Below are positions 1 to 64,000 of a DNA stretch of 64,000 nt, piece after piece. Positions within the stretch are counted from its first letter, which is position 1. Each line of letters begins with the position of its first letter. Where the stretch lies: positions 978,477-1,042,476 of the forward strand of contig NZ_FNBN01000001.1 in assembly GCF_900102545.1 (NCBI RefSeq), in the 5' to 3' direction. Under the pieces are notes generated by a model, which was not told where the DNA came from, did not search any database, and saw only the letters and a program-made list of their open reading frames with translations. The DNA comes from Chitinophaga filiformis (lineage in GTDB: Bacteria > Bacteroidota > Bacteroidia > Chitinophagales > Chitinophagaceae). The translations under genes and the position numbers were made by a program.

Positions 1-3000
1 ATCATCCACAATCTCAGCATCGATACCGATGCCGCTCATATTGTCAATAGAGAACAGATTGTAAGCATTTACATAGAAACGGGCTCTTTCTATTTTCACG
101 CGGCTAAGCAGATTCTTAGGGATTGTATACCCTAACTCGATTGTTCTGGCACGCAGGTATTTTACATTGACAAGCCAGAAATCGGAGTTCCTTCCAAAGC
201 TGCTGTGATCTCCGTTATTGAAGCGAAGTGCAGGATATTTTCCAGCTATCCAGCGACTGTTCTTATCCAGCGGATTCTCTCTGTGCCAGCGGTCTTCATA
301 GAGGTCCAGCAACAGGTTACCACCATTCTGGTAAGGGTTACGCATCTCCCAGTTACGATTGAAAGAATAACCGCTGCCACCTGAAAAGTCGATACGCGCA
401 TCGAAACCATTCCATGCTGCGGCGAAGTTCAGACCAAAGTTCACAATAGGATTCCTGCCAGTACCATAACCGATAGGACGCTGATCGTAATCATTAATCA
501 CACCATCATTATTAAGGTCTTTATAGATCAGATCTCCCGGCAGTAATGTTTTGTTGCCGGCGCCATCTATATTCACAGGGTACTTGTTGATCTGTTCCTG
601 CGACTGGAACTGTCCCTGTACCTCATATCCCCAGAAGGTATTGCTGAACCTTTCCTGTACTGAGTTGCGGTAATGATCCCATGAATTGTTGTAAACCGGC
701 TTGTAAGTGTGCAGTGATTTTGCTCTTGCATAGGAGACGTTACCACCTATGTTTAAGTTCACTTTCTGGATTTTGGTAGACCAGGCAACGGAACCTTCTA
801 TACCTGCTACCTGATCGCTGTTCACGTTTTCAGAAGGCAGGGAATAGCCGAGTTCACTGGGTACCAGGATGTCATATTTTGCGCCTAGCAATCCCGTTCT
901 TTTTCTGTTAAAGACATCTACCGCACCGGTGATCTTACCGTCAAGTAAACCGTAGTCAAGGCCTATGTCCAGCGTTTTGCTCACAAACCATGAAATGTTT
1001 TTGATAGGCACGCCTTTGTTGCTGGAACCAATTACAGCATTTCCATCCAGTATAACGGTAGAGGCGTTGTAGTTATAACCTGCCAGGTAGTCGTACGCGC
1101 CAATACCTACATCATCATCACCCAGCTTTCCATAAGAAGCACGGAGTTTCAGTTCACTCACTACTTTTTTGCTAACGAAGCTGAAGAATTTCTCTTCGCT
1201 CAGGCGCCATCCGCCAGAGATAGCCGGGAAGGTACCCCATCTTTTATCTGGTGAAAATTTCCACGAAGCATCCCTGCGTGCAGACACTTCCAGGTAATAT
1301 TTGCCTGCATAGTTATAGTTCACACGACCGATATATCCGAGACGGGCTTCTGTTCCATCAGCATCATTATAAGTATCCATTGTGGAGAAATAGATCAGTG
1401 GCAGCTGATTGGTAGTAGGCACCGAGTGTACATAATTGCTCAGGTCTCTTCTTTTAATACGCTCTGCCACCAAAGTAGCGCCAACAGTATGCTGTCCGAA
1501 TACTTTATTGTAATTGAGCTGTACCTGGATATTAGGTGTAAGGATAGTCCTGTTACGCCTTTCTCTGTACGGGTTGGAGCTACCGCCGGTTGCATTATAG
1601 GAGCTATCTACCGGATTGTAAGTATATACTTTATAGGTATACTCATGTCCGTTCATAATTTCATTGGCATAGTAGTAGGAGAACAATCCTTTCGCTGTCA
1701 GGCCCTCCAGCGGGAACTGGTATTCAGCGGTCAGGTTGGATTGTAATACACGCCAGTCGCTGCGCCAGTAGCCGGACAACTTCTTATTCTGTACAGCCCA
1801 TTGCTCTGTATTGTGACCGATGTCATTGGGATACTCGGGATTATCATTGGCGTAAGCACGTTCAGTAGGCCTGTTACGGAGTATAGCAAAACGGGCAGCC
1901 CAATAGTCATCCACACCTGGTACACCTGGCTGGTCGCGTGTTTCCACGCGTCCGTTGATCTGTGCACCGATCTTAAAACGATCAGATACGCGGGCTTCTA
2001 TATTGCTTTGTACGTTGGTACGTTCGAATGTGAATTCCCTACCCAGTACAGAGTTCTGTTTCAGGTGGGTAGCGGATACGTAGTAGTTGATCCTTTCAGA
2101 ACCACCGGTAAAATTGAGGTTCATCTGTGTAAGGGGGGAGTTGCCTTTTACAATGAACTTATACCAGTCAAAGTTCTTATAACCGGTTTCTGTACCCTGT
2201 TTCCATTTGTCCAGCTCCGCCTGTGTGATGGATGTCTGGCCATACTGGTTCATGTCAGCATCAGCCTTGCCTACCATCCACTGGTAAGCATTGGTGGTTT
2301 TGGGGAAGCGGGTCCAGTTCTGCCATCCTTTGTAAACGTTTACGTTGATGGTGTTACGACTACCCAGTTTACCGCGTTTCGTAGTTACCACAACCACCCC
2401 GTTTGCAGCACGCAAACCATAGATAGCGGCGGAAGCATCTTTCAGCACAGTGATGCTCTCAATGTCGTTGGGAGCAATGTTATTGAACTGACCTTCATCC
2501 TGCTGAATACCATCTATTACATACAGCGGGTTGCCCATGTTCCTGATCTGTATGGAAGCGCTGGCGCCGGGACGGCCATCAGAAAAGCGGAAGGATACGC
2601 CGGCTATTTTACCGGCCAATCCTGCGCTGACAGTGGAGCCAGCATGTATACCATTTAAGTCTCTACTCGTAACAGAGGCAACAGCGCCTGTCAGGGATTC
2701 TTTTTTCTGTGCACCGTAACCAACGATCACCACATCACTCAGCGATGTGGACGATGCTTCCAGCACGGCATTCACATTATCCTTACCATTGATCTCGATC
2801 TCTTTGCTGGCAAAACCTACATAAGTAAATAGCAGGATACCACTCAAAGCCGGTACATTGAAGGCATAGCTACCAGTACCGTCTGTTGTGGCGCCGGTAG
2901 AAGTACCTTTTAATTTTACGCTGACGCCGGGCAGGGGCTGACCTTTATCGTCAGTTACCTTACCGCTGATCCTTACGGGCTGCATCTGTGTACCCGGATC

Positions 3001-3375
3001 TGTGGAAGGTGCGCGTAATCGATTAAGTACAATCTGACGACCAGACACGTGGTACTGTAGTTGCAATGGTGAAAGTAAGCCGTTCAGGATGTTGCCTAAA
3101 GCTTCATTGTCGGCCACTACATCCACCTTGCGGTCTGATTGGATCAGTGAAGAACTGTAAAGGAATTTAACGTCGACCAGTTTTTCTATCTGGCTCAGGA
3201 CCTTGCCGATTGGCTGTTGTTTCAGTTCCAGGGAAATTTTCTGCTGTAGTATTTCCTGGGCGCTGCTGCTTCCGGCAAAGGTGAGGGTGGTAAACAGCAC
3301 TGCAACCAGCAGTTGAGAGGCACATGTACGCGTAACGTGAAAGATTAAATCACGGATTCGTAATCTTTTTTTCAT
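1..3375 (-). CDS. SusC/RagA-family TonB-dependent receptor with STN domain (C-terminus beyond window)
   Basis: Outer-membrane TonB-dependent transporter for import of a glycan or other large nutrient, and probably also a signal transducer. The frame is open from the ATG at 3375 to the left edge (1125 codons). In order I see a basic start and hydrophobic signal segment (about 1-40), an STN secretin/TonB short domain (about 45-100), a carboxypeptidase-regulatory-like domain (about 120-205), the plug (with an Ala-rich IYGLRAANGVVVVTT segment) and a barrel rich in aromatic strands. The last visible residues (AYNLFSIDNMSGIGIDAE) match the SusC C-terminal signature, so probably only a few dozen residues are missing. 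It lies downstream of the ECF sigma and FecR genes on the same strand. STN + FecR + ECF is the classic trans-envelope regulatory set, so the receptor probably signals its own induction. The substrate cannot be told. Any SusD partner would lie outside the window. Confidence 0.95.
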   Translation of the reverse strand, partial: MKKRLRIRDLIFHVTRTCASQLLVAVLFTTLTFAGSSSAQEILQQKISLELKQQPIGKVLSQIEKLVDVKFLYSSSLIQSDRKVDVVADNEALGNILNGLLSPLQLQYHVSGRQIVLNRLRAPSTDPGTQMQPVRISGKVTDDKGQPLPGVSVKLKGTSTGATTDGTGSYAFNVPALSGILLFTYVGFASKEIEINGKDNVNAVLEASSTSLSDVVIVGYGAQKKESLTGAVASVTSRDLNGIHAGSTVSAGLAGKIAGVSFRFSDGRPGASASIQIRNMGNPLYVIDGIQQDEGQFNNIAPNDIESITVLKDASAAIYGLRAANGVVVVTTKRGKLGSRNTINVNVYKGWQNWTRFPKTTNAYQWMVGKADADMNQYGQTSITQAELDKWKQGTETGYKNFDWYKFIVKGNSPLTQMNLNFTGGSERINYYVSATHLKQNSVLGREFTFERTNVQSNIEARVSDRFKIGAQINGRVETRDQPGVPGVDDYWAARFAILRNRPTERAYANDNPEYPNDIGHNTEQWAVQNKKLSGYWRSDWRVLQSNLTAEYQFPLEGLTAKGLFSYYYANEIMNGHEYTYKVYTYNPVDSSYNATGGSSNPYRERRNRTILTPNIQVQLNYNKVFGQHTVGATLVAERIKRRDLSNYVHSVPTTNQLPLIYFSTMDTYNDADGTEARLGYIGRVNYNYAGKYYLEVSARRDASWKFSPDKRWGTFPAISGGWRLSEEKFFSFVSKKVVSELKLRASYGKLGDDDVGIGAYDYLAGYNYNASTVILDGNAVIGSSNKGVPIKNISWFVSKTLDIGLDYGLLDGKITGAVDVFNRKRTGLLGAKYDILVPSELGYSLPSENVNSDQVAGIEGSVAWSTKIQKVNLNIGGNVSYARAKSLHTYKPVYNNSWDHYRNSVQERFSNTFWGYEVQGQFQSQEQINKYPVNIDGAGNKTLLPGDLIYKDLNNDGVINDYDQRPIGYGTGRNPIVNFGLNFAAAWNGFDARIDFSGGSGYSFNRNWEMRNPYQNGGNLLLDLYEDRWHRENPLDKNSRWIAGKYPALRFNNGDHSSFGRNSDFWLVNVKYLRARTIELGYTIPKNLLSRVKIERARFYVNAYNLFSIDNMSGIGIDAEIVDD

Positions 3376-3540
3376 AACTTGGATTGTGTTCCTTAATAAT
3401 ATGGGAAATAGAAGGGCTGTCTTATCCCAGTGGAGCGGGCATAAGGCAACGTGAAATCAGTCATAGCCAGTGGTACGGCCATACCGCTGGCTATTTTCAT
3501 TAAGTACTAGTGTTCATTTTTTAAGATTCTGGTTTAGTTT

Positions 3541-4623
3541 TCAATAACGATGACATCCTTTCGCCGAGAGGGTTATGTCATTCCCCTTAATAATACAGTC
3601 AGCCTCCAGCGCCTTACAGATCAGGCGCATCTTTTCATATAATGGTTCATCTGTCAGCGAAGCCGTCAGCCTGCAATCAGCCAGTAATGCCCTGTCATAG
3701 GCGATATGCACACCATAGGCGTTTTCAATAGTACTCATCACACTATCTACCGGGGCATCATTGAATACGAACGAATAAGTGGTTGCTTCCGGTGCTTCCT
3801 GGTCTATGTGATGCTGTTCTGGCAATTGTACCGATACGGCAAGTGTATTTCTCTGCAATATGGCCTGCTGATTGGCTGAAACGTTTGATACTACCTTACT
3901 CCCCAATGGTTGTACAGAGAGCGCTATTTTACCTGTCTTCACGTACACCTGCACCAGGCTATCCTTATCATATGCCTTTACATGAAAGCTGGTGCCCAGT
4001 ACATTGATCACCATTTCATTGGCATATACGACGAAGGGTTGCAGTGTATTCCGGGATACTTCGAAAAATGCTGCTCCGGTAAGATAAACCTCACGTTTAC
4101 AGTTGTTGGTCGCACATACCGGGTAACTGATCCTGGCGCCGGGCTCTAATACCACTGAACTTCCGTCGGGCAATCTTACTGTCCTGACAGTACTTTCCTC
4201 ATTTACTTCTTCTATGCGTCTATTGCCATCGAGCTTTGCTTCTTTCAGCAAACGGGTGTACGCGACTGCCGTTTCCTTCTCCGGGCGCATCCACCAGAGG
4301 GCTGCACCAGCCATGATACATACTGCCGCCGCGGCCCAATACCAGTAGGTAAAACGGCTTTTTTTTACAGGCGCCATTCCGGTAGTGTCCATCTGGCTCC
4401 TGATCTGATCCCACATCTGCTGCTGGTCCTGCGCTTTCAGTTGAAAGGGAGGTAGCTGTGCAGCTGCCAGAATGATGGTCCTTGCCTGTAATATCAGCTC
4501 CTGTTTACCAGGATACTGTTTAATCACCTGTTCCCAATGAGCGCCATCCCTGCCTTCCTTTACCCAAGCCACAAAAGAATCGTCACAGACAAAATCTGCG
4601 GTATCGTATGCTGAATAATCCAT
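3541..4623 (-). CDS. FecR-family anti-sigma factor (DUF4974 C-terminus)
   Basis: Inner-membrane anti-sigma regulator, 360 aa, expected to hold the neighbouring ECF sigma factor and release it when the STN-bearing TonB receptor is occupied. The cytoplasmic N-terminal part is about residues 1-90. A single transmembrane helix rich in Trp and Ala lies at about 91-111. A FecR periplasmic domain follows at about 143-240 (LPDGSSVVLEPGARISYP, then VYLTGAAFFEVS and VLGTSFHVKAY, all typical). The C-terminal DUF4974 domain at about 285-350 is STN-like. It starts with ATG, lies 162 bp downstream of the sigma gene and is followed after 165 bp by the SusC receptor, all on the minus strand. The family assignment is strong. 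The specific pairing is inferred from gene order. Confidence 0.95.
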   Translation of the reverse strand: MDYSAYDTADFVCDDSFVAWVKEGRDGAHWEQVIKQYPGKQELILQARTIILAAAQLPPFQLKAQDQQQMWDQIRSQMDTTGMAPVKKSRFTYWYWAAAAVCIMAGAALWWMRPEKETAVAYTRLLKEAKLDGNRRIEEVNEESTVRTVRLPDGSSVVLEPGARISYPVCATNNCKREVYLTGAAFFEVSRNTLQPFVVYANEMVINVLGTSFHVKAYDKDSLVQVYVKTGKIALSVQPLGSKVVSNVSANQQAILQRNTLAVSVQLPEQHHIDQEAPEATTYSFVFNDAPVDSVMSTIENAYGVHIAYDRALLADCRLTASLTDEPLYEKMRLICKALEADCIIKGNDITLSAKGCHRY

Positions 4624-4785
4624 AGCATTAAGTGCCTTTCCGACAGTATTTATAATGATAAAGGCGGGAAGCTTTCGTTTTAACTCACTTCTCCTGAAAA
4701 AAATTTATTCTTTTTTTGCCAGGCAGAGATCTGGTATTGCAGAATGGTCAGTAAACCGCCAGCTGTGAATAAGGTATGCACAGGG

Positions 4786-5355
4786 TTACTTCCATCCTTC
4801 ACGGAGTTTAACAATGGCGCGTTGTACGAGGTTTCTCACAGATTGTTCATTGATCTGCAGGATGCCTGCGATTTCTTCCCAGCTGAAGTTATCGTAAAAA
4901 CGTAGGCGGATCACTTCCTGCTGCCGTTCAGGCAGGCGGGCCATCAGTTGCTGCAGCCGTTGCAGCAGCAACAGGTATTCTTCTGTTTTTATTTTGAGCT
5001 CTTCGATGGATTCTGTTTGTAACGGTGTGGTGGAAGGTATGGGTTTGATATCGGCCATCCGGTGCAGGCGGCGGCGTAGAGAGCGGAAAAGATAATATTT
5101 AATGGAGCTGGTGTCGGAGAGGTTATGTCGTGTACGCCAGAGGTCAGCAAACAGGTCCTGCATGGCATCCTGTACCAGGGCGGCGTCGGGAACAAGGTGA
5201 TAGCCATAGTTGTACAGTGTGCCTGCGTATCGCTGGTACATTTCACTGAATGCTTCTGTGTCTCCTTGTTTAAAAGCTATCCATAGCTCGTGGTCCGCTA
5301 TGGATGCATGGTTGATATTTTCGGACCCCGCCAATTTACCTCGTTTAAAGTACAA
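4786..5355 (-). CDS. ECF-family RNA polymerase sigma-70 factor
   Basis: Extracytoplasmic-function sigma factor of about 189 aa, expected to drive the downstream FecR/SusC genes. Region 2 spans about residues 25-90 (AFSEMYQRYAGTLYNYGY and DAMQDLFADLWRTR). Region 4 spans about 130-187 (LPERQQEVIRLRFYDNFSWEEIAGILQ, read as two adjacent segments of a helix-turn-helix). There is no ATG in frame upstream of region 2: the frame opens after a TAG at 5365-5367. The start is therefore TTG at 5355, or a second TTG at 5334. A terminator-like hairpin (5424-5445) sits about 60 bp upstream on the same strand, so the gene may have an attenuated leader. Function is confident, the exact start is not. Confidence 0.92.
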   Translation of the reverse strand: MYFKRGKLAGSENINHASIADHELWIAFKQGDTEAFSEMYQRYAGTLYNYGYHLVPDAALVQDAMQDLFADLWRTRHNLSDTSSIKYYLFRSLRRRLHRMADIKPIPSTTPLQTESIEELKIKTEEYLLLLQRLQQLMARLPERQQEVIRLRFYDNFSWEEIAGILQINEQSVRNLVQRAIVKLREGWK

Positions 5356-5411
5356 CAGTTCAAACTATTGCATCTAAAGTACAAGCTATAAAATTTAAAT
5401 GACAAGGGGTA

Positions 5412-5516
5412 GAAAATAAAAAGGGGCCTGATGAAAATCAGGCCCTCCCCAAATTAACCATTAAAAAACTCATTTGAATTTTGCTGTATCAAAAATAGGA
5501 TGAATCCGTGTTTCAA
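5412..5516 (-). ncRNA. Candidate small RNA or attenuated leader, hairpin family member 1
   Basis: On the minus strand I see a promoter-like TTG (5514-5516), 16 bp, then TATTTTTG (5490-5497), which fits the Bacteroidota TTG-N17-TAnnTTTG pattern. About 40 nt past the expected start lies a perfect 9-bp hairpin (5424-5445, GGGCCTGAT/ATCAGGCCC) followed by a T-rich run (5412-5422). This would make an RNA of about 70 nt ending in an intrinsic terminator. In plus sense the loop is GAAA, a GNRA tetraloop, so the opposite orientation is also possible. It resembles loci at 6433 and 25804. It could be a free sRNA or the leader of the ECF sigma gene that starts at 5355. Confidence 0.45.
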
Positions 5517-5726
5517 CTGTTAATCGTAAGTTAATGATTTTAAATAATTTGGGTTGGGCAAATGCGTTAGTTGCAGGGTAAATACAACTGCTGCATTCCG
5601 ACCTACTCTATGAGATCCGTCTGGGATGCGTCTGGTATACGTCCGGTATACCTTGGGTATAAAGCGTACTACCAATACGGCGATCATTTGTTTTAACAGC
5701 ACCCCGAACGGAATGGTATACCCCCC

Positions 5727-5858
5727 GCACCGGCATTTACAACCAATACCATTAACAAAACATAATAGGACTCCGGTAGGAGTTCCATTGTTTGTAGCGC
5801 GGGGTGATAGCCCCGGGAAAACGTGTTTGTAGCGCGGGGTGATAGCCCCGGGAAAACG
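5727..5858. repeat. 132-bp direct repeat, copy 1
   Basis: This copy matches 5906-6037 at an offset of exactly 179 bp, with only a few substitutions (for example aaccaat versus aacaaat, and agttcc versus agtccc). Each copy contains a short hairpin (GGACTCC-GGTA-GGAGT, 5768-5786 here) and two tandem 35-bp units that begin TTTGTAGCGCGGGGTG (5791 and 5826). The frames crossing it differ in every copy and have the look of translated repeats, not of genes, so I read it as a non-coding segmental duplication. Confidence 0.9.
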
Positions 5859-6128
5859 TTTGTAACGCGGATGCCATTCCCGGGAAACGGGTTGGTTTCA
5901 ATCCGGCACCGGCATTTACAACAAATACCATTAACAAAACATAATAGGACTCCGGTAGGAGTCCCATTGTTTGTAGCGCGGGGTGATAGCCCCGGGAAAA
6001 CGTGTTTGTAGCGCGGGGTGATAGCCCCGGGAAAACGTGTTTGTAGCGTGGGGTGATAACCCCGGGAAAACGGAATGATGATAACCCCCGGGAAACGTAT
6101 TCGTAACGCGGGGTGATAACCGGGCGCA
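5791..6128. repeat. Array of 33-35-bp GC-rich hairpin repeats
   Basis: Units beginning TTTGTAGCGCGGGG occur at 5791, 5826, 5970, 6005 and 6040, with degenerate units at 5859 and near 6097. The period is 35 bp where units are adjacent. Each unit carries the inverted repeat CGGGG-TGATAG-CCCCG and the six-base palindrome CCCGGG, then a short A-run. The unit is much richer in G+C than the flanking DNA. It resembles the short palindromic intergenic repeats (REP-like or MITE-derived) known from many bacterial genomes. No transposase or flanking target-site duplication is seen. Confidence 0.85.
5906..6037. repeat. 132-bp direct repeat, copy 2
   Basis: Second copy of the segment at 5727-5858, shifted by 179 bp. 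The internal hairpin is perfect here (GGACTCCGGTAGGAGTCC, 5947-5964). Tandem units start at 5970 and 6005, and a further unit follows at 6040 outside the copy. Between the two copies (5859-5905) lies a degenerate unit with TTTGTAACGCGG, so the array has grown by both unit-level and segment-level duplication. Confidence 0.9.
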
Positions 6129-6197
6129 ACGGAATGGTTCCCCAGGCCCCAAAACATTCTGATATTATTTTAACACAATACCCCTATTCGAACAAGC

Positions 6198-6238
6198 GTC
6201 GAATTAGCGTCGAAGACGTGTCGAATTAGCGTCGAAGA
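6198..6238. repeat. Tandem 22-bp repeat (two copies)
   Basis: A 19-bp sequence (GTCGAATTAGCGTCGAAGA) occurs at 6198-6216 and again, without a change, at 6220-6238, a period of 22 bp. The unit itself contains two GTCGAA half-units. It lies between two diverged copies of a segment containing GCCCCAAAA and TTATTTTAAC (about 6144-6180 and 6275-6319). No coding frame fits it. Confidence 0.8.
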
Positions 6239-6423
6239 AGCGCCGGCGTTAATCTGGTATAAAAAAGATATAAAAAGCCCCAAAATGAGACATCACTGAT
6301 GTTATTTTAACCCAAAAGACTGAGAGAACAAGGAGAGATAAAGCAGAGAAGACGGAGAGAATAAGCAGAGAAGATTCAAACCGGTTAAAGAGTGCGAGAA
6401 ACCATGTAGGTCAGATCCGTGGG

Positions 6424-6500
6424 AAAAAACAGGCCCCCGCAAGAAATTGCAGGGGCTTACCATTTAACCTATATTCTGTACTGTAGCATCAAATTCTTTA
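6424..6500 (-). ncRNA. Candidate small RNA/terminator, hairpin family member 2
   Basis: A 9-pair hairpin with one C-A mismatch and a GAAA loop in plus sense spans 6433-6456. On the minus strand it is followed by a T6 run (complement of 6424-6429), a good intrinsic terminator. No minus-strand gene lies upstream, so the transcript would have to start in the 200 bp before the WYL regulator. An AGAATTTG sequence at 6490-6497 is only a weak -7 match. The upstream stretch shares TTTGAT, ACAG and AATGGT with the member at 5412-5516. Confidence 0.35.
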
Positions 6501-6662
6501 AATATTTTCCAGGGACCTTCACATTTTACTCATTCTGTTATCACTTAGATCATCCTCGAAAATGTCGCCCTCAAATATTTGTTGTATCTAAGACTGGGTA
6601 TTATAACCGAAGTTTAATCGGTGTTCGGATTTTTTTTCATTTTTATTCTAACTTGCCGTCAT

Positions 6663-7613
6663 ATGAACAGGATCGACCGTCTTTCCGCCATTCTTATCCA
6701 GCTACAGGGCAAGAAAGTGGTGCGTGCCGCTGAAATAGCGGAACGCTTCGATATCAGCCTCCGTACGGTATACAGGGACGTCAGAGCGCTCCAGGAAGCT
6801 GGTGTGCCTGTAGGTGCGGAAGCGGGTACCGGCTATTACCTGGTGGAAGGGTATCACCTGCCTCCTGTTATGTTCAGCCGGGAAGAGGCCGCTGCATTGC
6901 TAACGGGTGAGAAACTGATGGCCAATCTGAGCGACCGTTCCAACAGGAAGGAATTCAGTAACGCCATGCAGAAGATAAAGGCGGTATTAAGAGGCAGTGA
7001 GAAAGACTTCCTGGAATCGCTGGAAGACAATATTGCGGTGGTGAGCCGCCGGCCACCCGTAGGAGAAGAGTTCCCCAACCGCTTTCTTTCCGATATTCAA
7101 TACTCCCTGGGCAAACAGCAGATCCTTCAGCTGGATTATTTCGCCCTCCATAATGAAACACTCACCAAACGGGATGTAGAACCCATTGGTATCATTTTCA
7201 TGAGTGGTAACTGGTACCTGATTGCCTGGTGCCGACTGCGGCATGGGTACCGGAATTTCAGAATGGACCGTATCAAGAATGTCACTGTTTCCACAGAGCC
7301 ATATGACAGGACCCGGCATATCACCCTCAAAGAATATATAGACAAATATGCCGAATACGATACCCAACCCTATGAGGTGAAAGTGCGTTTCCCCGCATCA
7401 TTTGCCCGCCGCATAGGCGAGCAGTTTTATTATGGCCTGGTTGAAGAACGGGCTGTGGGAGAATGCACCGAAATGACCTTCATGGCGCCCTGCCTGGAAT
7501 GGTTTGGCCGCTGGCTGTTGACATGGGGTTCAGCGCCTGAGATCGTTGCGCCTCAGGAACTTGTAGAAAAAATGCAGGTACTGGCCCTGGAAATAAAACA
7601 ACATTATTTATAA
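6663..7613 (+). CDS. WYL-domain transcriptional regulator (YafY/DeoR-type HTH)
   Basis: DNA-binding regulator of 316 aa. An N-terminal helix-turn-helix spans about 5-58 (MNRIDRLSAILIQLQ, then VRAAEIAERFDISLRTVYRD), which is the standard start of this family. A WYL ligand-sensing domain lies at about 140-215 (QLDYFALHNET, EPIGIIFMSGNWYLIAWCRL). A C-terminal WCX extension follows. A frame extension to 6621 would add 14 hydrophobic residues that the family lacks, so I place the start at the ATG at 6663. The gene is monocistronic or may share a transcript with the GyrI-like gene 210 bp downstream. Targets and ligand are unknown. Confidence 0.92.
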   Translation: MNRIDRLSAILIQLQGKKVVRAAEIAERFDISLRTVYRDVRALQEAGVPVGAEAGTGYYLVEGYHLPPVMFSREEAAALLTGEKLMANLSDRSNRKEFSNAMQKIKAVLRGSEKDFLESLEDNIAVVSRRPPVGEEFPNRFLSDIQYSLGKQQILQLDYFALHNETLTKRDVEPIGIIFMSGNWYLIAWCRLRHGYRNFRMDRIKNVTVSTEPYDRTRHITLKEYIDKYAEYDTQPYEVKVRFPASFARRIGEQFYYGLVEERAVGECTEMTFMAPCLEWFGRWLLTWGSAPEIVAPQELVEKMQVLALEIKQHYL

Positions 7614-7823
7614 CCCCGTTTTTCGCTCCTGACATAAGGCTGTCACTTCCCCCATTTTTCTTTGTATCAGTAAAATAACTCTTTACTGATGAAATTACAT
7701 CTATGGTGCCACTGGTTATTGTTGATCATTGGTAGCGTGCACCAGTTCACGCTGTCTGAGAAGACGTGTGTTATAACGCATAAGATTAAACGCAATACTA
7801 ACAACCCATGTTATACTAAAACA

Positions 7824-8435
7824 ATGTCTATGTCAAAAACAGATCTAACCAGGATACACAAGGAACTTTACACGGCACAGGCTACGCCGGCGCTCATCTT
7901 TGTACCTGCCGGCCATTACATCAGCATCAGCGGTAAAGGCGATCCTAACGGTCCTTTGTTTGCAGACAGTACGCAGGCGCTATATACTGCTGCCTACAGT
8001 ATTAAAAATGTATACAAACAATCGGGACAGGATTTTACTGTCAGCAAACTGGAGGGTACCTGGTGGGTGAACTCCGACAGTCACAATCCTGTAGCAGAAG
8101 TGCCCAGAGAGGAATGGCACTGGCAATTGCTGATCCGCATGCCTGATTATGTAGTGAGTGCAGTTGTACAGCAAACATTGAAGGCGGCTTTTCTGAAGAA
8201 ACAATTACCCCTGCTGCAGCAGGTCACACTTTCTGCGCTGGCAGAAGGCAGATGTGTACAGATCATGCATAAAGGACCTTATTCCGAAGAACCGGCCACA
8301 TTACAACTGATGGAAAATTTTATCAGGAAAGAAGGACTGATAAGGAATGGCAGGCATCATGAGATCTATCTCTCAGATCCGCGTAAGACAGCGCCAGACA
8401 GGATGAAGACGATCCTGCGGCAACCCGTGAAGTAA
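7824..8435 (+). CDS. GyrI-like small-molecule-binding domain protein
   Basis: Cytoplasmic protein of 203 aa resembling stand-alone GyrI-like (SHS2/AraC effector-binding) proteins. It opens MSMSKTDLTRIHKELYTAQ, followed by a GKGDPN segment and a C-terminal EGRCVQIMHKGPYSEEP motif typical of this group, and ends in DPRKTAPDRMKTILRQPV. The frame is open further upstream to 7689, but that part (hydrophobic then Cys/Lys-rich) is unlike the family, so I use the ATG at 7824. No HTH is present. Placement beside a WYL regulator suggests a role in responding to a small molecule or xenobiotic. This is inference. Confidence 0.82.
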   Translation: MSMSKTDLTRIHKELYTAQATPALIFVPAGHYISISGKGDPNGPLFADSTQALYTAAYSIKNVYKQSGQDFTVSKLEGTWWVNSDSHNPVAEVPREEWHWQLLIRMPDYVVSAVVQQTLKAAFLKKQLPLLQQVTLSALAEGRCVQIMHKGPYSEEPATLQLMENFIRKEGLIRNGRHHEIYLSDPRKTAPDRMKTILRQPVK

Positions 8436-8448
8436 GTAACGAAGCTGA

Positions 8449-9210
8449 TTATTTTTCGCCGAGACCTAACAGTTCAATGGCCTGCTGGGCAGCTATCTGG
8501 CTGGCGTCCTTTTTATTGAAGGCTTTGCCGCTGCAGATCAGTTCACCATCTACTACAGCGCCGACAGTGAATATGCGGCGACCGTTATCCATTTGCTCTT
8601 CCAGCAGGTCAAATTCCAGGGTCTTACCATGTTTATTGGCCCATCCGTACAATTTGTTCTTATGGTTCATCTCTACATTTTCCAGTTGCTCCAGGTCAAT
8701 GTAGGGAACAATAAGACGTTGATGTACGAATTGTTTGGTCCTGTTGTACCCTTTATCCAGGTATACAGCACCTACCAATGCTTCAAGGGTATTACCAAAG
8801 ATCTGACTGATCTTCAGGAAGCTGTTGTATTTATCGTAGATAGTCAGTTTACGCAGACCCATTTTGATAGCAATATCATTGAGCTGCTGACGGTTAACGA
8901 TCTTAGACCGCATTTCGGTCAGGTAACCTTCTGTTTTGTAAGGATACTTTTTGAAGAGGTAGTCGCCAATGATAGCGCCAAGTATTGCGTCGCCAAGATA
9001 TTCCAGGCGTTCATTACTTTCCAGGAATTTCTCCTTACTGGACCGGTGACTAAGCGCCACCTCATACAATGAGAAATTACCCGGAGCAAACCCCAGCAAA
9101 TTGTAAAGGTCCTTGTAAAGGCCCCTTTTTTTAGGAACGAATCGATATAAAAATCCTGGCAGTAATTTCACACAATCAAGCAACAAATTTTTTGAAAATA
9201 ACTGATGCAT
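8449..9210 (-). CDS. rnc: Ribonuclease III
   Basis: Double-strand-specific endoribonuclease for rRNA and mRNA processing, about 253 aa. The catalytic domain carries the signature NERLEYLGDAILGAIIGDYLF-type block at about residues 66-86 with acidic Glu/Asp residues in place, and a second acidic site in NTLEALVGAVYLDKGY. A double-stranded RNA-binding domain follows at about 180-250 (NHKNKLYGWANKHGK, then KKDASQIAAQQAIELL). The ATG at 9210 lies inside the end of fabF, giving a 35-bp overlap in a different frame, so translation is probably coupled. A TTG 12 bp further upstream is possible. It is the last gene of an acpP-fabF-rnc operon, a gene order conserved in many bacteria. Confidence 0.95.
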   Translation of the reverse strand: MHQLFSKNLLLDCVKLLPGFLYRFVPKKRGLYKDLYNLLGFAPGNFSLYEVALSHRSSKEKFLESNERLEYLGDAILGAIIGDYLFKKYPYKTEGYLTEMRSKIVNRQQLNDIAIKMGLRKLTIYDKYNSFLKISQIFGNTLEALVGAVYLDKGYNRTKQFVHQRLIVPYIDLEQLENVEMNHKNKLYGWANKHGKTLEFDLLEEQMDNGRRIFTVGAVVDGELICSGKAFNKKDASQIAAQQAIELLGLGEK

Positions 9211-10429
9211 TATGGCCACCAAATCCGAAGGTGTTACTCAATGCAGCGTTGATTTCTCTACGTTGTGCGACGTTAAAGGTAAAATTTAATTTGGGATCCA
9301 GTTCTGGATCTTTTGTAAAATGGTTGATGGTAGGAGGTACGATACCGTGTATTATAGACATGATTGCTGCGATGGACTCGATTGCTCCTGCAGCACCTAA
9401 CAGGTGCCCGGTCATGGATTTTGTGGAACTGATGTTCATATTATAAGCATGTTCTCCAAAAACCTGTTGTATCGCTTTCACTTCGGCTACGTCACCGAGC
9501 GGTGTGGAAGTTCCGTGCACATTAATATAGTCAATATCATGGGGTTGCAATCCCGCATCCGCTAAAGCTAACCGCATTACATTCATGGCACCTAATCCTT
9601 CCGGATGTGGTGCTGTAAGGTGATAAGCGTCTGCAGTTGCACCACCTCCGGCCAATTCAGCGTAAATTTTAGCACCTCTTGCCGTCGCATGTTCATAGGA
9701 TTCTAACACCAGTCCTCCGGCGCCTTCTCCCATGACAAAGCCATCTCTGTCAAGATCAAAAGGACGGGAAGCTGTTGTTGGGTCATCGTTTCTCTCGGAA
9801 AGGGCTTTCATGGCATTAAACCCGCCTATACAGGCTTCGTTAATAACATTTTCTGATCCACCGGTGATCATTACATCTGCTTTGCCATACTGTATATACA
9901 GCATTGCCTCAATAATAGCATTGGTGGCAGAAGCGCAGGCAGAAACTACTGAGAAGTTAGGGCCTCTGAAGCCATGACGGATGGAAATGTGCCCGGCTGC
10001 AATGTCGAGAATTAACCGTGGGATCAGGAAAGGACTGAAACGGGGAGTTCCATCCCCCTGACCAAATTCTTTCATTTCCTGACAAAAGTTGATCATACCC
10101 CCAATACCGGAAGCCCAGATCACCCCAACTCTGTCTACATTAACAGTATTGCGGTCAATCCCGGCATCTTGTACGGCCTGGTCAGCAGCTATAACGGCTG
10201 TCTGCGTAAAAGGATCCATCTTGCGGGCATCCTTTTTATCCAGGAAATTGGTAGCGTCAAAGTTCTTCAGTTCGCAAGCAAAACGGGTCTTGAACTTGGC
10301 AGCATCAAAAAGTGTAATAGGGCCGGCACCGGATACACCGTCCGTCAATCCCTTCCAGAAATCGGAAACTGAATTGCCGAGCGGTGTAAGTGCGCCTAAA
10401 CCTGTAACGACTACTCGTCTTGGTTGCAT
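9176..10429 (-). CDS. fabF: Beta-ketoacyl-[acyl carrier protein] synthase II
   Basis: Elongating condensing enzyme of type II fatty-acid synthesis, 417 aa, the normal length. It condenses malonyl-ACP with acyl-ACP. The active-site Cys is at 165 in SACASATNAI, and the two catalytic His are in NVHGTSTPLGD and MTGHLLGAAGAIE. The N-terminal VVVTGLGALTPLGN and C-terminal SNTFGFGGHNASVIFKK motifs are typical. It begins 24 bp after acpP, its substrate carrier, and overlaps rnc at its 3' end. Confidence 0.97.
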   Translation of the reverse strand: MQPRRVVVTGLGALTPLGNSVSDFWKGLTDGVSGAGPITLFDAAKFKTRFACELKNFDATNFLDKKDARKMDPFTQTAVIAADQAVQDAGIDRNTVNVDRVGVIWASGIGGMINFCQEMKEFGQGDGTPRFSPFLIPRLILDIAAGHISIRHGFRGPNFSVVSACASATNAIIEAMLYIQYGKADVMITGGSENVINEACIGGFNAMKALSERNDDPTTASRPFDLDRDGFVMGEGAGGLVLESYEHATARGAKIYAELAGGGATADAYHLTAPHPEGLGAMNVMRLALADAGLQPHDIDYINVHGTSTPLGDVAEVKAIQQVFGEHAYNMNISSTKSMTGHLLGAAGAIESIAAIMSIIHGIVPPTINHFTKDPELDPKLNFTFNVAQRREINAALSNTFGFGGHNASVIFKKFVA

Positions 10430-10453
10430 TAAAACAAATCTGATTAAGTAGGA

Positions 10454-10690
10454 TTATTTCACATGTTCTTCCAGGTAGGCAACTGCCTGGCCAACAGTAG
10501 TAATAGTTTCAGCTTGTTCGTCAGGAATGGAGATGTTGAATTCTTTTTCGAATTCCATGATCAGTTCTACCGTATCCAAAGAGTCAGCGCCCAGGTCGTT
10601 GGTAAAGCTGGCTTCAGGAGTTACCTCGGCTTCGTCAACGCCCAATTTGTCAATAATGATCTTTTTAACTCTTGATGCAATGTCTGACAT
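10454..10690 (-). CDS. acpP: Acyl carrier protein
   Basis: Carrier of growing acyl chains, 78 aa. The phosphopantetheine attachment site is Ser37 in [17 protein letters not shown]. The protein is acidic and ends in VAYLEEHVK, as usual. The start is the ATG at 10690. The frame stays open upstream to 10954, but a promoter (TTG at 10750-10752, 18 bp, TATTTTTG at 10724-10731, minus strand) lies in that stretch, so the longer version is not real. First gene of the acpP-fabF-rnc operon. Confidence 0.97.
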
Positions 10691-10723
10691 AATTTTAAGT
10701 GTTTTTGGTTTAAAACTTGAGTG

Positions 10724-10752
10724 CAAAAATATAATTTTTATTGAATTGACAA
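10724..10752 (-). promoter_or_regulatory. Promoter of acpP-fabF-rnc
   Basis: Minus-strand TTG (10750-10752), 18-bp spacer and TATTTTTG (10724-10731) match the Bacteroidota vegetative consensus. The implied transcription start is near 10716, about 26 nt before the acpP ATG. Confidence 0.7.
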
Positions 10753-11022
10753 GAACGCACACAAATTTTACGTCATATACTTTAGTTGTAGGCCAATGAA
10801 ACAACGGCCCAATAAGGGTTTCAGGCATTATTATTAATACCGGCAATGGGGCGTTTCCTGTCGAAAAGCCACCAAAAAGGGGTTTCAGCCCCCATATATA
10901 TGGGTTATTGTGAACAGGGAAAGATAATTGCCACTCAACAGCCAAATCAGCCACCTATATACCGGAAAAATGCAATTAACTTTAATTAACACTGTAACTT
11001 CCCTAGCAGCAATCCCATTTAT

Positions 11023-11030
11023 TAAATTTG
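11023..11030 (+). promoter_or_regulatory. -7 element of the efflux operon promoter
   Basis: TAAATTTG matches TAnnTTTG. No clear TTG lies at the expected distance upstream. The element overlaps the first codons of an upstream extension of the next reading frame, which argues for the ATG at 11070 as true start. Confidence 0.5.
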
Positions 11031-11069
11031 CCCGGATTTATCCCTTCTATATTAACACAATACAAGCAC

Positions 11070-12161
11070 ATGGCTGGCAATAAGAAGATCCTGAAAACGG
11101 TTTTATTTTTAATAGTAGCTGCTGTCGTTATCGGTTTTATCATAACGAAAGCAACTGCTCCGGGGAAAAAAGCAGAAAAAACACCTGATAAAGCTGCTGC
11201 TGGTGGTAAAGGCGCTGGCGCCAAAAACCTCCTGGTAGACGCTTATGTGATTAAACCCACCTCTCTGAATGAAACCATTGAAGCGAGCGGTACCCTGCAG
11301 AGTAATGAAGAAGTACAGGTACAGGCAGAGATCACCGGCCGTGTTACAGGTCTCTTTTTTAAAGAAGGTACTCAGGTTACCAAAGGTACCCTGCTGGTAA
11401 AAATTTATGACGAAGACCTGAAAGCACAGTTGCAAAAACTGGAACTACAGCGTCAACTGGCTAAAACAACCCTTGAAAGACAGGAGAACCTCTTAAAAAT
11501 CAATGGTATCAGCCGTCAGGATGTAGACGTAACCCGCAACCAGGTAAGTGCCTACGGCGCCGATATTGAGTATACACGTACCCAGTTACAGAAAACTGAA
11601 CTGCGGGCGCCGTTTTCCGGCAGACTCGGTCTCAGGAACGTTAGCCTTGGCGCTATTGTAACACCTACTACTATTATTACTACCCTGCAGCAGCTGGATC
11701 CGCTGAAAGTGGATTTCTCTGTTCCGGAAAAATACCGTACCGCCATCACACAGGGAGACCAGGTGGATTTTAAGGTAGCCGGAGATCAGCAAACATATAA
11801 AGGCCATATCTATGCTATCGATCCTAAGATCGATCTTTCTACCCGTACTATTAAAATAAGGGCCCTTGTGCCTAATGCCGGTAAATTACTTCCCGGCGCT
11901 TTCGCGCGCGTACTGATCTCACTGAAAAATATGCCTGATGCCATCATGATACCTACACAGGCCGTTATTCCAGGCACACGCGATAAAAAAGTAGCTATCG
12001 CTGACAGCGGAAAAGCGAAATTTGTAATAGTAGAAACAGGTATCCGAAATGCGGACAATGTACAGGTTACCAGCGGACTCAACGCAGGTGATACTGTTAT
12101 TACAAGTGGTATTATGCAGCTCAGACCAGGAATGGTGCTTAAGTACAACGAGATTAAATAG
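11070..12161 (+). CDS. RND efflux pump periplasmic adaptor (membrane fusion protein)
   Basis: Periplasmic adaptor of a tripartite efflux pump, 363 aa. One N-terminal membrane anchor lies at about 10-27 (VLFLIVAAVVIGFII), then a Gly/Ala/Lys-rich spacer. The lipoyl/barrel-sandwich halves are visible in EASGTLQSNEEVQVQAEITGR-type sequence and ELRAPFSGRLGLRNVSLGAIV, flanking a short coiled-coil hairpin (about 120-165). A beta-barrel and membrane-proximal domain follow, ending in VTSGLNAGDTVITSGIMQLRPG. It starts with MAGNKK at 11070. It lies 67 bp before the RND pump and is clearly co-transcribed with it. Confidence 0.95.
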   Translation: MAGNKKILKTVLFLIVAAVVIGFIITKATAPGKKAEKTPDKAAAGGKGAGAKNLLVDAYVIKPTSLNETIEASGTLQSNEEVQVQAEITGRVTGLFFKEGTQVTKGTLLVKIYDEDLKAQLQKLELQRQLAKTTLERQENLLKINGISRQDVDVTRNQVSAYGADIEYTRTQLQKTELRAPFSGRLGLRNVSLGAIVTPTTIITTLQQLDPLKVDFSVPEKYRTAITQGDQVDFKVAGDQQTYKGHIYAIDPKIDLSTRTIKIRALVPNAGKLLPGAFARVLISLKNMPDAIMIPTQAVIPGTRDKKVAIADSGKAKFVIVETGIRNADNVQVTSGLNAGDTVITSGIMQLRPGMVLKYNEIK

Positions 12162-12228
12162 ACAGTTCTACTAATAATAATAACAACGCGTCTGCGGTCA
12201 TCGTCTGCAGACCTTTAAATATACTTTA

Positions 12229-15200
12229 ATGAGTCTCCCTTCGCTATCGCTTAAACGTCCCGTATTCGCTATCGTGATGAATATCATCATTGTGATATTC
12301 GGCGTAGTGGGATTCAACTTCCTGGGGGTAAGGGATTTTCCCGCCATTGATCCTCCTATCGTGAACGTGCGTACCTCTTATGCAGGCGCCAACTCTGATA
12401 TCATCGAAACACAGATCACCGAACCATTGGAGAAATCTATCAATGGTATAGCCGGTATCAAGAATATCTCCTCATCCAGCAGCCAGGGTTCCAGTAACAT
12501 TACCGTCGAGTTTGAACTGGGTATAGACCTTGAGGCCGCTGCCAACGACGTGCGCGACAAAGTATCACAGGCACTCCGTAACCTGCCGCCAGATATTGAC
12601 GCGCCACCTGTAGTATCAAAAGAAGACGCTAACTCTGATTATATACTGTCAATGACAGTGCAGAGCAATGTGCGCAATCAGCTGGAAATCACTGAATACG
12701 CCAACAACGTATTGCTGGAAAGACTGCAGACTATTCCCGGCGTTAGCTCCATCCGTATCCTGGGGGAAAAGAAATTTGCTATGCGCCTCTGGATGGACCC
12801 TGCCCGCCTGTCGGCATATAGTCTCACTCCTACAGATGTACAGGCTGCCCTCGCCAAAGAAAACGTAGAACTGCCTTCCGGTAAGATTGCCGGTAATGCT
12901 ACCGAACTGACTGTACGTACTTTTGGCCGTTTAAATACAGAAGATGATTTTAATAACCTCATCATCAAAAATGAGAATGGTAATGTAATCCACTTCCGTG
13001 ATGTAGGACAAGCAGTACTCGGCCCGGAAAACGAGGAAACGATCCTTAAAGAGTCCGGCGTTCCAATGATCGCGCTTGCTTTAACACCTCAGCCGGGCTC
13101 TAACTATGTGGCTATAACGGATGAGTTCTATAAACGTTATGAGCAACTGAAGAAAGACCTTCCTGATGATCTTGTTACCAACATTGCTATCGACAATACC
13201 AAGTTTATCCGTAAGTCTATTGAAGAGGTGGAAGAGACTTTGATTGTGGCGCTGGTGCTTGTGATCATTATTATATACCTCTTCTTCCGTGACTGGCTCA
13301 TGGCCTTCCGTCCGCTGGTGGATATTCCGGTATCCCTCATTGCGGCGTTCTTCATCATGTATCTCTGCGGCTTTACCATAAATATCCTGACACTATTAGC
13401 CATCGTACTCGCTACAGGGTTGGTGGTAGATGATGGTATTGTGGTCACGGAGAATATCTACAAAAAGATAGAGGCCGGGATGCCGCGCATGAAAGCTGCA
13501 AAGGAAGGTTCAGAAGAGATCTTCTTTGCGGTAATAGCAACATCCATCACACTGGCATTCGTATTCCTGCCGATTGTATTCCTGCAGGGATTTGTGGGTA
13601 GATTATTCCGGGAATTCGGGATTGTGGTAGCAGGCGCGGTATTAGTCTCTGCCTTTGTATCCCTGACGCTGACGCCGGTACTGAACGTAAAACTGGGTCG
13701 TAAAACACATAAACACTCCTGGTTTTATGAGAAAACAGAGCCTTTCTTCACAGGCATGGAATCAGGCTATCAGCGGGCATTGGAAGCCTTCATGGGTATA
13801 CGCTGGATAGCCACCCTGATCATACTTGCCTGCGTTGCGCTCATCTACATTATATTTAAAATTCTGCCGTCAGAGCTGGCGCCTATAGAAGACCGCAGCC
13901 AGTTCCGACTGTCCATTTCAGCTCCGGAAGGCACTTCCTATGATTATATGGAAAACTACATGGATGGCCTTACGCAATTCATGGTAGATTCTATTCCGGA
14001 GAAAAAGATCCTCATGACGGTTACTGCTCCCGGCTTTGGCGGCGGTGGTTCTGTCAACTCGGGCTTTGCGAACGTAGTGCTTACAGAGCCAAACGAACGC
14101 CAGCGTTCACAAAAACAGATCGTGAACATGGTGAACCGTAACATGTTCCGATTCCCGGAAGGTAAAGTATTTGCCATCGAACAACAGACTATCCAGGTAG
14201 GACGCCGTGGTGGTTTACCTGTTGCATTCGTATTACAGCATATCAACTTTGACAGCCTGTCGTCAGCCTTACCACAATTCCTGGAAGAAGCTAACAACGA
14301 TCCGACCTTTGCAGCTGTTGACGTGGATCTGAAATTCAACAAGCCTGAATTACGTATCCAGATCAACCGTGCTAAAGCAAGTGAACTAGGCGTATCTGTA
14401 GATGACATTTCACAAACCTTACAGCTGGCATTGAGTAACCTGCGTTATGGTTACTTCATACGTAATGGCAAACAATACCAGGTAATGGGGCAGGTATACC
14501 GTGGCGCCCGCGATAAACCAACCGACCTTCAGAATATCTACGTGCGTAACAGCCGTGGTGAGGCCATCCAGCTGGATAACGTCGTGACGATTGAAGAAGA
14601 GACAAGTCCTCCTATTATTTATCACTTCAACCGTTATAAATCCGCTACGATTTCAGCGAGCCTTGCCCCAGGTAAGACCATCGGTGATGGTATCAAAGCT
14701 ATGTATGACATCTATGGCCGTCTGAAGGATAAAGGTGTACTGAATGATAACTACGTATATGCATTGGCTGGTTCTTCCCGTGACTATGCAGAAAGTGGTT
14801 CCAACACCATGTTTGCATTGATCCTGGCGCTGGTGCTGATCTATCTTGTACTGGCCGCACAGTTTGAAAGCTGGGTCGATCCGTTGATCATCATGATAAC
14901 AGTACCACTGGCATTTGCAGGAGCGTTGCTCTCCCTGTGGATATTCGGTCAGACCTGGAATATCTTCTCACAGATCGGTGTAATTATGCTGATAGGTCTC
15001 GTTACAAAGAACGGTATCCTGATCGTGGAATTTGCGAATCACAAACGCGATGAGGGATACACTAAAGCCAGGGCAGCGATCGAGGCTTCTGCCATGCGTC
15101 TGCGTCCGATTCTGATGACCAGTCTGGCGATGGCGCTTGGTGCATTGCCTATTGCCATGTCACTGGGAGCTGCCGCTACAAGCCGTATCCCATTGGGTAT

Positions 15201-15342
15201 CGTGATCGTGGGAGGTATCGTATTCTCCCTGATCCTGACATTATTTGTAATACCGGCCATGTATACTTTCTTATCCAGGCGGAAACCTGTATCTGATAAA
15301 TTTGAAGAAGAAGAAGCGGAGCCTGCTTCAGTGCATGCATAA
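12229..15342 (+). CDS. RND efflux transporter, AcrB/HAE-1 family inner-membrane pump
   Basis: Proton-driven trimeric pump subunit of 1037 aa, the full family length. TM1 is at about 10-30, two large periplasmic loops lie at about 35-330 and 555-870, and two blocks of TM helices follow at about 335-540 and 870-1020. The TM4 proton-relay motif is present as ATGLVVDDGIVVTENIYK, with the Asp pair, and GLVTKNGILIVEFANHKRDEG is the conserved late TM motif. The periplasmic loop has a Gly-rich PGFGGGGSVNSG segment. It exports drugs, bile-like detergents or lipids together with the adaptor before it and the TolC-type protein after it. The substrate cannot be predicted. Confidence 0.96.
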   Translation: MSLPSLSLKRPVFAIVMNIIIVIFGVVGFNFLGVRDFPAIDPPIVNVRTSYAGANSDIIETQITEPLEKSINGIAGIKNISSSSSQGSSNITVEFELGIDLEAAANDVRDKVSQALRNLPPDIDAPPVVSKEDANSDYILSMTVQSNVRNQLEITEYANNVLLERLQTIPGVSSIRILGEKKFAMRLWMDPARLSAYSLTPTDVQAALAKENVELPSGKIAGNATELTVRTFGRLNTEDDFNNLIIKNENGNVIHFRDVGQAVLGPENEETILKESGVPMIALALTPQPGSNYVAITDEFYKRYEQLKKDLPDDLVTNIAIDNTKFIRKSIEEVEETLIVALVLVIIIIYLFFRDWLMAFRPLVDIPVSLIAAFFIMYLCGFTINILTLLAIVLATGLVVDDGIVVTENIYKKIEAGMPRMKAAKEGSEEIFFAVIATSITLAFVFLPIVFLQGFVGRLFREFGIVVAGAVLVSAFVSLTLTPVLNVKLGRKTHKHSWFYEKTEPFFTGMESGYQRALEAFMGIRWIATLIILACVALIYIIFKILPSELAPIEDRSQFRLSISAPEGTSYDYMENYMDGLTQFMVDSIPEKKILMTVTAPGFGGGGSVNSGFANVVLTEPNERQRSQKQIVNMVNRNMFRFPEGKVFAIEQQTIQVGRRGGLPVAFVLQHINFDSLSSALPQFLEEANNDPTFAAVDVDLKFNKPELRIQINRAKASELGVSVDDISQTLQLALSNLRYGYFIRNGKQYQVMGQVYRGARDKPTDLQNIYVRNSRGEAIQLDNVVTIEEETSPPIIYHFNRYKSATISASLAPGKTIGDGIKAMYDIYGRLKDKGVLNDNYVYALAGSSRDYAESGSNTMFALILALVLIYLVLAAQFESWVDPLIIMITVPLAFAGALLSLWIFGQTWNIFSQIGVIMLIGLVTKNGILIVEFANHKRDEGYTKARAAIEASAMRLRPILMTSLAMALGALPIAMSLGAAATSRIPLGIVIVGGIVFSLILTLFVIPAMYTFLSRRKPVSDKFEEEEAEPASVHA

Positions 15343-15356
15343 ACATCAGCAATTAA

Positions 15357-16670
15357 ATGAAACGTACACTTCTATATTTCTCTTTATTACTGGGCACCGC
15401 TGTACATGCACAGCAGGTGCTCACGCCTGAACAGGCGATAGACCTGGCATTAAAGAATAACTACGATATCCGTCTGGCAAAAAATGATGCGGCCATTACT
15501 GCTAACGATTATGCTTATGCTAATCTGGCTTTTGCTCCCCGTGTGAATGGTACTGCCAATAAGGTATGGAACAGCACACGGACCAAACAGGAATTTGCCA
15601 ATGGCACTAAGCGTGATACCAGTGGTATCCACTCCAGCACCTTTAGCGCGAATGTAAGCCTGGCATGGACTTTATTCGACGGGTTAAAGATGTTTGCTAC
15701 AAGGCAGAAACTTGAATCGCTCCGTGATCTTGGTGAACTGGCGGTAAAAGACCAGGTGATCAACACCGTAGCTAATATCATTGCCGGCTACTATAATGTC
15801 GTACAGCAAAAGCAGCAACTGCGTAATCTTTCAGAACAACTGTCCATATCAGAAGAAAGGGTTAAACTATCTGATGCTAAATTCCAGACAGGACTCGGGC
15901 CTAAAACAGACTGGCTGCAGTCAAAAGTTGATTACAACGCATTGAAAGCATCTTATCTGCGTCAGCAAACGCTGATAGAACAAAGCAAGGCATCATTGAA
16001 TCAGCTGATGGCTGTAGATGCCGGCAATACGCAATATGATGTGCTGGATACTATTCCGCTGAATATGGAGCTATCCTACGGCGGATTAAAACAGGAAGCA
16101 CTGCAAAAGAACACCGGCCTGATGGTGGCACAACAAAACCTCCGGGTATCCCAGTTGCAGCTGAAAGAGAGTAAAGGAGATTATTTCCCGGTGATAAATT
16201 TCAACTCTGCCTATAACTATTCAAGGGTCAATTCCAACGCGGCTACGAACTCATTCAGCCCTGTATATAACCAGAATGGCGTGCTTAGCTATGGATTCTC
16301 TGCTACTATCCCCATTTTCAATGGTCTGAATGTTAAAAGGCAGGTGAATGCGGCTAAACTGAACGTAGGTTACCAGCAACTGACACTGGAAAATACACGC
16401 ACCCTGGTGGACCTGTCGCTGACCACTGCCTTCAAGGATTACGAGTATTACAAAACGGCCCTTACACTGGAAGATGAAAATCTGGGACTGGCGAGAGAAA
16501 ACGTCATGGTAGCCATGGAACGTTTCAGGCAGGGAGTAAGCACCGTGATAGAAATGAAGGAAGCACAGCAAAGCCTGGAAGATGCTTATAACAGATTGAT
16601 CAACGCACGATATAATGTTAAACTTGCGGAAACACAGTTGTTGAGACTGAACGGCTCGCTGGTAAAATAA
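15357..16670 (+). CDS. TolC-family outer-membrane efflux protein
   Basis: Outer-membrane channel of 437 aa that completes the tripartite pump. It has a cleavable signal peptide (MKRTLLYFSLLLGTAVHAQ). Two OEP repeats are visible: LTPEQAIDLALKNNYDIRLAKN near the mature N-terminus, and the second half from about residue 230 (GLKQEALQKNTGLMVAQQNL). Long helical segments with heptad-like patterns fit the TolC tunnel. It lies 14 bp after the RND pump and is the last gene before a strong terminator. Confidence 0.95.
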   Translation: MKRTLLYFSLLLGTAVHAQQVLTPEQAIDLALKNNYDIRLAKNDAAITANDYAYANLAFAPRVNGTANKVWNSTRTKQEFANGTKRDTSGIHSSTFSANVSLAWTLFDGLKMFATRQKLESLRDLGELAVKDQVINTVANIIAGYYNVVQQKQQLRNLSEQLSISEERVKLSDAKFQTGLGPKTDWLQSKVDYNALKASYLRQQTLIEQSKASLNQLMAVDAGNTQYDVLDTIPLNMELSYGGLKQEALQKNTGLMVAQQNLRVSQLQLKESKGDYFPVINFNSAYNYSRVNSNAATNSFSPVYNQNGVLSYGFSATIPIFNGLNVKRQVNAAKLNVGYQQLTLENTRTLVDLSLTTAFKDYEYYKTALTLEDENLGLARENVMVAMERFRQGVSTVIEMKEAQQSLEDAYNRLINARYNVKLAETQLLRLNGSLVK

Positions 16671-16680
16671 CAACAGACGA

Positions 16681-16726
16681 TAAAATAAAAAGGGTCCGTT
16701 TGATGAAACGGACCCTTTTTATTTTA
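16681..16726. terminator. Bidirectional terminator
   Basis: GGGTCCGTTT-GATG-AAACGGACCC (16692-16715), extended by A-rich and T-rich arms on either side. It can end both the efflux operon (+) and the minus-strand gene at 16744. Confidence 0.9.
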
Positions 16727-16743
16727 TCGTAAATAATGGTTAA

Positions 16744-17502
16744 TTACTGCTGTTCTTCCTTCTTTGCCGGCATATTGGCTTTATCCTGCTGGTAATGCTT
16801 GAAGCTCTCTTTTATGAACAACATCAGGTCATATTCTGTGGCCTCCTGGAGGAACTGATAACCCGGTCTATATCGTAGCATAAAAGTATCCAGCTCATCT
16901 CCACTCAGCTTTGTCATTCTCTCCACTAATTCCGGATTATAGCGGTTGTCAATGAACTTTTCTTTTTCCCAGTATACCAGCTGTTCCTGGAAATGTTCTT
17001 TACGTTTACGCGCCTTACTGGGTACCAGGTAGGTGAGTGCCGTAATCGGATTGGAAGGAAGTGTCTTTAACACATCCATTGCACCCGGTTTATGATAGTT
17101 GAAATATTTACCATATTCCTCACGGGTGGCGAGTGAGTCACGCTTATAGTCCTTTCCCACTACTGTTACCTGTCCCAGGCCAATCACCTGACGGGTAAGA
17201 TAAACATTAATGAACATGGAAGTGGTGGGAACTGTAAGGCTCTTTTTATAATAGCTCAGAATTGAAAACTCAAGTGTATCGCCCGGCATTGCGTCAATGG
17301 AAAAACGGCCGCTTTCATTACTGATGGTCCCGCTCCGGGTAGCTTTATTAATAATTGTAACCCCCGGCAATCCTGTTCTGGCATCTGCATCTGCCACCAT
17401 ACCTGATACCCTCACCTGCGCGTTGGCATGCTGCAGAAAGAATAACAGGTACAAAAACAGTGCTCCGATGCATCCGGAAAGTTGTATAAATCGTCTAGGC
17501 AT
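16744..17502 (-). CDS. Carboxypeptidase-regulatory-like (CarboxypepD_reg) secreted protein
   Basis: Exported protein of 252 aa with unknown role. A signal peptide (about 1-28, ending ANAQ) is followed by a CarboxypepD_reg-like beta-sandwich (about 30-115: VRVSGMVADADARTGLPGVTI, GTISNESGRFSID, GDTLEFSILSYYKK). The C-terminal half is helical and charged (YNPELVERMTKLSGDELDTFMLRY) and ends in a Lys/Glu-rich tail. This layout occurs in many Bacteroidota proteins of unknown function. It is a single gene between two plus-strand units. Confidence 0.8.
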   Translation of the reverse strand: MPRRFIQLSGCIGALFLYLLFFLQHANAQVRVSGMVADADARTGLPGVTIINKATRSGTISNESGRFSIDAMPGDTLEFSILSYYKKSLTVPTTSMFINVYLTRQVIGLGQVTVVGKDYKRDSLATREEYGKYFNYHKPGAMDVLKTLPSNPITALTYLVPSKARKRKEHFQEQLVYWEKEKFIDNRYNPELVERMTKLSGDELDTFMLRYRPGYQFLQEATEYDLMLFIKESFKHYQQDKANMPAKKEEQQ

Positions 17503-17722
17503 CGCTCAAATTTAGTTTTCCCAGCGCAAATGAAAAGTTAAAAAATAGTTCCCCGTCGACAGACTACAGTCCAGAATTTGTGGAAAACAAGCATTAAACT
17601 TAGGATTTTTATTTCTAATAACTCAACAGTTCATGCTAAACGGCAAATAAGTTTCCCGTTACTGCCCTGATAATCTGTATATAAAAACTATATTATTATC
17701 TTTATTCCTTATTTCGAAGAGT

Positions 17723-18640
17723 ATGCCTCACAGGATCTTATTTGCAACGCAGCGTTATCAGTATCTGAAAGACAGGTTATTATCCCTTGTTCCTGAATGG
17801 GAAGAGGGCTTGCTGGACATCCAGGATTTTCCGGATGGGGAGCATTATCACCGGATAACAAGTAATGTTGCAAACAAGGAAGTCATCCTGGTGGGTGGTA
17901 CCATCGACGACAAGGAAACATTAGAACTTTTTGACATTGCTCATGGTTGCATCCAGGAGGGAGCATGCTCAATTAATATTGTGATCCCGTTTTTTGGCTA
18001 TTCCACAATGGAACGAGCTGTTAAAAAAGGAGAGATCGTAAAAGCCAAAACCCGGGCTTTGTTGTTCTCCGCTTTGCCTCCTACCAGTTCGGGTAATAAA
18101 GTGCTGATGATGGACCTGCATGTGGACGGCATTACCTACTACTTTGAGAGTGCTATTCGTCCGGTGCATTTATACGGCAAGGACCTGGTAAAGGAAGCGG
18201 CTATGGAAATAGCAGGGGGCCGTCCATTTGTGCTGGCCAGTACAGATGCAGGTCGCGCAAAATGGGTGGAATCGCTGGCGAATGACCTGCATGTATCTGC
18301 AGCTTTCGTTTTCAAAAAACGCCTCTCAGGAGAAGAAACACATATTACAGCAATCAGTGCAGATGTACAGGATAAACTGGTGATCATTTATGATGATATG
18401 ATCCGCACAGGAGGCTCGCTGTTACACGCTGCAGAAGCATACCTGCAGGCAGGTGCGTGTGAAATAGCTGTTATTACTACACATGGTATTTTTGCAGGTA
18501 ATGGTTTTGAGAAGATCAAAAAAAGCGGCATTATAAAAAAAGTTGTTTGTACAGATACGCACCCCAATGCGCTTGCTATTAACGATGAACTGCTCGTAAT
18601 TAAATCAGTAGATAAGATCATTGCAGATTACTTCAATTAG
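17723..18640 (+). CDS. Ribose-phosphate pyrophosphokinase (PRPP synthetase), divergent type
   Basis: Makes 5-phosphoribosyl-1-pyrophosphate from ribose-5-phosphate and ATP, 305 aa. The PRPP-binding loop is VIIYDDMIRTGGSLL near residue 220, followed by CEIAVITTHGIFAGNGFEKI, which fits the family. The usual class I motif with an ARQDRK core is replaced by FFGYSTMERAVKKGEIVKAKTRA-type sequence, and the DLHADQIQGFF motif by DLHVDGITYYF. The pattern ER-x-x-x-x-G-x-x-V-x-A-x-T-x-A resembles class II (plant-type) PRPP synthetases. It is probably a second, non-housekeeping enzyme. There are no operon partners. Confidence 0.87.
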   Translation: MPHRILFATQRYQYLKDRLLSLVPEWEEGLLDIQDFPDGEHYHRITSNVANKEVILVGGTIDDKETLELFDIAHGCIQEGACSINIVIPFFGYSTMERAVKKGEIVKAKTRALLFSALPPTSSGNKVLMMDLHVDGITYYFESAIRPVHLYGKDLVKEAAMEIAGGRPFVLASTDAGRAKWVESLANDLHVSAAFVFKKRLSGEETHITAISADVQDKLVIIYDDMIRTGGSLLHAAEAYLQAGACEIAVITTHGIFAGNGFEKIKKSGIIKKVVCTDTHPNALAINDELLVIKSVDKIIADYFN

Positions 18641-19054
18641 CAATACTCAATGTTAGCCCTGTTTATAGAGTATGCCGTTGGCAAGGTGTTTGATATACAA
18701 CGCAATAGAAGGGATTGCTGTTGAGGCGGAAACCATTGCCAGGGTGCATTATACTAATATGGGGAATGACAAAATATCACAGTTACTGTCGCATCCTCAC
18801 TTCAGATCAAATAAGCAACCAGAGTACAACTACGCAGGAATGTCCGTACACTTAATGAATAAGCGTATGGACCGCCAACTAATGACTGTATGAACAGTGC
18901 GTGAATACACAATTTTAATAAATATCAGCCCCGGGGCTCATTGTAACGTGCGTTTAGGTTGTATTGTAAGTAGCAGAGAAGTTTATCACATAGTATAGAG
19001 ATAGAAGCAGCCACCTGCTTCAAAAAAATTTGTAACCAAATCTTACCATATAAG
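18641..19054. other. Intergenic region upstream of the SusC/SusD operon
   Basis: No gene is supported. An open frame at 18672-18893 (73 codons) has no recognisable domain and is probably chance. A perfect 12-bp palindrome AGCCCCGGGGCT lies near 18930. The last 100 bp are A+T-rich and should hold the receptor promoter, though I see no clear TAnnTTTG. Confidence 0.5.
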
Positions 19055-22000
19055 ATGAGAAGCCATGTACTCAACTGGTTGTGGCTGTGCTTTGCCTTTT
19101 TCTGTAGTGTGAAACCCATAAAAGCAAGCACACGCGTTAACCACTCCTTTTACGGAACCAGCGCTGAGATAACCAGATATCAGCCGCTTATTACAGATAA
19201 TGTTAACTTTCAGCAGAAAGATACCACTGTAAAACCCACTACCAGTCCGGTAGTTATAACACCTTCCTCGTCGGGAAAAAAAGACACTACTAAACCTGCA
19301 ACTGCATCACCTGTAGTCGTCACTCCTTCGTCTGACACATCAAGACCGAAGAAAGACTCTGCTGCTAAAACAGCCGCCGATACGACTACCAGGCCGAAAA
19401 AAGATACAGCACTGATCCTTCCTGCTGATTCAAATCAGCTGAAAAAGGAAGCAGGTCAGTTCAATCTGAAAGGTGTGGTAAAAGAAACCGGTGGTACACC
19501 TATTCCAGGTGCACAGGTGATAAATCTTTCCACGAAGGAAGCTGTTGCTACAACTGCCGACGGTACGTTTACGTTAAAAGCATCTCTTGGAGATACTATC
19601 AAGATCGCGTCTGTCAGCTACGCTGAACAGTCGATCCCGCTTGATTCGAGAGAACCGCTCAATGTACAACTGACTTCTGCATCTGCCAACCAGAAAGCAC
19701 TCAAAGAAGTAGTAGTAACGGCGTTGGGTATTCAGAAAAATACACGCGCTGTTGGCTATGCTGTAGAAGAAGTGGGTGGCAATGCTGTGCAGGAAGCAAA
19801 AGAAGTGAACTTCGCCAACGCCCTCACAGGTAAAGTGCCCGGCTTACAGATCAATACCAACACGGGTTCCATGGGTGGTTCTACGAAGATCACTATCCGT
19901 GGTGTAAAGTCTATCCTTGGCGATAACAACGCCTTCATAGTAGTAGATGGTACACCGTTTATAAACAATAATACCAACCAGGGTGGTCAGTTGAATGGCG
20001 GTGGTGGTTATGACTTTGGTAGTTCTTTGCAGGATATTAACCCGGAAGATATCGACAATATATCTGTGCTGAAAGGTGCTGCTGCTACTGCACTGTACGG
20101 TAGTCGCGGTGCAAATGGTGTAATGCTGATCACTACTAAGAAACGTCCGGAAGTATCCAGCGGTATAGGTGTTACTTATAGCATCAATGCGCAGGTAGAC
20201 CAGGTATATGTACTGCCTAAATACCAGAATGAGTATGGTGGTGGTACCGGTGGAAAATTTGACACGCTCTATTACAATCAGAATCCGGAGGCATTCATTG
20301 ATGAGGCGCATGCTACATATGATAACAATGATGGTAAGGGTCGCTATGATCTGTTAGTAAAGTACTATGACGATGCTTCATGGGGTCCTAAACTGGATGG
20401 CCAGTTGGTGCGTCATTACTGGTCATGGGATAAGAACAAGGGTAATCCTTATTTTGGTCAGACAGCTCCATGGGTGGCTCATCCAAACAATGTGAAGGAT
20501 TTCTACAGATCGGGGTACACGCTCACCAACAATATAGCCATGGCCGGTAATAACGACAAAGGTTATTTCCGTCTTTCGTATGGCAATATGAATCAGATAT
20601 TCGTACTACCGAACGCTTCGTTAAATCGTAATAACCTTTCCTTTAATGGCGGTTATGAACTAACAAAAGGTCTCCGTGGCGTGGCATCTCTGAATTATAC
20701 TGCCATGAAGGCGAAAGCCCGTCCGGGTACAGGTTTCACTGGTCCTAACCCAACGCTGCAGTTCACCATGTACGGTCAGCGTCAACTGGATATAGACCAG
20801 GAGAAACGCTACCAATATGAAGATGGATCGCAGATCACCTGGAACCGCAAATCCTGGAATGACCCTGCTGTTGCTTCAAGTAATGGGCCCTACTGGAACC
20901 GTTACATGGATTATGAAACAGACAGCCGCAACCGTATATTCGGTAATGCAGGTCTTGACTGGGATCTAAGCAAATGGCTGACCATCAGCGGCAGGGTGTT
21001 TATGGACGATTATAATACACTGGAAGAAGAAAGAACAGCGAAGGATTACCTGATAGGAGGTTATATCAAGCGCGTACGTACATCCAGGGAAATGAACTAC
21101 CAGTTAACTGCAAACATTAATAAAGACCTCGGTAAGGATTTTAAGCTGAATGCATTAATTGGTGGCAACATCATGCATCGTAAATGGACCACCACCGGTG
21201 GTAGCACAGTCGGTGGTCTGATCATTCCGGGTGTATATAACCTGAATAACTCCCTGCAGACTGCCCTGCCAATAGATGAGTTTTACGAAAAGCAGATCAA
21301 TTCAGCTTTTGCTACAGCATCCCTGGGTTACAGGAACTTCCTGTTCCTTGAACTGACAGGTCGTGCTGACTGGAGCTCTGCACTGTTGAGTGAAAACAAC
21401 CCATACTTCTATCCATCTGCATCTGGATCCTTCGTCTTCTCAGATCTGTTAAAAGAGTGGAAATGGCTGACCTTCGGTAAACTGCGTGCCAGCGTATCGC
21501 AGGTGGGTAGTGATACTGATCCTTATCAGATCTACGATACTTATCAGTTCATTCCGCCATTCGGTAACTACCCTGTTACACAGCTGACTTCTACCAAGTA
21601 TAATAAAACACTGAAACCAGAGCGTACGAGAGAATATGAAACAGGTATTTCCCTGAAGTTCTGGGATGATCATATCGGCCTCGATGTTACCTACTATGAC
21701 AGGATCACTAAAGACCAGATCATTCCGCTACCTATCTCTTCTGCTTCCGGTTTTACCAATACGATTGTTAACGGTGGTAGCGTGCAGAACCGTGGTCTGG
21801 AAATAGGACTGAACCTGAATCCTATCCGCCTGAAAAATGGTTTCCGCTGGGATATCAATGCGAACATCGCACGTAACCGCAATAAGCTGCTGAACCTGGA
21901 CATTCCTCAGTATAATAGCTCACTGCCTGTATTGCTGATTGGTACAGACCGCAGAACAACCAGGGTATCTGTAGCTGCTTATGTTGGTAAACCAATGGGA

Positions 22001-22636
22001 ACAATACTGGGAACTGATTATGTATACGATGCGCAGGGCCGGAAGATTGTAGGATCCGATGGTCTGTACAAGATCACTGACAATCCGGTTCCTATCGGTA
22101 ATGCGTATCCTGATTATGTAGGTGGTGTGACCAACTCCTTTACATATAAAGGCGTTTACCTGTCGGCACTTGTCGACTTCCAGCATGGCGGTGATTTCTT
22201 CTCTTACACCAATATGTACGGTAAAGGTTCCGGTTTGTTGGATATCACTGCAGCAAACGGGGTAAGGGAAAAAGGTATCATTGCTGAGGGCGTAACAGAA
22301 GAAGGCAGGCCTAATGAAGTAGTACTGGATGCGGCTACCTATTTCCAGAACAATGAAGGCAAAACGCTGAGCAAGGCTAATCTGTACGATGCTAGCTACA
22401 TCTACCTGCGTGAGGTGAAGCTGGGATATAATCTGCCTGAGTCATGGTTCAAAAAAGTGCATGCACAAAGCGCCCGTCTTTCTTTGTATGCAAGAAACCT
22501 CTGGCTGATCAAATCCAATGCACCGAATGTGGATCCTTCCAATATTCTGAATTCATCATCTAATATCCAGGGTATTGAAGGTGGTGCATTGCCTTCACTG
22601 CGTTCTTATGGTGTTAACCTGAATGTTTCATTCTAA
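19055..22636 (+). CDS. SusC/RagA-family TonB-dependent receptor with Thr/Pro/Lys-rich linker
   Basis: Outer-membrane importer of 1193 aa. A signal peptide (about 1-25, ending IKAS) is followed by an unusual low-complexity segment at about 55-130 rich in Thr, Pro, Lys, Ser and Asp, with recurrent PKKD and VV-TPSS motifs. Then come a carboxypeptidase-regulatory-like domain (about 135-215), the TonB-box-like LKEVVVTALGIQKN, the plug (GKVPGLQINT, FIVVDGTPF, LKGAAATALYGSRGANGVMLITTKK) and a beta-barrel ending in SYGVNLNVSF with a terminal Phe. There is no STN domain, so it is probably not FecR-controlled. SusD follows 11 bp later. Confidence 0.95.
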   Translation: MRSHVLNWLWLCFAFFCSVKPIKASTRVNHSFYGTSAEITRYQPLITDNVNFQQKDTTVKPTTSPVVITPSSSGKKDTTKPATASPVVVTPSSDTSRPKKDSAAKTAADTTTRPKKDTALILPADSNQLKKEAGQFNLKGVVKETGGTPIPGAQVINLSTKEAVATTADGTFTLKASLGDTIKIASVSYAEQSIPLDSREPLNVQLTSASANQKALKEVVVTALGIQKNTRAVGYAVEEVGGNAVQEAKEVNFANALTGKVPGLQINTNTGSMGGSTKITIRGVKSILGDNNAFIVVDGTPFINNNTNQGGQLNGGGGYDFGSSLQDINPEDIDNISVLKGAAATALYGSRGANGVMLITTKKRPEVSSGIGVTYSINAQVDQVYVLPKYQNEYGGGTGGKFDTLYYNQNPEAFIDEAHATYDNNDGKGRYDLLVKYYDDASWGPKLDGQLVRHYWSWDKNKGNPYFGQTAPWVAHPNNVKDFYRSGYTLTNNIAMAGNNDKGYFRLSYGNMNQIFVLPNASLNRNNLSFNGGYELTKGLRGVASLNYTAMKAKARPGTGFTGPNPTLQFTMYGQRQLDIDQEKRYQYEDGSQITWNRKSWNDPAVASSNGPYWNRYMDYETDSRNRIFGNAGLDWDLSKWLTISGRVFMDDYNTLEEERTAKDYLIGGYIKRVRTSREMNYQLTANINKDLGKDFKLNALIGGNIMHRKWTTTGGSTVGGLIIPGVYNLNNSLQTALPIDEFYEKQINSAFATASLGYRNFLFLELTGRADWSSALLSENNPYFYPSASGSFVFSDLLKEWKWLTFGKLRASVSQVGSDTDPYQIYDTYQFIPPFGNYPVTQLTSTKYNKTLKPERTREYETGISLKFWDDHIGLDVTYYDRITKDQIIPLPISSASGFTNTIVNGGSVQNRGLEIGLNLNPIRLKNGFRWDINANIARNRNKLLNLDIPQYNSSLPVLLIGTDRRTTRVSVAAYVGKPMGTILGTDYVYDAQGRKIVGSDGLYKITDNPVPIGNAYPDYVGGVTNSFTYKGVYLSALVDFQHGGDFFSYTNMYGKGSGLLDITAANGVREKGIIAEGVTEEGRPNEVVLDAATYFQNNEGKTLSKANLYDASYIYLREVKLGYNLPESWFKKVHAQSARLSLYARNLWLIKSNAPNVDPSNILNSSSNIQGIEGGALPSLRSYGVNLNVSF

Positions 22637-22647
22637 AACTGAATTCA

Positions 22648-24108
22648 ATGCTGAAAAGATTCTTAATATACGCATGGCCGGTATTATTCATCTTCGTGAT
22701 GGTGGCAGGGTGTAAAAAACTGGATGATATCAATCACGATCCTACCAAGCCTACTTCAACATCACCTGCCTATCTGCTGACCGGCGCAGAAAAAAATGCC
22801 ATGGACTACCTCTACAGTACCCTGCAGAATGGTTATATCGGTATGCATTATGCGCAATACTGGTCTGGCAACTCAAGAGTAGGAGATAGTCAGTATGCAA
22901 TTGATGAAAACAACAATACGGCTTTCTGGAACTTTATGTATGTGTCGCTGCATAACCTGGACAAGATCGTTGCACTTAACAATGCAAGTGGGGATAATCC
23001 CGCTGCAAAAAATCAGAATGCTATTGCTACGATTTTAAAGGCCTGGTTGTATCAGATCCTGACAGATACTTATGTGAATGTTCCTTATTCACAGGCCTTA
23101 AAAGAGGGCGAGAATATTACGCCTGCATACGATAGTCAGGAGTCAATCTATACGTCACTCATTGACACATTACAGCAGCAGATCACTGCATTAGATCCGG
23201 CACAACCTACGTTTACCTCCGGTGATGTGATCTACAATGGTGATGTTACCAAATGGCGGACATTGGCACATTCCTTACTGCTCCGCTTAGCGATCCGTAT
23301 TGCAGATGTGGCGCCTGATAAGGCAAAATCTATTATCGAAGCTAATTACCAGGCAGCAATGACCAGCAATGCTGACAACGCACAATTCGCTTATCTCAGC
23401 GTTGCACCTAATAAGTTTCCTTTGAATGATTCTGAGAGGGAGGTGCTGGATTTCTTTGTCAGCACCACGCTGGTGGATTATATGAAGAGCACCAATGACC
23501 CTCGTCTTTCAATATATGCAAGACCAGCTAAGGGAACAGGGCTGATCACAGGGCTGACATACGGTATCAGTGCAAATGATCCCAGCAGACTAGCTCCTGA
23601 AAATTATTCCTATCCGGGTACATTGATATATTCTGCTACCATGCCCGGTATCCTGATGACATACCCCGAAGTGGCCTTTATACTGGCTGAAGCGGCGGCG
23701 AGAGGCTGGTCTGTGGGCCAACCTGCTGCTACCTGGTATGAAACCGGTATCAGGGCTTCTATGGCCTACTGGAATGTAACCACTGGTGTTGATGAATATA
23801 TTGCGGCTGTGCCCTACACTGCCGGTGACTGGAAAAATGTGATTGGTACGCAGAAATGGCTGGCATTATATCCTCAGGGCTTCCAGGCATGGTATGAGCG
23901 CCTGCGTCTTGATTTCAAAAAGCCTAATGGTGATTCATTGTTCATACCGCCTTATTCCGGCTCATTGGACCAGAATGTATCTTTTGTGCCTTCCCGTCTC
24001 ACCTATCCTTTAGGAGAGCAGACACAGAATGCGGCAGCCTATAAAAAAGCGGCCAGTGATATTGGTGGAGATACGAAAGCAACGAAGAGCTGGTGGGACA
24101 AGTTTTAA
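22648..24108 (+). CDS. SusD/RagB-family surface lipoprotein (SusD-like_2 type)
   Basis: Substrate-binding lid partner of the preceding SusC receptor, 486 aa. A lipoprotein signal peptide ends at Cys22 (MVAGCKKLDDIN). The N-terminal DDINHDPTKPTS and the helix WNFMYVSLHNLDKIV are typical of the family, as are the TPR-like helices (AIATILKAWLYQILTDTY) and the C-terminal ALYPQGFQAWYERLRLDF block. Anchored outside the outer membrane, it should capture an oligosaccharide or peptide ligand. No glycoside hydrolase lies beside the pair, so the substrate cannot be inferred. The pair ends at a strong terminator. Confidence 0.95.
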   Translation: MLKRFLIYAWPVLFIFVMVAGCKKLDDINHDPTKPTSTSPAYLLTGAEKNAMDYLYSTLQNGYIGMHYAQYWSGNSRVGDSQYAIDENNNTAFWNFMYVSLHNLDKIVALNNASGDNPAAKNQNAIATILKAWLYQILTDTYVNVPYSQALKEGENITPAYDSQESIYTSLIDTLQQQITALDPAQPTFTSGDVIYNGDVTKWRTLAHSLLLRLAIRIADVAPDKAKSIIEANYQAAMTSNADNAQFAYLSVAPNKFPLNDSEREVLDFFVSTTLVDYMKSTNDPRLSIYARPAKGTGLITGLTYGISANDPSRLAPENYSYPGTLIYSATMPGILMTYPEVAFILAEAAARGWSVGQPAATWYETGIRASMAYWNVTTGVDEYIAAVPYTAGDWKNVIGTQKWLALYPQGFQAWYERLRLDFKKPNGDSLFIPPYSGSLDQNVSFVPSRLTYPLGEQTQNAAAYKKAASDIGGDTKATKSWWDKF

Positions 24109-24158
24109 AAGCACAACTATCCTTCATAAATTCCCGCTATCCGAGATGATGGCAAACT

Positions 24159-24184
24159 GCCCTGGCCTCTGGCCGGGGCTTTTT
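24159..24184 (+). terminator. Terminator of the SusC/SusD operon
   Basis: GCCCTGGCC-TCT-GGCCGGGGC (24159-24179, one G-T pair) followed by T5. It sits at the convergent end of the minus-strand gene that stops at 24183. Confidence 0.85.
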
Positions 24185-24665
24185 AATTGATATTATCATT
24201 CGCCAGGCGGCTGAATTCTTTCTGTGCGTCTTCTGATTTAAATGCGCTGGTAGGAACGAGGAAGAAGTTCTTTTTACCCCGGTAAAGGAAGAAGAAGTTT
24301 TTAGCTTCCACTACTTTGGTAAATGTGCTCCAGGAGAGCAGACGTTGATGTTCGCTTGTGCGGGTGGAAATGGTGATTCCTTCTTCGGAATATTTCAGGT
24401 GAATATCGTCTTTGAAAGTGGCGGCTTTATTATAGATAGATACGGGCAGCAGGAACCAGAACACTGCAATGATGAGCAGTACCATGGCGGCAATACCTAA
24501 GAGGGCACCGATTGTAACTACTTTGAAAGCATATCCGGCCATTGTAAAGGCCAGCAGGATGAAGAGTGTGTTTCGGAATACTTTTATTTCTCCCCGCTGC
24601 ATGAAATGATAGCGTAATGCATTCAATACCTCCTCCTTATTGTAACTAAACTCCAAAAAATGCAT
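24183..24665 (-). CDS. YcxB-like membrane protein
   Basis: Small membrane protein of 160 aa. After a short N-terminal part (FSYNKEEVLNALRYHFMQ), two transmembrane helices lie at about 32-50 and 53-75. A cytoplasmic YcxB-like C-terminal domain follows (LKYSEEGITISTRTSEHQ, then LLSWSTFTKVVEAKNFFFLY and FFLVPTSAF). The molecular role of this family is not known to me. It starts 18 bp after the end of the charged secreted protein at 24684 and is probably co-transcribed with it. Confidence 0.82.
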   Translation of the reverse strand: MHFLEFSYNKEEVLNALRYHFMQRGEIKVFRNTLFILLAFTMAGYAFKVVTIGALLGIAAMVLLIIAVFWFLLPVSIYNKAATFKDDIHLKYSEEGITISTRTSEHQRLLSWSTFTKVVEAKNFFFLYRGKKNFFLVPTSAFKSEDAQKEFSRLANDNIN

Positions 24666-24683
24666 TATGGCAAGGCAAACTTT

Positions 24684-25265
24684 TTATTTATTAACAGGGA
24701 GTGTCATCTGACTCTCCATATCGTCTCTTCTGCTGACAGGTGCATATTTTTTCCGATTGGCAACTGGTTGTTTTTTAACAGTGGAGGCGTCATCAGACAG
24801 GTCATCCTCACTTAAGCCGGGAAAATTATTTTTTACGAACTGAAAATACTGCTGGAGGGTCTTGGCATCAACTTTAAAGGGGAAGGCCAGCTCATTGCCG
24901 GTCATCTTTAGAATGTCATTATTGTTGATGCGGGACTCGTTCTGAAGGTACCATTTGTAGAGGTCTACAATTCCTTTCTTCAACTCCTCTTCGTACATTT
25001 TATCACCATCCTGATCTTTGGGCAACATCCATACGTACTCTTCAACCCTGCCAGGTCTGGCAGCGGTGGCTTTGGCAGCTGTTACTGATTTATCGGATTT
25101 CTCGTCGCAAGTAGCATTCTTATTCCCGGTTTTCTCCCCCTCTTTATCCTTCTCTTTCTCTTTTGTAGCTTTAGTTTTGTCCTCGTCCTTCCACTTTTCG
25201 CTATTTGCGCTTGCTGATGCGGCTGAGGCTAAACTTACCAACAGCAGGAACAACAGCTTTTTCAT
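24684..25265 (-). CDS. Secreted charged protein of unknown function
   Basis: Not recognised. The 193-aa product has a clean signal peptide (MKKLLFLLLVSLASAASASAN). A highly charged Lys/Glu/Asp-rich linker follows at about 22-65, then a more ordered region (about 75-150: VEEYVWMLPKDQDGDKMYEEELKKGIVDLY, FKVDAKTLQQYFQFV) and a basic tail with KKQPVANRKKYAPVSRRDD. The single Cys (CDEKSDKS) is in the linker. It is followed closely by the YcxB-like gene. It is probably periplasmic or surface-associated. Confidence 0.75.
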   Translation of the reverse strand: MKKLLFLLLVSLASAASASANSEKWKDEDKTKATKEKEKDKEGEKTGNKNATCDEKSDKSVTAAKATAARPGRVEEYVWMLPKDQDGDKMYEEELKKGIVDLYKWYLQNESRINNNDILKMTGNELAFPFKVDAKTLQQYFQFVKNNFPGLSEDDLSDDASTVKKQPVANRKKYAPVSRRDDMESQMTLPVNK

Positions 25266-25351
25266 AGTGTAAAAAATTTGTAAGACTAAAAATACAAAAT
25301 CAAAATTATAAATCCCAAACTAATTGTACCGGAAAGCCGGCTCATATGGCA

Positions 25352-25385
25352 GAAAAAACAAAAGCAATGGATAAACCATTGCTTT
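25352..25385 (-). terminator. Minus-strand terminator-like hairpin
   Basis: AAAGCAATGG-ATAAA-CCATTGCTTT (25361-25385). Read on the minus strand it is followed by TGTTTTTTCT. A minus-strand TATATTTG (25477-25484) lies about 100 bp upstream, so a transcript of about 115 nt could end here. Confidence 0.55.
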
Positions 25386-25433
25386 CGAGAGTCATTTTAC
25401 ATTGCATGATGATTCACGCCTGTAGGAATATTT

Positions 25434-25851
25434 GGTTTTTCATAGGACAGTAACCATAATAAAATTAATACAATAACAAATATAATAAATATTTATTGCA
25501 ACATAGACGATCCCCTAAATATTTGAAATTCTTCAAATTGGCCTATCTCTTTTTAAATAGCTGGTAAAAAATTAAAATGTTTGTTAAAAATCCAAAACCA
25601 GTTCTTTTACGGATATATTAAAATAAACATAACCTGTCTTCCGGAAACATTGCAGGAAGCACAAGTGAGCAAACAACCACGAAAAGTCGTAAACACGTGA
25701 ACAGTATGAAAAACTATTATGAATTGCTAAAACCGATCAGTAAAGGGGGAGATTAAAATTTTCAACAAATAGGCCGATAGTCCGAAATGGGTAGAAATAG
25801 TAAGGGCACCTGGAAAGGCGCCCTCAATTTGTTACTATCCTATGAAAACCC
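25434..25851. repeat. 21-nt inverted repeat pair
   Basis: 25434-25454 and the reverse complement of 25831-25851 agree at 19 of 21 positions; the core, read from the second arm, is GTTACTRTCCTATGAAAA. A related string, TTACCTATCCTATGAAA, precedes and covers the start of the lipoprotein gene at 61185, so part of the likeness may be a shared translation-start context. Confidence 0.75.
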
Positions 25852-25869
25852 TATTTGAATACAAATGTA
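25798..25869 (-). ncRNA. Candidate small RNA, hairpin family member 3
   Basis: A minus-strand TACATTTG (25862-25869) precedes a hairpin of six G-C pairs and one A-T pair plus one mismatch (25804-25823), with a GGAA loop in plus sense, followed by TTACTATTTC. The intervening sequence shares ATTCAAAT and a following TTTT tract with the locus at 5412-5516, and the flank TATTTCTACCC matches TATTTTCTACCC there. In plus sense it precedes a possible 22-aa peptide frame (ATG at 25842). Direction is unresolved. Confidence 0.4.
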
Positions 25870-26319
25870 AGCTCATGTTATTTTTCTTTGAAATTTTAAG
25901 GCCACAATAACAAATCATTAACAAAGGCAGGGACCGGATAATAGCTGAAACCCTCTGCTATATTGCATTTAGCACATTCCCACTTTTTTACTAAATTCGT
26001 TAACAACCCCTGAAATTCACTACAGATGGGCCTGTTTTAGTGATATATGATGTTATATTCACCTTGTAAATAACATGGCGGGACCGGCAGAACCGCTTCT
26101 GCGCTCATTTAAGTACTTGCAGGGTGAGTTAAAAAAGTATATTTTTATTTGATATGACGTCCTTTTAACCTTTTTGGTTTTCATTGGTTTACAAGAAGGA
26201 AATGGCCTGAAGATTGTACGATAAACGAGCAGAGCCCTTGCTTGGCGGGGATTTTCACGGATAGAAAATGGATAATATGCATATTTAACTAACAATGTGG
26301 CTTATTACCGAAAAATTTA

Positions 26320-26327
26320 TACATTTG
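26320..26327 (+). promoter_or_regulatory. -7 element upstream of the GGGP synthase gene
   Basis: TACATTTG matches TAnnTTTG and lies 25 bp before the ATG at 26353. No clear TTG is seen at the expected distance. Confidence 0.45.
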
Positions 26328-26352
26328 CGACAACCGGAACAATGCTATTTTA

Positions 26353-27111
26353 ATGCACAATAAAATATACAACTCTTTTATCGATAGAAAGGCGAAGGGG
26401 ATAAAATCTTTTGCTGTTCTGATTGATCCGGACAAGGTAACTCCTGCTGGCATAGCAGACCTTGCGGCGAAATGTATGGCAGCGAAGGTAGATTACATTT
26501 TTCTGGGAGGCAGTCTTGTGATCACCGATCATCTCGATGAATGCGTACAACAGTTCAAAAGTCTTTGTGATATTCCTGTTGTATTGTTTCCTGGCAGCCC
26601 ATCGCAGGTTTCACGCTATGCTGACGCATTGCTCTATCTGTCCGTAATATCTGGCCGTAACCCCGAATTACTGATAGGACAACATGTGTTATCAGCCCCC
26701 GCTGTCAAAAAAAGCGGGCTGGAAGTTATTTCTACCGGTTATATCTTAATTGATGGTGGCGCTCCCACTACCGTTTCTTATATCAGCAATACGACACCTG
26801 TTCCTGCCGACAAAGACGACATTGCCATGTGTACTGCTATTGCAGGAGAAATGCTTGGCATGAAGGTAGTGTTCATGGATGCCGGCAGCGGCGCCCGTAA
26901 GCCTATCAGTGAAAGCATGATAGCACGCGTAGCCAGCCAGGTATCGGCCCCTATCATCGTAGGCGGCGGTATCCGGGATGCAGAAAAGGCTTACCTCAAT
27001 TGCAAAGCCGGCGCTGATATCATCGTTGTAGGAAACGCTATCGAGAAAGAAACCTCTCTGATCAAGGAAATGGCTGATGCAGTACACGCAGCTGCACCAG
27101 TGTTAAAATAA
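26353..27111 (+). CDS. Geranylgeranylglyceryl phosphate synthase family protein
   Basis: TIM-barrel prenyltransferase of 252 aa that joins a polyprenyl diphosphate to glycerol-1-phosphate, the archaeal-type ether-lipid reaction. Homologues are common in Bacteroidota. Motifs include FAVLIDPDKVTP at the N-terminus, DYIFLGGSLV, VVLFPGSPSQVS, the substrate-binding ISTGYILIDGGAPTTVSYIS, VVFMDAGSGARKPI and the phosphate-binding PIIVGGGIRDAEKA with GADIIVVGNAIE. The length fits the bacterial group. It is monocistronic with a strong terminator. Chain length and physiological product in this organism are not known. Confidence 0.9.
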   Translation: MHNKIYNSFIDRKAKGIKSFAVLIDPDKVTPAGIADLAAKCMAAKVDYIFLGGSLVITDHLDECVQQFKSLCDIPVVLFPGSPSQVSRYADALLYLSVISGRNPELLIGQHVLSAPAVKKSGLEVISTGYILIDGGAPTTVSYISNTTPVPADKDDIAMCTAIAGEMLGMKVVFMDAGSGARKPISESMIARVASQVSAPIIVGGGIRDAEKAYLNCKAGADIIVVGNAIEKETSLIKEMADAVHAAAPVLK

Positions 27112-27120
27112 TACCTTTTT

Positions 27121-27180
27121 AAAGGAGAAACGCTGATTACCGTATTCACTACGATAATCAGCGTTTCTCCTTTTTATTTT
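27121..27180 (+). terminator. Terminator of the GGGP synthase gene
   Basis: A 19-bp perfect stem (27121-27139 with 27155-27173; core GGAGAAACGCTGATTA) followed by TTTTTATTTT. Confidence 0.92.
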
Positions 27181-27259
27181 GATGATCCGGCTACCTCTTT
27201 GTAGCCGCAAGACGATCTTTAAGTGCTATAACAGCCCTCACAGGAAGCCGGTGCTGTTG

Positions 27260-27988
27260 TCAAAGACTCATCATCTCCTTAAACTTCACCGCTTGCCTGC
27301 GGCTCACTTCTATCTTTTCTCCCCCACGCATTTCCAGCAACAAACCTCCGTTGAAATAGGTATCGATCTTCTCGATCATGCGCAGGTTCACAATATGTTT
27401 TCTGTTGGCCCGGAAAAAGGTACGCTCATCGAGACGTTCTTCCAGCGCATTTAAAGATTTCAGGATCAGCGGCTTATTACCCTCAAAATACACACGGGCA
27501 TAGTTACCCACACTTTCAAAAAGCCGGATCTCCTGCAGTTTTACAAACCAACAGCGGTCGCCATCCTTAACAAATACCTGGTCGTTTTCTGACAGGATGG
27601 TCCGGATAGCACCTGCCTCCGCCTGTCGTTCTTTTTCTTCCAGCTGATGCAACTTATGAATCGCATCTGCCAGCCTTTTGGGCTCAATGGGTTTCAGCAG
27701 ATAATCCAGCGCATTATACTCAAATGCTTTCAGTGCATGCTCATCATAAGCAGTAGTGAAGATCACCTGTGGCGCTTTTTCCAATTCTGCCAGCAAATCA
27801 AAACCTGTTTTATCTGGCATTTGTATATCCAGGAAAAGCAGATCAGGATGCAGTGTTTCAATTTTTTCCAGTCCGTCCTTTGCATTTACTGCCTCTCCGA
27901 CTACCACTATTTCAGGGTGGTCAGCCAGCAATTTTTTCAGCTCGCTTCTGGCCAGGCGTTCGTCATCGATTATCAAAGCTTTTTTCAT
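27260..27988 (-). CDS. LytTR-family response regulator
   Basis: Two-component response regulator of 242 aa. The receiver domain (about 1-118) has the acidic pocket in ALIIDDERLA and the phosphoacceptor Asp54 in LLFLDIQMPDKTG, then Thr in VIFTTAYDEHALKAFEY and Lys in DYLLKPI. A LytTR DNA-binding domain spans about 140-240 (RCWFVKLQEIRLFESVGNYARVY, ERTFFRANRKHIVNLRMIEKI). The start is the ATG at 27988; a TTG two codons upstream is less likely. It follows its cognate sensor kinase by 36 bp. Confidence 0.95.
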   Translation of the reverse strand: MKKALIIDDERLARSELKKLLADHPEIVVVGEAVNAKDGLEKIETLHPDLLFLDIQMPDKTGFDLLAELEKAPQVIFTTAYDEHALKAFEYNALDYLLKPIEPKRLADAIHKLHQLEEKERQAEAGAIRTILSENDQVFVKDGDRCWFVKLQEIRLFESVGNYARVYFEGNKPLILKSLNALEERLDERTFFRANRKHIVNLRMIEKIDTYFNGGLLLEMRGGEKIEVSRRQAVKFKEMMSL

Positions 27989-28024
27989 GAGCAACTACTT
28001 TTAAACTTGGCGCGAATAATACTA

Positions 28025-29065
28025 CTAAAACAACGGCATCAGCACTTTTGCTTCAACCGTTTCCTCATTTTTATTATAAATATTAAATGACGCTTTATTC
28101 CCATACAACAAACTCAACCGTTGCCTGGTGCTTTGCAGGCCAAAACCATGTCCCGTTGTTTCTTCTCCTCCTATCTGCCCCGTATTTTCTATTGTGATTT
28201 CATGATGCATGTCCCTTACGTGAGAGCCGATCACTACCGTTCCTCCACTTACTGTGCGGGAAATGCCATGTTTAATGGCATTTTCCACCAATGTTTGCAA
28301 CATCATGGGAGGTATGGGCAGTTCCAGTGTTTCCGGGTCTATTTCATATTTCACCTTCAGTCGCTCTTCAAACCGGATATTCTCCAGTGCAAGGTAATCT
28401 TTTACTATATCCAACTCGTTTTCCAGGTTCACCGTTTCTGCCTTTTCCACCTGCATAGAGCTTCTCAGAATATTGGACAGCTCCGTGATCGCCGTTCTGG
28501 CCCGTTGTGGATTCTCATCCACCAGCGCCCGGATGCTGTTCAGGGCGTTAAAGATGAAATGAGGATTTAACTGTGATTTGATCGTTTTCAGTTCCAGCTC
28601 CTTGACTGTACTCTCCAGTTTCAGTTTATCCACCTGGCTGTTACGGCTGCGCTCAATATAGTGCCACACAAAATAAACCAGCCACCAGATAGCTGTGAGC
28701 GTGAATATGGGTAAAAGGAAGGTCAGTGTTTTCTGGTCTGTCAGGCCCCGTTGCTGCCACGAATACCTGAACATGTTCCCTGTTGTGGTAATACCTACGT
28801 AAATAATGAGTCCTGCACTTACGGTGAGGGCGAAAAAAAGTAACATCTGGCCCTCAAAACTATACTGAAACCAATTTAACCGTTTGATGACAACCCGTAA
28901 CAAATGCGTAGCGAGTATCCCAAAAAACATGATCATCAGCAGGTTTATCAGATAGAAAGAGCCAAATGAGCCCGCAAATGAATAGGCAAAGAAAAGATTG
29001 ACTACTGCATATGTCGTCCAGCCCAGAATCTGACACCACCAATATCTTGATATTCGTTTAAACAT
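28025..29065 (-). CDS. LytS/YehU-type sensor histidine kinase
   Basis: Membrane sensor kinase of 346 aa. Four transmembrane helices lie at about 12-30, 35-60, 72-95 and 112-135, with no large periplasmic domain. A short coiled coil (about 142-163) leads into a His_kinase domain with the phosphoacceptor His169 in KSQLNPHFIFNALNSIRAL. The ATPase N-box is LQTLVENAIKHGI and the G-box is GHGFGLQSTRQRL. It is the partner of the LytTR regulator downstream. Such pairs in Bacteroidota often act on envelope genes, but nothing here shows the stimulus. Confidence 0.95.
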   Translation of the reverse strand: MFKRISRYWWCQILGWTTYAVVNLFFAYSFAGSFGSFYLINLLMIMFFGILATHLLRVVIKRLNWFQYSFEGQMLLFFALTVSAGLIIYVGITTTGNMFRYSWQQRGLTDQKTLTFLLPIFTLTAIWWLVYFVWHYIERSRNSQVDKLKLESTVKELELKTIKSQLNPHFIFNALNSIRALVDENPQRARTAITELSNILRSSMQVEKAETVNLENELDIVKDYLALENIRFEERLKVKYEIDPETLELPIPPMMLQTLVENAIKHGISRTVSGGTVVIGSHVRDMHHEITIENTGQIGGEETTGHGFGLQSTRQRLSLLYGNKASFNIYNKNEETVEAKVLMPLF

Positions 29066-29215
29066 CTATCTGAAAATTAGTAAACTACTGCTACATTTCA
29101 AAAATACCGATGTGCTTAGCCCACCTTGCTGCAAATGTTATGAGTGGGTTTCCGGCATGGCAGAAGTCCAAATGTGCTGATGTATGGAATAAATGTAGAT
29201 TAGCGCTTTAATTTG

Positions 29216-29223
29216 TACTTTTG
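29216..29223 (+). promoter_or_regulatory. -7 element upstream of dxs
   Basis: TACTTTTG matches TAnnTTTG, 25 bp before the ATG at 29249. It overlaps the upstream extension of the dxs frame, supporting the shorter start. Confidence 0.5.
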
Positions 29224-29248
29224 TTTATTAAATCCTGCATCAAGAAGT

Positions 29249-31174
29249 ATGAATATTACGCCGGGCCCATTGCTGGGCAAGATCGAAACCCCTGCCGATT
29301 TGCGGAATCTCAGTAAGGAGCAGCTGCACGAGGTGAGTGAAGAACTCCGCCAGTTCATTATTGATGTTGTTAGTGTACACGGTGGCCACTTTGCGGCCAG
29401 TCTGGGTGTTGTGGAGCTGAGTGTGGCACTGCATTACGTATTTAATACCCCATATGACCAACTTGTTTGGGATGTGGGACACCAGGCCTATGGCCATAAG
29501 ATCCTGACAGGCCGGAGAGACGTTTTCCATACTAACCGTAAATATCATGGTATCAGCGGCTTCCCGAAAAGGGATGAAAGCGAGTACGACACCTTTGGTG
29601 TAGGGCACTCCTCTACCTCCATTTCCGCCGCGCTGGGTATGGCCATTGCCTCCAAATACAAAGGAGAGACGGACCGCCAGCACATTGCCGTAATAGGTGA
29701 TGGCGCCATGACAGCAGGTATGGCATTCGAGGCCCTCAACCATGCAGGTGTGGCCAATGCCAATGTGCTGATCATACTCAATGACAACTGTATGTCCATT
29801 GACCCGAACGTTGGCGCATTAAAAGAATACCTGACCGACATTACCACTTCCCCTACTTATAACAAACTACGTGACGACGTATGGAACCTGCTGGGCAAAT
29901 TGCCCGTAGGTAAACGCTTTACCCGCGACATGGCCTCCAAACTGGAAGCTGGTCTGAAAGGCGTTGTATCCAGCTCCAGCAACCTGTTCGAATCCCTCAA
30001 GCTGCGTTATTTCGGTCCTATTGACGGGCACAATATCGTGAAGCTGGTGGATACCCTCCAGGACCTGAAAGACATTCCTGGTCCTAAGCTGTTGCATATC
30101 GTAACCACAAAAGGTAAAGGATATGCCGTGGCGGAGAAAGATCAGACTACCTGGCACGCTCCGGGCCTGTTTGATAAAATTACCGGCGAAATCTTCAAGA
30201 AACAGCCGGACAAGCCACAGCCACCAAAATACCAGGATGTATTCGGTCATACCATCATAGAACTGGCAGAGCAGAACAAGACCGTGATGGGTATTACACC
30301 CGCCATGCCTTCCGGCTCTTCCCTGAAGTTCATGATGGAAAAAATGCCCGACCGTGCTTTTGACGTAGGTATCTGTGAACAGCATGCCGTAACCCTTTCT
30401 GCCGGTCTGGCTACACAGGGTATGCGCGTATTCTGTAATATCTACTCTTCCTTCATGCAAAGAGCATATGACCAGGCCTTACACGACGTAGCTATCCAGA
30501 AGCTGCCAGTAGTATTCTGCCTGGACCGTGCCGGCCTGGTGGGAGAGGATGGCCCTACTCACCATGGCGCTTATGACATCGCTTATATGCGTTGCGTACC
30601 TAATGTCATCATCAGCTCACCGATGAATGAAGAGGAATTACGTAACCTCATGTATACTTCCCAGCTGCCTACCCAGCAGATGCCTTTTGTGATCCGTTAT
30701 CCAAGAGGACAGGGTGTAATGCCTGACTGGAAACAGCCATTCAAGGAAATAAAGATCGGTACCGGCCGCAAACTGCGTAGCGGTAAGGATATCGCAATAC
30801 TTTCCCTGGGGCACCCCGGTAACTTCGTAACAGAAGCCTGCAAAGAACTGCTGGCGGATGGTTTACAGCCTGCTCACTATGATATGCGCTTCGTAAAACC
30901 ACTGGACGAGGCTCTATTGCATGAAATATTCAGCGAATTTGACAAAGTGATCACTGTAGAAGATGCTGCTGTAACAGGCGGATTCGGTAGCGCCATCCTG
31001 GAATTTATGGCTATTCATGGTTATAAGGCTGATGTGCGTATGCTGGGTATTCCTGACCGTATTGTGGAGCATGGTAAACCGGAAGACCTCCATCGCGAAT
31101 GTGGCTATGATGCCGCTGGTATTGCCAGTGCAGCGCGTGCCATGCTGAAAGAGAAGATCACCGTTACTGCCTGA
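29249..31174 (+). CDS. dxs: 1-deoxy-D-xylulose-5-phosphate synthase
   Basis: First enzyme of the MEP isoprenoid pathway. It condenses pyruvate and glyceraldehyde-3-phosphate with thiamine diphosphate. 641 aa, the normal length. Seen are VWDVGHQAYGHKILTGRRD, the TPP motif GDGAMTAGMAFEALNHAG ending NDNCMSI, the DRAG-type motif LDRAGLVGEDGPTHHGAYD and the C-terminal transketolase domain (GGFGSAILEFM). I start at the ATG at 29249; the frame stays open to 29213, but a promoter element lies there. It would supply precursors to polyprenyl products such as the GGGP synthase substrate encoded nearby. This link is inference. Confidence 0.96.
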   Translation: MNITPGPLLGKIETPADLRNLSKEQLHEVSEELRQFIIDVVSVHGGHFAASLGVVELSVALHYVFNTPYDQLVWDVGHQAYGHKILTGRRDVFHTNRKYHGISGFPKRDESEYDTFGVGHSSTSISAALGMAIASKYKGETDRQHIAVIGDGAMTAGMAFEALNHAGVANANVLIILNDNCMSIDPNVGALKEYLTDITTSPTYNKLRDDVWNLLGKLPVGKRFTRDMASKLEAGLKGVVSSSSNLFESLKLRYFGPIDGHNIVKLVDTLQDLKDIPGPKLLHIVTTKGKGYAVAEKDQTTWHAPGLFDKITGEIFKKQPDKPQPPKYQDVFGHTIIELAEQNKTVMGITPAMPSGSSLKFMMEKMPDRAFDVGICEQHAVTLSAGLATQGMRVFCNIYSSFMQRAYDQALHDVAIQKLPVVFCLDRAGLVGEDGPTHHGAYDIAYMRCVPNVIISSPMNEEELRNLMYTSQLPTQQMPFVIRYPRGQGVMPDWKQPFKEIKIGTGRKLRSGKDIAILSLGHPGNFVTEACKELLADGLQPAHYDMRFVKPLDEALLHEIFSEFDKVITVEDAAVTGGFGSAILEFMAIHGYKADVRMLGIPDRIVEHGKPEDLHRECGYDAAGIASAARAMLKEKITVTA

Positions 31175-31204
31175 TCATACAGGTAAAACAATAAAAATAC
31201 ATTT

Positions 31205-31251
31205 GAAGCCACCTTTGTGACATTGTTCATACAGGTGGCTTCCTTATTTTT
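31205..31251 (+). terminator. Terminator of dxs
   Basis: GAAGCCACCT (31205-31214) pairs with AGGTGGCTTC (31233-31242), followed by a T-rich tail up to the next gene. Confidence 0.85.
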
Positions 31252-31256
31252 ATAGC

Positions 31257-32306
31257 ATGGATGAATTGTATATACACCTCCGCATCAGGGAGGTCATAGC
31301 AGAAACACAGGATGCATTTACCTACAGGCTGGAAACTATCGACGGACAACCTCTTGCATACCAGGCAGGGCAATTCATTACCTTTCTGATCTACCTGCAC
31401 GGTACAGAATACAGACGTTCTTATTCATTCAGTTCTACTCCCGGTATTGATCCGTATCCATCTGTCACCATCCGGGAAAAACAGAATGGGGAAATATCCC
31501 GTCACATCCTGCATCACTGGAAAGCCGGTGACCAGGTCACTGCATTACTGCCTTCCGGCCGCTTTACGCTGTCGGGACATACGACTTCACCACGGGACAT
31601 CTTTCTGCTGGGCGCAGGAAGCGGTATTACGCCTCTTTTTTCTCTTTTGAAGGAGATACTTCATAATGAGCCAACGGCCCATATTAAGCTTATTTACAGC
31701 AATACATCCACAGAGCGCACCATCTTCCACCGGCACTTACAGGAACTCGTTCAACAGTTTCCCCGGCAGCTGCATATTATCCATCTGTTCAGTAATGATC
31801 CCGACCAGATTGTACGCCGGCTCAGTAATCTTTCGCTGGAGCCGCTGGTACAGCAACAGCTCCGCTACCAGGCAGCAGATGCCCGGTTCTTTGTATGCGG
31901 TCCGCCGGAATACATGCGTATGATACTCTTAACGCTCACTTACATGGGCTTTGGTGAAGAGCAGTTGCATAAGGAGAATTTCGTGGTAAATACGGCTCCT
32001 CAATTGGCAAGAATAGGCACGCCGGAAGATAGTTCCATGAAGAACGTGGAATTACATCTGCGAGGGGGAGTGCATAAACTCTCCATTCCCGGCAATCACA
32101 ATATACTTGGGGAGGCGCTTGCTCAAGGCATTGCCATTCCATATAGCTGCAAAGGCGGTGTTTGCGGTTCCTGTACTGCCCGCTGTACGACTGGTAAAGT
32201 GTGGATGGCCCTGAATGAAGTGCTGACGGACAAAGAAATTGAGCAGGGCTTCGTCCTCACCTGCACCGGTTATGCGATTAGTGCAGAAGTGGTGATCGAG
32301 ATATAA
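31257..32306 (+). CDS. PaaE-like FAD/NAD(P)H reductase with C-terminal 2Fe-2S ferredoxin domain
   Basis: Electron-transfer flavoprotein of 349 aa. The FAD-binding domain spans about 1-105, with YRRSYSFSS as the flavin motif. The NAD(P)H domain spans about 110-235 (LLGAGSGITPLFSLL, FVCGPPEYM). The C-terminal ferredoxin (about 265-349) carries CKGGVCGSC and a distal Cys in FVLTCTGY. This matches PaaE and related CDO/FNR-type reductases that feed electrons to oxygenases. No paa ring-hydroxylation genes are here, so its partner oxygenase or desaturase is elsewhere. The start is the ATG just after the dxs terminator. Confidence 0.9.
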   Translation: MDELYIHLRIREVIAETQDAFTYRLETIDGQPLAYQAGQFITFLIYLHGTEYRRSYSFSSTPGIDPYPSVTIREKQNGEISRHILHHWKAGDQVTALLPSGRFTLSGHTTSPRDIFLLGAGSGITPLFSLLKEILHNEPTAHIKLIYSNTSTERTIFHRHLQELVQQFPRQLHIIHLFSNDPDQIVRRLSNLSLEPLVQQQLRYQAADARFFVCGPPEYMRMILLTLTYMGFGEEQLHKENFVVNTAPQLARIGTPEDSSMKNVELHLRGGVHKLSIPGNHNILGEALAQGIAIPYSCKGGVCGSCTARCTTGKVWMALNEVLTDKEIEQGFVLTCTGYAISAEVVIEI

Positions 32307-32316
32307 GCTCTATGCT

Positions 32317-32691
32317 TTACGAAAAAGCGCTGAAAGCTTTAAACTCATCCCGTAACTCATTGTACAGTTTCCTGAATGTATGCATACGGTCCTGCAGAAC
32401 ATCAAAATCATCTACGGGACGATCGTCATGCAATATGGGAGGTTGCCCGTTGTTTGATATCTTTTTGGCAGATTGTTTCAGATCATGACGCAATTCATCT
32501 GCTTTTTCTTCCTGACAGATGAATTGATTCTGGAAGTGCTCAATCTGAGCCAGGGACTCGTCATCAGTTTTACTGATAGATAATTGCTCTAAGTGGCTGC
32601 GCATAGACCGGATGGACTCCCTGGTACTGTTCACTTCGTCCTTCCAGCTACTGATCTGTTCGAGATCTGAAGTTTGTGCGGATACTTCCAT
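32317..32691 (-). CDS. Small coiled-coil protein of unknown function
   Basis: Not recognised. 124 aa, cytoplasmic, no signal peptide or membrane helix. It is nearly all charged helix with heptad spacing (ISSWKDEVNSTRESIRSMR, IEHFQNQFICQEEKADELRH). A less ordered DDRPVDDFDVLQ segment precedes a last helix (YNELRDEFKAF). I use the ATG at 32691 (MEVSAQTS); an extension to 32745 adds unlikely residues. It is the most downstream gene of the minus-strand stress block and may be separately transcribed, as a terminator for dps lies between. Confidence 0.7.
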   Translation of the reverse strand: MEVSAQTSDLEQISSWKDEVNSTRESIRSMRSHLEQLSISKTDDESLAQIEHFQNQFICQEEKADELRHDLKQSAKKISNNGQPPILHDDRPVDDFDVLQDRMHTFRKLYNELRDEFKAFSAFS

Positions 32692-32828
32692 GTGTATTGA
32701 TTTTAACGTTAAATAATTAAGCAATACAATATTTGTCCGTAACACATTTCTAAGTTACAAAGCTTTTTCCAATTAGGAATTAGGAATTAAGCACCAGGAA
32801 TTGCAGCTTGCGTTTATTTATTACTTTA

Positions 32829-32874
32829 ATAAAAAAGCTGTTATATAAGAAGTATAATCTTCCAATATAACAGC
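32829..32874 (-). terminator. Terminator of dps (minus strand)
   Basis: GCTGTTATAT (32837-32846) pairs with ATATAACAGC (32865-32874). On the minus strand the stem is followed by TTTTTTATT. Confidence 0.8.
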
Positions 32875-32893
32875 CCTTCTTTATTCCTGTTTA

Positions 32894-33370
32894 TTATTTC
32901 AGATAAGCATTATACATCCATACCAGCTTCTCCTGTTCCCTGATATAAGTCGTGATCAAATCATTGGTACCATCGTCTCCCACTTCACTGCTGACAGCAG
33001 CCACTTCTCTTTCAATCTCAATCAGCGACTGCAGACCAGAGAGTACATGCTGCACACACACGACATCCTTACTTTCATTCCTGATCTCTACTATAGTAGA
33101 TTGTTCAATGTAATCAGAGAATGCATGTGTAGGTGTAAAACCAAGTGTTAATATCCTTTCTGCAATCTCGTCTATCTTAGTCAGGGCATCTGTATATAAC
33201 TCTTCAAATTTCGCATGCAACGTGAAGAATTTATCGCCGCGTATATTCCAGTGAAACCCACGCACATTCATATAAAACAACTGGTAAGTAGCCAGCAGTG
33301 TATTCAGTTTTTGAGCAAGTTCCTTTGATGTTTTCTTTTCAAGTCCGATGTTCGTTGTTGCAGTACTCAT
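32894..33370 (-). CDS. dps: Dps-family DNA-protecting ferritin
   Basis: Forms dodecameric shells that oxidise and store iron and shield DNA in oxidative stress or starvation; 158 aa. The ferroxidase ligands are visible: His40 in GFHWNIRGDKFF, His52, and Asp67/Glu71 in KIDEIAERIL. The helix FFTLHAKFEELYTDALTKID is the family signature. The N-terminal tail is short with few Lys, so DNA binding through that tail is probably weak. It sits next to pirin, OsmC and YceI genes on the same strand. Confidence 0.93.
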   Translation of the reverse strand: MSTATTNIGLEKKTSKELAQKLNTLLATYQLFYMNVRGFHWNIRGDKFFTLHAKFEELYTDALTKIDEIAERILTLGFTPTHAFSDYIEQSTIVEIRNESKDVVCVQHVLSGLQSLIEIEREVAAVSSEVGDDGTNDLITTYIREQEKLVWMYNAYLK

Positions 33371-33398
33371 AGCGAAATATTTTTTGGGTAATATTTAA

Positions 33399-34109
33399 TC
33401 AACTCATTGGTACATCGATCAACAAAAAGTCTGCCGCTTTGAGTGCTTTCACTGTTGCAGTATCATAGTTGCTCAAACCAATAGCATCACGGCGTTTCAG
33501 TATTTCTCCTGCCACTTCCACCTCACCTTCCAGTACCATCAGATAGCTGCCATGCTGTGCCATTTTTGGTGCAATGTCCACACTTTGTCCTTCCTCAAAA
33601 TGACCTAAGGAAAACCATGCATCCTGATTAATGAGTAATGCATCACCGTTAGCCTCAGGCGATACAACTACCTGCAGTTTATTCAACCTGTCAGCAAGCT
33701 CAAATGCCTGTTGCTGATAACGTGGCTTTACATTACGTAGCTTTGGGAATACCCATATTTGCAGGAAGCTGGCAGGATCTGTTTTAGAGGCATTGAATTC
33801 AGAATGCGATATACCGGTACCAGCACTCATGATCTGCACTTCATTACTATGAATGATCTCATGTCTGCCCGTGTTATCACGATGCTCAAGCGCACCACTG
33901 AGTGGTATACTCACTATTTCCATATTGTCGTGCGGATGTGTTCCAAAACCCATCCCACCTTTAATTGTATCGTCGTTCAGTACACGTAATGCACCGAAAT
34001 GTATGCGCTCCGGATTGTAATAACCTGCAAAACTGAATGTATGATAGCTCTGTAACCAACCATGATTGGCAAAGCTCCGTGAATCTGCTCTGTGAATGAT
34101 TTTTTCCAT
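33399..34109 (-). CDS. Pirin family protein (YhaK-like bicupin)
   Basis: Bicupin of 236 aa. The start IIHRADSRSFANHGWLQSYHTFSFAGYYNPERI and the metal-binding cupin motif GFGTHPHDNMEIVSIPLSG (read as adjacent segments) are typical. HSNEVQIMSAGTGISHSEFNAS completes cupin 1, and a weaker second cupin follows. Such proteins respond to redox or act as quercetinases. The exact role is unknown. It lies 28 bp upstream of dps on the same strand, so it is probably co-transcribed with dps. Confidence 0.9.
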   Translation of the reverse strand: MEKIIHRADSRSFANHGWLQSYHTFSFAGYYNPERIHFGALRVLNDDTIKGGMGFGTHPHDNMEIVSIPLSGALEHRDNTGRHEIIHSNEVQIMSAGTGISHSEFNASKTDPASFLQIWVFPKLRNVKPRYQQQAFELADRLNKLQVVVSPEANGDALLINQDAWFSLGHFEEGQSVDIAPKMAQHGSYLMVLEGEVEVAGEILKRRDAIGLSNYDTATVKALKAADFLLIDVPMS

Positions 34110-34201
34110 AAATCTTTTCTCCTTTTACAATACAAATATCCTCATTACATACAGGCCGGTAAATGGATTGCTTGATGAAAAGAGTGGACTATTTATACAA
34201 T

Positions 34202-34233
34202 AAAAAATCCCGTTCCCAATGAAGAGAACGGGA
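34202..34233 (-). terminator. Terminator of the OsmC-family gene (minus strand)
   Basis: TCCCGTTC (34208-34215) pairs with GAACGGGA (34226-34233). On the minus strand it is followed by TTTTTTA. Confidence 0.82.
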
Positions 34234-34252
34234 CCTTTATAATGCGTTAGCC

Positions 34253-34663
34253 TTATACCAGTTCGGCATCCAGTGTAATCTCTGTATTCAGCAGTTTAGA
34301 GATAGGGCAGTTAGTTCTTGCTTCTTCTGCCAGCTCAGCAAACTTAGCTTTATCCAGACCGGGAACAGTTGCTTTCAACTCCAGATGGCTGCTTGTAATA
34401 GCACCATTATCCAGTGTAATAGTAGCTTTAGTGTCCAGGTTCTCAGGTGTGAAACCTGCTCCTGACAACAGGAAGCTCAGCTTCATGGTAAAACATCCTG
34501 AATGCGCAGCTGCTATCAGCTCCTCAGGATTAGTACCTGTACCATCCTCAAAGCGGCTTTTATAAGAATATGCTGTATTGCTTAATACACCAGACTGTGA
34601 ACTTACTGTACCTTTTCCATCTTTACCGGTACCTTTCCAGTTGGCGGATGCAGATCTTTTCAT
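34253..34663 (-). CDS. OsmC/Ohr-family peroxiredoxin-like protein
   Basis: Thiol-dependent hydroperoxide reductase of 136 aa. The two redox Cys are Cys57 in AAAHSGCFTMKL and Cys119 in TNCPISKLL, spaced as in OsmC. The N-terminal SANWKGTGKDGKG and GTNPEELIAAAHS blocks place it with OsmC rather than Ohr. It likely detoxifies organic or fatty-acid hydroperoxides in the cytoplasm. It has its own terminator and probably its own promoter. Confidence 0.92.
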   Translation of the reverse strand: MKRSASANWKGTGKDGKGTVSSQSGVLSNTAYSYKSRFEDGTGTNPEELIAAAHSGCFTMKLSFLLSGAGFTPENLDTKATITLDNGAITSSHLELKATVPGLDKAKFAELAEEARTNCPISKLLNTEITLDAELV

Positions 34664-34971
34664 GATTAAAACGTTTGATTAGTTTAATGAATAAAGTGAA
34701 TTGAAGGTGGTTATGGAGCTGAAATTACTATTTCTTTTTTTGTTTAGGAAGGGGTATTCCTTCGTAGACTTTTCTCTACATACATCCTCAAAACAAAAGA
34801 CCGGGTGAAATGTTTCACCCGGCCTACACTATTTCTGGCAATCATCCTCAAAAAAACTTCTTTCTCCACGTCATTGCTTACACTGTTTCCATGTCTGAAC
34901 TTCTTTATTCCACGCTATTAGACATTATACCGCTGCAATAACCGAATGCCAGTATATATTGATTGTTGTGC
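34664..34971. other. Gap between YceI and OsmC genes with a 22-bp hairpin
   Basis: CCGGGTGAAA-TG-TTTCACCCGG (34801-34822) followed on the minus strand by TCTTTTGTTTTG probably terminates the YceI transcript. CATCCTCAAAA occurs on both sides of it (about 34783 and 34845). I see no gene here. Confidence 0.6.
34801..34822 (-). terminator. Terminator downstream of the YceI gene (minus strand)
   Basis: A 10-bp perfect stem with a T-rich tail on the minus strand, about 150 bp after the YceI stop codon. Confidence 0.7.
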
Positions 34972-35499
34972 TTAACCTTGTTTTACAAGCTGTACTCCTG
35001 CCTGCAGTTTCACCTCGTCGCTCAGCATGATACCACCGGTTTCAGTTACAGCGTTGTATGTAAGTCCAAAATCCTTTCTGTTGATCTTACCTTTAATCTC
35101 AAAGCCTGCTTTGGTCTGACCATATGGATCTTTCTGGATACCATTGTATTCTACCTCCAGTTCCACTGGTTTGGTAACACCACGGATGGTCAGGTCGCCA
35201 GTTACTTTATACTCATCGCTGCCTTTCTTAGTTACACCGTTAGAAACGAAAGTGATTTTAGGATACTGTGCTGCATGAAAGAAATCTTCTGCCTTTAAGT
35301 GCTCATCGCGCTGTTCGTTTTTGGTGGAGATGCTGTTAACATCTGCTTCGAAAGTGATCTTAGCGTCGGTGAAATCATCGTTGTTGCTTTCCACAGTTGC
35401 ATCGTAGGTGCCGAAGTAACCGGTCACGTTAGAGATCATTAAGTGTCTGATCTTAAATTCTACTTCACTGTGCATTGGGTCGATTTTCCAGATTGCCAT
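34972..35499 (-). CDS. YceI-family lipid-binding-like protein
   Basis: 175-aa YceI beta-barrel. WKIDPMHSEVEFKIRHLMISNV is split over the start, then GYFGTYDATVES, FEADVNSISTKNEQRDEHLKAEDFF, KITFVSNGVTKKG and YKVTGDLTIRGVTKPVELEVEY are the family hallmarks. No signal peptide is present, so unlike E. coli YceI it should be cytoplasmic. The barrel binds an isoprenoid or amphipathic ligand in known members. The role here is unknown. It sits in the stress block with OsmC, pirin and Dps. Confidence 0.93.
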   Translation of the reverse strand: MAIWKIDPMHSEVEFKIRHLMISNVTGYFGTYDATVESNNDDFTDAKITFEADVNSISTKNEQRDEHLKAEDFFHAAQYPKITFVSNGVTKKGSDEYKVTGDLTIRGVTKPVELEVEYNGIQKDPYGQTKAGFEIKGKINRKDFGLTYNAVTETGGIMLSDEVKLQAGVQLVKQG

Positions 35500-35753
35500 A
35501 ACTTTAAGTGTTTTTTTAAGTTTAGTGTTTTTTTAAGTATGCCTTGTTTCAGAGTGTCTTTCTAAAAGATTGATTAGCAATTCACATCTTCCCCTATTAC
35601 TATGCCATTCTATTGGCTTTCCCTCTTCCGTCCTTGCTGTTATCTCCGTTTCATTAAGACAATACAAAATTACACGTTGCAACAACTGTTAGGAATGGAT
35701 AGAATGACTTAATAGGTGTACTTTTTTCTACTACGCGCTTTTTTCACACATTA

Positions 35754-36653
35754 TTAAACACTTGCGCGTGAGGCATCCTTAAATTCTGATGGAGTCTGAT
35801 TGGTATATTTCTTGAAAAAGCGACTGAAATAATGGGGGTCGTCAAATCCCAGCTTATAAGCTATTTCCTTGGCGGAAAGGTCTGTATTATAAAGATAGCG
35901 CTGTGCTTCCAGGATAACGCGGTTGCGGATATGCTCTCCTGCGGTGATACCTGACAGCTGCTTGCTGATCTCGTTCAGCAAAACCGGTTTTATATGAAGA
36001 ATGCCGGCATAGTCCGACACATTCTTCAGGGTTGTATATTTTTCTTCGATCAGGTTCTTAAACTGGAGGAATAAGGAGCTGTTATGACTGGCATGTTGCT
36101 CGGGTGCCGCCAGCATACTGCTGCCCTTAATACGGGACGCCAGCACGAGGAAATACCGTAATAAACCGTGAAATGCCGTCTCATAATCCGCAGCCTGCTC
36201 ATTTACCTCCTTCATCATCATATGCACCACCATCTCAAAATCCTTTTCCTGCTCGGTGGTGAGTGTAATGACACTACTGAACTGATTATTGAAGAAAAGA
36301 GAAGAATTAATGCCCATCAGGGTGGCAGCCTGGTCTTTCAGACACATGAAAGCATCCTGGAATGCGATCATATATCCTTCTATTTTCTCACTGAACTCCA
36401 TTTTATGCACCTGTCCCGGAGCCAGGAAGAAAAGCGTGTTCTTTTTCACAGCATGGGTTACTGTGTCAATGGTATTGATAAGCTGCCCTTTTTTAATCCA
36501 ATAGATGGTATAGAAGTCATGCCGGTGGGGAACGCCATTGCTGGCGAAGAACCCATCGCCCAATTCACACAGGCCGGACACCACAAATTTGGGATCTGTC
36601 TGTGCATACCGGGGGAGTGGTACTACTTCTATATGTGCACGCTTATCGCTCAT
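35754..36653 (-). CDS. AraC-family transcriptional regulator (cupin sensor)
   Basis: 299 aa. The N-terminal cupin-like sensor spans about 20-105 (PHRHDFYTIYWIKKG, LFFLAPGQVHKM). The C-terminal double HTH spans about 200-293 (VSDYAGILHIKPVLLNEISKQLSG, LSAKEIAYKLGFDDPHYFSRFFKKYTNQTPSEF). Its ATG overlaps the scpA stop codon by 4 bp (ATGA), so it is translated from the scpA message. It may regulate the downstream stress block (34972-35499 and beyond), which lies next on the same strand. This is inference from position only. Confidence 0.93.
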   Translation of the reverse strand: MSDKRAHIEVVPLPRYAQTDPKFVVSGLCELGDGFFASNGVPHRHDFYTIYWIKKGQLINTIDTVTHAVKKNTLFFLAPGQVHKMEFSEKIEGYMIAFQDAFMCLKDQAATLMGINSSLFFNNQFSSVITLTTEQEKDFEMVVHMMMKEVNEQAADYETAFHGLLRYFLVLASRIKGSSMLAAPEQHASHNSSLFLQFKNLIEEKYTTLKNVSDYAGILHIKPVLLNEISKQLSGITAGEHIRNRVILEAQRYLYNTDLSAKEIAYKLGFDDPHYFSRFFKKYTNQTPSEFKDASRASV

Positions 36654-37432
36654 TCAAATGTACCGGGTACTTCTACTTCCCGGTCTTCAGGTTCAATGTA
36701 GTCAATTATAAAGTTATTTCTGCCTTCTCCCACCATAATTCCCAGATATTTCATTTGCACGAGTTCCAGCATACCCAGGAACAGGAAGATAGCATGTACT
36801 CTATCCCGGCACAGATCGAAGATCTTTTCGAAAGCCATGGTCTTTTCCCTGCTGGCCAGGTCGATCATATATTCACGGGAACCTTCCATAGTGTAGTCAT
36901 ACTTATATACTACGTGCTGTGGCTTGTTTTCCCGCTGTTTTACGCGCTGCATCACCTTTTCGAAGGTCTTGGTCAGCTTAAAGAGCGTCAGGGTCTGTAC
37001 CTCTGTGCCTTCGCTGGTAATTTCCCCGATAGCAGCCAGTTCTTTCTGGATATTACCACGTTTGATCTGCAACATGCGCTCTGCTTCCTTCTCTGCCAGT
37101 TCTGCCGCAGCCTGTTTGAAACGCTTGTATTCCAGGATCTTATCAATCAACTCCTGACGGGGATCTATTTCTAATCCCTGCTCATCCAGTTCTTTACGGG
37201 GCAGCAGCATTTTAGCCTTGATACGCATCAGGGTTGACACGAAAAGGATAAATTCACTAGCCAGCTCGATGTTCAGGGATTCCAGATGATGTATATAGTC
37301 CAGGAAATCCTGGGTGATGGTCGTAATGGGAATATTATAAATGTCCAGCTCGTCCCTCTCTATAAAGAAAAGCAACAGGTCAAATGGCCCCTCGAACTGG
37401 GGCAGTTTTATCTTGTAGGAGTTGTCACTCAT
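36650..37432 (-). CDS. scpA: Segregation and condensation protein A
   Basis: Kleisin subunit that bridges the SMC dimer for chromosome segregation, about 260 aa. The N-terminal YKIKLPQFEGPFDLLLFFIE and the following LDIYNIPITTITQDFLDYI are the ScpA signature, with a winged-helix C-terminus (FLGMLELVQMKYLGIMV). I use the ATG at 37432; one 7 codons upstream (37453) is possible. scpB is not in the window. It is followed by, and overlaps, an AraC regulator, an unusual partner. Confidence 0.93.
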   Translation of the reverse strand: MSDNSYKIKLPQFEGPFDLLLFFIERDELDIYNIPITTITQDFLDYIHHLESLNIELASEFILFVSTLMRIKAKMLLPRKELDEQGLEIDPRQELIDKILEYKRFKQAAAELAEKEAERMLQIKRGNIQKELAAIGEITSEGTEVQTLTLFKLTKTFEKVMQRVKQRENKPQHVVYKYDYTMEGSREYMIDLASREKTMAFEKIFDLCRDRVHAIFLFLGMLELVQMKYLGIMVGEGRNNFIIDYIEPEDREVEVPGTFE

Positions 37433-37525
37433 AAAGTTATGTATGGCTTTCACTCATCTGCCGGCAACTGATCTGTTATCCGTTGAAAGTGAAAGCCATC
37501 AAAAATAACGAAAATTCCCCGCTCG

Positions 37526-38476
37526 TCAGAACTTGGCCGTAAAACCGACCCCTATCACCTGCTTGACCTGCAATCGTGGTCCCATTACCCCCGTTTTCTC
37601 ATTTTTAAACACCTTCACATCATCGTCATAGATCATATCTACGGATACATTGGCAGAAATATGTTTGTTCACCTGCAGGTTCAGGCTATTGGTCCAGAAC
37701 AGGTCAATGTTCTGCGGATTGTGCTTGTAATCGGAAAAGAGGTCCATCCTCGTCTTATACACAATATTCTTGGCGAGGGTCTTTACCCAGTTAACGGTCA
37801 GGTAGGCGCCTAACTCATTTTTTACGTGTTTGCCAGTATCCACCCCAAAGGCCCCCTGCGCGGCCAGATAATCATCCACTACCACCACATAACGCGCGGT
37901 AACGGGAGAAAAGAACACAGAAAGCTGGTCATTGGGTTTATAATCAAGACCCGGCGATACCAGGATATAAGCAGGCGAAAAGAAACGGGATACCAGGGTT
38001 GGCTTTGCTGTATCCGAAGAAGGATATAAATAACCGTCAGTAAACTGAGTACGGAGGTCCAGCAAAGCACTGAGGAACAGGTTCTTACCTACTTCGTAAC
38101 CATACTTTGTAGTGACGCCGATACGGTCATCGCTTTTACGGCCACCAAGACTGGTTGTATTTACATAACCATAGGCGAGATCCAGTACGTTATCCCAGTT
38201 ATTCTTTCCCTTTTTATAAAAGGCATATGCGTTCAGATTAGATGCTACTGAGAAGGAGAACTTATCACCACCCGCAGCCCAGTTCGTCAGGCTTCCCTGG
38301 TTGATATTCACATTAAAGATTCCTCCTTTTTTCCAGAGGGCAGGTACGGTGTCGTTGGCATCCTTTTTAATCTTTCCGCTGGCTTCTTCCCGGGATGTCT
38401 TCATCCAGTCGTTTTGTGCATAGAGCAGTGAAGAACATACCAAAAAACAAATAATAGTCAGAACGGATCTTTTCAT
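37526..38476 (-). CDS. DUF3078 outer-membrane-associated protein
   Basis: Bacteroidota-specific family of unknown function, about 316 aa. A signal peptide (MKRSVLTIICFLVCSSLLYAQ) is followed by FNVNINQGSLTNWAAGGDKFSFSV, the DUF3078 signature, then a series of amphipathic strands ending in KQVIGVGFTAKF with a terminal Phe, which suggests an outer-membrane beta-barrel. The start is the ATG at 38476; a TTG-type extension to 38488 is less likely. It stands alone between scpA and mscL. Confidence 0.85.
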   Translation of the reverse strand: MKRSVLTIICFLVCSSLLYAQNDWMKTSREEASGKIKKDANDTVPALWKKGGIFNVNINQGSLTNWAAGGDKFSFSVASNLNAYAFYKKGKNNWDNVLDLAYGYVNTTSLGGRKSDDRIGVTTKYGYEVGKNLFLSALLDLRTQFTDGYLYPSSDTAKPTLVSRFFSPAYILVSPGLDYKPNDQLSVFFSPVTARYVVVVDDYLAAQGAFGVDTGKHVKNELGAYLTVNWVKTLAKNIVYKTRMDLFSDYKHNPQNIDLFWTNSLNLQVNKHISANVSVDMIYDDDVKVFKNEKTGVMGPRLQVKQVIGVGFTAKF

Positions 38477-38684
38477 CAGTATAAACATTTAATTAATTGC
38501 TGTAGATAAAATATTGTCGCTATGTGGCGCTACAAACAGGTCACGCTAACAGGAACGTGCCGCAAAAATATAAAACTAACGGGGAACTTTTCCCAGGCGG
38601 GATATAAAGGCAGCCGGCCCAAAGCATGGTCATTGCAGCGATAATGGTACGCTCCAAAACTCAGGGCCGGCGTTGTATGCAGGA

Positions 38685-39116
38685 TTACTTATTCTTCAAT
38701 GCATCACGGATTTCCATAAGCAGTTTTTCCTCTGTTGATAATTCAGGGGCAGCCGGGGTAGGCGCTTCTTCTTTCTTCCTTGTGAGACGGTTGATAAATT
38801 TCACCAGCAGGAAGATGCAAAACGCCATGATGACAAAATCAATACAGTTTTGTATGAAGACACCATATGACACCACAGGTATCCCGGCTGCCTTCGCGGC
38901 TTCGAGTGTATCTACTGTACCCTTGCTGTGATCCAGCTGAAAGAATTTTTCCTTGAAGTCTACCTTGCCCGTAAGGATGCCCAGTACTGGCATGAATATA
39001 TTATCAACCAATGAAGAAACTATTTTTCCAAAAGCAGCACCTATGATAACACCGACAGCCAGATCAATAACATTCCCTTTGGTGGCAAATTCTTTAAATT
39101 CCTTGAAGAATGACAT
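38685..39116 (-). CDS. mscL: Large-conductance mechanosensitive channel
   Basis: Pressure-relief channel of the inner membrane that opens on hypo-osmotic shock, 143 aa. The N-terminal amphipathic helix [20 protein letters not shown] leads into TM1 ([22 protein letters not shown]), then a periplasmic loop, TM2 (about 88-108, [19 protein letters not shown]) and the cytoplasmic bundle after Pro/Ala-rich TPAAPEL. All are typical. A long-range inverted repeat GCCGGCCC/GGGCCGGC (38612-38672) follows the stop codon and might terminate it. Confidence 0.95.
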
Positions 39117-39194
39117 AATAAACTTTTTAAGGGTGAAGACAATCTGCGCGCTAAGATAATTATTATACTTTATAACTATATAACTGTTAACATT

Positions 39195-39941
39195 TTACTT
39201 CTCAAGCTTCGGATATTCCATCCTGAAAGACCGAAGTGTGTCCCTTAACGTTTGCGCTACAACGTATTCTTTATACCAGTTCTGATCTGCCGGCACGACT
39301 ATCCATTTAACATCATTACAGTTTTCAATCGCTTCTTCATACATTTTCATGTAATCCGTCCACAGCTTGGCTTCCGTTGAATCATTCCTATTATACTTCC
39401 ACATTTTACGTGGATCTTCCAGTCTTTCTTTCAAACGTTCCTTCTGTTCTTTTTCTGAAATATGCAGATAGAATTTCAGGATAGCAGTGTTATTGTGTTC
39501 AACCAGCAGCCGTTCAAAATCATTGATGGCCCTCATTCTCTTCTCTGCAGTTTCATCATCTATCCATTTATGTACACGTTGTATCAGGATATCTTCATAG
39601 TGCGAACGGTTGAATACATGTATCATTCCCTTAGCCGGTGTAAACTTGTGTATACGCCAGAGGAAGTCATGGTCTTTTTCTTCTTCCGTCGGAGCTTTGA
39701 ATCCGCGCACATTGACCCCCAAAGGATTCATATTACCCAGTACTTTCCTGATAAGTCCATCTTTACCGCTGGCATCCATTCCCTGCAATACTACCAGTAC
39801 AGCATGTTTATGCTCTGCAAATAACAGGTTTTGCAATTCATCCAGTTCTTCCACTATTTCCTGGGTTACAGCTTTGACAGCCTTTTTCTCCATTCCGTCG
39901 GGGGCTTTTGTACTGATCTCTGAGAGATTGATCTTATTCAT
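39195..39941 (-). CDS. Polyphosphate kinase 2 family protein (PPK2)
   Basis: Uses polyphosphate to phosphorylate nucleotides, or the reverse; 248 aa, a single-domain PPK2. The Walker A is VLQGMDASGKDGLIRKVL (about 51-68) and the Walker B region is IHVFNRSHYEDIL (about 107-119). The lid has Arg/Lys-rich KEQKERLKERLEDPRKMWKYN split over two helices. The GVNVRGFKAPTEEEKDHDFLWR block fits the class that phosphorylates AMP/ADP or GDP. Class cannot be set from sequence reading alone. Monocistronic. Confidence 0.9.
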   Translation of the reverse strand: MNKINLSEISTKAPDGMEKKAVKAVTQEIVEELDELQNLLFAEHKHAVLVVLQGMDASGKDGLIRKVLGNMNPLGVNVRGFKAPTEEEKDHDFLWRIHKFTPAKGMIHVFNRSHYEDILIQRVHKWIDDETAEKRMRAINDFERLLVEHNNTAILKFYLHISEKEQKERLKERLEDPRKMWKYNRNDSTEAKLWTDYMKMYEEAIENCNDVKWIVVPADQNWYKEYVVAQTLRDTLRSFRMEYPKLEK

Positions 39942-40062
39942 CTGTCAAGGGTTAAGTTATGTTACTGTAACAAAATATGCTCCGAAGTGTTGTATCCCGG
40001 ATAATTTCTCCTCATTCATATAGCAAAATATACGGACCTTTGCTGGCTTAAAACAACCTTGT

Positions 40063-40932
40063 GTGAACAACCGTGCCCTTAACTGGAGTATTTTCCTGTT
40101 ATTATCATTGACCTGGGGTAGTTCCTTCATACTGATGAAAATCGGTCTGGAAGCTCTTTCACCCTACCAGGTAGCCAGCTTGCGCCTGTTTAGTGCTGGT
40201 ATAGCCTTATTACCGTTTTTCTTCAAATTCATTCGTAAGACGCCGCTGAATAAAATCCCTGTCATCATCTTGTCCGGCATCCTTGGTAATCTTATACCGG
40301 CTTACCTGTTCTGTATTGCAGAAACCCATATTGACAGCGCCCTGGCAGGTATCTTAAACGGTCTTGTGCCGCTGATGTCACTGCTGGCAGGCTTTTTCAT
40401 CTTCCGCGCACCTATTGTCAGGCAGCAGCTGCTGGGTATTTTTATCGGCTTACTGGGCGTCGTGCTGCTCTTTGTAGTGAAAGGTGTAGATACCGGCTAT
40501 TGGTACTATGGCTTGTGGATCGTGTTAGCCACTGCCTGTTATGGGATCAACATTGCCCTGGTACATCATTACCTGAAAGGATATAGTTCCTTGCAGCTGG
40601 GCTCTATAGCGCTGTTCTTCTGTGCTATTTTTGCGTTGCCGATCCTTATATACACTGACTTCTTTTCTTTACTGTCAGGCCCTTCGGTTCCATGGCGCTC
40701 AATGGCGGCCAGTGTTACGCTGGGCATATTAGGTAGTGGTATAGCCTCCGTATTATTCTATATTCTGATCAATAAGGCCGGGGCTTTATTCGCATCTATG
40801 GTCACTTATGCCTTGCCGGTGGTTGCTATTGGCTGGGGTTTGCTGGCAGGGGAGCGGATTTCCTTCCTGCAGGTATTATGCCTGGGCGTTATATTGGCCG
40901 GCGTGTATATTGTAAATAAAGCAAAACGCTGA
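40063..40932 (+). CDS. DMT-superfamily (EamA) transporter
   Basis: Inner-membrane exporter-like protein of 289 aa with about ten transmembrane helices in two EamA halves (about 5-140 and 150-285). The motif LNWSIFLLLSLTWGSSFILMK starts TM1 one residue string after the start. No ATG precedes it in frame, so the start is the GTG at 40063. TM10 ends VLCLGVILAGVYIVNKAKR, as in the family. The substrate, perhaps an amino acid or metabolite, is unknown. The gene ends inside a bidirectional terminator. Confidence 0.9.
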   Translation: MNNRALNWSIFLLLSLTWGSSFILMKIGLEALSPYQVASLRLFSAGIALLPFFFKFIRKTPLNKIPVIILSGILGNLIPAYLFCIAETHIDSALAGILNGLVPLMSLLAGFFIFRAPIVRQQLLGIFIGLLGVVLLFVVKGVDTGYWYYGLWIVLATACYGINIALVHHYLKGYSSLQLGSIALFFCAIFALPILIYTDFFSLLSGPSVPWRSMAASVTLGILGSGIASVLFYILINKAGALFASMVTYALPVVAIGWGLLAGERISFLQVLCLGVILAGVYIVNKAKR

Positions 40933-40954
40933 TCCTGAGGGACCAGCGTTTTGC
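40921..40954. terminator. Bidirectional terminator after the DMT transporter gene
   Basis: GCAAAACGCTG (40921-40931) pairs with CAGCGTTTTGC (40944-40954). It overlaps the stop codon and lies between convergent genes. Confidence 0.85.
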
Positions 40955-40978
40955 TTTAAGTTCTTTCTTCCTGTTAGA

Positions 40979-41542
40979 TTAGATCACCATGATCTCTTTT
41001 TCTTTCTGGGCAGTGTGTTTATCTACCACCTCAATATATTTGTTAGTCAGGCTCTGGATATCAGCTTCTGCGTCTTTTGCAGTATCCTCGCTCAAACCTT
41101 CTTTCTGTAGTTTTTTGATAGCCTCGATCGCATCCCTGCGGATATTTCTGATAGCAATTTTCGCCTGCTCACCTTCACCGAGAGCGCGTTTCACAAATTC
41201 CTTCCTTCTTTCTTCTGTCAGCGGTGGCAGGAACATACGGATAATCTGACCGTCGTTCTGTGGGTTAATGCCAATATTGGACGCGATAATCGCCCTTTCG
41301 ATCGGCTGCAGCATATTCCTTTCCCATGGCTGGATAGTCAGGGTACGGGCATCCGCCACTGCAATGTTAGCTACCTGCGCGAGGGGAGTAGGCGCACCAT
41401 AGTATTCTACCGTAATTCCATCCAGTATCTGTGGGTTAGCTTTACCGGCCCTGATCTTGGTAAGTTCCACCTCCAGGTGTGCGATGGCCTTTTGCATTGT
41501 TCCGGTGGCATCGTCTATAATTAACGTTAGATCATCTTGCAT
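40979..41542 (-). CDS. frr: Ribosome recycling factor
   Basis: Splits post-termination ribosomes together with EF-G; 187 aa, the usual length. Motifs seen: MQKAIAHLEVELTKIRAGKANP, VEYYGAPTPLAQVANI, DARTLTIQPWERNML, AIIASNIGINPQNDGQIIR and LPPLTEERRKEFVKRA. It is 101 bp downstream of the MraY/WecA-type gene on the same strand. No pyrH is nearby, although frr often follows pyrH in other bacteria. Confidence 0.97.
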   Translation of the reverse strand: MQDDLTLIIDDATGTMQKAIAHLEVELTKIRAGKANPQILDGITVEYYGAPTPLAQVANIAVADARTLTIQPWERNMLQPIERAIIASNIGINPQNDGQIIRMFLPPLTEERRKEFVKRALGEGEQAKIAIRNIRRDAIEAIKKLQKEGLSEDTAKDAEADIQSLTNKYIEVVDKHTAQKEKEIMVI

Positions 41543-41643
41543 AGCAAAAAATAATTAAGTGCCTGCAAACCTACAGGATTTATCTGAAATTGGAAAGTCG
41601 TTGCAAAGGGAGGGGCACCGGTTAAGGCTAACCGGGCCTTAAA

Positions 41644-42798
41644 TTATTTGTCCTGCAGGATACCTTTTGTATTTACACGCAGGATTTTGGGATGATTAAC
41701 AGTTGTTTGCGCCTCACTGGCTGCATCCTTAATAGCGGATACTGTAAGCGCACGCAACATAGCTTCCTTTCTCTTTTTCATCTGGTACAGTATGCCGGTA
41801 AGCAATAAAGCTGATACCAGGATCACACTCAACAGGTAACCGGAGCCGATGTCCTGCAAGGCAAAAGCCAGAGCGATATAGCCTGCATTGATCATCACCA
41901 TTACCACGGCAGTCTGTTTGTGGTTCAGACCCAGTTCCAGCAGATAGTGGTGAATGTGGTTACGGTCTGCAGAGAAAGGTGATCTCCCGTGCATCATACG
42001 GATGGCAAACACACGTAATGTATCAAACAGCGGCATGATCAGGATAGCGATTGCCACGATAGGTACAGAGGTGACTGGCAGTTTACCGGCGGGGTTACCG
42101 GCAACTTCGATGAATTTCACAGCCAGGATGGCGTTTACCAGCCCAACCATCAGGGAACCAGTGTCCCCCATGAATATACGTGCAGGAGAAATATTATAAA
42201 TAAGGAAAGCTGCCAGGCCACCAGCCATGGCAAAGCCCATCACCGCATACAGCAGTTCGCCCGTATACAGGAAATAGGTGCCCAACACACCGGATACCAG
42301 CATACCAATGCTACCAGCCAGACCGTCTACACCGTCAATCAGGTTAAAGGCATTAATAATAACCAGGAATGTAAAGTAAGTCAGTAAGAGGCTGAAATGC
42401 GGAGGAAGAGCATCAATGCCCATGATCCCATACATGCTACTGATCTGTAAATTGCCCAGGTATATTACGGCAAAAGAGGCCATTAACTGGCCAATCAGTT
42501 TTTTAAGCGGAGAAAGTCCCACTATGTCATCCTTCATCCCAACCATGAAGATTACGATGAATGCAGCCACCATATACTGGAAAGGGGAATCAGCAAAAGC
42601 GGGTACACATACCGCAGATGCCATCACAAATCCTGAAAAAAAACCGATACCCCCTAAAGTTGGTATACGAGCTTTGTGAGATTTCCGTTCGTCTGGTTCG
42701 TCATAAAGATGCTTCAACTCTGCAACCCGTATCAATACAGGGATTGCAAAATAGGTTATAACAAAACTCAGGACGGTCGCAATTAAAACATTCTCCAT
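41644..42798 (-). CDS. WecA/TagO-type undecaprenyl-phosphate sugar-1-phosphate transferase
   Basis: Polytopic membrane enzyme of 384 aa that transfers a sugar-1-phosphate (usually GlcNAc-1-P) to undecaprenyl phosphate, starting O-antigen, capsule or teichoic-like polymers. About ten helices. The catalytic Asp pair is in VGMKDDIVGLSPLKKL, the next Asp in NAFNLIDGVDGLAGS, then FMGDTGSLMVG, and the WecA-type HIHH motif in SADRNHIHHYLLELG. This separates it from MraY. A minus-strand TATCTTTG (42821-42828) just upstream is a likely -7 element. No other surface polysaccharide genes are beside it. Confidence 0.92.
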   Translation of the reverse strand: MENVLIATVLSFVITYFAIPVLIRVAELKHLYDEPDERKSHKARIPTLGGIGFFSGFVMASAVCVPAFADSPFQYMVAAFIVIFMVGMKDDIVGLSPLKKLIGQLMASFAVIYLGNLQISSMYGIMGIDALPPHFSLLLTYFTFLVIINAFNLIDGVDGLAGSIGMLVSGVLGTYFLYTGELLYAVMGFAMAGGLAAFLIYNISPARIFMGDTGSLMVGLVNAILAVKFIEVAGNPAGKLPVTSVPIVAIAILIMPLFDTLRVFAIRMMHGRSPFSADRNHIHHYLLELGLNHKQTAVVMVMINAGYIALAFALQDIGSGYLLSVILVSALLLTGILYQMKKRKEAMLRALTVSAIKDAASEAQTTVNHPKILRVNTKGILQDK

Positions 42799-42977
42799 GT
42801 TGGGAGGGGCTTGATTATTACAAAGATATTAATTTCAATCAAATGTGTATCAAAAAAATAGGAAATTAAATAGATTTGGTTTCCGGAATCATTAAAAACT
42901 ATTAGCTTAGAGACTAAATATGCCAGGAATCTATCTAATTTTTCTATTAATTTAGCAATTCAAAATTTGCAATTATC

Positions 42978-43817
42978 ATGCCTCAGTTGAAAGACATAGC
43001 AACACAAATCAGACGGGATATAGTTCGTATGGTGCATGGCTGCCAAAGCGGTCATCCAGGCGGTTCTTTAGGATGTGCAGATTTCTTTACTGCCCTTTAT
43101 TTCAAAGTAATGCAGCATAAGCCGCAGCCTTTTGACATGGATGGTGGAGATCAGGACCTGTTCTTCCTTTCAAACGGGCACATTTCACCAGTATTCTACA
43201 GCACTTTAGCCCACGCAGGCTATTTTCCAAAAGAAGAACTGGCTACCTTCCGTAAACTCAATTCCCGCCTTCAGGGTCACCCTACCACCCACGAACACCT
43301 GCCAGGTGTAAGGGTTGCTTCCGGTTCCCTCGGACAGGGTATGAGCGTAGCCATTGGTGCTGCACTGACAAAAAAGTTAAACAATGATGACCGCTTCGTA
43401 TTCTCCCTCCATGGTGATGGTGAACTGGAAGAAGGTCAGAACTGGGAAGCTATCATGTTTGCTCCTCATCATAAAGTAGACAATCTCATCGTAACGGTTG
43501 ACTGGAATGGTCAGCAGATCGACGGTACAGTGGAAGATGTAGCAGGCCTGGGTGACCTGGAGCCTAAATTCGCTTCCTTCGGCTGGAAAGTGCTGCACAT
43601 GAACGGTAACGATATGGATGAAGTAGTTGCTACCCTCGAGAAAGCTGTTAGCCTGACCGGCAAGGGACAGCCTATCGTGATCCTGATGAAAACCGTAATG
43701 GGTAAAGGTGTTGACTTCATGGAAGGTCACCACGAATGGCATGGTATCGCTCCAAGCGACGAACAACTCGCCAAAGCACTCGCACAGTTACCGGCAACAG
43801 AACTGGGCGATTATTAA
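42978..43817 (+). CDS. Transketolase, N-terminal (TPP-binding) subunit
   Basis: Thiamine-diphosphate half of a split transketolase, 279 aa (a full-length enzyme is about 650). CQSGHPGGSLGCADFFTALYF, GSLGQGMSVAIGA and the TPP motif GDGELEEGQNWEAIMFA, ending NGQQIDGT, are intact. It lacks the pyrimidine-binding middle and C-terminal domains, which in split systems form a separate gene, generally next door. Here the next gene is on the other strand after a strong terminator, so the second half must be encoded elsewhere. The frame ends cleanly with no sign of a frameshift into a C-terminal half. Confidence 0.92.
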   Translation: MPQLKDIATQIRRDIVRMVHGCQSGHPGGSLGCADFFTALYFKVMQHKPQPFDMDGGDQDLFFLSNGHISPVFYSTLAHAGYFPKEELATFRKLNSRLQGHPTTHEHLPGVRVASGSLGQGMSVAIGAALTKKLNNDDRFVFSLHGDGELEEGQNWEAIMFAPHHKVDNLIVTVDWNGQQIDGTVEDVAGLGDLEPKFASFGWKVLHMNGNDMDEVVATLEKAVSLTGKGQPIVILMKTVMGKGVDFMEGHHEWHGIAPSDEQLAKALAQLPATELGDY

Positions 43818-43950
43818 TTGATTGATCAGTTGGAATCAGGGAATTGGCAGTCTTCGCAGGATAACTCTTACGGGAGCTATTTCTATATGGCCATCAATTG
43901 CGGGTGAGTATTGTAATTTTACATAGCTTCCCGGAACCTTTTTCTGAGAA

Positions 43951-44004
43951 TAATATAAATAAGAAAGCATCCGTCTCAGGGCGGATGCTTTCTTATTTAT
44001 ATTA
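43951..44004. terminator. Very strong bidirectional terminator
   Basis: A 23-bp perfect stem (43951-43973 with 43982-44004; core AAGAAAGCATCCG) with an 8-base loop, between convergent genes. Confidence 0.92.
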
Positions 44005-44017
44005 TGTATATCAGATA

Positions 44018-45244
44018 TTATGTTGCTTTTAGCTCAATGTCCTGCCGGCCAGCCCTTCGGGCAGGGTACCAGCTGGCCCCGAGACCGATCACGATAATAG
44101 TAACACTTACGAGGATGAAATCGCTCACATGCATACTTACCGGGTAAGCACTTACCAGGAAGGACTCTTCTTCCAGGGTTATCAGTCCGAACTTCTGCTG
44201 CAGCAGGCAGAATAAGATGCTGATCCCAAATCCGATCAGGGTCCCTATTCCTGCAATGATCATTCCCTCCATCAGGAAAATACGTGTGATCAGCTGTGGA
44301 CGTGCCCCCATCGCCTTCAGGATAGTGATATCCTTTTGTTTTTCCATGACCAGCATATACAGGCAGCCAATCATATTGAATGCAGCGATCATCAGGATGA
44401 AACTCATGATCACATATACCGCCCAGCGCTCTGTTTGCATAATGGCATACAATGCCTGGTTCTGCTCATAACGGGTTTCAATTGTATAACCATTACCCAG
44501 TAATGCCTGTAAACGTTGTTTGAGCACCATGTCATCCAGACCGGGTATACCTTTCACCTCCAGCGCCGACATCTCATCTTCATTCATCCCCAGCAGTCCG
44601 CGCATGAAGGCAATATTTGTGATCACGTATTTACTATTGAACTCCTGCTGAATGGCGAAAGATCCCGCAGGATACAATACACCACTACCCAGCGCTTCTT
44701 CCGGGGTTGTAAAGCTCTTCACATTCCGGCGGGGCAGATATACGCTGATAGGAGTCATGTCCCGCTCCAGGTCTACACCCAACGCTATCTCTAACTCTAT
44801 ACCCAGTACCGCCTTGTAACCATTTTCATCACCCGTTTCGAATTTACCATGGGCAATACTCTTATCTACAGCCGCCACCTTATTGTAGTTACTATCCACA
44901 CCTTTGAGGATAGCAATGGTCTGGTCACCCTCTCCATAGCGTAACACTGCTTTCTCTTCCACTACTTCCGTCATATCCGCTACCCCTTTCACTCCGGCGA
45001 TCTGTTTCAGTTGTGCGGCCGTAAGTGTAATACTCTTGCCAGTCACCGCGCTGATCTTTACTGAAGGATAAAAAGTGGTATATAAAGACTTCACCAGTCC
45101 TTCAAATCCGTTAAATACGCTGAGGATTATTATCAGTGCACCTGCCCCCACTGCAATAGCGGATACACTAACCCAGGCAATAATATTGATGGCATTGGTA
45201 CTTTTTTTAGCCCTGAAATAACGGGACGCGAACTGCCAGATCAA
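44018..45244 (-). CDS. LolC/LolE-type ABC transporter permease (FtsX-like)
   Basis: Inner-membrane permease of a lipoprotein-release-type ABC system, about 408 aa. One N-terminal helix (about 18-45, AIAVGAGALIIILSVFNGF) precedes a large periplasmic domain (about 50-260). Three C-terminal helices follow (about 270-300, 315-345, 370-395), with ERWAVYVIMSFILMIAAFNMIGCLYMLVMEK-type sequence before the coupling helix DITILKAMGA. No ATG is available: the frame starts after the rbfA stop codon, and TTG at 45244 is the best start. It is 12 bp after rbfA and presumably co-transcribed. The ATPase is not adjacent. Confidence 0.9.
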   Translation of the reverse strand: MIWQFASRYFRAKKSTNAINIIAWVSVSAIAVGAGALIIILSVFNGFEGLVKSLYTTFYPSVKISAVTGKSITLTAAQLKQIAGVKGVADMTEVVEEKAVLRYGEGDQTIAILKGVDSNYNKVAAVDKSIAHGKFETGDENGYKAVLGIELEIALGVDLERDMTPISVYLPRRNVKSFTTPEEALGSGVLYPAGSFAIQQEFNSKYVITNIAFMRGLLGMNEDEMSALEVKGIPGLDDMVLKQRLQALLGNGYTIETRYEQNQALYAIMQTERWAVYVIMSFILMIAAFNMIGCLYMLVMEKQKDITILKAMGARPQLITRIFLMEGMIIAGIGTLIGFGISILFCLLQQKFGLITLEEESFLVSAYPVSMHVSDFILVSVTIIVIGLGASWYPARRAGRQDIELKAT

Positions 45245-45256
45245 ATTGATACGATT

Positions 45257-45631
45257 TTATTTGTTTTCCTTCCCTCCTTCGTCGTCTTTGATCTTCTTGA
45301 ACAGTTCTTCCATCTTGAATACGTAATCCAGCGTATCATCGAGGAACAGCGAGATCTCGGGTACACGGCGTAACTGTTTGCCTACGCGATTTCCCAGGTC
45401 TTTCTTGATCTCACCCATTCTTTCCTTGATCCGGTTTACCATAGCGTGGTTATCGGGTATCTGGAACATACTCAGGTATACCCTTGCCTCCAGCAGGTCT
45501 GGTGTCATACGTACAGCGGATATGGAGATCATTCCCCCTTCCAGTACGTTAAACCCCATACGCTGAAAGATATCACTGAGTTCTTTCTGTAACAGCTGCC
45601 CTATCTGTTTCTGTCTTTTGCTTTCCTGCAT
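45257..45631 (-). CDS. rbfA: Ribosome-binding factor A
   Basis: Small-subunit assembly factor with a KH-like fold, 124 aa. It opens ESKRQKQIGQLLQKELSDIFQRMG, followed by ISISAVRMTPDLLEARVYLS and GNRVGKQLRRVPEISLFLDDTLDYVFKMEELF, all typical. The C-terminal tail (KIKDDEGGKENK) is charged. It is the first gene of a two-gene unit with the LolC/E-type permease. Confidence 0.94.
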   Translation of the reverse strand: MQESKRQKQIGQLLQKELSDIFQRMGFNVLEGGMISISAVRMTPDLLEARVYLSMFQIPDNHAMVNRIKERMGEIKKDLGNRVGKQLRRVPEISLFLDDTLDYVFKMEELFKKIKDDEGGKENK

Positions 45632-45776
45632 AATATTTTAAGATTTGAGATTGTATTAACTTGCACCCTTAATTCAATCTTCTCCGGCAAAGATAAGGAA
45701 ACGGGCATGTGCTGACAGATATAAAATCGGCTCCTGCTTCCGGAAAGGATAAACAGACAAGATAAATAATCGTAAG

Positions 45777-47639
45777 ATGAAGACTTTTTTCAGGTTGCTG
45801 AGTTTGTCGAGGCCCTATCACCACTACATTCCGGAATATGTTGTGTATGTATTGCTTTATACCATTTTCGGCTTAATGAACTTTTCATTGCTCATTCCTC
45901 TCATGGATGCATTGTTCGGCACCGGTGGCAAACATGAAGCAGTAACGCACCTGCCCTCTTTTTCCCTGACAGCAGCTTATTTCAAAGATGTTTTCTATTA
46001 TTATCTGTCAGACCTGCTCAGACGGTATAATGGTAATAAATTCCCTGTATTGGTATATGTGTGTATCATCCTCTTCATCAGCATACTACTGAAAAACCTG
46101 TTTGGCTACCTGAGCCAGAAGGTGCTGACACGTATGCGTGTGAACATCGTACGCAAGATGAGAGAGATCGTATTTCACCAGTATACAACACAATCCCTGG
46201 GATTCTTTCACAACGAACGCAAAGGCGACCTGCTGTCTGTTCTCAGTAGTGACGTGGTAGAGGTGGAGAACTCGGTGATCACTGCGCTGCAGACTATTCT
46301 CCGTGATCCATTGGTGATTATTACCACCTTCATTGCCTTGTTCTATATCTCGAAAGAACTGACTTTTTTCACGCTGTTATTCTTTCCTATTTCAGGACTG
46401 GTTCTCAGTACCGTTTCCAAAAAGCTGAAAAAGCATTCCAACATAGGACAGAACATCCTTGGTAAAATATTGAATATCACGGAAGAAACATTATCAGGTG
46501 TACGTATCATCAAGGCGTTCAATGCCGAGAAGTTCATCAAGGACAAATTCCAGCAGGATAATGTTGCTTATGCCAATACTATTAGGGCAATGCAGAATCA
46601 GCGTGAGATGGCGTCTCCGGTATCTGAAATATTAGGTGTACTGGTGGTAATTGTGATCATGCTGTATGGAGGGAACCTGATCCTGTCGGGATCCAATGCA
46701 TTGACAGCAAGCGCCTTCATTGCCTACCTGGGTTTCTATTTTCAGATCCTGGCCCCTGCCAAATCAATCGGTACTGCCTTTACTGCTTTACCACGAGGTA
46801 TATCCGCCGGAGATAGGGTATTACGCATCATTGACCAGGCCAATACTATTGTTGATAAACCGGATGCAAAAGCACTGACTGGCTTTGAACGTGAGATCAG
46901 ATTTGACAATGTTTCCTTTTCTTATAAAGCAAATCCAACAGAAAAGAGCGTAGAACTGGGTCCGGTATTGAAGAACGTACAACTGGGAATAGCCAAAGGC
47001 CGCATGGTGGCACTGGTGGGTAAAAGCGGTGCTGGTAAATCTACCATGGCCGACCTGATTCCACGCTTCTATGATGTTACTTCCGGAAGTATCCGGATTG
47101 ACGGACAGGACATCCGTGATGTGAAAATGCATGACCTCCGTGCATTAATAGGCATGGTATCCCAGGAGGCTATACTCTTTAATGATACTGTTTTCAATAA
47201 CATCGCTTTCGGCCAGCCGAACGCTGACAGGGAAGCCGTGATCAATGCGGCTAAGATCGCCAATGCCCATGAGTTCATTGTGCAACTTGAAAATGGTTAT
47301 GATACGTCTATCGGCGACCGGGGTATGAAACTCAGTGGTGGCCAGCGTCAACGTCTGACCATCGCACGTGCTATTTTTAAGAATCCGCCCATTCTCATAC
47401 TCGACGAAGCGACTTCCGCATTGGACACAGAATCTGAAAAACTGGTGCAGGACGCACTGGACAGACTGATGGAAAATCGCACCACTATCGTCATTGCACA
47501 CCGTCTTTCTACAATTCAACATGCCGATGAGATTGTGGTACTGGATAAAGGAGAGATCAAAGAACAAGGCACACACGATCAGCTGATAGCCAACAACGGA
47601 ATATACAGGAAGCTCGTAGAGATGCAGGAGTTCAAATAG
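45777..47639 (+). CDS. MsbA-like ABC exporter (fused permease and ATPase)
   Basis: Homodimeric ABC exporter of 620 aa. Six transmembrane helices lie within about 15-340. The nucleotide-binding domain spans about 370-615 with Walker A VGKSGAGKSTMADLIPRFYD, Q-loop GMVSQEAILF, signature LSGGQRQRLTIARAI, Walker B ILILDEATSALD and H-loop IVIAHRLSTI. It most resembles lipid A/phospholipid flippases (MsbA) and related multidrug exporters. The substrate is not certain. It ends at a terminator before the glycosyltransferase gene. Confidence 0.93.
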   Translation: MKTFFRLLSLSRPYHHYIPEYVVYVLLYTIFGLMNFSLLIPLMDALFGTGGKHEAVTHLPSFSLTAAYFKDVFYYYLSDLLRRYNGNKFPVLVYVCIILFISILLKNLFGYLSQKVLTRMRVNIVRKMREIVFHQYTTQSLGFFHNERKGDLLSVLSSDVVEVENSVITALQTILRDPLVIITTFIALFYISKELTFFTLLFFPISGLVLSTVSKKLKKHSNIGQNILGKILNITEETLSGVRIIKAFNAEKFIKDKFQQDNVAYANTIRAMQNQREMASPVSEILGVLVVIVIMLYGGNLILSGSNALTASAFIAYLGFYFQILAPAKSIGTAFTALPRGISAGDRVLRIIDQANTIVDKPDAKALTGFEREIRFDNVSFSYKANPTEKSVELGPVLKNVQLGIAKGRMVALVGKSGAGKSTMADLIPRFYDVTSGSIRIDGQDIRDVKMHDLRALIGMVSQEAILFNDTVFNNIAFGQPNADREAVINAAKIANAHEFIVQLENGYDTSIGDRGMKLSGGQRQRLTIARAIFKNPPILILDEATSALDTESEKLVQDALDRLMENRTTIVIAHRLSTIQHADEIVVLDKGEIKEQGTHDQLIANNGIYRKLVEMQEFK

Positions 47640-47678
47640 CATTAACACAGCAGCCCCTGCTATGGCCCCATTTTTGCG

Positions 47679-47726
47679 GCCCATAGGCCCTATGTCAGAT
47701 ACGGTCTATGGGCTGTTTTATTTTTA
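47679..47726 (+). terminator. Terminator of the ABC exporter gene
   Basis: GCCCATAGGCC (47679-47689) pairs with GGTCTATGGGC (47703-47713, one G-T pair), followed by a T-rich run. Confidence 0.88.
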
Positions 47727-47764
47727 CTATAGGCTGATTATTCACTTAAAACAAGCATTCGCCT

Positions 47765-49297
47765 ATGATTTCCATTATTATTCCGGTTCTGAATGAAGGC
47801 GCAACATTACGTCAGGTAATAAAAACCATCAAAAAGACAACTAGAAAGATCGAGATCATTGTGGTAGATGATAACTCCAATGATAATTCCGTTGAAGAAG
47901 CATTAAAGGAGAAAGTACGTGTGATCACCAGTAGTCAGCGGGGAAAGGGTATATCCATGCGGGAAGGTATGATGGCGGCGAAAAGTGATATTGTGATGTA
48001 TGTGGATGGCGATATTCTTACCTATCCGGACAATATTGTAGAACTGCTGACAGACCCTATTGCAGATGGTAACGCAGACTTTGTAAAATCCTATTTTGAA
48101 CGGCAGGCGGGCAGGGTTACCCAGCTGGTAGCGAAACCCTTGCTGAGTATTCTTTTCCCGGAACTGGCCGGCTTCAATCAACCGCTCAGCGGTATGATCG
48201 CAGCAAGAAAATCACTCTTGTCGCAGGTCCGTTTTGAAAATGACTATGGTGTGGACATCGGTCTGTTGATAGACATGCACCTGATGGGCGCCCGCATTGT
48301 CGAAGCTAATATCGGACGGGTAGAAAATTCCATGCAGACCTGGGAACAGTTGAGTAAGATGTCAAGAGAAGTATCCCGTACTATTCTCCGGAAGGCGGAA
48401 AATATTCCCCAGGAGAATCTTGAAACCCTGGGTAAGATCAATATTATCAGGGAGCAGATGGAGTATTCCATCCTGGAATCTATTGACAAGCTGCACAAGA
48501 TGGTCATCTTTAACCTGGACGAGGCCATCTTCGGGGAAGATTATCTCATGGCTGCCGCCAGGGAATTTGGGTTTGGTCATTCCCTGCAAAGGATCAGGGA
48601 GCATTTTGATGACCCCGCGATTGTCCTGGAGCATACGGCGACCCTGTTCCAGGACAGAAATCTCGCAGAATTGCTGGAGGTAGCGGATGCCATTCCGCTG
48701 GTGCCGGATATTAAGAGCGTAGTGAGAGAATTGAAAAAGCGGGGATATACCTGCGGTGTGATTACTGATGGCTTTGAGTGTGTGGCGCGTCATATTAAGA
48801 ATAAACTGGGGATGGATTTTGCCTTTGCGAACAAGTTGCACCTCTACAATAGTGTGGCTACAGGAGAGGTAACGATCCCGGAATACTTCCTATGTCCGGA
48901 TAAAAATATACCTTCGCAGCCCGCCGTTTATTGTAAGAGCAATATATTAACCTATATTGCAGACAAATACCACGTCACGTCACAGAACATTATTTATGTA
49001 GGCAGCGGTTCTGATGGCATACAACTACTCGAAGAAGCAGGAATAGGTGTCGCATTTGATGCAGTAAGCCCCGACACAGAAAAAGTTGCCGATAAAATTA
49101 TTCCCGGCCCATGGATGGAACCGTTGTTGCAGATAGCCCAGGCCAGTCCTGAGAGGTTTAAGCTACGCCTACCGGCGATCAGTAAGAAACAGGCAAGACG
49201 GATAGGCGTAGGCAGTCTTATCGGATTAGCGTCCGCTGGATTGTTATACTTTGCGGCCAGGCAGATCAGTAAAAGCAAGAAACCAGTGGTTTCATAA
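47765..49297 (+). CDS. GT81-like glycosyltransferase fused to a degenerate HAD phosphatase domain and a C-terminal membrane helix
   Basis: Three-part protein of 510 aa. Residues 1-215 are a GT-A glycosyltransferase: PVLNEGATL, VVDDNSNDNS (Asp35-Asp36), a DxD at Asp81-Asp83, then GRVTQLVAKPLL, FPELAGFNQPLSG and YGVDIGLLIDMHLMGA. The last three blocks resemble glucosyl-3-phosphoglycerate synthase (GpgS, GT81). Residues about 245-465 are a SerB-like HAD domain, but the nucleophile Asp is Asn250 (FNLDEA instead of F-D-x-D-G-T), and motif IV reads GSGSDG (413-418) instead of GDGxND. Thr and Lys of motifs II/III (VITDGF, CKSNIL) seem kept. A hydrophobic helix at about 480-500 with a basic end looks like a tail anchor. 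GpgS-like chemistry is inferred; the HAD part may be inactive or regulatory. Confidence 0.82.
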   Translation: MISIIIPVLNEGATLRQVIKTIKKTTRKIEIIVVDDNSNDNSVEEALKEKVRVITSSQRGKGISMREGMMAAKSDIVMYVDGDILTYPDNIVELLTDPIADGNADFVKSYFERQAGRVTQLVAKPLLSILFPELAGFNQPLSGMIAARKSLLSQVRFENDYGVDIGLLIDMHLMGARIVEANIGRVENSMQTWEQLSKMSREVSRTILRKAENIPQENLETLGKINIIREQMEYSILESIDKLHKMVIFNLDEAIFGEDYLMAAAREFGFGHSLQRIREHFDDPAIVLEHTATLFQDRNLAELLEVADAIPLVPDIKSVVRELKKRGYTCGVITDGFECVARHIKNKLGMDFAFANKLHLYNSVATGEVTIPEYFLCPDKNIPSQPAVYCKSNILTYIADKYHVTSQNIIYVGSGSDGIQLLEEAGIGVAFDAVSPDTEKVADKIIPGPWMEPLLQIAQASPERFKLRLPAISKKQARRIGVGSLIGLASAGLLYFAARQISKSKKPVVS

Positions 49298-49332
49298 AGA
49301 TAATCTCCTTGAAGCCCCTGTTTATTTACACT

Positions 49333-49369
49333 GGCGTTCCTTCTGTTGACAGGGGGGACGCTTTTTTTA
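49333..49369 (+). terminator. Terminator after the glycosyltransferase fusion gene
   Basis: GCGTTCC (49334-49340) pairs with GGGACGC (49355-49361, one G-T pair), followed by T7. An alternative pairing CCCCTGT/ACAGGGG (49315-49355) overlaps it. Confidence 0.72.
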
Positions 49370-49570
49370 TGAATCTGAATCCTTTTGAAATTTATTAGCC
49401 AATCGTCCGGACTTAAAGGCAACTCAATTAGAAAGAAGGCAACTAAAACCAGCCACAAAAAAATCCTGATCTGCCCTCCGCTTTCGCACAGTGGCAGTGC
49501 CATTTGTGTGCTTAACGGATTCGTAGATCAGGATCTTAATATGATCGAACCGGTATTCGGTTACTTTTCC

Positions 49571-50620
49571 TTATTTGCTTTTCGCCAGTTTCGCTTCGAT
49601 GCTCAGCGTAGCATGCGGTACAGCACGCAGACGGGCTTTATCGATCAGCTTACCGGTAACACGGCAGATACCGTAGGTTTTGTTTTCGATACGCACGAGG
49701 GCTTTCTCCAGGTGATCAATAAACTGGATCTGGCGGCTGGCCACCTGGTTGAGCTGTTCCCTTTCCTGGGAGCCGCTGCCATCTTCCATGCTCATGTATT
49801 TGTTTTCAGTGTCATCAGTACCAGCTTCATCTTTACGGGTAATGAGACCCTGCAGGTATACCAGTTCCTTTTTAGCTGCTTCCAGCTTTTTCAGGATGAG
49901 GTCTTTAAATTCCTGCAGATCAGCGTCACTATAACGGTAAACCGGACCGGCTGGTTGTTCCGGCTGGTCAAGAACAGATTTAGTGAACTCTGGCTGGTAG
50001 GTAACCAATGTAGTTGCTTTGCTGCCTTTTTTGTCAGTTTTTTCAGCACGTTCAGCAGGCTTTTCAGCTTTCGCTGGCGCTGCCTTTTCAGTTTTTTGCA
50101 CTTTGTCCGCTGTTTTTTTACCGGCGTCCTTTGCAACAACTTTTTCTTTATCTTCTTTATTATTCTTTACTGGCATTATTACTTCTTTTTCTTCTGGCTT
50201 GGAAATTAGTTTTACTTTATCTGCAGTAACGCTCGGCGTCACCACTTTCTTTGTATCAGGCACTTTCGCGGAAGAAGCTGCAGGCTTAGCAGTAGCTGCT
50301 GCTTTCTTTACGGGTTGCACCGCCGGAGCTGCTATGGGTGCTTTCTTTACTACAGATTTACTGGACGAAGCCGTCTGGGAAACCGTTGATTTGCTGGCAA
50401 CAACTTTCGAATTTGCAATTGGTTTGACCTGTTTGGTAGCAACTTTAGGCGCTGAACTCTTGGCGGCCGGTTTTGCCGGAGCTGCTGCTTTACTGGCGGT
50501 AGCAGGCTTAGCTGCCGCAGCCTTTTTTGCAGGCGTAATCTGCTTCGCCGGAGCTTTTTTGGCCGGTGTCGCTGCTGCCTTTTGGGTCTTCTTAATAGCA
50601 ACTTTCTTGCTTGTTGCCAT
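49571..50620 (-). CDS. DksA/TraR-like protein with a long histone-H1-like N-terminal tail
   Basis: 349 aa. Residues 1 to about 210 are low-complexity Lys/Ala/Pro-rich sequence with PAKKA-type repeats like eukaryotic H1 tails and bacterial Hc1-type proteins. Residues about 230-349 are a TraR/DksA-like domain: a long coiled-coil hairpin (LQEFKDLILKKLEAAKKEL ... QIQFIDHLEKALVRIENK) and the end YGICRVTGKLIDKARLRAVP. Only one of the four zinc Cys remains (Cys319; the others are Thr322, Ser340 and Ala343). It should bind RNA polymerase, DNA or both. It follows ileS by 4 bp, so the two are co-transcribed. Confidence 0.88.
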   Translation of the reverse strand: MATSKKVAIKKTQKAAATPAKKAPAKQITPAKKAAAAKPATASKAAAPAKPAAKSSAPKVATKQVKPIANSKVVASKSTVSQTASSSKSVVKKAPIAAPAVQPVKKAAATAKPAASSAKVPDTKKVVTPSVTADKVKLISKPEEKEVIMPVKNNKEDKEKVVAKDAGKKTADKVQKTEKAAPAKAEKPAERAEKTDKKGSKATTLVTYQPEFTKSVLDQPEQPAGPVYRYSDADLQEFKDLILKKLEAAKKELVYLQGLITRKDEAGTDDTENKYMSMEDGSGSQEREQLNQVASRQIQFIDHLEKALVRIENKTYGICRVTGKLIDKARLRAVPHATLSIEAKLAKSK

Positions 50621-50624
50621 GGGA

Positions 50625-53600
50625 TTAGCTTTTTTTGTTAACTAATACGTTGAATGTCAAATCATTTACTTCTATTTCAATACCTTCCTGTAATTCCGGC
50701 ACTATCTCCAGACTATCTGCCAAAATTTCCGTGCAAATATAGTCATTATAGTTAATAATCGCCGATTTCAGACTGTCTATTACTGCCACTTTTACGTGTA
50801 TTCTGTCAGTAAGTTCGAAGTCACTATCCTTCCTGATTTTCTGTATACGATTCACCAATTCACGGGCATTTCCCTCATCAAGCAGCTCTGGTGTAATAGT
50901 AATATCAAGCGCTACCGTAAGGGCGCCTTTATTAGCTACTGTCCAACCGGGAATATCTTCTGAGATGATCTCTACGTCTGATAACTGTATAGGTAGCTGT
51001 TCATCTTCAATCTGAAGGATAAATTCTCCACTGCGTTCAAGGGATGCGATATCTGCTGCTGAGAATGCACTGATAGCTGCTGCCACGGCTTTCATCTTGG
51101 CCCCCATTTTTCCACCCAGGGACTTATAATTCGGCTTGATCTTTTTCTTTATGAAACCTTCCGTTTCCGTAAGATAGTCAATACCTTTCACATTCACCTC
51201 ACTTTTTATCAGGTCCTCTATTTTTTCTATTTGCTCTTTTATATGAGCATTCTGAACAGGTATTAATATCTTCTGTAACGGCTGACGAACCTTAATGTTC
51301 ACTTTCTTCCTGAGAGATAGTACCAGCGATGATATATCCTGCGCCAGCTGCATTCTTTCCTCCAGGTCGGCGTCTATTGCTGATTCCACCACTACAGGAA
51401 AATTCAAGTGGTGTACTGAAGCATCCGCATGACGATTGCTTACATTATTGAGGTTGCCAAATAACCAATCTGCAAAGAACGGTGACACAGGCGCCATTAA
51501 ACCAGCCAGTGTTTCAAGACATTCATACAAGGTCTGGTAAGCCGAGATCTTGTCATGAGCGTATTCACCTTTCCAGAAACGGCGACGGCACAGGCGCACA
51601 TACCAGTTACTCAGGTGCTCGTCAACAAAAGCCTGCACGGCCCTGCCCGCCTGGGTAGGCTCATAATCATTAAAGTAACCTGTTACGTCTTTCACCAGTG
51701 TGTTCAGCAGGGAAATAATCCAGCGGTCTATCTCCGGACGGTCCTTCAACGGGATGTATGCTTCCTTGAAAGTGAAGCTGTCCAGGTTGGCATACATTGC
51801 GAAGAAATTATACGTATTGTACAGGGTGGAGAACAGCTTACGCTGTACTTCACGGATGCCTTCAATATCAAATTTCATGCTATCCCATGGGGAAGCGTTG
51901 GTGATGAGGTACCACCGTGTTGCGTCCGCCCCAAATTGTTCCAGTGTAGCGAACGGATCCACAACATTACCCAAACGCTTACTCATCTTATTGCCGTTCT
52001 TGTCCAGCACCAGTCCGTTTGACACCACCGTTTTATACGCCACACTGTCAAACAGCATTGCAGCCAGTGCATGTAGGGTATAGAACCAGCCACGTGTCTG
52101 GTCAACACCTTCAGCAATGAAATCGGCCGGGAAGCTTTTCGCAAACTCTTCTTTATTCTCAAATGGGAAATGCCATTGTGCATAAGGCATTGCTCCACTA
52201 TCAAACCACACATCTATCAGATCCGGCTCACGTCTCATCGCTTTACCGGAAGGACTTACCAATATTATATTATCTACATAAGGCTTGTGCAGGTCTTTTG
52301 TAAGGTACTGGATATATTCCTGTACTGTGGAAGTACCTGCTGTACCAGGGGTATATTCCATGATACCGGCATCCAGGGACTTAGCCAGTTCAGTGCGCAG
52401 TTCTTCTATGTTACCGATGCAGATCTCCTCTGATCCGTCTTCCGTACGCCATACCGGCAAAGGAGTACCCCAGTAACGGCTGCGGCTCAGATTCCAGTCC
52501 ACCATATTTTCAAGCCAGTTACCAAAACGGCCTGTACCTGTGCTGGCAGGCTTCCAGTTGATGGTCTTATTCAGTTCCACCATTCTGTCCTTGAGAGCAG
52601 AGGTTTTGATGAACCAGGCATCCAGCGGGTAATACAACACTGGCTTGTCTGTACGCCAGCAGTGAGGATAGGTATGCTCGTATTTTTCTACTCTGAAGGC
52701 CCGGTTCTCTTTCTTCAGTTTCACTGCGATATCCACATCCACATCCTTATAATCAGGATCGCTCTTGTAATTCTTTACATAACGGCCGCCAAATTCCCCT
52801 ACTGTATCAAGGAACTTACCCTGGCGGTCTACCAGTGTCATAATACCGATACCATATTTCTTTCCTACACGGTTGTCATCTGCACCGAAAGCAGGAGCTG
52901 TATGCACGATACCAGTACCATCTTCGGTGGTAACAAAGTCGCCCAGCAGCACACGGAATGGATCGCCTTCTTCCGGTTGTACATAAGGCAACAGTTGTTC
53001 GTAGCGGATATTCTCCAGCTGGCTACCTCTGAAAACAGACAGTATCTGCCACGGAACGATCTTGTCGCCTTCTTTATAGGCAGCAAAATCACCATCCTCA
53101 CCTTCTTTCTTAAAATACTTACCGATCAGGTCTTTCGCCATTACAACAAACACCGGCAAGTGCGTGTAAGGATTGAAAGTACGTATGAGTGTATATTCTA
53201 TATTAGCGCCTACTGTCAGACCAAGGTTTGATGGCAGGGTCCATGGAGTAGTGGTCCAGGCCATAAAGAATACTTCCGCTGCAGGATCCGCTTTTCTGGC
53301 AGCTTCAAAGAGGAAAGCAGATTTGTCTGATTCCAGGGCTTTGAACATCGCCACCACAGTTGTATCCTTTACTTCTTTATAACAACCTGGCTGGTTTAGT
53401 TCATGAGAACTGAGACCGGTACCGGCAGCAGGAGAATAAGGCTGGATGCTCACACTCTTGTATAACAATCCTTTCTTATATAATTCCTGCAGGCACCACC
53501 AGAGACTTTCTATATATGTATTGTCGAAAGTAATGTATGGAGATTTGAGATCTACCCAATAACCCATTTTACGGGTCAGGTCATCCCACTTATCTTTATA

Positions 53601-53984
53601 TTTCAGTACTTCTGTGCGGCAGGTATTATTATATTCCTCAATGGTGATCTTTTTACCAATGTCTTCCTTCGTGATACCGAGCATTTTTTCCACACCCAGT
53701 TCCACAGGTAATCCATGGGTATCCCAGCCACCTTTACGTTTTACCTGGAAACCGCTCATTGTTTTGTAACGGCACACCAGATCTTTCAGGGTACGGGAAA
53801 TAACATGGTGAATACCAGGCATACCATTCGCACTGGGCGGACCTTCATAAAATACGAAAGGAGTAGCGCCTTCGCGCAGGGACACGCTTTTCTCGAAAGC
53901 CTGTATTTTTTCCCAATGCGCCAATATGTCCTTTTCTATCTGCGGTAAATTCAGCTGGTTATATTCCTGATATTTGCTGGCCAT
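50625..53984 (-). CDS. ileS: Isoleucyl-tRNA synthetase, long eukaryote-like type with altered HIGH motif
   Basis: Charges tRNA-Ile; 1119 aa, which fits the long IleRS2-type enzymes of Bacteroidota. The class I catalytic site starts YEGPPSANGMP-GIHH-VISRTLKD: the HIGH signature is GIHH (57-60) in place of HxGH. The KMSKR loop is intact (666-670, GNKMSKRLGN). The editing domain (AWTTTPWTLPSNLGL) and anticodon-binding region (WYVRLCRRRFWKGEY) are present, followed by a C-terminal domain without a clear zinc site. A minus-strand TAACTTTG (54036-54043) is a likely -7 element. The gene is followed by the DksA-like gene. Confidence 0.96.
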   Translation of the reverse strand: MASKYQEYNQLNLPQIEKDILAHWEKIQAFEKSVSLREGATPFVFYEGPPSANGMPGIHHVISRTLKDLVCRYKTMSGFQVKRKGGWDTHGLPVELGVEKMLGITKEDIGKKITIEEYNNTCRTEVLKYKDKWDDLTRKMGYWVDLKSPYITFDNTYIESLWWCLQELYKKGLLYKSVSIQPYSPAAGTGLSSHELNQPGCYKEVKDTTVVAMFKALESDKSAFLFEAARKADPAAEVFFMAWTTTPWTLPSNLGLTVGANIEYTLIRTFNPYTHLPVFVVMAKDLIGKYFKKEGEDGDFAAYKEGDKIVPWQILSVFRGSQLENIRYEQLLPYVQPEEGDPFRVLLGDFVTTEDGTGIVHTAPAFGADDNRVGKKYGIGIMTLVDRQGKFLDTVGEFGGRYVKNYKSDPDYKDVDVDIAVKLKKENRAFRVEKYEHTYPHCWRTDKPVLYYPLDAWFIKTSALKDRMVELNKTINWKPASTGTGRFGNWLENMVDWNLSRSRYWGTPLPVWRTEDGSEEICIGNIEELRTELAKSLDAGIMEYTPGTAGTSTVQEYIQYLTKDLHKPYVDNIILVSPSGKAMRREPDLIDVWFDSGAMPYAQWHFPFENKEEFAKSFPADFIAEGVDQTRGWFYTLHALAAMLFDSVAYKTVVSNGLVLDKNGNKMSKRLGNVVDPFATLEQFGADATRWYLITNASPWDSMKFDIEGIREVQRKLFSTLYNTYNFFAMYANLDSFTFKEAYIPLKDRPEIDRWIISLLNTLVKDVTGYFNDYEPTQAGRAVQAFVDEHLSNWYVRLCRRRFWKGEYAHDKISAYQTLYECLETLAGLMAPVSPFFADWLFGNLNNVSNRHADASVHHLNFPVVVESAIDADLEERMQLAQDISSLVLSLRKKVNIKVRQPLQKILIPVQNAHIKEQIEKIEDLIKSEVNVKGIDYLTETEGFIKKKIKPNYKSLGGKMGAKMKAVAAAISAFSAADIASLERSGEFILQIEDEQLPIQLSDVEIISEDIPGWTVANKGALTVALDITITPELLDEGNARELVNRIQKIRKDSDFELTDRIHVKVAVIDSLKSAIINYNDYICTEILADSLEIVPELQEGIEIEVNDLTFNVLVNKKS

Positions 53985-54035
53985 AAAACAATTCTCCGCC
54001 CTTTGACGTTATAAAATAAGTTGATTAAAATTCTG

Positions 54036-54043
54036 CAAAGTTA
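54036..54043 (-). promoter_or_regulatory. -7 element upstream of ileS
   Basis: Minus-strand TAACTTTG matches TAnnTTTG, 52 bp before the ileS ATG. No TTG is evident at the right distance. Confidence 0.45.
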
Positions 54044-54231
54044 CGGATTTTAGAGCAGCCTGGAAAAAGGCCTGACCACTAAAAAACACAGATTTGCTTT
54101 TAATTGCGGTTTTTTTTGTATTTTTACCGGGCATTAGTTCGTTGCTAGCCTTTTTGGCATTGTTTTGGTAACTACGACGGAAGAATAAGTTGAAAAACTC
54201 AACCCAATTGAAAAACCATATCTGATTATTT

Positions 54232-54693
54232 ATGAAAAAGTTAGTATTAATAATTTGTGTGGCACTCATATCTTCCGGCACAACTTTTGCACAAAAGAAA
54301 TCAGCAAAAAAAACAAAGAAGGTAGTTGCTAAAGAGGTGGTAGCTCCCGTAGCTGTAAAAGATGCATTTCAGCAGACTTTTTCAGGATCGGAAGCGAAGT
54401 GGTCAAAGAACTATAGCGGACATTGGGTCGCAAACTTTACAAAAGAAGATGTAAAGACTGCAGCTGAATATGACGCAGATGGTAAATGGGTAGCTACCCG
54501 TAGTTCATATGCAGGTGACAGGATACCAGAAGCAGTATCCTCTACACTCAGATCAAAATATCCAAGCGCCACTATAAAAGATGGCTGGAAAATTGAGAGA
54601 TCAGATGTAGCTGCATATTATAAGGTTAATATTCAGGATAACGGTGTTGAAAAGGTGGTGTTGATTAATGAAAATGGAACCGTTACAGAATAA
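54232..54693 (+). CDS. Secreted PepSY-like (PF11396-type) protein
   Basis: Periplasmic or outer-surface protein of 153 aa with unknown role. A signal peptide (MKKLVLIICVALISSGTTFAQ) is followed by a Lys-rich linker (KKSAKKTKKVVAKEV). The body has a repeated alpha/beta layout: VKDAFQQTFSGSEAKWSKNY, then VAAEYDADGKW-like strands and IPEAVSSTLRSKYPSATIKDGWKIE, ending VEKVVLINENGTV. This pattern matches PepSY-like / beta-lactamase-inhibitor-like proteins of Bacteroidota. It is monocistronic with its own terminator. Confidence 0.8.
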   Translation: MKKLVLIICVALISSGTTFAQKKSAKKTKKVVAKEVVAPVAVKDAFQQTFSGSEAKWSKNYSGHWVANFTKEDVKTAAEYDADGKWVATRSSYAGDRIPEAVSSTLRSKYPSATIKDGWKIERSDVAAYYKVNIQDNGVEKVVLINENGTVTE

Positions 54694-54741
54694 TAACCAC
54701 ATTAATTAGTATTTCATAGGTATAGGGATAAATAGGACAGA

Positions 54742-54777
54742 CCCTGCTCTTTTGGGCGGGGTTTTCTTTTTCTATCT
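54742..54777 (+). terminator. Terminator of the PepSY-like gene
   Basis: CCCTGCTC-TTTT-GGGCGGGG (54742-54761, with G-T pairs) followed by a T-rich tail. Confidence 0.75.
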
Positions 54778-55616
54778 GTTTGTTAATTAATACGTTCTCT
54801 CCTTATACACATAATGTCACATGATGCGACTATCTGTCGTCCGGACTGCCAAACCTGGCGATATCCCATCCCCTTTCAAACACCACCAGTCTTAACATTA
54901 GTCCATCCTTTGCATCAATCTATATATTAATCAATGCATTAATATTCCCCTACCTGCCTTCCTATCACTCTTTAAACCTGCCTTGTATTCAGTACGACTG
55001 TAGTGGAAAGGCGCAGCTATGCCTGCCTACTTTTAAAGTGGGAAGCAATACATGTCAAAATCTGTGCTGGCAAATTGAAGAATATGCAGGATAATGTTTG
55101 CCGGGAGTACCTCGTACAAGCTGTATGAGAATATTCTTTAACAATGGCCATAAAAATGGCTTTGAGGTTATCAATACAAAAGCTTGCTGTCTTAGTGCGA
55201 CTAATATACAAATAGCTATGCAACCGGGCATCACAATAGTATTTATAGGTCACCTCAATATCCCTTTGATATATAGATACCCTTTAAATAGCCTCTTGAT
55301 GTCATTTAACCACCTTAATAGTAAGCCGATTCCAGGCCGATGGTAAGCCGACAGTAAGCTATCCGAACGCTGTGGAAAGATTATTCAGCTCTGCAGTCTA
55401 TTATTTTGATGTGCACGGTAGATCCGGATTGGCTGCTAATAACAAACAGGCTATATAAAACACAAACCGTCTCGTTTGAGACGAGACGGCTTTATGTAAT
55501 TACGGTAGAAAGCTTACCTGGCAAAAATTGCACTTTCCAAAAGGTCAAAATTGGGTGTTAATGAGGTGCAAAAAAAATTAATGGCTTTACTCATTTTTGC
55601 CCTGTAAGCTCTCACC
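54778..55616. other. 840-bp gap without a supported long gene
   Basis: No long gene is credible. I see a hairpin with a 9-bp stem CCGTCTCGT/ACGAGACGG (55467-55489) that could terminate a plus-strand transcript, and three short near-repeats of the form GTAAGC(C/T) at about 55320-55360. A minus-strand frame at 55017-55253 has no recognisable features. The right end should hold the promoter of the 50-aa ORF (CATTTTTG near 55593 is a weak -7). Confidence 0.5.
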
Positions 55617-55769
55617 ATGGTCAAATCTGATAAGGAAGCTTATAAGGAAGATCAGGATAAATATCTGCCGATCGTGATACAAAGAAACGCCAATATTCCG
55701 GGGACTGTTTGTGTATTCGGGAAAACAATTGATCAAATCGGGAAAAGTATGTGGCAGGAACGGAAATAA
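55617..55769 (+). CDS. Small protein of unknown function (50 aa)
   Basis: Not recognised. ATG at 55617, TAA at 55767-55769. The protein starts MVKSDKEAYKEDQDKYLP, followed by IVIQRNANIPGTVCVFGKT and IDQIGKSMWQERK. Codon use looks coding, the composition is balanced and soluble, and there is one Cys. A palindromic terminator begins 3 bp after the stop codon, which fits a short independent gene. It converges on the Cys-rich AraC regulator. It could be a small regulatory or stress protein, but nothing in the sequence shows which. Confidence 0.55.
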   Translation: MVKSDKEAYKEDQDKYLPIVIQRNANIPGTVCVFGKTIDQIGKSMWQERK

Positions 55770-55798
55770 AAAATCCCGCTCTGATCAGAGCGGGATCC
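55770..55798. terminator. Bidirectional terminator
   Basis: Perfect 24-bp palindrome ATCCCGCTCTGATCAGAGCG... (55773-55796), preceded by A5 on the plus strand. It serves the small ORF (+) and the AraC gene (-). Confidence 0.82.
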
Positions 55799-55836
55799 CT
55801 ATATAATAGCTTTCGATCTTAACGATTGATTTTCAA

Positions 55837-56760
55837 TTATCTCAACAACAATTCACAAGGCTTCAAACCAGTATGTTTCTTAAATGCCGTAGAGAAATGG
55901 GAAATACAGGAATAACCCATCAGGATCGCTACTTCAGAAACAGACATGCCTCTTTCATACAACAGGTTCTTCGCCTTCTCCATTCTTTCCTTCTGGAAAT
56001 AATCATAGATAGTGGTGCCATACATTGCCTTGAAGCCCTTCTTCAGGTAACATTCGTTCATGGCAACCCGGCGGGCCAGATCACGGATCGTGATAGGCGC
56101 ATCCAACTGCTCTAATAATATATCACGGGCTTTTTCTATCTTCTCGCGGTCTTCCAGTTGTGTCAGAAAGCGGCAACCGAAACGGTCGTCGGTATCATTC
56201 TGGGCAAACTGGTCTGAACTGAAGAGGAGTAATTCCAGCGCCTTGCTCTGAAGGAAGATGTTTTTGAGAGCGCCATCATAGTTATGATGCACCATTTGCT
56301 CCAATACTTCTTTGGATTTGGTACTGGGCTGGATCGTTTTAACAAAAGGCTTGCGGGACTGCATGTCGAAAAGGGTGGAATTAGTGGCCCCTTTCTGCAG
56401 CGATTGTATGAAGGAAGGTTGGAAACGGACAGTGATCATGTCGATGGAGGGAGATTTCTGCACGCAGTTATCTTTATGTCCATCCACACACACACGGTCA
56501 GTACAACCCGGATTCTGGCAATACTTGTTACCCGCCACGCAATAACGTAATTCGATGGCAGCAGTCTGCCCTCTTTTAGCCGGTTGATATACCACCATGG
56601 CCACATCCTCTACCGGCAACGGACGATCATACGTAAACCGCTGCAAAGTAAAATCGAGACAGTCCGGCACCGTAACGGCGTCGTCTTCTGCCAATAGCAG
56701 CTGGTCGCTCATAGCGGGCTGCCGGATGGCCAATGATAATATGTCCTGTACCTCTTTCAC
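55837..56760 (-). CDS. AraC-family transcriptional regulator with N-terminal Cys cluster
   Basis: About 307 aa. The C-terminal AraC HTH spans about the last 100 residues (ITIRDLARRVAMNECYLKKGF, MSVSEVAILMGYSCISHFSTAFKKHTGLKP). The N-terminal sensor has five Cys in a short stretch, spaced C-x6-C-x4-C-x4-C-x7-C (C74, C81, C86, C91, C99 when counted from the GTG), plus His95, which could bind a metal or an iron-sulfur cluster or sense redox. The start is uncertain: the frame opens at a TTG at 56802, but a TATTTTTG -7 element (56786-56793) overlaps it. I use GTG at 56760; ATG at 56712 is the alternative. Confidence 0.85.
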   Translation of the reverse strand: MKEVQDILSLAIRQPAMSDQLLLAEDDAVTVPDCLDFTLQRFTYDRPLPVEDVAMVVYQPAKRGQTAAIELRYCVAGNKYCQNPGCTDRVCVDGHKDNCVQKSPSIDMITVRFQPSFIQSLQKGATNSTLFDMQSRKPFVKTIQPSTKSKEVLEQMVHHNYDGALKNIFLQSKALELLLFSSDQFAQNDTDDRFGCRFLTQLEDREKIEKARDILLEQLDAPITIRDLARRVAMNECYLKKGFKAMYGTTIYDYFQKERMEKAKNLLYERGMSVSEVAILMGYSCISHFSTAFKKHTGLKPCELLLR

Positions 56761-56785
56761 GCCATTCGTTTTGTTAAATCCGTCA

Positions 56786-56793
56786 CAAAAATA
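56786..56793 (-). promoter_or_regulatory. -7 element upstream of the Cys-rich AraC gene
   Basis: Minus-strand TATTTTTG matches TAnnTTTG. It overlaps the upstream-most possible start and so favours a start at 56760 or 56712. Confidence 0.45.
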
Positions 56794-57010
56794 GGCATTC
56801 AAATTTTATTCAGAAACGTTTTGACATTCAGGTTACAAAGGGAAAACGCCTAAAAAGTGTAAAATTCACATCTAATTTAATGAAAAATAGCCACTTATCA
56901 TTCATTGACAAGTTTCAATATTTTTTCTGTAATGGCAAACAGGCAGCTTCTTTTCAGGATGGGGTAAATTATTATAGGGGACTATTGGTATGAATTTCGT
57001 TTAATTGTAT

Positions 57011-58693
57011 ATGATGCAGAAAAGACCACTTATTCAACGGATCTGGAAAAAGGTACTCCTATCAATAGCCATATTAATACTACTGGTGCTTGGTGCAGCG
57101 TGGTACATCGGGCAGCGTTGGAATAAACAGATCCAATGGCAGTTAAGGGCCTATATCCAGGACATGTCAGATAGCCTGTATACCCTACGCTATTCGGATC
57201 TCAACCTGAATCCCATCACCGGTAGTCTTACACTGGAAAAGGTAAGCCTGATAAGAGATCCGGAGGTATATAAACGCCTTCAGAATGAACAAAGGGCTCC
57301 TAAGCTGATTTACAGCTTTACGGCCGACCGGGTGTCCCTAAGCTACTTCAGGGTATGGCGCTATTTCATGAAAAAGGAACTCAATGCCGGCTCCCTGGTG
57401 CTGAGCAATCCGGTGGTTATGCTGGAGCTCAATCTGCAGAATAAAGACACTACCGTCCGGAAGAACGCATATCAGAATATCTCTTCAAAGATAAAATCGC
57501 TCTACCTGGGCACCCTCCAACTCAATAATACGAATCTCAGGTATACCGTCGTAAAACGGGACAGCGGCCTGGTAATGACCCACCTGGAGCAGCTACGGAT
57601 ACAGGTAAAAGACTTTCTGATAGACTCTGTGGCACTGGAGGACCCCACCCGTTTCCTCTATGCCAGAAACTATGAATTCGGTTTGAAGGAATACCGGTAC
57701 CGTACACCGGATAGTCTTTACTGGATGCATGTCAAGGATGTCCATTACAGCGCTGAGGAGCAAACATTACGGATCGGCCAGTTTGCCGTCGAACCCCGGT
57801 ACCCCAGGGCGGAATTTGATATCCGTTCCAAAACCCAGCGTGACCGCTTTGATGTAAAACTGAACAACATAGAACTGGCCCGGCTGCAGCCGCGTATGCT
57901 GCTGGAACACCAGGTCATCTGGGCCGATAAGCTGACCATTAATAACGGAGTCCTGGACATCTACCATAACCGCAAACTGCCAGATGCGCCAGGCAACAAA
58001 CTGGGACAATTCCCCAATCAGCTGTTCAAAAAACTGGCGATACCTATATATATAGATAGCCTGGTAGGGAAGAAAACTGATATTTCCTACACGGAGATCA
58101 ACCCGAAATCGGACGAAGCGGGGAAATTGAGCATCAAACAGGTGCACGGTATCTTCCGCAATGTGACCAATATAGACAGCATGGTTGCCAAAAACAGCCA
58201 TATCACGGCCGACCTTAACGCGATCCTGATGAATAGCGGGAAGCTGAAGGTACACTTTGACTTTTCTATGAAAGACACCCTGGGCGGATTTGGGGTCTCA
58301 GGACAGGTGAAAAGCATGGACGGGAAAGATCTGAACCCGGTATTGAAGCCCTTGGCCATGGTACAGGTGAAATCCTGCGATATAGAAGACCTGTCCTTCA
58401 GCATGACGGGCAACGAACGCAGGGCTTCCGGCCAGGTAAAATTCATTTACAGCAATCTGAAAGTGAATATTCTGAAAAAAGAAGAGGGCACACATGAGTT
58501 TAAAAGGAAAGGGCTAATGAGTTTCCTGGCTAACGTGCTGATCATCAAGGACAGTAATCCGGCCGACGGAGAAACCCGCCTGGCGCACCCTCACTATGAG
58601 AGGGATATTAAAAAGTCTTTCTTCAACCTGGTCTGGAAGACCTTATTTACGGGTATAAAAGAGACCGCTTTGGGCGAAAATTCACCCATCTAA
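57011..58693 (+). CDS. AsmA-like/DUF748-type membrane-anchored periplasmic protein
   Basis: 560 aa. One N-terminal membrane helix after a basic start (KKVLLSIAILILLVLGAAWYIG, about 15-36) leads to a long periplasmic part rich in beta-strands with alternating hydrophobic residues (LRYSDLNLNPITGSLTLEKV, ADRVSLSYFRVWRYFMKKEL, LKVHFDFSMKDTLGGFGVSG). This is like AsmA/DUF748 proteins, which are beta-taco, VPS13-like lipid-transfer candidates between membranes. The C-terminus KKSFFNLVWKTLFTGIKETAL is amphipathic. The start is ATG 57011 (or 57014); the family match is by pattern only. It lies before gyrB but is separated by its own promoter. Confidence 0.65.
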   Translation: MMQKRPLIQRIWKKVLLSIAILILLVLGAAWYIGQRWNKQIQWQLRAYIQDMSDSLYTLRYSDLNLNPITGSLTLEKVSLIRDPEVYKRLQNEQRAPKLIYSFTADRVSLSYFRVWRYFMKKELNAGSLVLSNPVVMLELNLQNKDTTVRKNAYQNISSKIKSLYLGTLQLNNTNLRYTVVKRDSGLVMTHLEQLRIQVKDFLIDSVALEDPTRFLYARNYEFGLKEYRYRTPDSLYWMHVKDVHYSAEEQTLRIGQFAVEPRYPRAEFDIRSKTQRDRFDVKLNNIELARLQPRMLLEHQVIWADKLTINNGVLDIYHNRKLPDAPGNKLGQFPNQLFKKLAIPIYIDSLVGKKTDISYTEINPKSDEAGKLSIKQVHGIFRNVTNIDSMVAKNSHITADLNAILMNSGKLKVHFDFSMKDTLGGFGVSGQVKSMDGKDLNPVLKPLAMVQVKSCDIEDLSFSMTGNERRASGQVKFIYSNLKVNILKKEEGTHEFKRKGLMSFLANVLIIKDSNPADGETRLAHPHYERDIKKSFFNLVWKTLFTGIKETALGENSPI

Positions 58694-58734
58694 AATATGT
58701 GGATATCAACGATTCAAAAAGCACCTCTTAAATA

Positions 58735-60789
<2,055 letters not shown>

Positions 60790-61184
60790 TTTCAATCAGT
60801 AACAAAAGAGCAGGCGCCAATACCTGCTCCTCTATAGATAACTTAAAGAGGGTGTATCAGCAGTATGATACACCCTCTCTCTTTTCGGATACCCGATGGA
60901 GTCAGTTAGTCATTTAAGAAATTTCTCAGGACCTTCATCTATTTTTGATATACTCTTTTTATTTTCAATTCATACCCGGTTAATCAGGTCACTTTAGAGC
61001 ATTAACACTTACATGCGCCTATTTATTCCCCAATTCCTGATTTTTTATGTCTTTCATTTCCAGACACTTCTCTGTTTATTGCCTCATAGCTGTTAAAAAA
61101 CTTATAAATATTTTATTTAATTCATCAGAAAGTAACTAATTTGCAGTCCTATTTATCACTATACCTGAAGAAATTACCTATCCT
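60790..61184. other. Intergenic region after gyrB with two hairpins
   Basis: Two terminator-like hairpins follow gyrB: GAGCAGG/CCTGCTC (60808-60829) and a stronger 13-bp stem AGAGGGTGTATCA/TGATACACCCTCT (60847-60878) followed by CTCTTTTC. The rest is A+T-rich and holds the leader of the lipoprotein gene. No gene is seen. Confidence 0.65.
60847..60886 (+). terminator. Terminator of gyrB
   Basis: A 13-bp stem (60847-60859 with 60866-60878), short T-rich tail. Confidence 0.78.
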
Positions 61185-61646
61185 ATGAAACTCAATTCCC
61201 TCCTGGGATTCCTGTGTCTGTGTCTGATCGCTTTCACGTCTTGTGATAAGGAAGAAGTAGTTAAGGCATCCGGATCCTGCTCTTTTAAATTTGACGGTAA
61301 ATCTTTCTCCGCAAATACCTCCTACGGAGAAGCTTTCGATACCACCGGAATAGGTAAGAAAGTGCTGCTCATTCAGGGATTAACCGGTACACTGAACAGC
61401 GCCATTGCAATTATGGTTGTTTTCCCCGACACATTAAAAACAGGCACCTTTACAGCTGCAGAACATGCCAATATCGTGTTCACCAACTCTGTATCAGGCG
61501 CCGAAGCTTATGAAAGTACCAGCGCTACTATAAAGATTACAAGCATAAATAGTAAGTATGCCGAAGGCACATTCGACGGCATTTTAAACAATGGCGAAAC
61601 AGAAAAGCCATTAACGGACGGAACGTTTAAAGTAAACATTAATTGA
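61185..61646 (+). CDS. Small lipoprotein of unknown function
   Basis: 153 aa. A lipoprotein signal peptide ends at Cys20 (CLCLIAFTSCDKEEV). The mature part has a beta-rich pattern with SCSFKFDGKSFSAN, LIQGLTGTLNSAIAIMVVFPD and the ending TEKPLTDGTFKVNIN. Similar small lipoproteins with a DGK-F-A opening are common in Bacteroidota (DUF6252-like by pattern). No function is known. It has its own terminator and stands before a SusC gene. Confidence 0.78.
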   Translation: MKLNSLLGFLCLCLIAFTSCDKEEVVKASGSCSFKFDGKSFSANTSYGEAFDTTGIGKKVLLIQGLTGTLNSAIAIMVVFPDTLKTGTFTAAEHANIVFTNSVSGAEAYESTSATIKITSINSKYAEGTFDGILNNGETEKPLTDGTFKVNIN

Positions 61647-61678
61647 TCATCGTTTTTTTTGAAATCTTTTTCCATCGT

Positions 61679-61708
61679 GTCCCGCCTCTCAAGGCGGGAC
61701 TTTTTTTT
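61679..61708 (+). terminator. Terminator of the small lipoprotein gene
   Basis: GTCCCGCC-TCTCAA-GGCGGGAC followed by T8. Confidence 0.92.
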
Positions 61709-61864
61709 GGTTAATATCCGTCTATAGATAGTCAAGAATCATAAAAAGTTAGCCCCCTTCTACTATTACATTTGGGTACACATCATTTTAAGTCATTTGC
61801 GCAGATGACGGGATAAGTTATTTAGAGAGGGGAAATCACAAAAACCAATATCTAATCTCGTTGT

Positions 61865-64000
61865 ATGAAAAGAATCTTATTTAACCTGCTGGCATTGCTT
61901 GCGGGACTGCTGGTCTATTCCTCAATAAATGCACAGTCGAGGGGGATAGAGGGAACAGTGACCGATGAAAAAAAACAGCCAGTCAGCTTTGCCTCCGTTA
62001 TTATTAAAGGCAGCTCAAAAGGGACAACCACCAAACAGGATGGATCATTTAAACTTGAAGTAGCCCCGGGTACAATACTCCTTATACGTGCGGTAGGATA
62101 CGCAATAAAAGAAGTTCCGGTGGGCAGTGAACAACATTTTAACATTACGCTTTCAGAAAACGCCAGTGATCTGAATGAGGTAGTGGTAACCGCATTGGGC
62201 GTCAGGAAAGAGAAAAGAAACCTCACCTTTAGTGCACAGGAAGTAAAGAGTGATGAGATATTGCGGGCGAAAGAACCGAATGTACTGAATGCGCTTACCG
62301 GTAAAGTAGCCGGCGTTCAGATCACCAGCTCCTCCGGTATGCCAGGTAGTTCCGCACGTATCGTGATACGTGGTATTACTTCTATTTCCGGCGAAAACCA
62401 GGCATTGATCGTAATGGATGGTGTGCCCATCAACAATGATGAAAGTGGCGGTACTTATAATGGTGGTCCGGGTTCCAACAGACTGGCCGACATTGATCCT
62501 GCTACTATTGAAAACATCAACGTGCTGAAAGGTGCTGCCGCTACTGCGCTATATGGTTCTGCCGGCGCCCGTGGCGTTGTGCTGATCACCACCAAAAAAG
62601 GAGCTGCAGGCCGTAAACCGGTACTGACATTATCCTCCGGTCTTTCTTTCGAAAATACCATCTTCCCTGACAGACAATATACTTATGCACAGGGCGATCA
62701 GGGCAACTACATCGATGGCGAGACCAGGAAGGCCAGCACCTCCTGGGGACCACGCATGGATACATTAACTGTCAACGGACAAAAAGTCAAAGCACACAAT
62801 CCGCTGAAAGAATTTTTCCGCACGGGTGTTACTTCAAACAGCACTGTTAGTGTATCTGGCGGCAATGCGCAGTCTAATTATTTCATGTCCTATTCCTACT
62901 TTGATCAGAAAGGTACTATACCCAAAACATCTTATGCCCGTCATAGTGTATTCACCAAATACAGTACACAGATACTGGACAAACTGAATGCTACATTTCA
63001 ACTGACCTATACTACTGCAAAGAATAATAAAATGCCTGAAGGATATGGGCTGGAAACACCGCTGTGGACTATATTCACCGCTCCTGTTTCCTACGATCTC
63101 AAACCGTATCTCAATCCTGATGGCTCACAACGTTTATACCGCAACAGCCGTAATAACCCATACTGGGTATTGGATAATGTATTGAACACTACAACCGTAA
63201 ACAGGTTCCTGCCGGTGGTTACTTTAGTATATGCTCCGTTTGATTGGTTATCTATTACTGAAAGAGCAGGTGCTGATATCTATGCAGATCAGCAAAGCTA
63301 TCACGTGAACATGAAAGATATTACTTACAGTACCGGTCTGACTTATAGCAACAACAAAAACTTCAGGCAGTTCAACCACGACTTCATTGTACAACTGAAG
63401 AAACAATTCGGTGCAAAAACCAATACCAGCCTGCTGTTAGGTAATAACGTTTATTCTGAGCACAACGACTATATGACTGCATTGGGCCTTGGTCTTGCAA
63501 AAGCAGGTTACTACAATATGGCGAGTGCATCATCTGTTACTTATACAGAATCAACAACCCTGCGCAGGAAAGTTGGTTTTTATGCACAGGCGGAAGTAGA
63601 CTATAACCGCTTACTGGTACTGTCTCTCACAGGAAGATATGATGGAAGCTCCGTATTATCTTCAGAAAATACTTACTATCCATACGGCTCTGTAGCAGGT
63701 GGATTTATCTTCTCAGAGTTATTCCATGATAAGCTGAAAGAAATAATTCCTTTCGGTAAAATAAGAGCATCCTATGCTTCGGTAGGTAATGACAATGTGA
63801 AACCATATGCTACTACTACTCCTTATTACCAGGCCATCATCTATGGTGATGTGAGCAGCAACCTGACATTCCCTTATAATGGACAGAACGGCTTCCTTGT
63901 GAGTTCTTCATTAGGCAATCCTAATCTGAAAAATGAATTACAGAAAGAATTTGAACTGGGACTGGAAACTAAGTTACTGAACAACAGAATAGGACTGGAA
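61865..64000 (+). CDS. SusC/RagA-family TonB-dependent receptor (C-terminus beyond window)
   Basis: Outer-membrane importer; 712 codons are visible and the frame runs off the right edge. A signal peptide (MKRILFNLLALLAGLLVYSS, ending NAQ) is followed at once by a carboxypeptidase-regulatory-like domain (about 28-105: GIEGTVTDEKKQPVSFASV, GTTTKQDGSFKLEV). Then come the TonB-box-like LNEVVVTALGVRKEKR, the plug (ALTGKVAGVQITSSSG, LIVMDGVPINNDE, LKGAAATALYGSAGARGVVLITTKKG) and barrel strands. There is no STN domain, so no ECF/FecR control is expected. A SusD gene is expected after it, outside the window. The substrate is unknown. Confidence 0.95.
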   Translation, partial: MKRILFNLLALLAGLLVYSSINAQSRGIEGTVTDEKKQPVSFASVIIKGSSKGTTTKQDGSFKLEVAPGTILLIRAVGYAIKEVPVGSEQHFNITLSENASDLNEVVVTALGVRKEKRNLTFSAQEVKSDEILRAKEPNVLNALTGKVAGVQITSSSGMPGSSARIVIRGITSISGENQALIVMDGVPINNDESGGTYNGGPGSNRLADIDPATIENINVLKGAAATALYGSAGARGVVLITTKKGAAGRKPVLTLSSGLSFENTIFPDRQYTYAQGDQGNYIDGETRKASTSWGPRMDTLTVNGQKVKAHNPLKEFFRTGVTSNSTVSVSGGNAQSNYFMSYSYFDQKGTIPKTSYARHSVFTKYSTQILDKLNATFQLTYTTAKNNKMPEGYGLETPLWTIFTAPVSYDLKPYLNPDGSQRLYRNSRNNPYWVLDNVLNTTTVNRFLPVVTLVYAPFDWLSITERAGADIYADQQSYHVNMKDITYSTGLTYSNNKNFRQFNHDFIVQLKKQFGAKTNTSLLLGNNVYSEHNDYMTALGLGLAKAGYYNMASASSVTYTESTTLRRKVGFYAQAEVDYNRLLVLSLTGRYDGSSVLSSENTYYPYGSVAGGFIFSELFHDKLKEIIPFGKIRASYASVGNDNVKPYATTTPYYQAIIYGDVSSNLTFPYNGQNGFLVSSSLGNPNLKNELQKEFELGLETKLLNNRIGLE

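Follow-up and report, generated by a model that had tools for sequence, protein, structure and literature searches.

A GT81-like glycosyltransferase of Chitinophaga fused to a catalytically incomplete HAD phosphatase domain with a putative tail anchor

What does a glycosyltransferase do with a phosphatase domain whose catalytic site has been lost? This question is raised by a gene in a 64,000-nucleotide stretch of the genome of the soil bacterium Chitinophaga filiformis (the window), which an earlier note had read as a GpgS-like glycosyltransferase (GT) fused to a SerB-like HAD domain lacking its nucleophile. An ORF of 510 aa with an ATG start was confirmed at this locus, and the GT blocks named in that note (GRVTQLVAKPLL, FPELAGFNQPL, and YGVDIGLLID) were all present. 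HMMER alignment to Methanocaldococcus (M.) jannaschii phosphoserine phosphatase (PSP) also showed that Asn250 and the GSGSDG motif had been placed correctly and that T334 and K391 of motifs II and III are retained. The features are listed in Table 1.

Table 1. Coordinates of the gene, its domains and key residues, and the upstream neighbour in the window.
Feature	Position	Strand	Basis or remark
Whole gene, 510 aa	47765..49297	+	GT81-like synthase, SerB-like putative pseudophosphatase, and C-terminal hydrophobic helix; orthologues found
GT-A glycosyltransferase domain, residues 1-215	47765..48409	+	PDB GpgS, E 3.5e-26; Foldseek 5jqx (GpgS), E 6.4e-19
GT-A marks: DxD D81/D83, K61, GRVT 116-119, QPLSG 139-143, Y161, D164, M199			
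N188 in the GT-A domain			Position of GpgS H258
Linker helix, residues 216-240	48410..48484	+	AlphaFold helix 219-241; pLDDT block means 57-69 at residues 211-240
HAD-IB SerB-like domain, residues 241-457, catalytically incomplete	48485..49135	+	Profile, Foldseek, alignment, residue counts
Asn250 codon, aligned with D11, the nucleophile of M. jannaschii PSP	48512..48514	+	Alignment
Thr334, motif II	48764..48766	+	S or T in 66/66 tailed proteins
Lys391, motif III	48935..48937	+	K in 58 and R in 8 of 66 tailed proteins
Motif IV GSGSDG (413-418), in place of GDGxND	49001..49018	+	Alignment to PSP
C-terminal helix 474-504, Gly/Ala-rich, hydrophobic, basic flanks; putative tail anchor	49184..49276	+	AlphaFold, Kyte-Doolittle
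MsbA-type ABC transporter (ABC_membrane and ABC_tran), 125 bp before the gene	45777..47639	+	Linkage seen only in Chitinophaga

Homologues were compared by residue counts in which identical proteins were counted once and proteins of 485 aa or longer were called tailed. Left out were the incomplete rows L135 and L136, three other GTs (L081-L083), the HAD-only L120, L084 (a duplicate of L080), proteins shorter than 400 aa, and L044 (CP079103), a Chitinophaga copy of 416 aa that seems to have been cut short in its HAD half by a frameshift; L171 and L176-L185 stood outside the counts. The N-type proteins (52 distinct; 54 rows with duplicates in the dN/dS set) are defined by N250, so that N250 counts within them are circular, and the non-circular count of motif I is the one made by organism. 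A search with the family alignment gave 79 matches; loci were obtained for 30 and 20 stretches were taken, the others being read only partly for motifs. At E<=1e-60, the family alignment matched 72 of the 244 sampled genomes of the host family and 8 of 395 in the phylum sample. The 57 untailed proteins came from host-family genomes (36), phylum genomes (2), named Bacteroidota records (15), and four other sources labelled Peregrinibacteriota, Planctomycetota, Altimarinota, and unclassified (one each), although these MAG labels may be wrong.

The kinship of the N-terminal half with GT81/GpgS, claimed by the earlier note, is supported in both sequence and fold. GpgS provided the best matches among PDB chains and in the fold search (Table 1), with MpgS next among the GTs. 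A plain GT2 enzyme was rejected, since, although GT2 Pfam models do match, GpgS came out best among NCBIfam models, PDB chains, and folds alike. The NCBIfam GpgS model NF010496 scored 162.4 bits on the window protein, below its curated cut-off of 262, and 168-196 bits on three untailed relatives. The equivalents of GpgS E54, K114, D134, D136, R185, T187, Q207, L209, S210, Y229, and M269 were kept in 66/66 tailed proteins, as were R117 and T119 of the acceptor motif, which were found in 57 and 55 of the 57 untailed proteins, respectively. We take R185 of GpgS to be an acceptor-site residue alongside T187. According to the GpgS study (PMC2581804), the donor and acceptor sites are shaped by E54, K114, D134, D136, Y229, L209, S210, M269, and T187, of which T187 is the acceptor residue and the other eight have nucleotide, metal, and donor roles. 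The same study describes Glu232 as belonging to an ion-pair network, with Asp at this position in mannosylglycerate synthase (MgS), and places His258 where MgS has a metal ligand (PMC2581804). In the present family, E232 was replaced by Asp in 66/66 tailed and 56/57 untailed proteins and His258, the proposed metal ligand, by Asn in 66/66 and 53/57, respectively. It was further argued there that Ser210 in PLSG disfavours mannose (PMC2581804), and because this Ser is kept, glucose is the better guess for the donor sugar. The GT half most likely takes a hexose, for which glucose is the favoured candidate, from a nucleotide sugar and passes it to 3-phosphoglycerate or a closely similar acceptor. 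Given the E232 to Asp and H258 to Asn changes, "glucosyl" and "3-phosphoglycerate" in the pathway proposed earlier are terms that we infer.

The second half matched phosphoserine phosphatases among PDB chains (E 1.9e-16) and the HAD-IB fold in Foldseek (1l7o, E 5.1e-16, TMt 0.84), and the SerB model TIGR00338 scored 90.2 bits on the window protein, under its curated cut-off of 144. Because neither half reaches its NCBIfam cut-off, the protein is filed only as GpgS-like and SerB-like, not as GpgS or SerB. In the alignment to PSP, D11 corresponds to N250, and D13, S99, K144, D167, and D171 (numbers counted along the alignment) correspond to D252, T334, K391, S414, and G418, respectively. Both acidic residues of motif IV are thus gone from the window protein. 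The complete series of catalytic residues (D, D, S/T, K, D, D) was found in 0/66 tailed versus 53/57 untailed distinct proteins, and 56 of the 66 tailed proteins had N or E at the nucleophile position. Motif I was N-x-D in 52 of the 66, E-x-D in three, and E-x-N in one, the remaining ten being Terrimonas-type. N-x-D occurred in all 51 distinct tailed proteins of Chitinophaga (named, or with the same genus code) and in one tailed protein from a MAG labelled Flavihumibacter, and a strain mutation or sequencing error was rejected on these grounds. The intact sites that do exist belong to untailed relatives, so that the refutation foreseen in the earlier note, an intact site in close homologues pointing to a strain-specific mutation, does not apply.

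The losses differed among the tailed groups. The four Glu-type proteins all carried one genus code (g8). The ten Terrimonas-type proteins had D-x-N (4), D-x-S (4), D-x-G (1), or D-x-D (1) at motif I; the second Asp was changed in nine, and L073, which keeps D-x-D, had changes at the motif IV Asp and at the Lys. The motif IV Asp was lost in all ten (N in 9, C in 1). Asn250 is therefore fixed in tailed Chitinophaga as the earlier note had wondered, but GSGSDG is not: among the 52 N-type proteins, motif IV was DD in 20, ND in 17, SG in 11, and other in 4. Only the nucleophile was lost in 16 of the 52, and together with the varied motif IV, this suggests that the nucleophile was probably lost first and the metal site later. 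On its residues, the window protein ranks among the most degraded of the N-type proteins. The top PDB match of the HAD half, 1l7o/1l7p, is a PSP chain with N at position 11, and the title of 1l7p reads "substrate bound", implying that an Asp to Asn change can leave binding intact. Metal-assisted ligand binding is nevertheless less likely in the window protein than in those 16, since both of its motif IV acids are gone.

The untailed relatives showed few exceptions to the complete site. The motif IV Asp was replaced by Asn in L096, L097, and L112, and L113 (G035) had Leu for Lys and Ser for the motif IV Asp. In L171 (G665), the nucleophile was replaced by Glu and the motif IV Asp was lost. The separate degradation of L113 and L171 indicates that HAD loss does not need a tail. 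In the untailed proteins, the catalytic Lys closes a conserved C-x-H-x-x-C-K motif (C in 56, H in 57, and C in 57 of 57), which in homologues such as L050 and L061 is possibly a metal or redox site. In the tailed clade it was broken, with the first Cys in 0/66 and the His in 1/66 proteins by alignment column. When four proteins were scanned, the general HAD-IB cut-off was passed by two of three untailed fusions and by a stand-alone HAD, and the SerB cut-off by none of the four.

The tail itself was predicted as a helix at 474-504 in the AlphaFold model of the window protein (pLDDT 89.5, pTM 0.55), in which the low pTM makes the relative placement of the domains unreliable. The Kyte-Doolittle mean over 19 residues was 1.78 within this helix, and tail hydrophobicity was moderate (1.08-1.53) in the six Terrimonas-type proteins measured. 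The helix is a putative tail anchor that would place the tailed protein at a membrane; the AlphaFold model carries no membrane evidence.

In a tree of 72 rows, built from GT and linker columns alone and drawn with a single long row, L118, as its root, the 25 tailed rows all fell on one side of a branch with support 100/98 and grouped with untailed rows. The Chitinophaga group and the Glu group were sisters (98/89). None of the catalytic residues is missing from all tailed groups, so the HAD site was probably still complete in the tailed ancestor and was lost within the clade at least twice, perhaps three times; the sister relationship means that the Chitinophaga and Glu losses could be one event. 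The complete site in 53/57 untailed relatives, which have the same fusion, points to an ancestor that was probably a bifunctional synthase/phosphatase. The "neat one-protein pathway" of the earlier note is thus best seen in the untailed relatives, and the window protein is a derived, degenerate paralogue.

We consider it probable, with some reservation, that the gene encodes a GT81-like synthase that is anchored by its tail and carries a pseudophosphatase domain. The sequence history is well supported, whereas we infer the substrates, the activity of one half and inactivity of the other, the membrane location, ligand binding, and any partner phosphatase. In the ancestor, the phosphate would have been taken off by the SerB-like half of the same chain. 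The HAD half of the tailed proteins would no longer be able to perform the usual phospho-aspartate chemistry and would be kept for a non-catalytic job. In the simplest form, it may bind a phosphorylated ligand (the product or 3-phosphoglycerate) without cleaving it; alternatively, it may maintain the quaternary structure or keep a partner in place. Any dephosphorylation that remains would be carried out by another protein.

Selection on the two halves was compared by dN/dS. In 19 disjoint N-type pairs, the medians were 0.025 for GT and 0.055 for HAD, with a HAD maximum of 0.135 and HAD higher in 16/19. In three other tailed pairs the values were 0.058 and 0.099 (HAD higher in 3/3), and in eight untailed pairs, including one near-saturated pair (L113/L118), they were 0.068 and 0.050 (HAD higher in 4/8). 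The direction was the same when overlapping pairs were used (Chitinophaga, GT 0.034 and HAD 0.084; untailed, 0.050 and 0.047). Purifying selection still acts on the dead HAD, though less strongly than on the GT half; the domain was relaxed on losing catalysis, not freed. These results bear on a rather unlikely alternative, namely that the dead HAD is scaffold only, binding nothing and kept for fold, dimer, or linker, the phosphatase step being no longer used. The roughly twofold faster change of HAD than GT in N-type pairs, the loss of different residues in related groups, and the variation of motif IV in the N-type would all fit such a scaffold. However, 47 of 216 HAD positions were invariant in the 54 N-type rows, including 245-249 and D252 (N250 defines the group), and V247 and I248 were more uniform there than in the untailed relatives. 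Moreover, position 391 was K or R in 66/66 tailed proteins, and a scaffold alone would not obviously need N-x-D and K.

Of the 18 Chitinophaga loci examined, 16 had an MsbA-like gene 105-269 bp upstream, but no MsbA-like match was found at the other two or at any of the nine other tailed loci examined, and an operon with MsbA was thereby weakened, the link being restricted to the Chitinophaga loci examined. The exporter next door and a tail that, judging from the tree and residue counts, arose before or together with the HAD losses would suit a lipid glycosyltransferase retargeted to a membrane acceptor (e.g., a glycerophosphate-headed lipid), for which a phosphatase acting on soluble substrates would be useless. 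We regard this as improbable, given the patchy MsbA linkage and the acceptor-motif R117 and T119, which are kept in the tailed proteins as in nearly all untailed ones. That the HAD site uses other chemistry, with Asn250 deamidated or another residue taking over in a protein that is still a phosphatase or phosphotransferase, is most improbable, because, although D252, T334, and K391 survive in the window protein and 16/52 N-type proteins keep all but the nucleophile, the window protein has neither motif IV Asp and the residues lost differ between related groups (some have N or E as the nucleophile, whereas others retain it but have changes at the second Asp in 9/10 and at the motif IV Asp in 10/10 proteins); of the two options offered by the earlier note, the pseudo-enzyme is accordingly the preferred one.

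Among 26 untailed full-length loci (a 27th row, the HAD-only L120, was excluded, and Pfam domains were assigned by one representative per cluster), a Usp gene adjoined 11, a two-component pair was adjacent or separated by a single small ORF in 8, and 5 had a Na/H exchanger or CitMHS-type transporter nearby. Several live copies lay beside Usp, OmpR/HisKA, or Na/H exchanger genes. An MscS gene was found upstream of the HAD-degraded untailed L171. Downstream of the tailed L051 was a gene of the Na/H exchanger cluster, so that live copies are not alone in having a stress context. These neighbours, taken as raw counts, would fit an osmolyte or stress role. At six untailed loci (L127, L128, L130, L131, L133, and L139), a small protein of one cluster was encoded directly upstream and a Usp-cluster gene downstream; the representative of the small-protein cluster, from L131, has an RRM RNA-binding domain. 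Elsewhere in the window, the 349-aa product of 49571-50620 (-) has a long N-terminal part rich in Lys, Ala, and Pro and ends in a DksA/TraR zinc finger, and a 279-aa ORF at 42978-43817 (+) is one that we take to resemble the N-terminal half of a split transketolase.

The HAD query matched 72 of the 79 genomes of the genus Chitinophaga and had no match at all in the other seven. Nine genomes carried a stand-alone HAD of ~220 aa whose motifs I-IV all look live (9/9); one of these HADs, L148, has Asn for the His of C-x-H-x-x-C. The gene adjoined argS in 9/9, and a full live fusion was found at argS in C. skermanii and two others (L079 and L102). The nine stand-alone HADs formed one clade (99/97), grouped with the argS-linked live fusions. 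All nine genomes also had a tailed copy with N-L-D (L085 in G106, and the other eight likewise), indicating that the two paralogues retained opposite halves, the GT without the phosphatase in one and the phosphatase without the GT in the other. G671, which shares an identical argS with C. skermanii, had a live fusion and a tailed N-L-D copy. Overall, a live fusion was present in 1/79 and a stand-alone live HAD in 9/79 Chitinophaga genomes. G665 had a tailed N-L-D copy and the degraded L171, and hence no live HAD of this family.

Searches of the window genome found the tailed copy and neither a live copy of the fusion nor a separate homologous phosphatase. The idea that a live copy had decayed at argS was rejected, as tblastn at E<=1 gave no remnant in the stretch read. 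A conventional SerB acting in trans was also rejected, since TIGR00338 found this gene and one weak partial match, both below the cut-off; the best SerB match in the window genome was the dead HAD domain itself. The seven genomes with no match and the window genome with no live copy suggest that the function is dispensable or replaceable.

Several known systems offer parallels. GpgS (GT81; PDB 5jqx/4y6n) shares the GT-A fold, the DxD, the PLSG loop, the GRVT acceptor motif, and the donor-pocket residues, but its structures have neither a HAD half nor a tail, and the present family differs by H258 to Asn, E232 to Asp, and a score below the NF010496 cut-off. SerB/HAD-IB enzymes share the fold and motif order of the second half, and live relatives keep D-x-D, S, K, and GD..D; by comparison, the window protein has no nucleophile or motif IV acids, and the untailed relatives add C-x-H-x-x-C-K. 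Fusions of synthase and phosphatase, as suggested in the earlier note, are not without precedent. MgsD of Dehalococcoides is described as a bifunctional mannosylglycerate synthase/phosphatase making the sugar-glycerate from 3-phosphoglycerate (PMC8490865). Its function is the one expected for the untailed fusions, although it has a GDP-mannose donor and a live phosphatase; the likeness drawn here is one of function. GgpPS is likewise described as a fused glucosylglycerol-phosphate phosphatase/synthase (PMC10873239); it unites an osmolyte synthase and a phosphatase in one gene, with the phosphatase N-terminal and another product.

For the derived, tailed form, plants offer a parallel. Plant sucrose-phosphate synthase (SPS) has an SPP-like C-terminal domain that has been suggested to be a docking place for a separate related phosphatase (PMC4493782). 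As described there, it resembles the window protein in joining a sugar-phosphate synthase to a HAD phosphatase-like C-terminal domain, but it is eukaryotic and has no tail. A separate live homologous phosphatase in the same genome, as in the SPS arrangement, was not found in the window genome. We take the C-terminal domain of plant SPS to be catalytically dead, and its GT and HAD families presumably differ from those of the window protein. Plant FAD synthetase is fused to an inactivated FAD pyrophosphatase, a live version of which occurs in algae (PMC9678776); here too a synthase keeps a domain whose catalytic residue has been lost, although the chemistry is different. Among the literature matches listed, which were parallels only, there was no fused GpgS/GpgP or GT with a dead HAD, and no paper combined "Chitinophaga" with "glucosylglycerate" in a search mostly without subscription papers. 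The fused GT81-like/HAD-IB enzymes of Bacteroidota thus apparently represent an undescribed family.

The arrangement is real and conserved; it is neither an artefact nor a new class of system, and pseudo-enzymes fused to a former pathway partner are already known. What is unusual is the combination of live-looking relatives, different routes of inactivation, and the complementary half at another locus in the same genus. The untailed fusions are a likely one-gene route to a glycerate osmolyte. A broader account, which we offer tentatively and consider possible at best, is that bacteria independently evolved a plant-like synthase with a dead HAD phosphatase domain: a hexosylglycerate synthase/phosphatase would have been duplicated in Chitinophagaceae, one copy gaining a membrane tail and then losing phosphatase catalysis separately in two or three lineages, with its HAD half becoming a phospho-ligand sensor or docking domain, and the other shedding its GT half in nine Chitinophaga species to become a free phosphatase. 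If this is true, reciprocal domain loss has split a fused pathway again, and the window species would keep the sensor-synthase alone, its product either staying phosphorylated or being handled by an unrelated enzyme.
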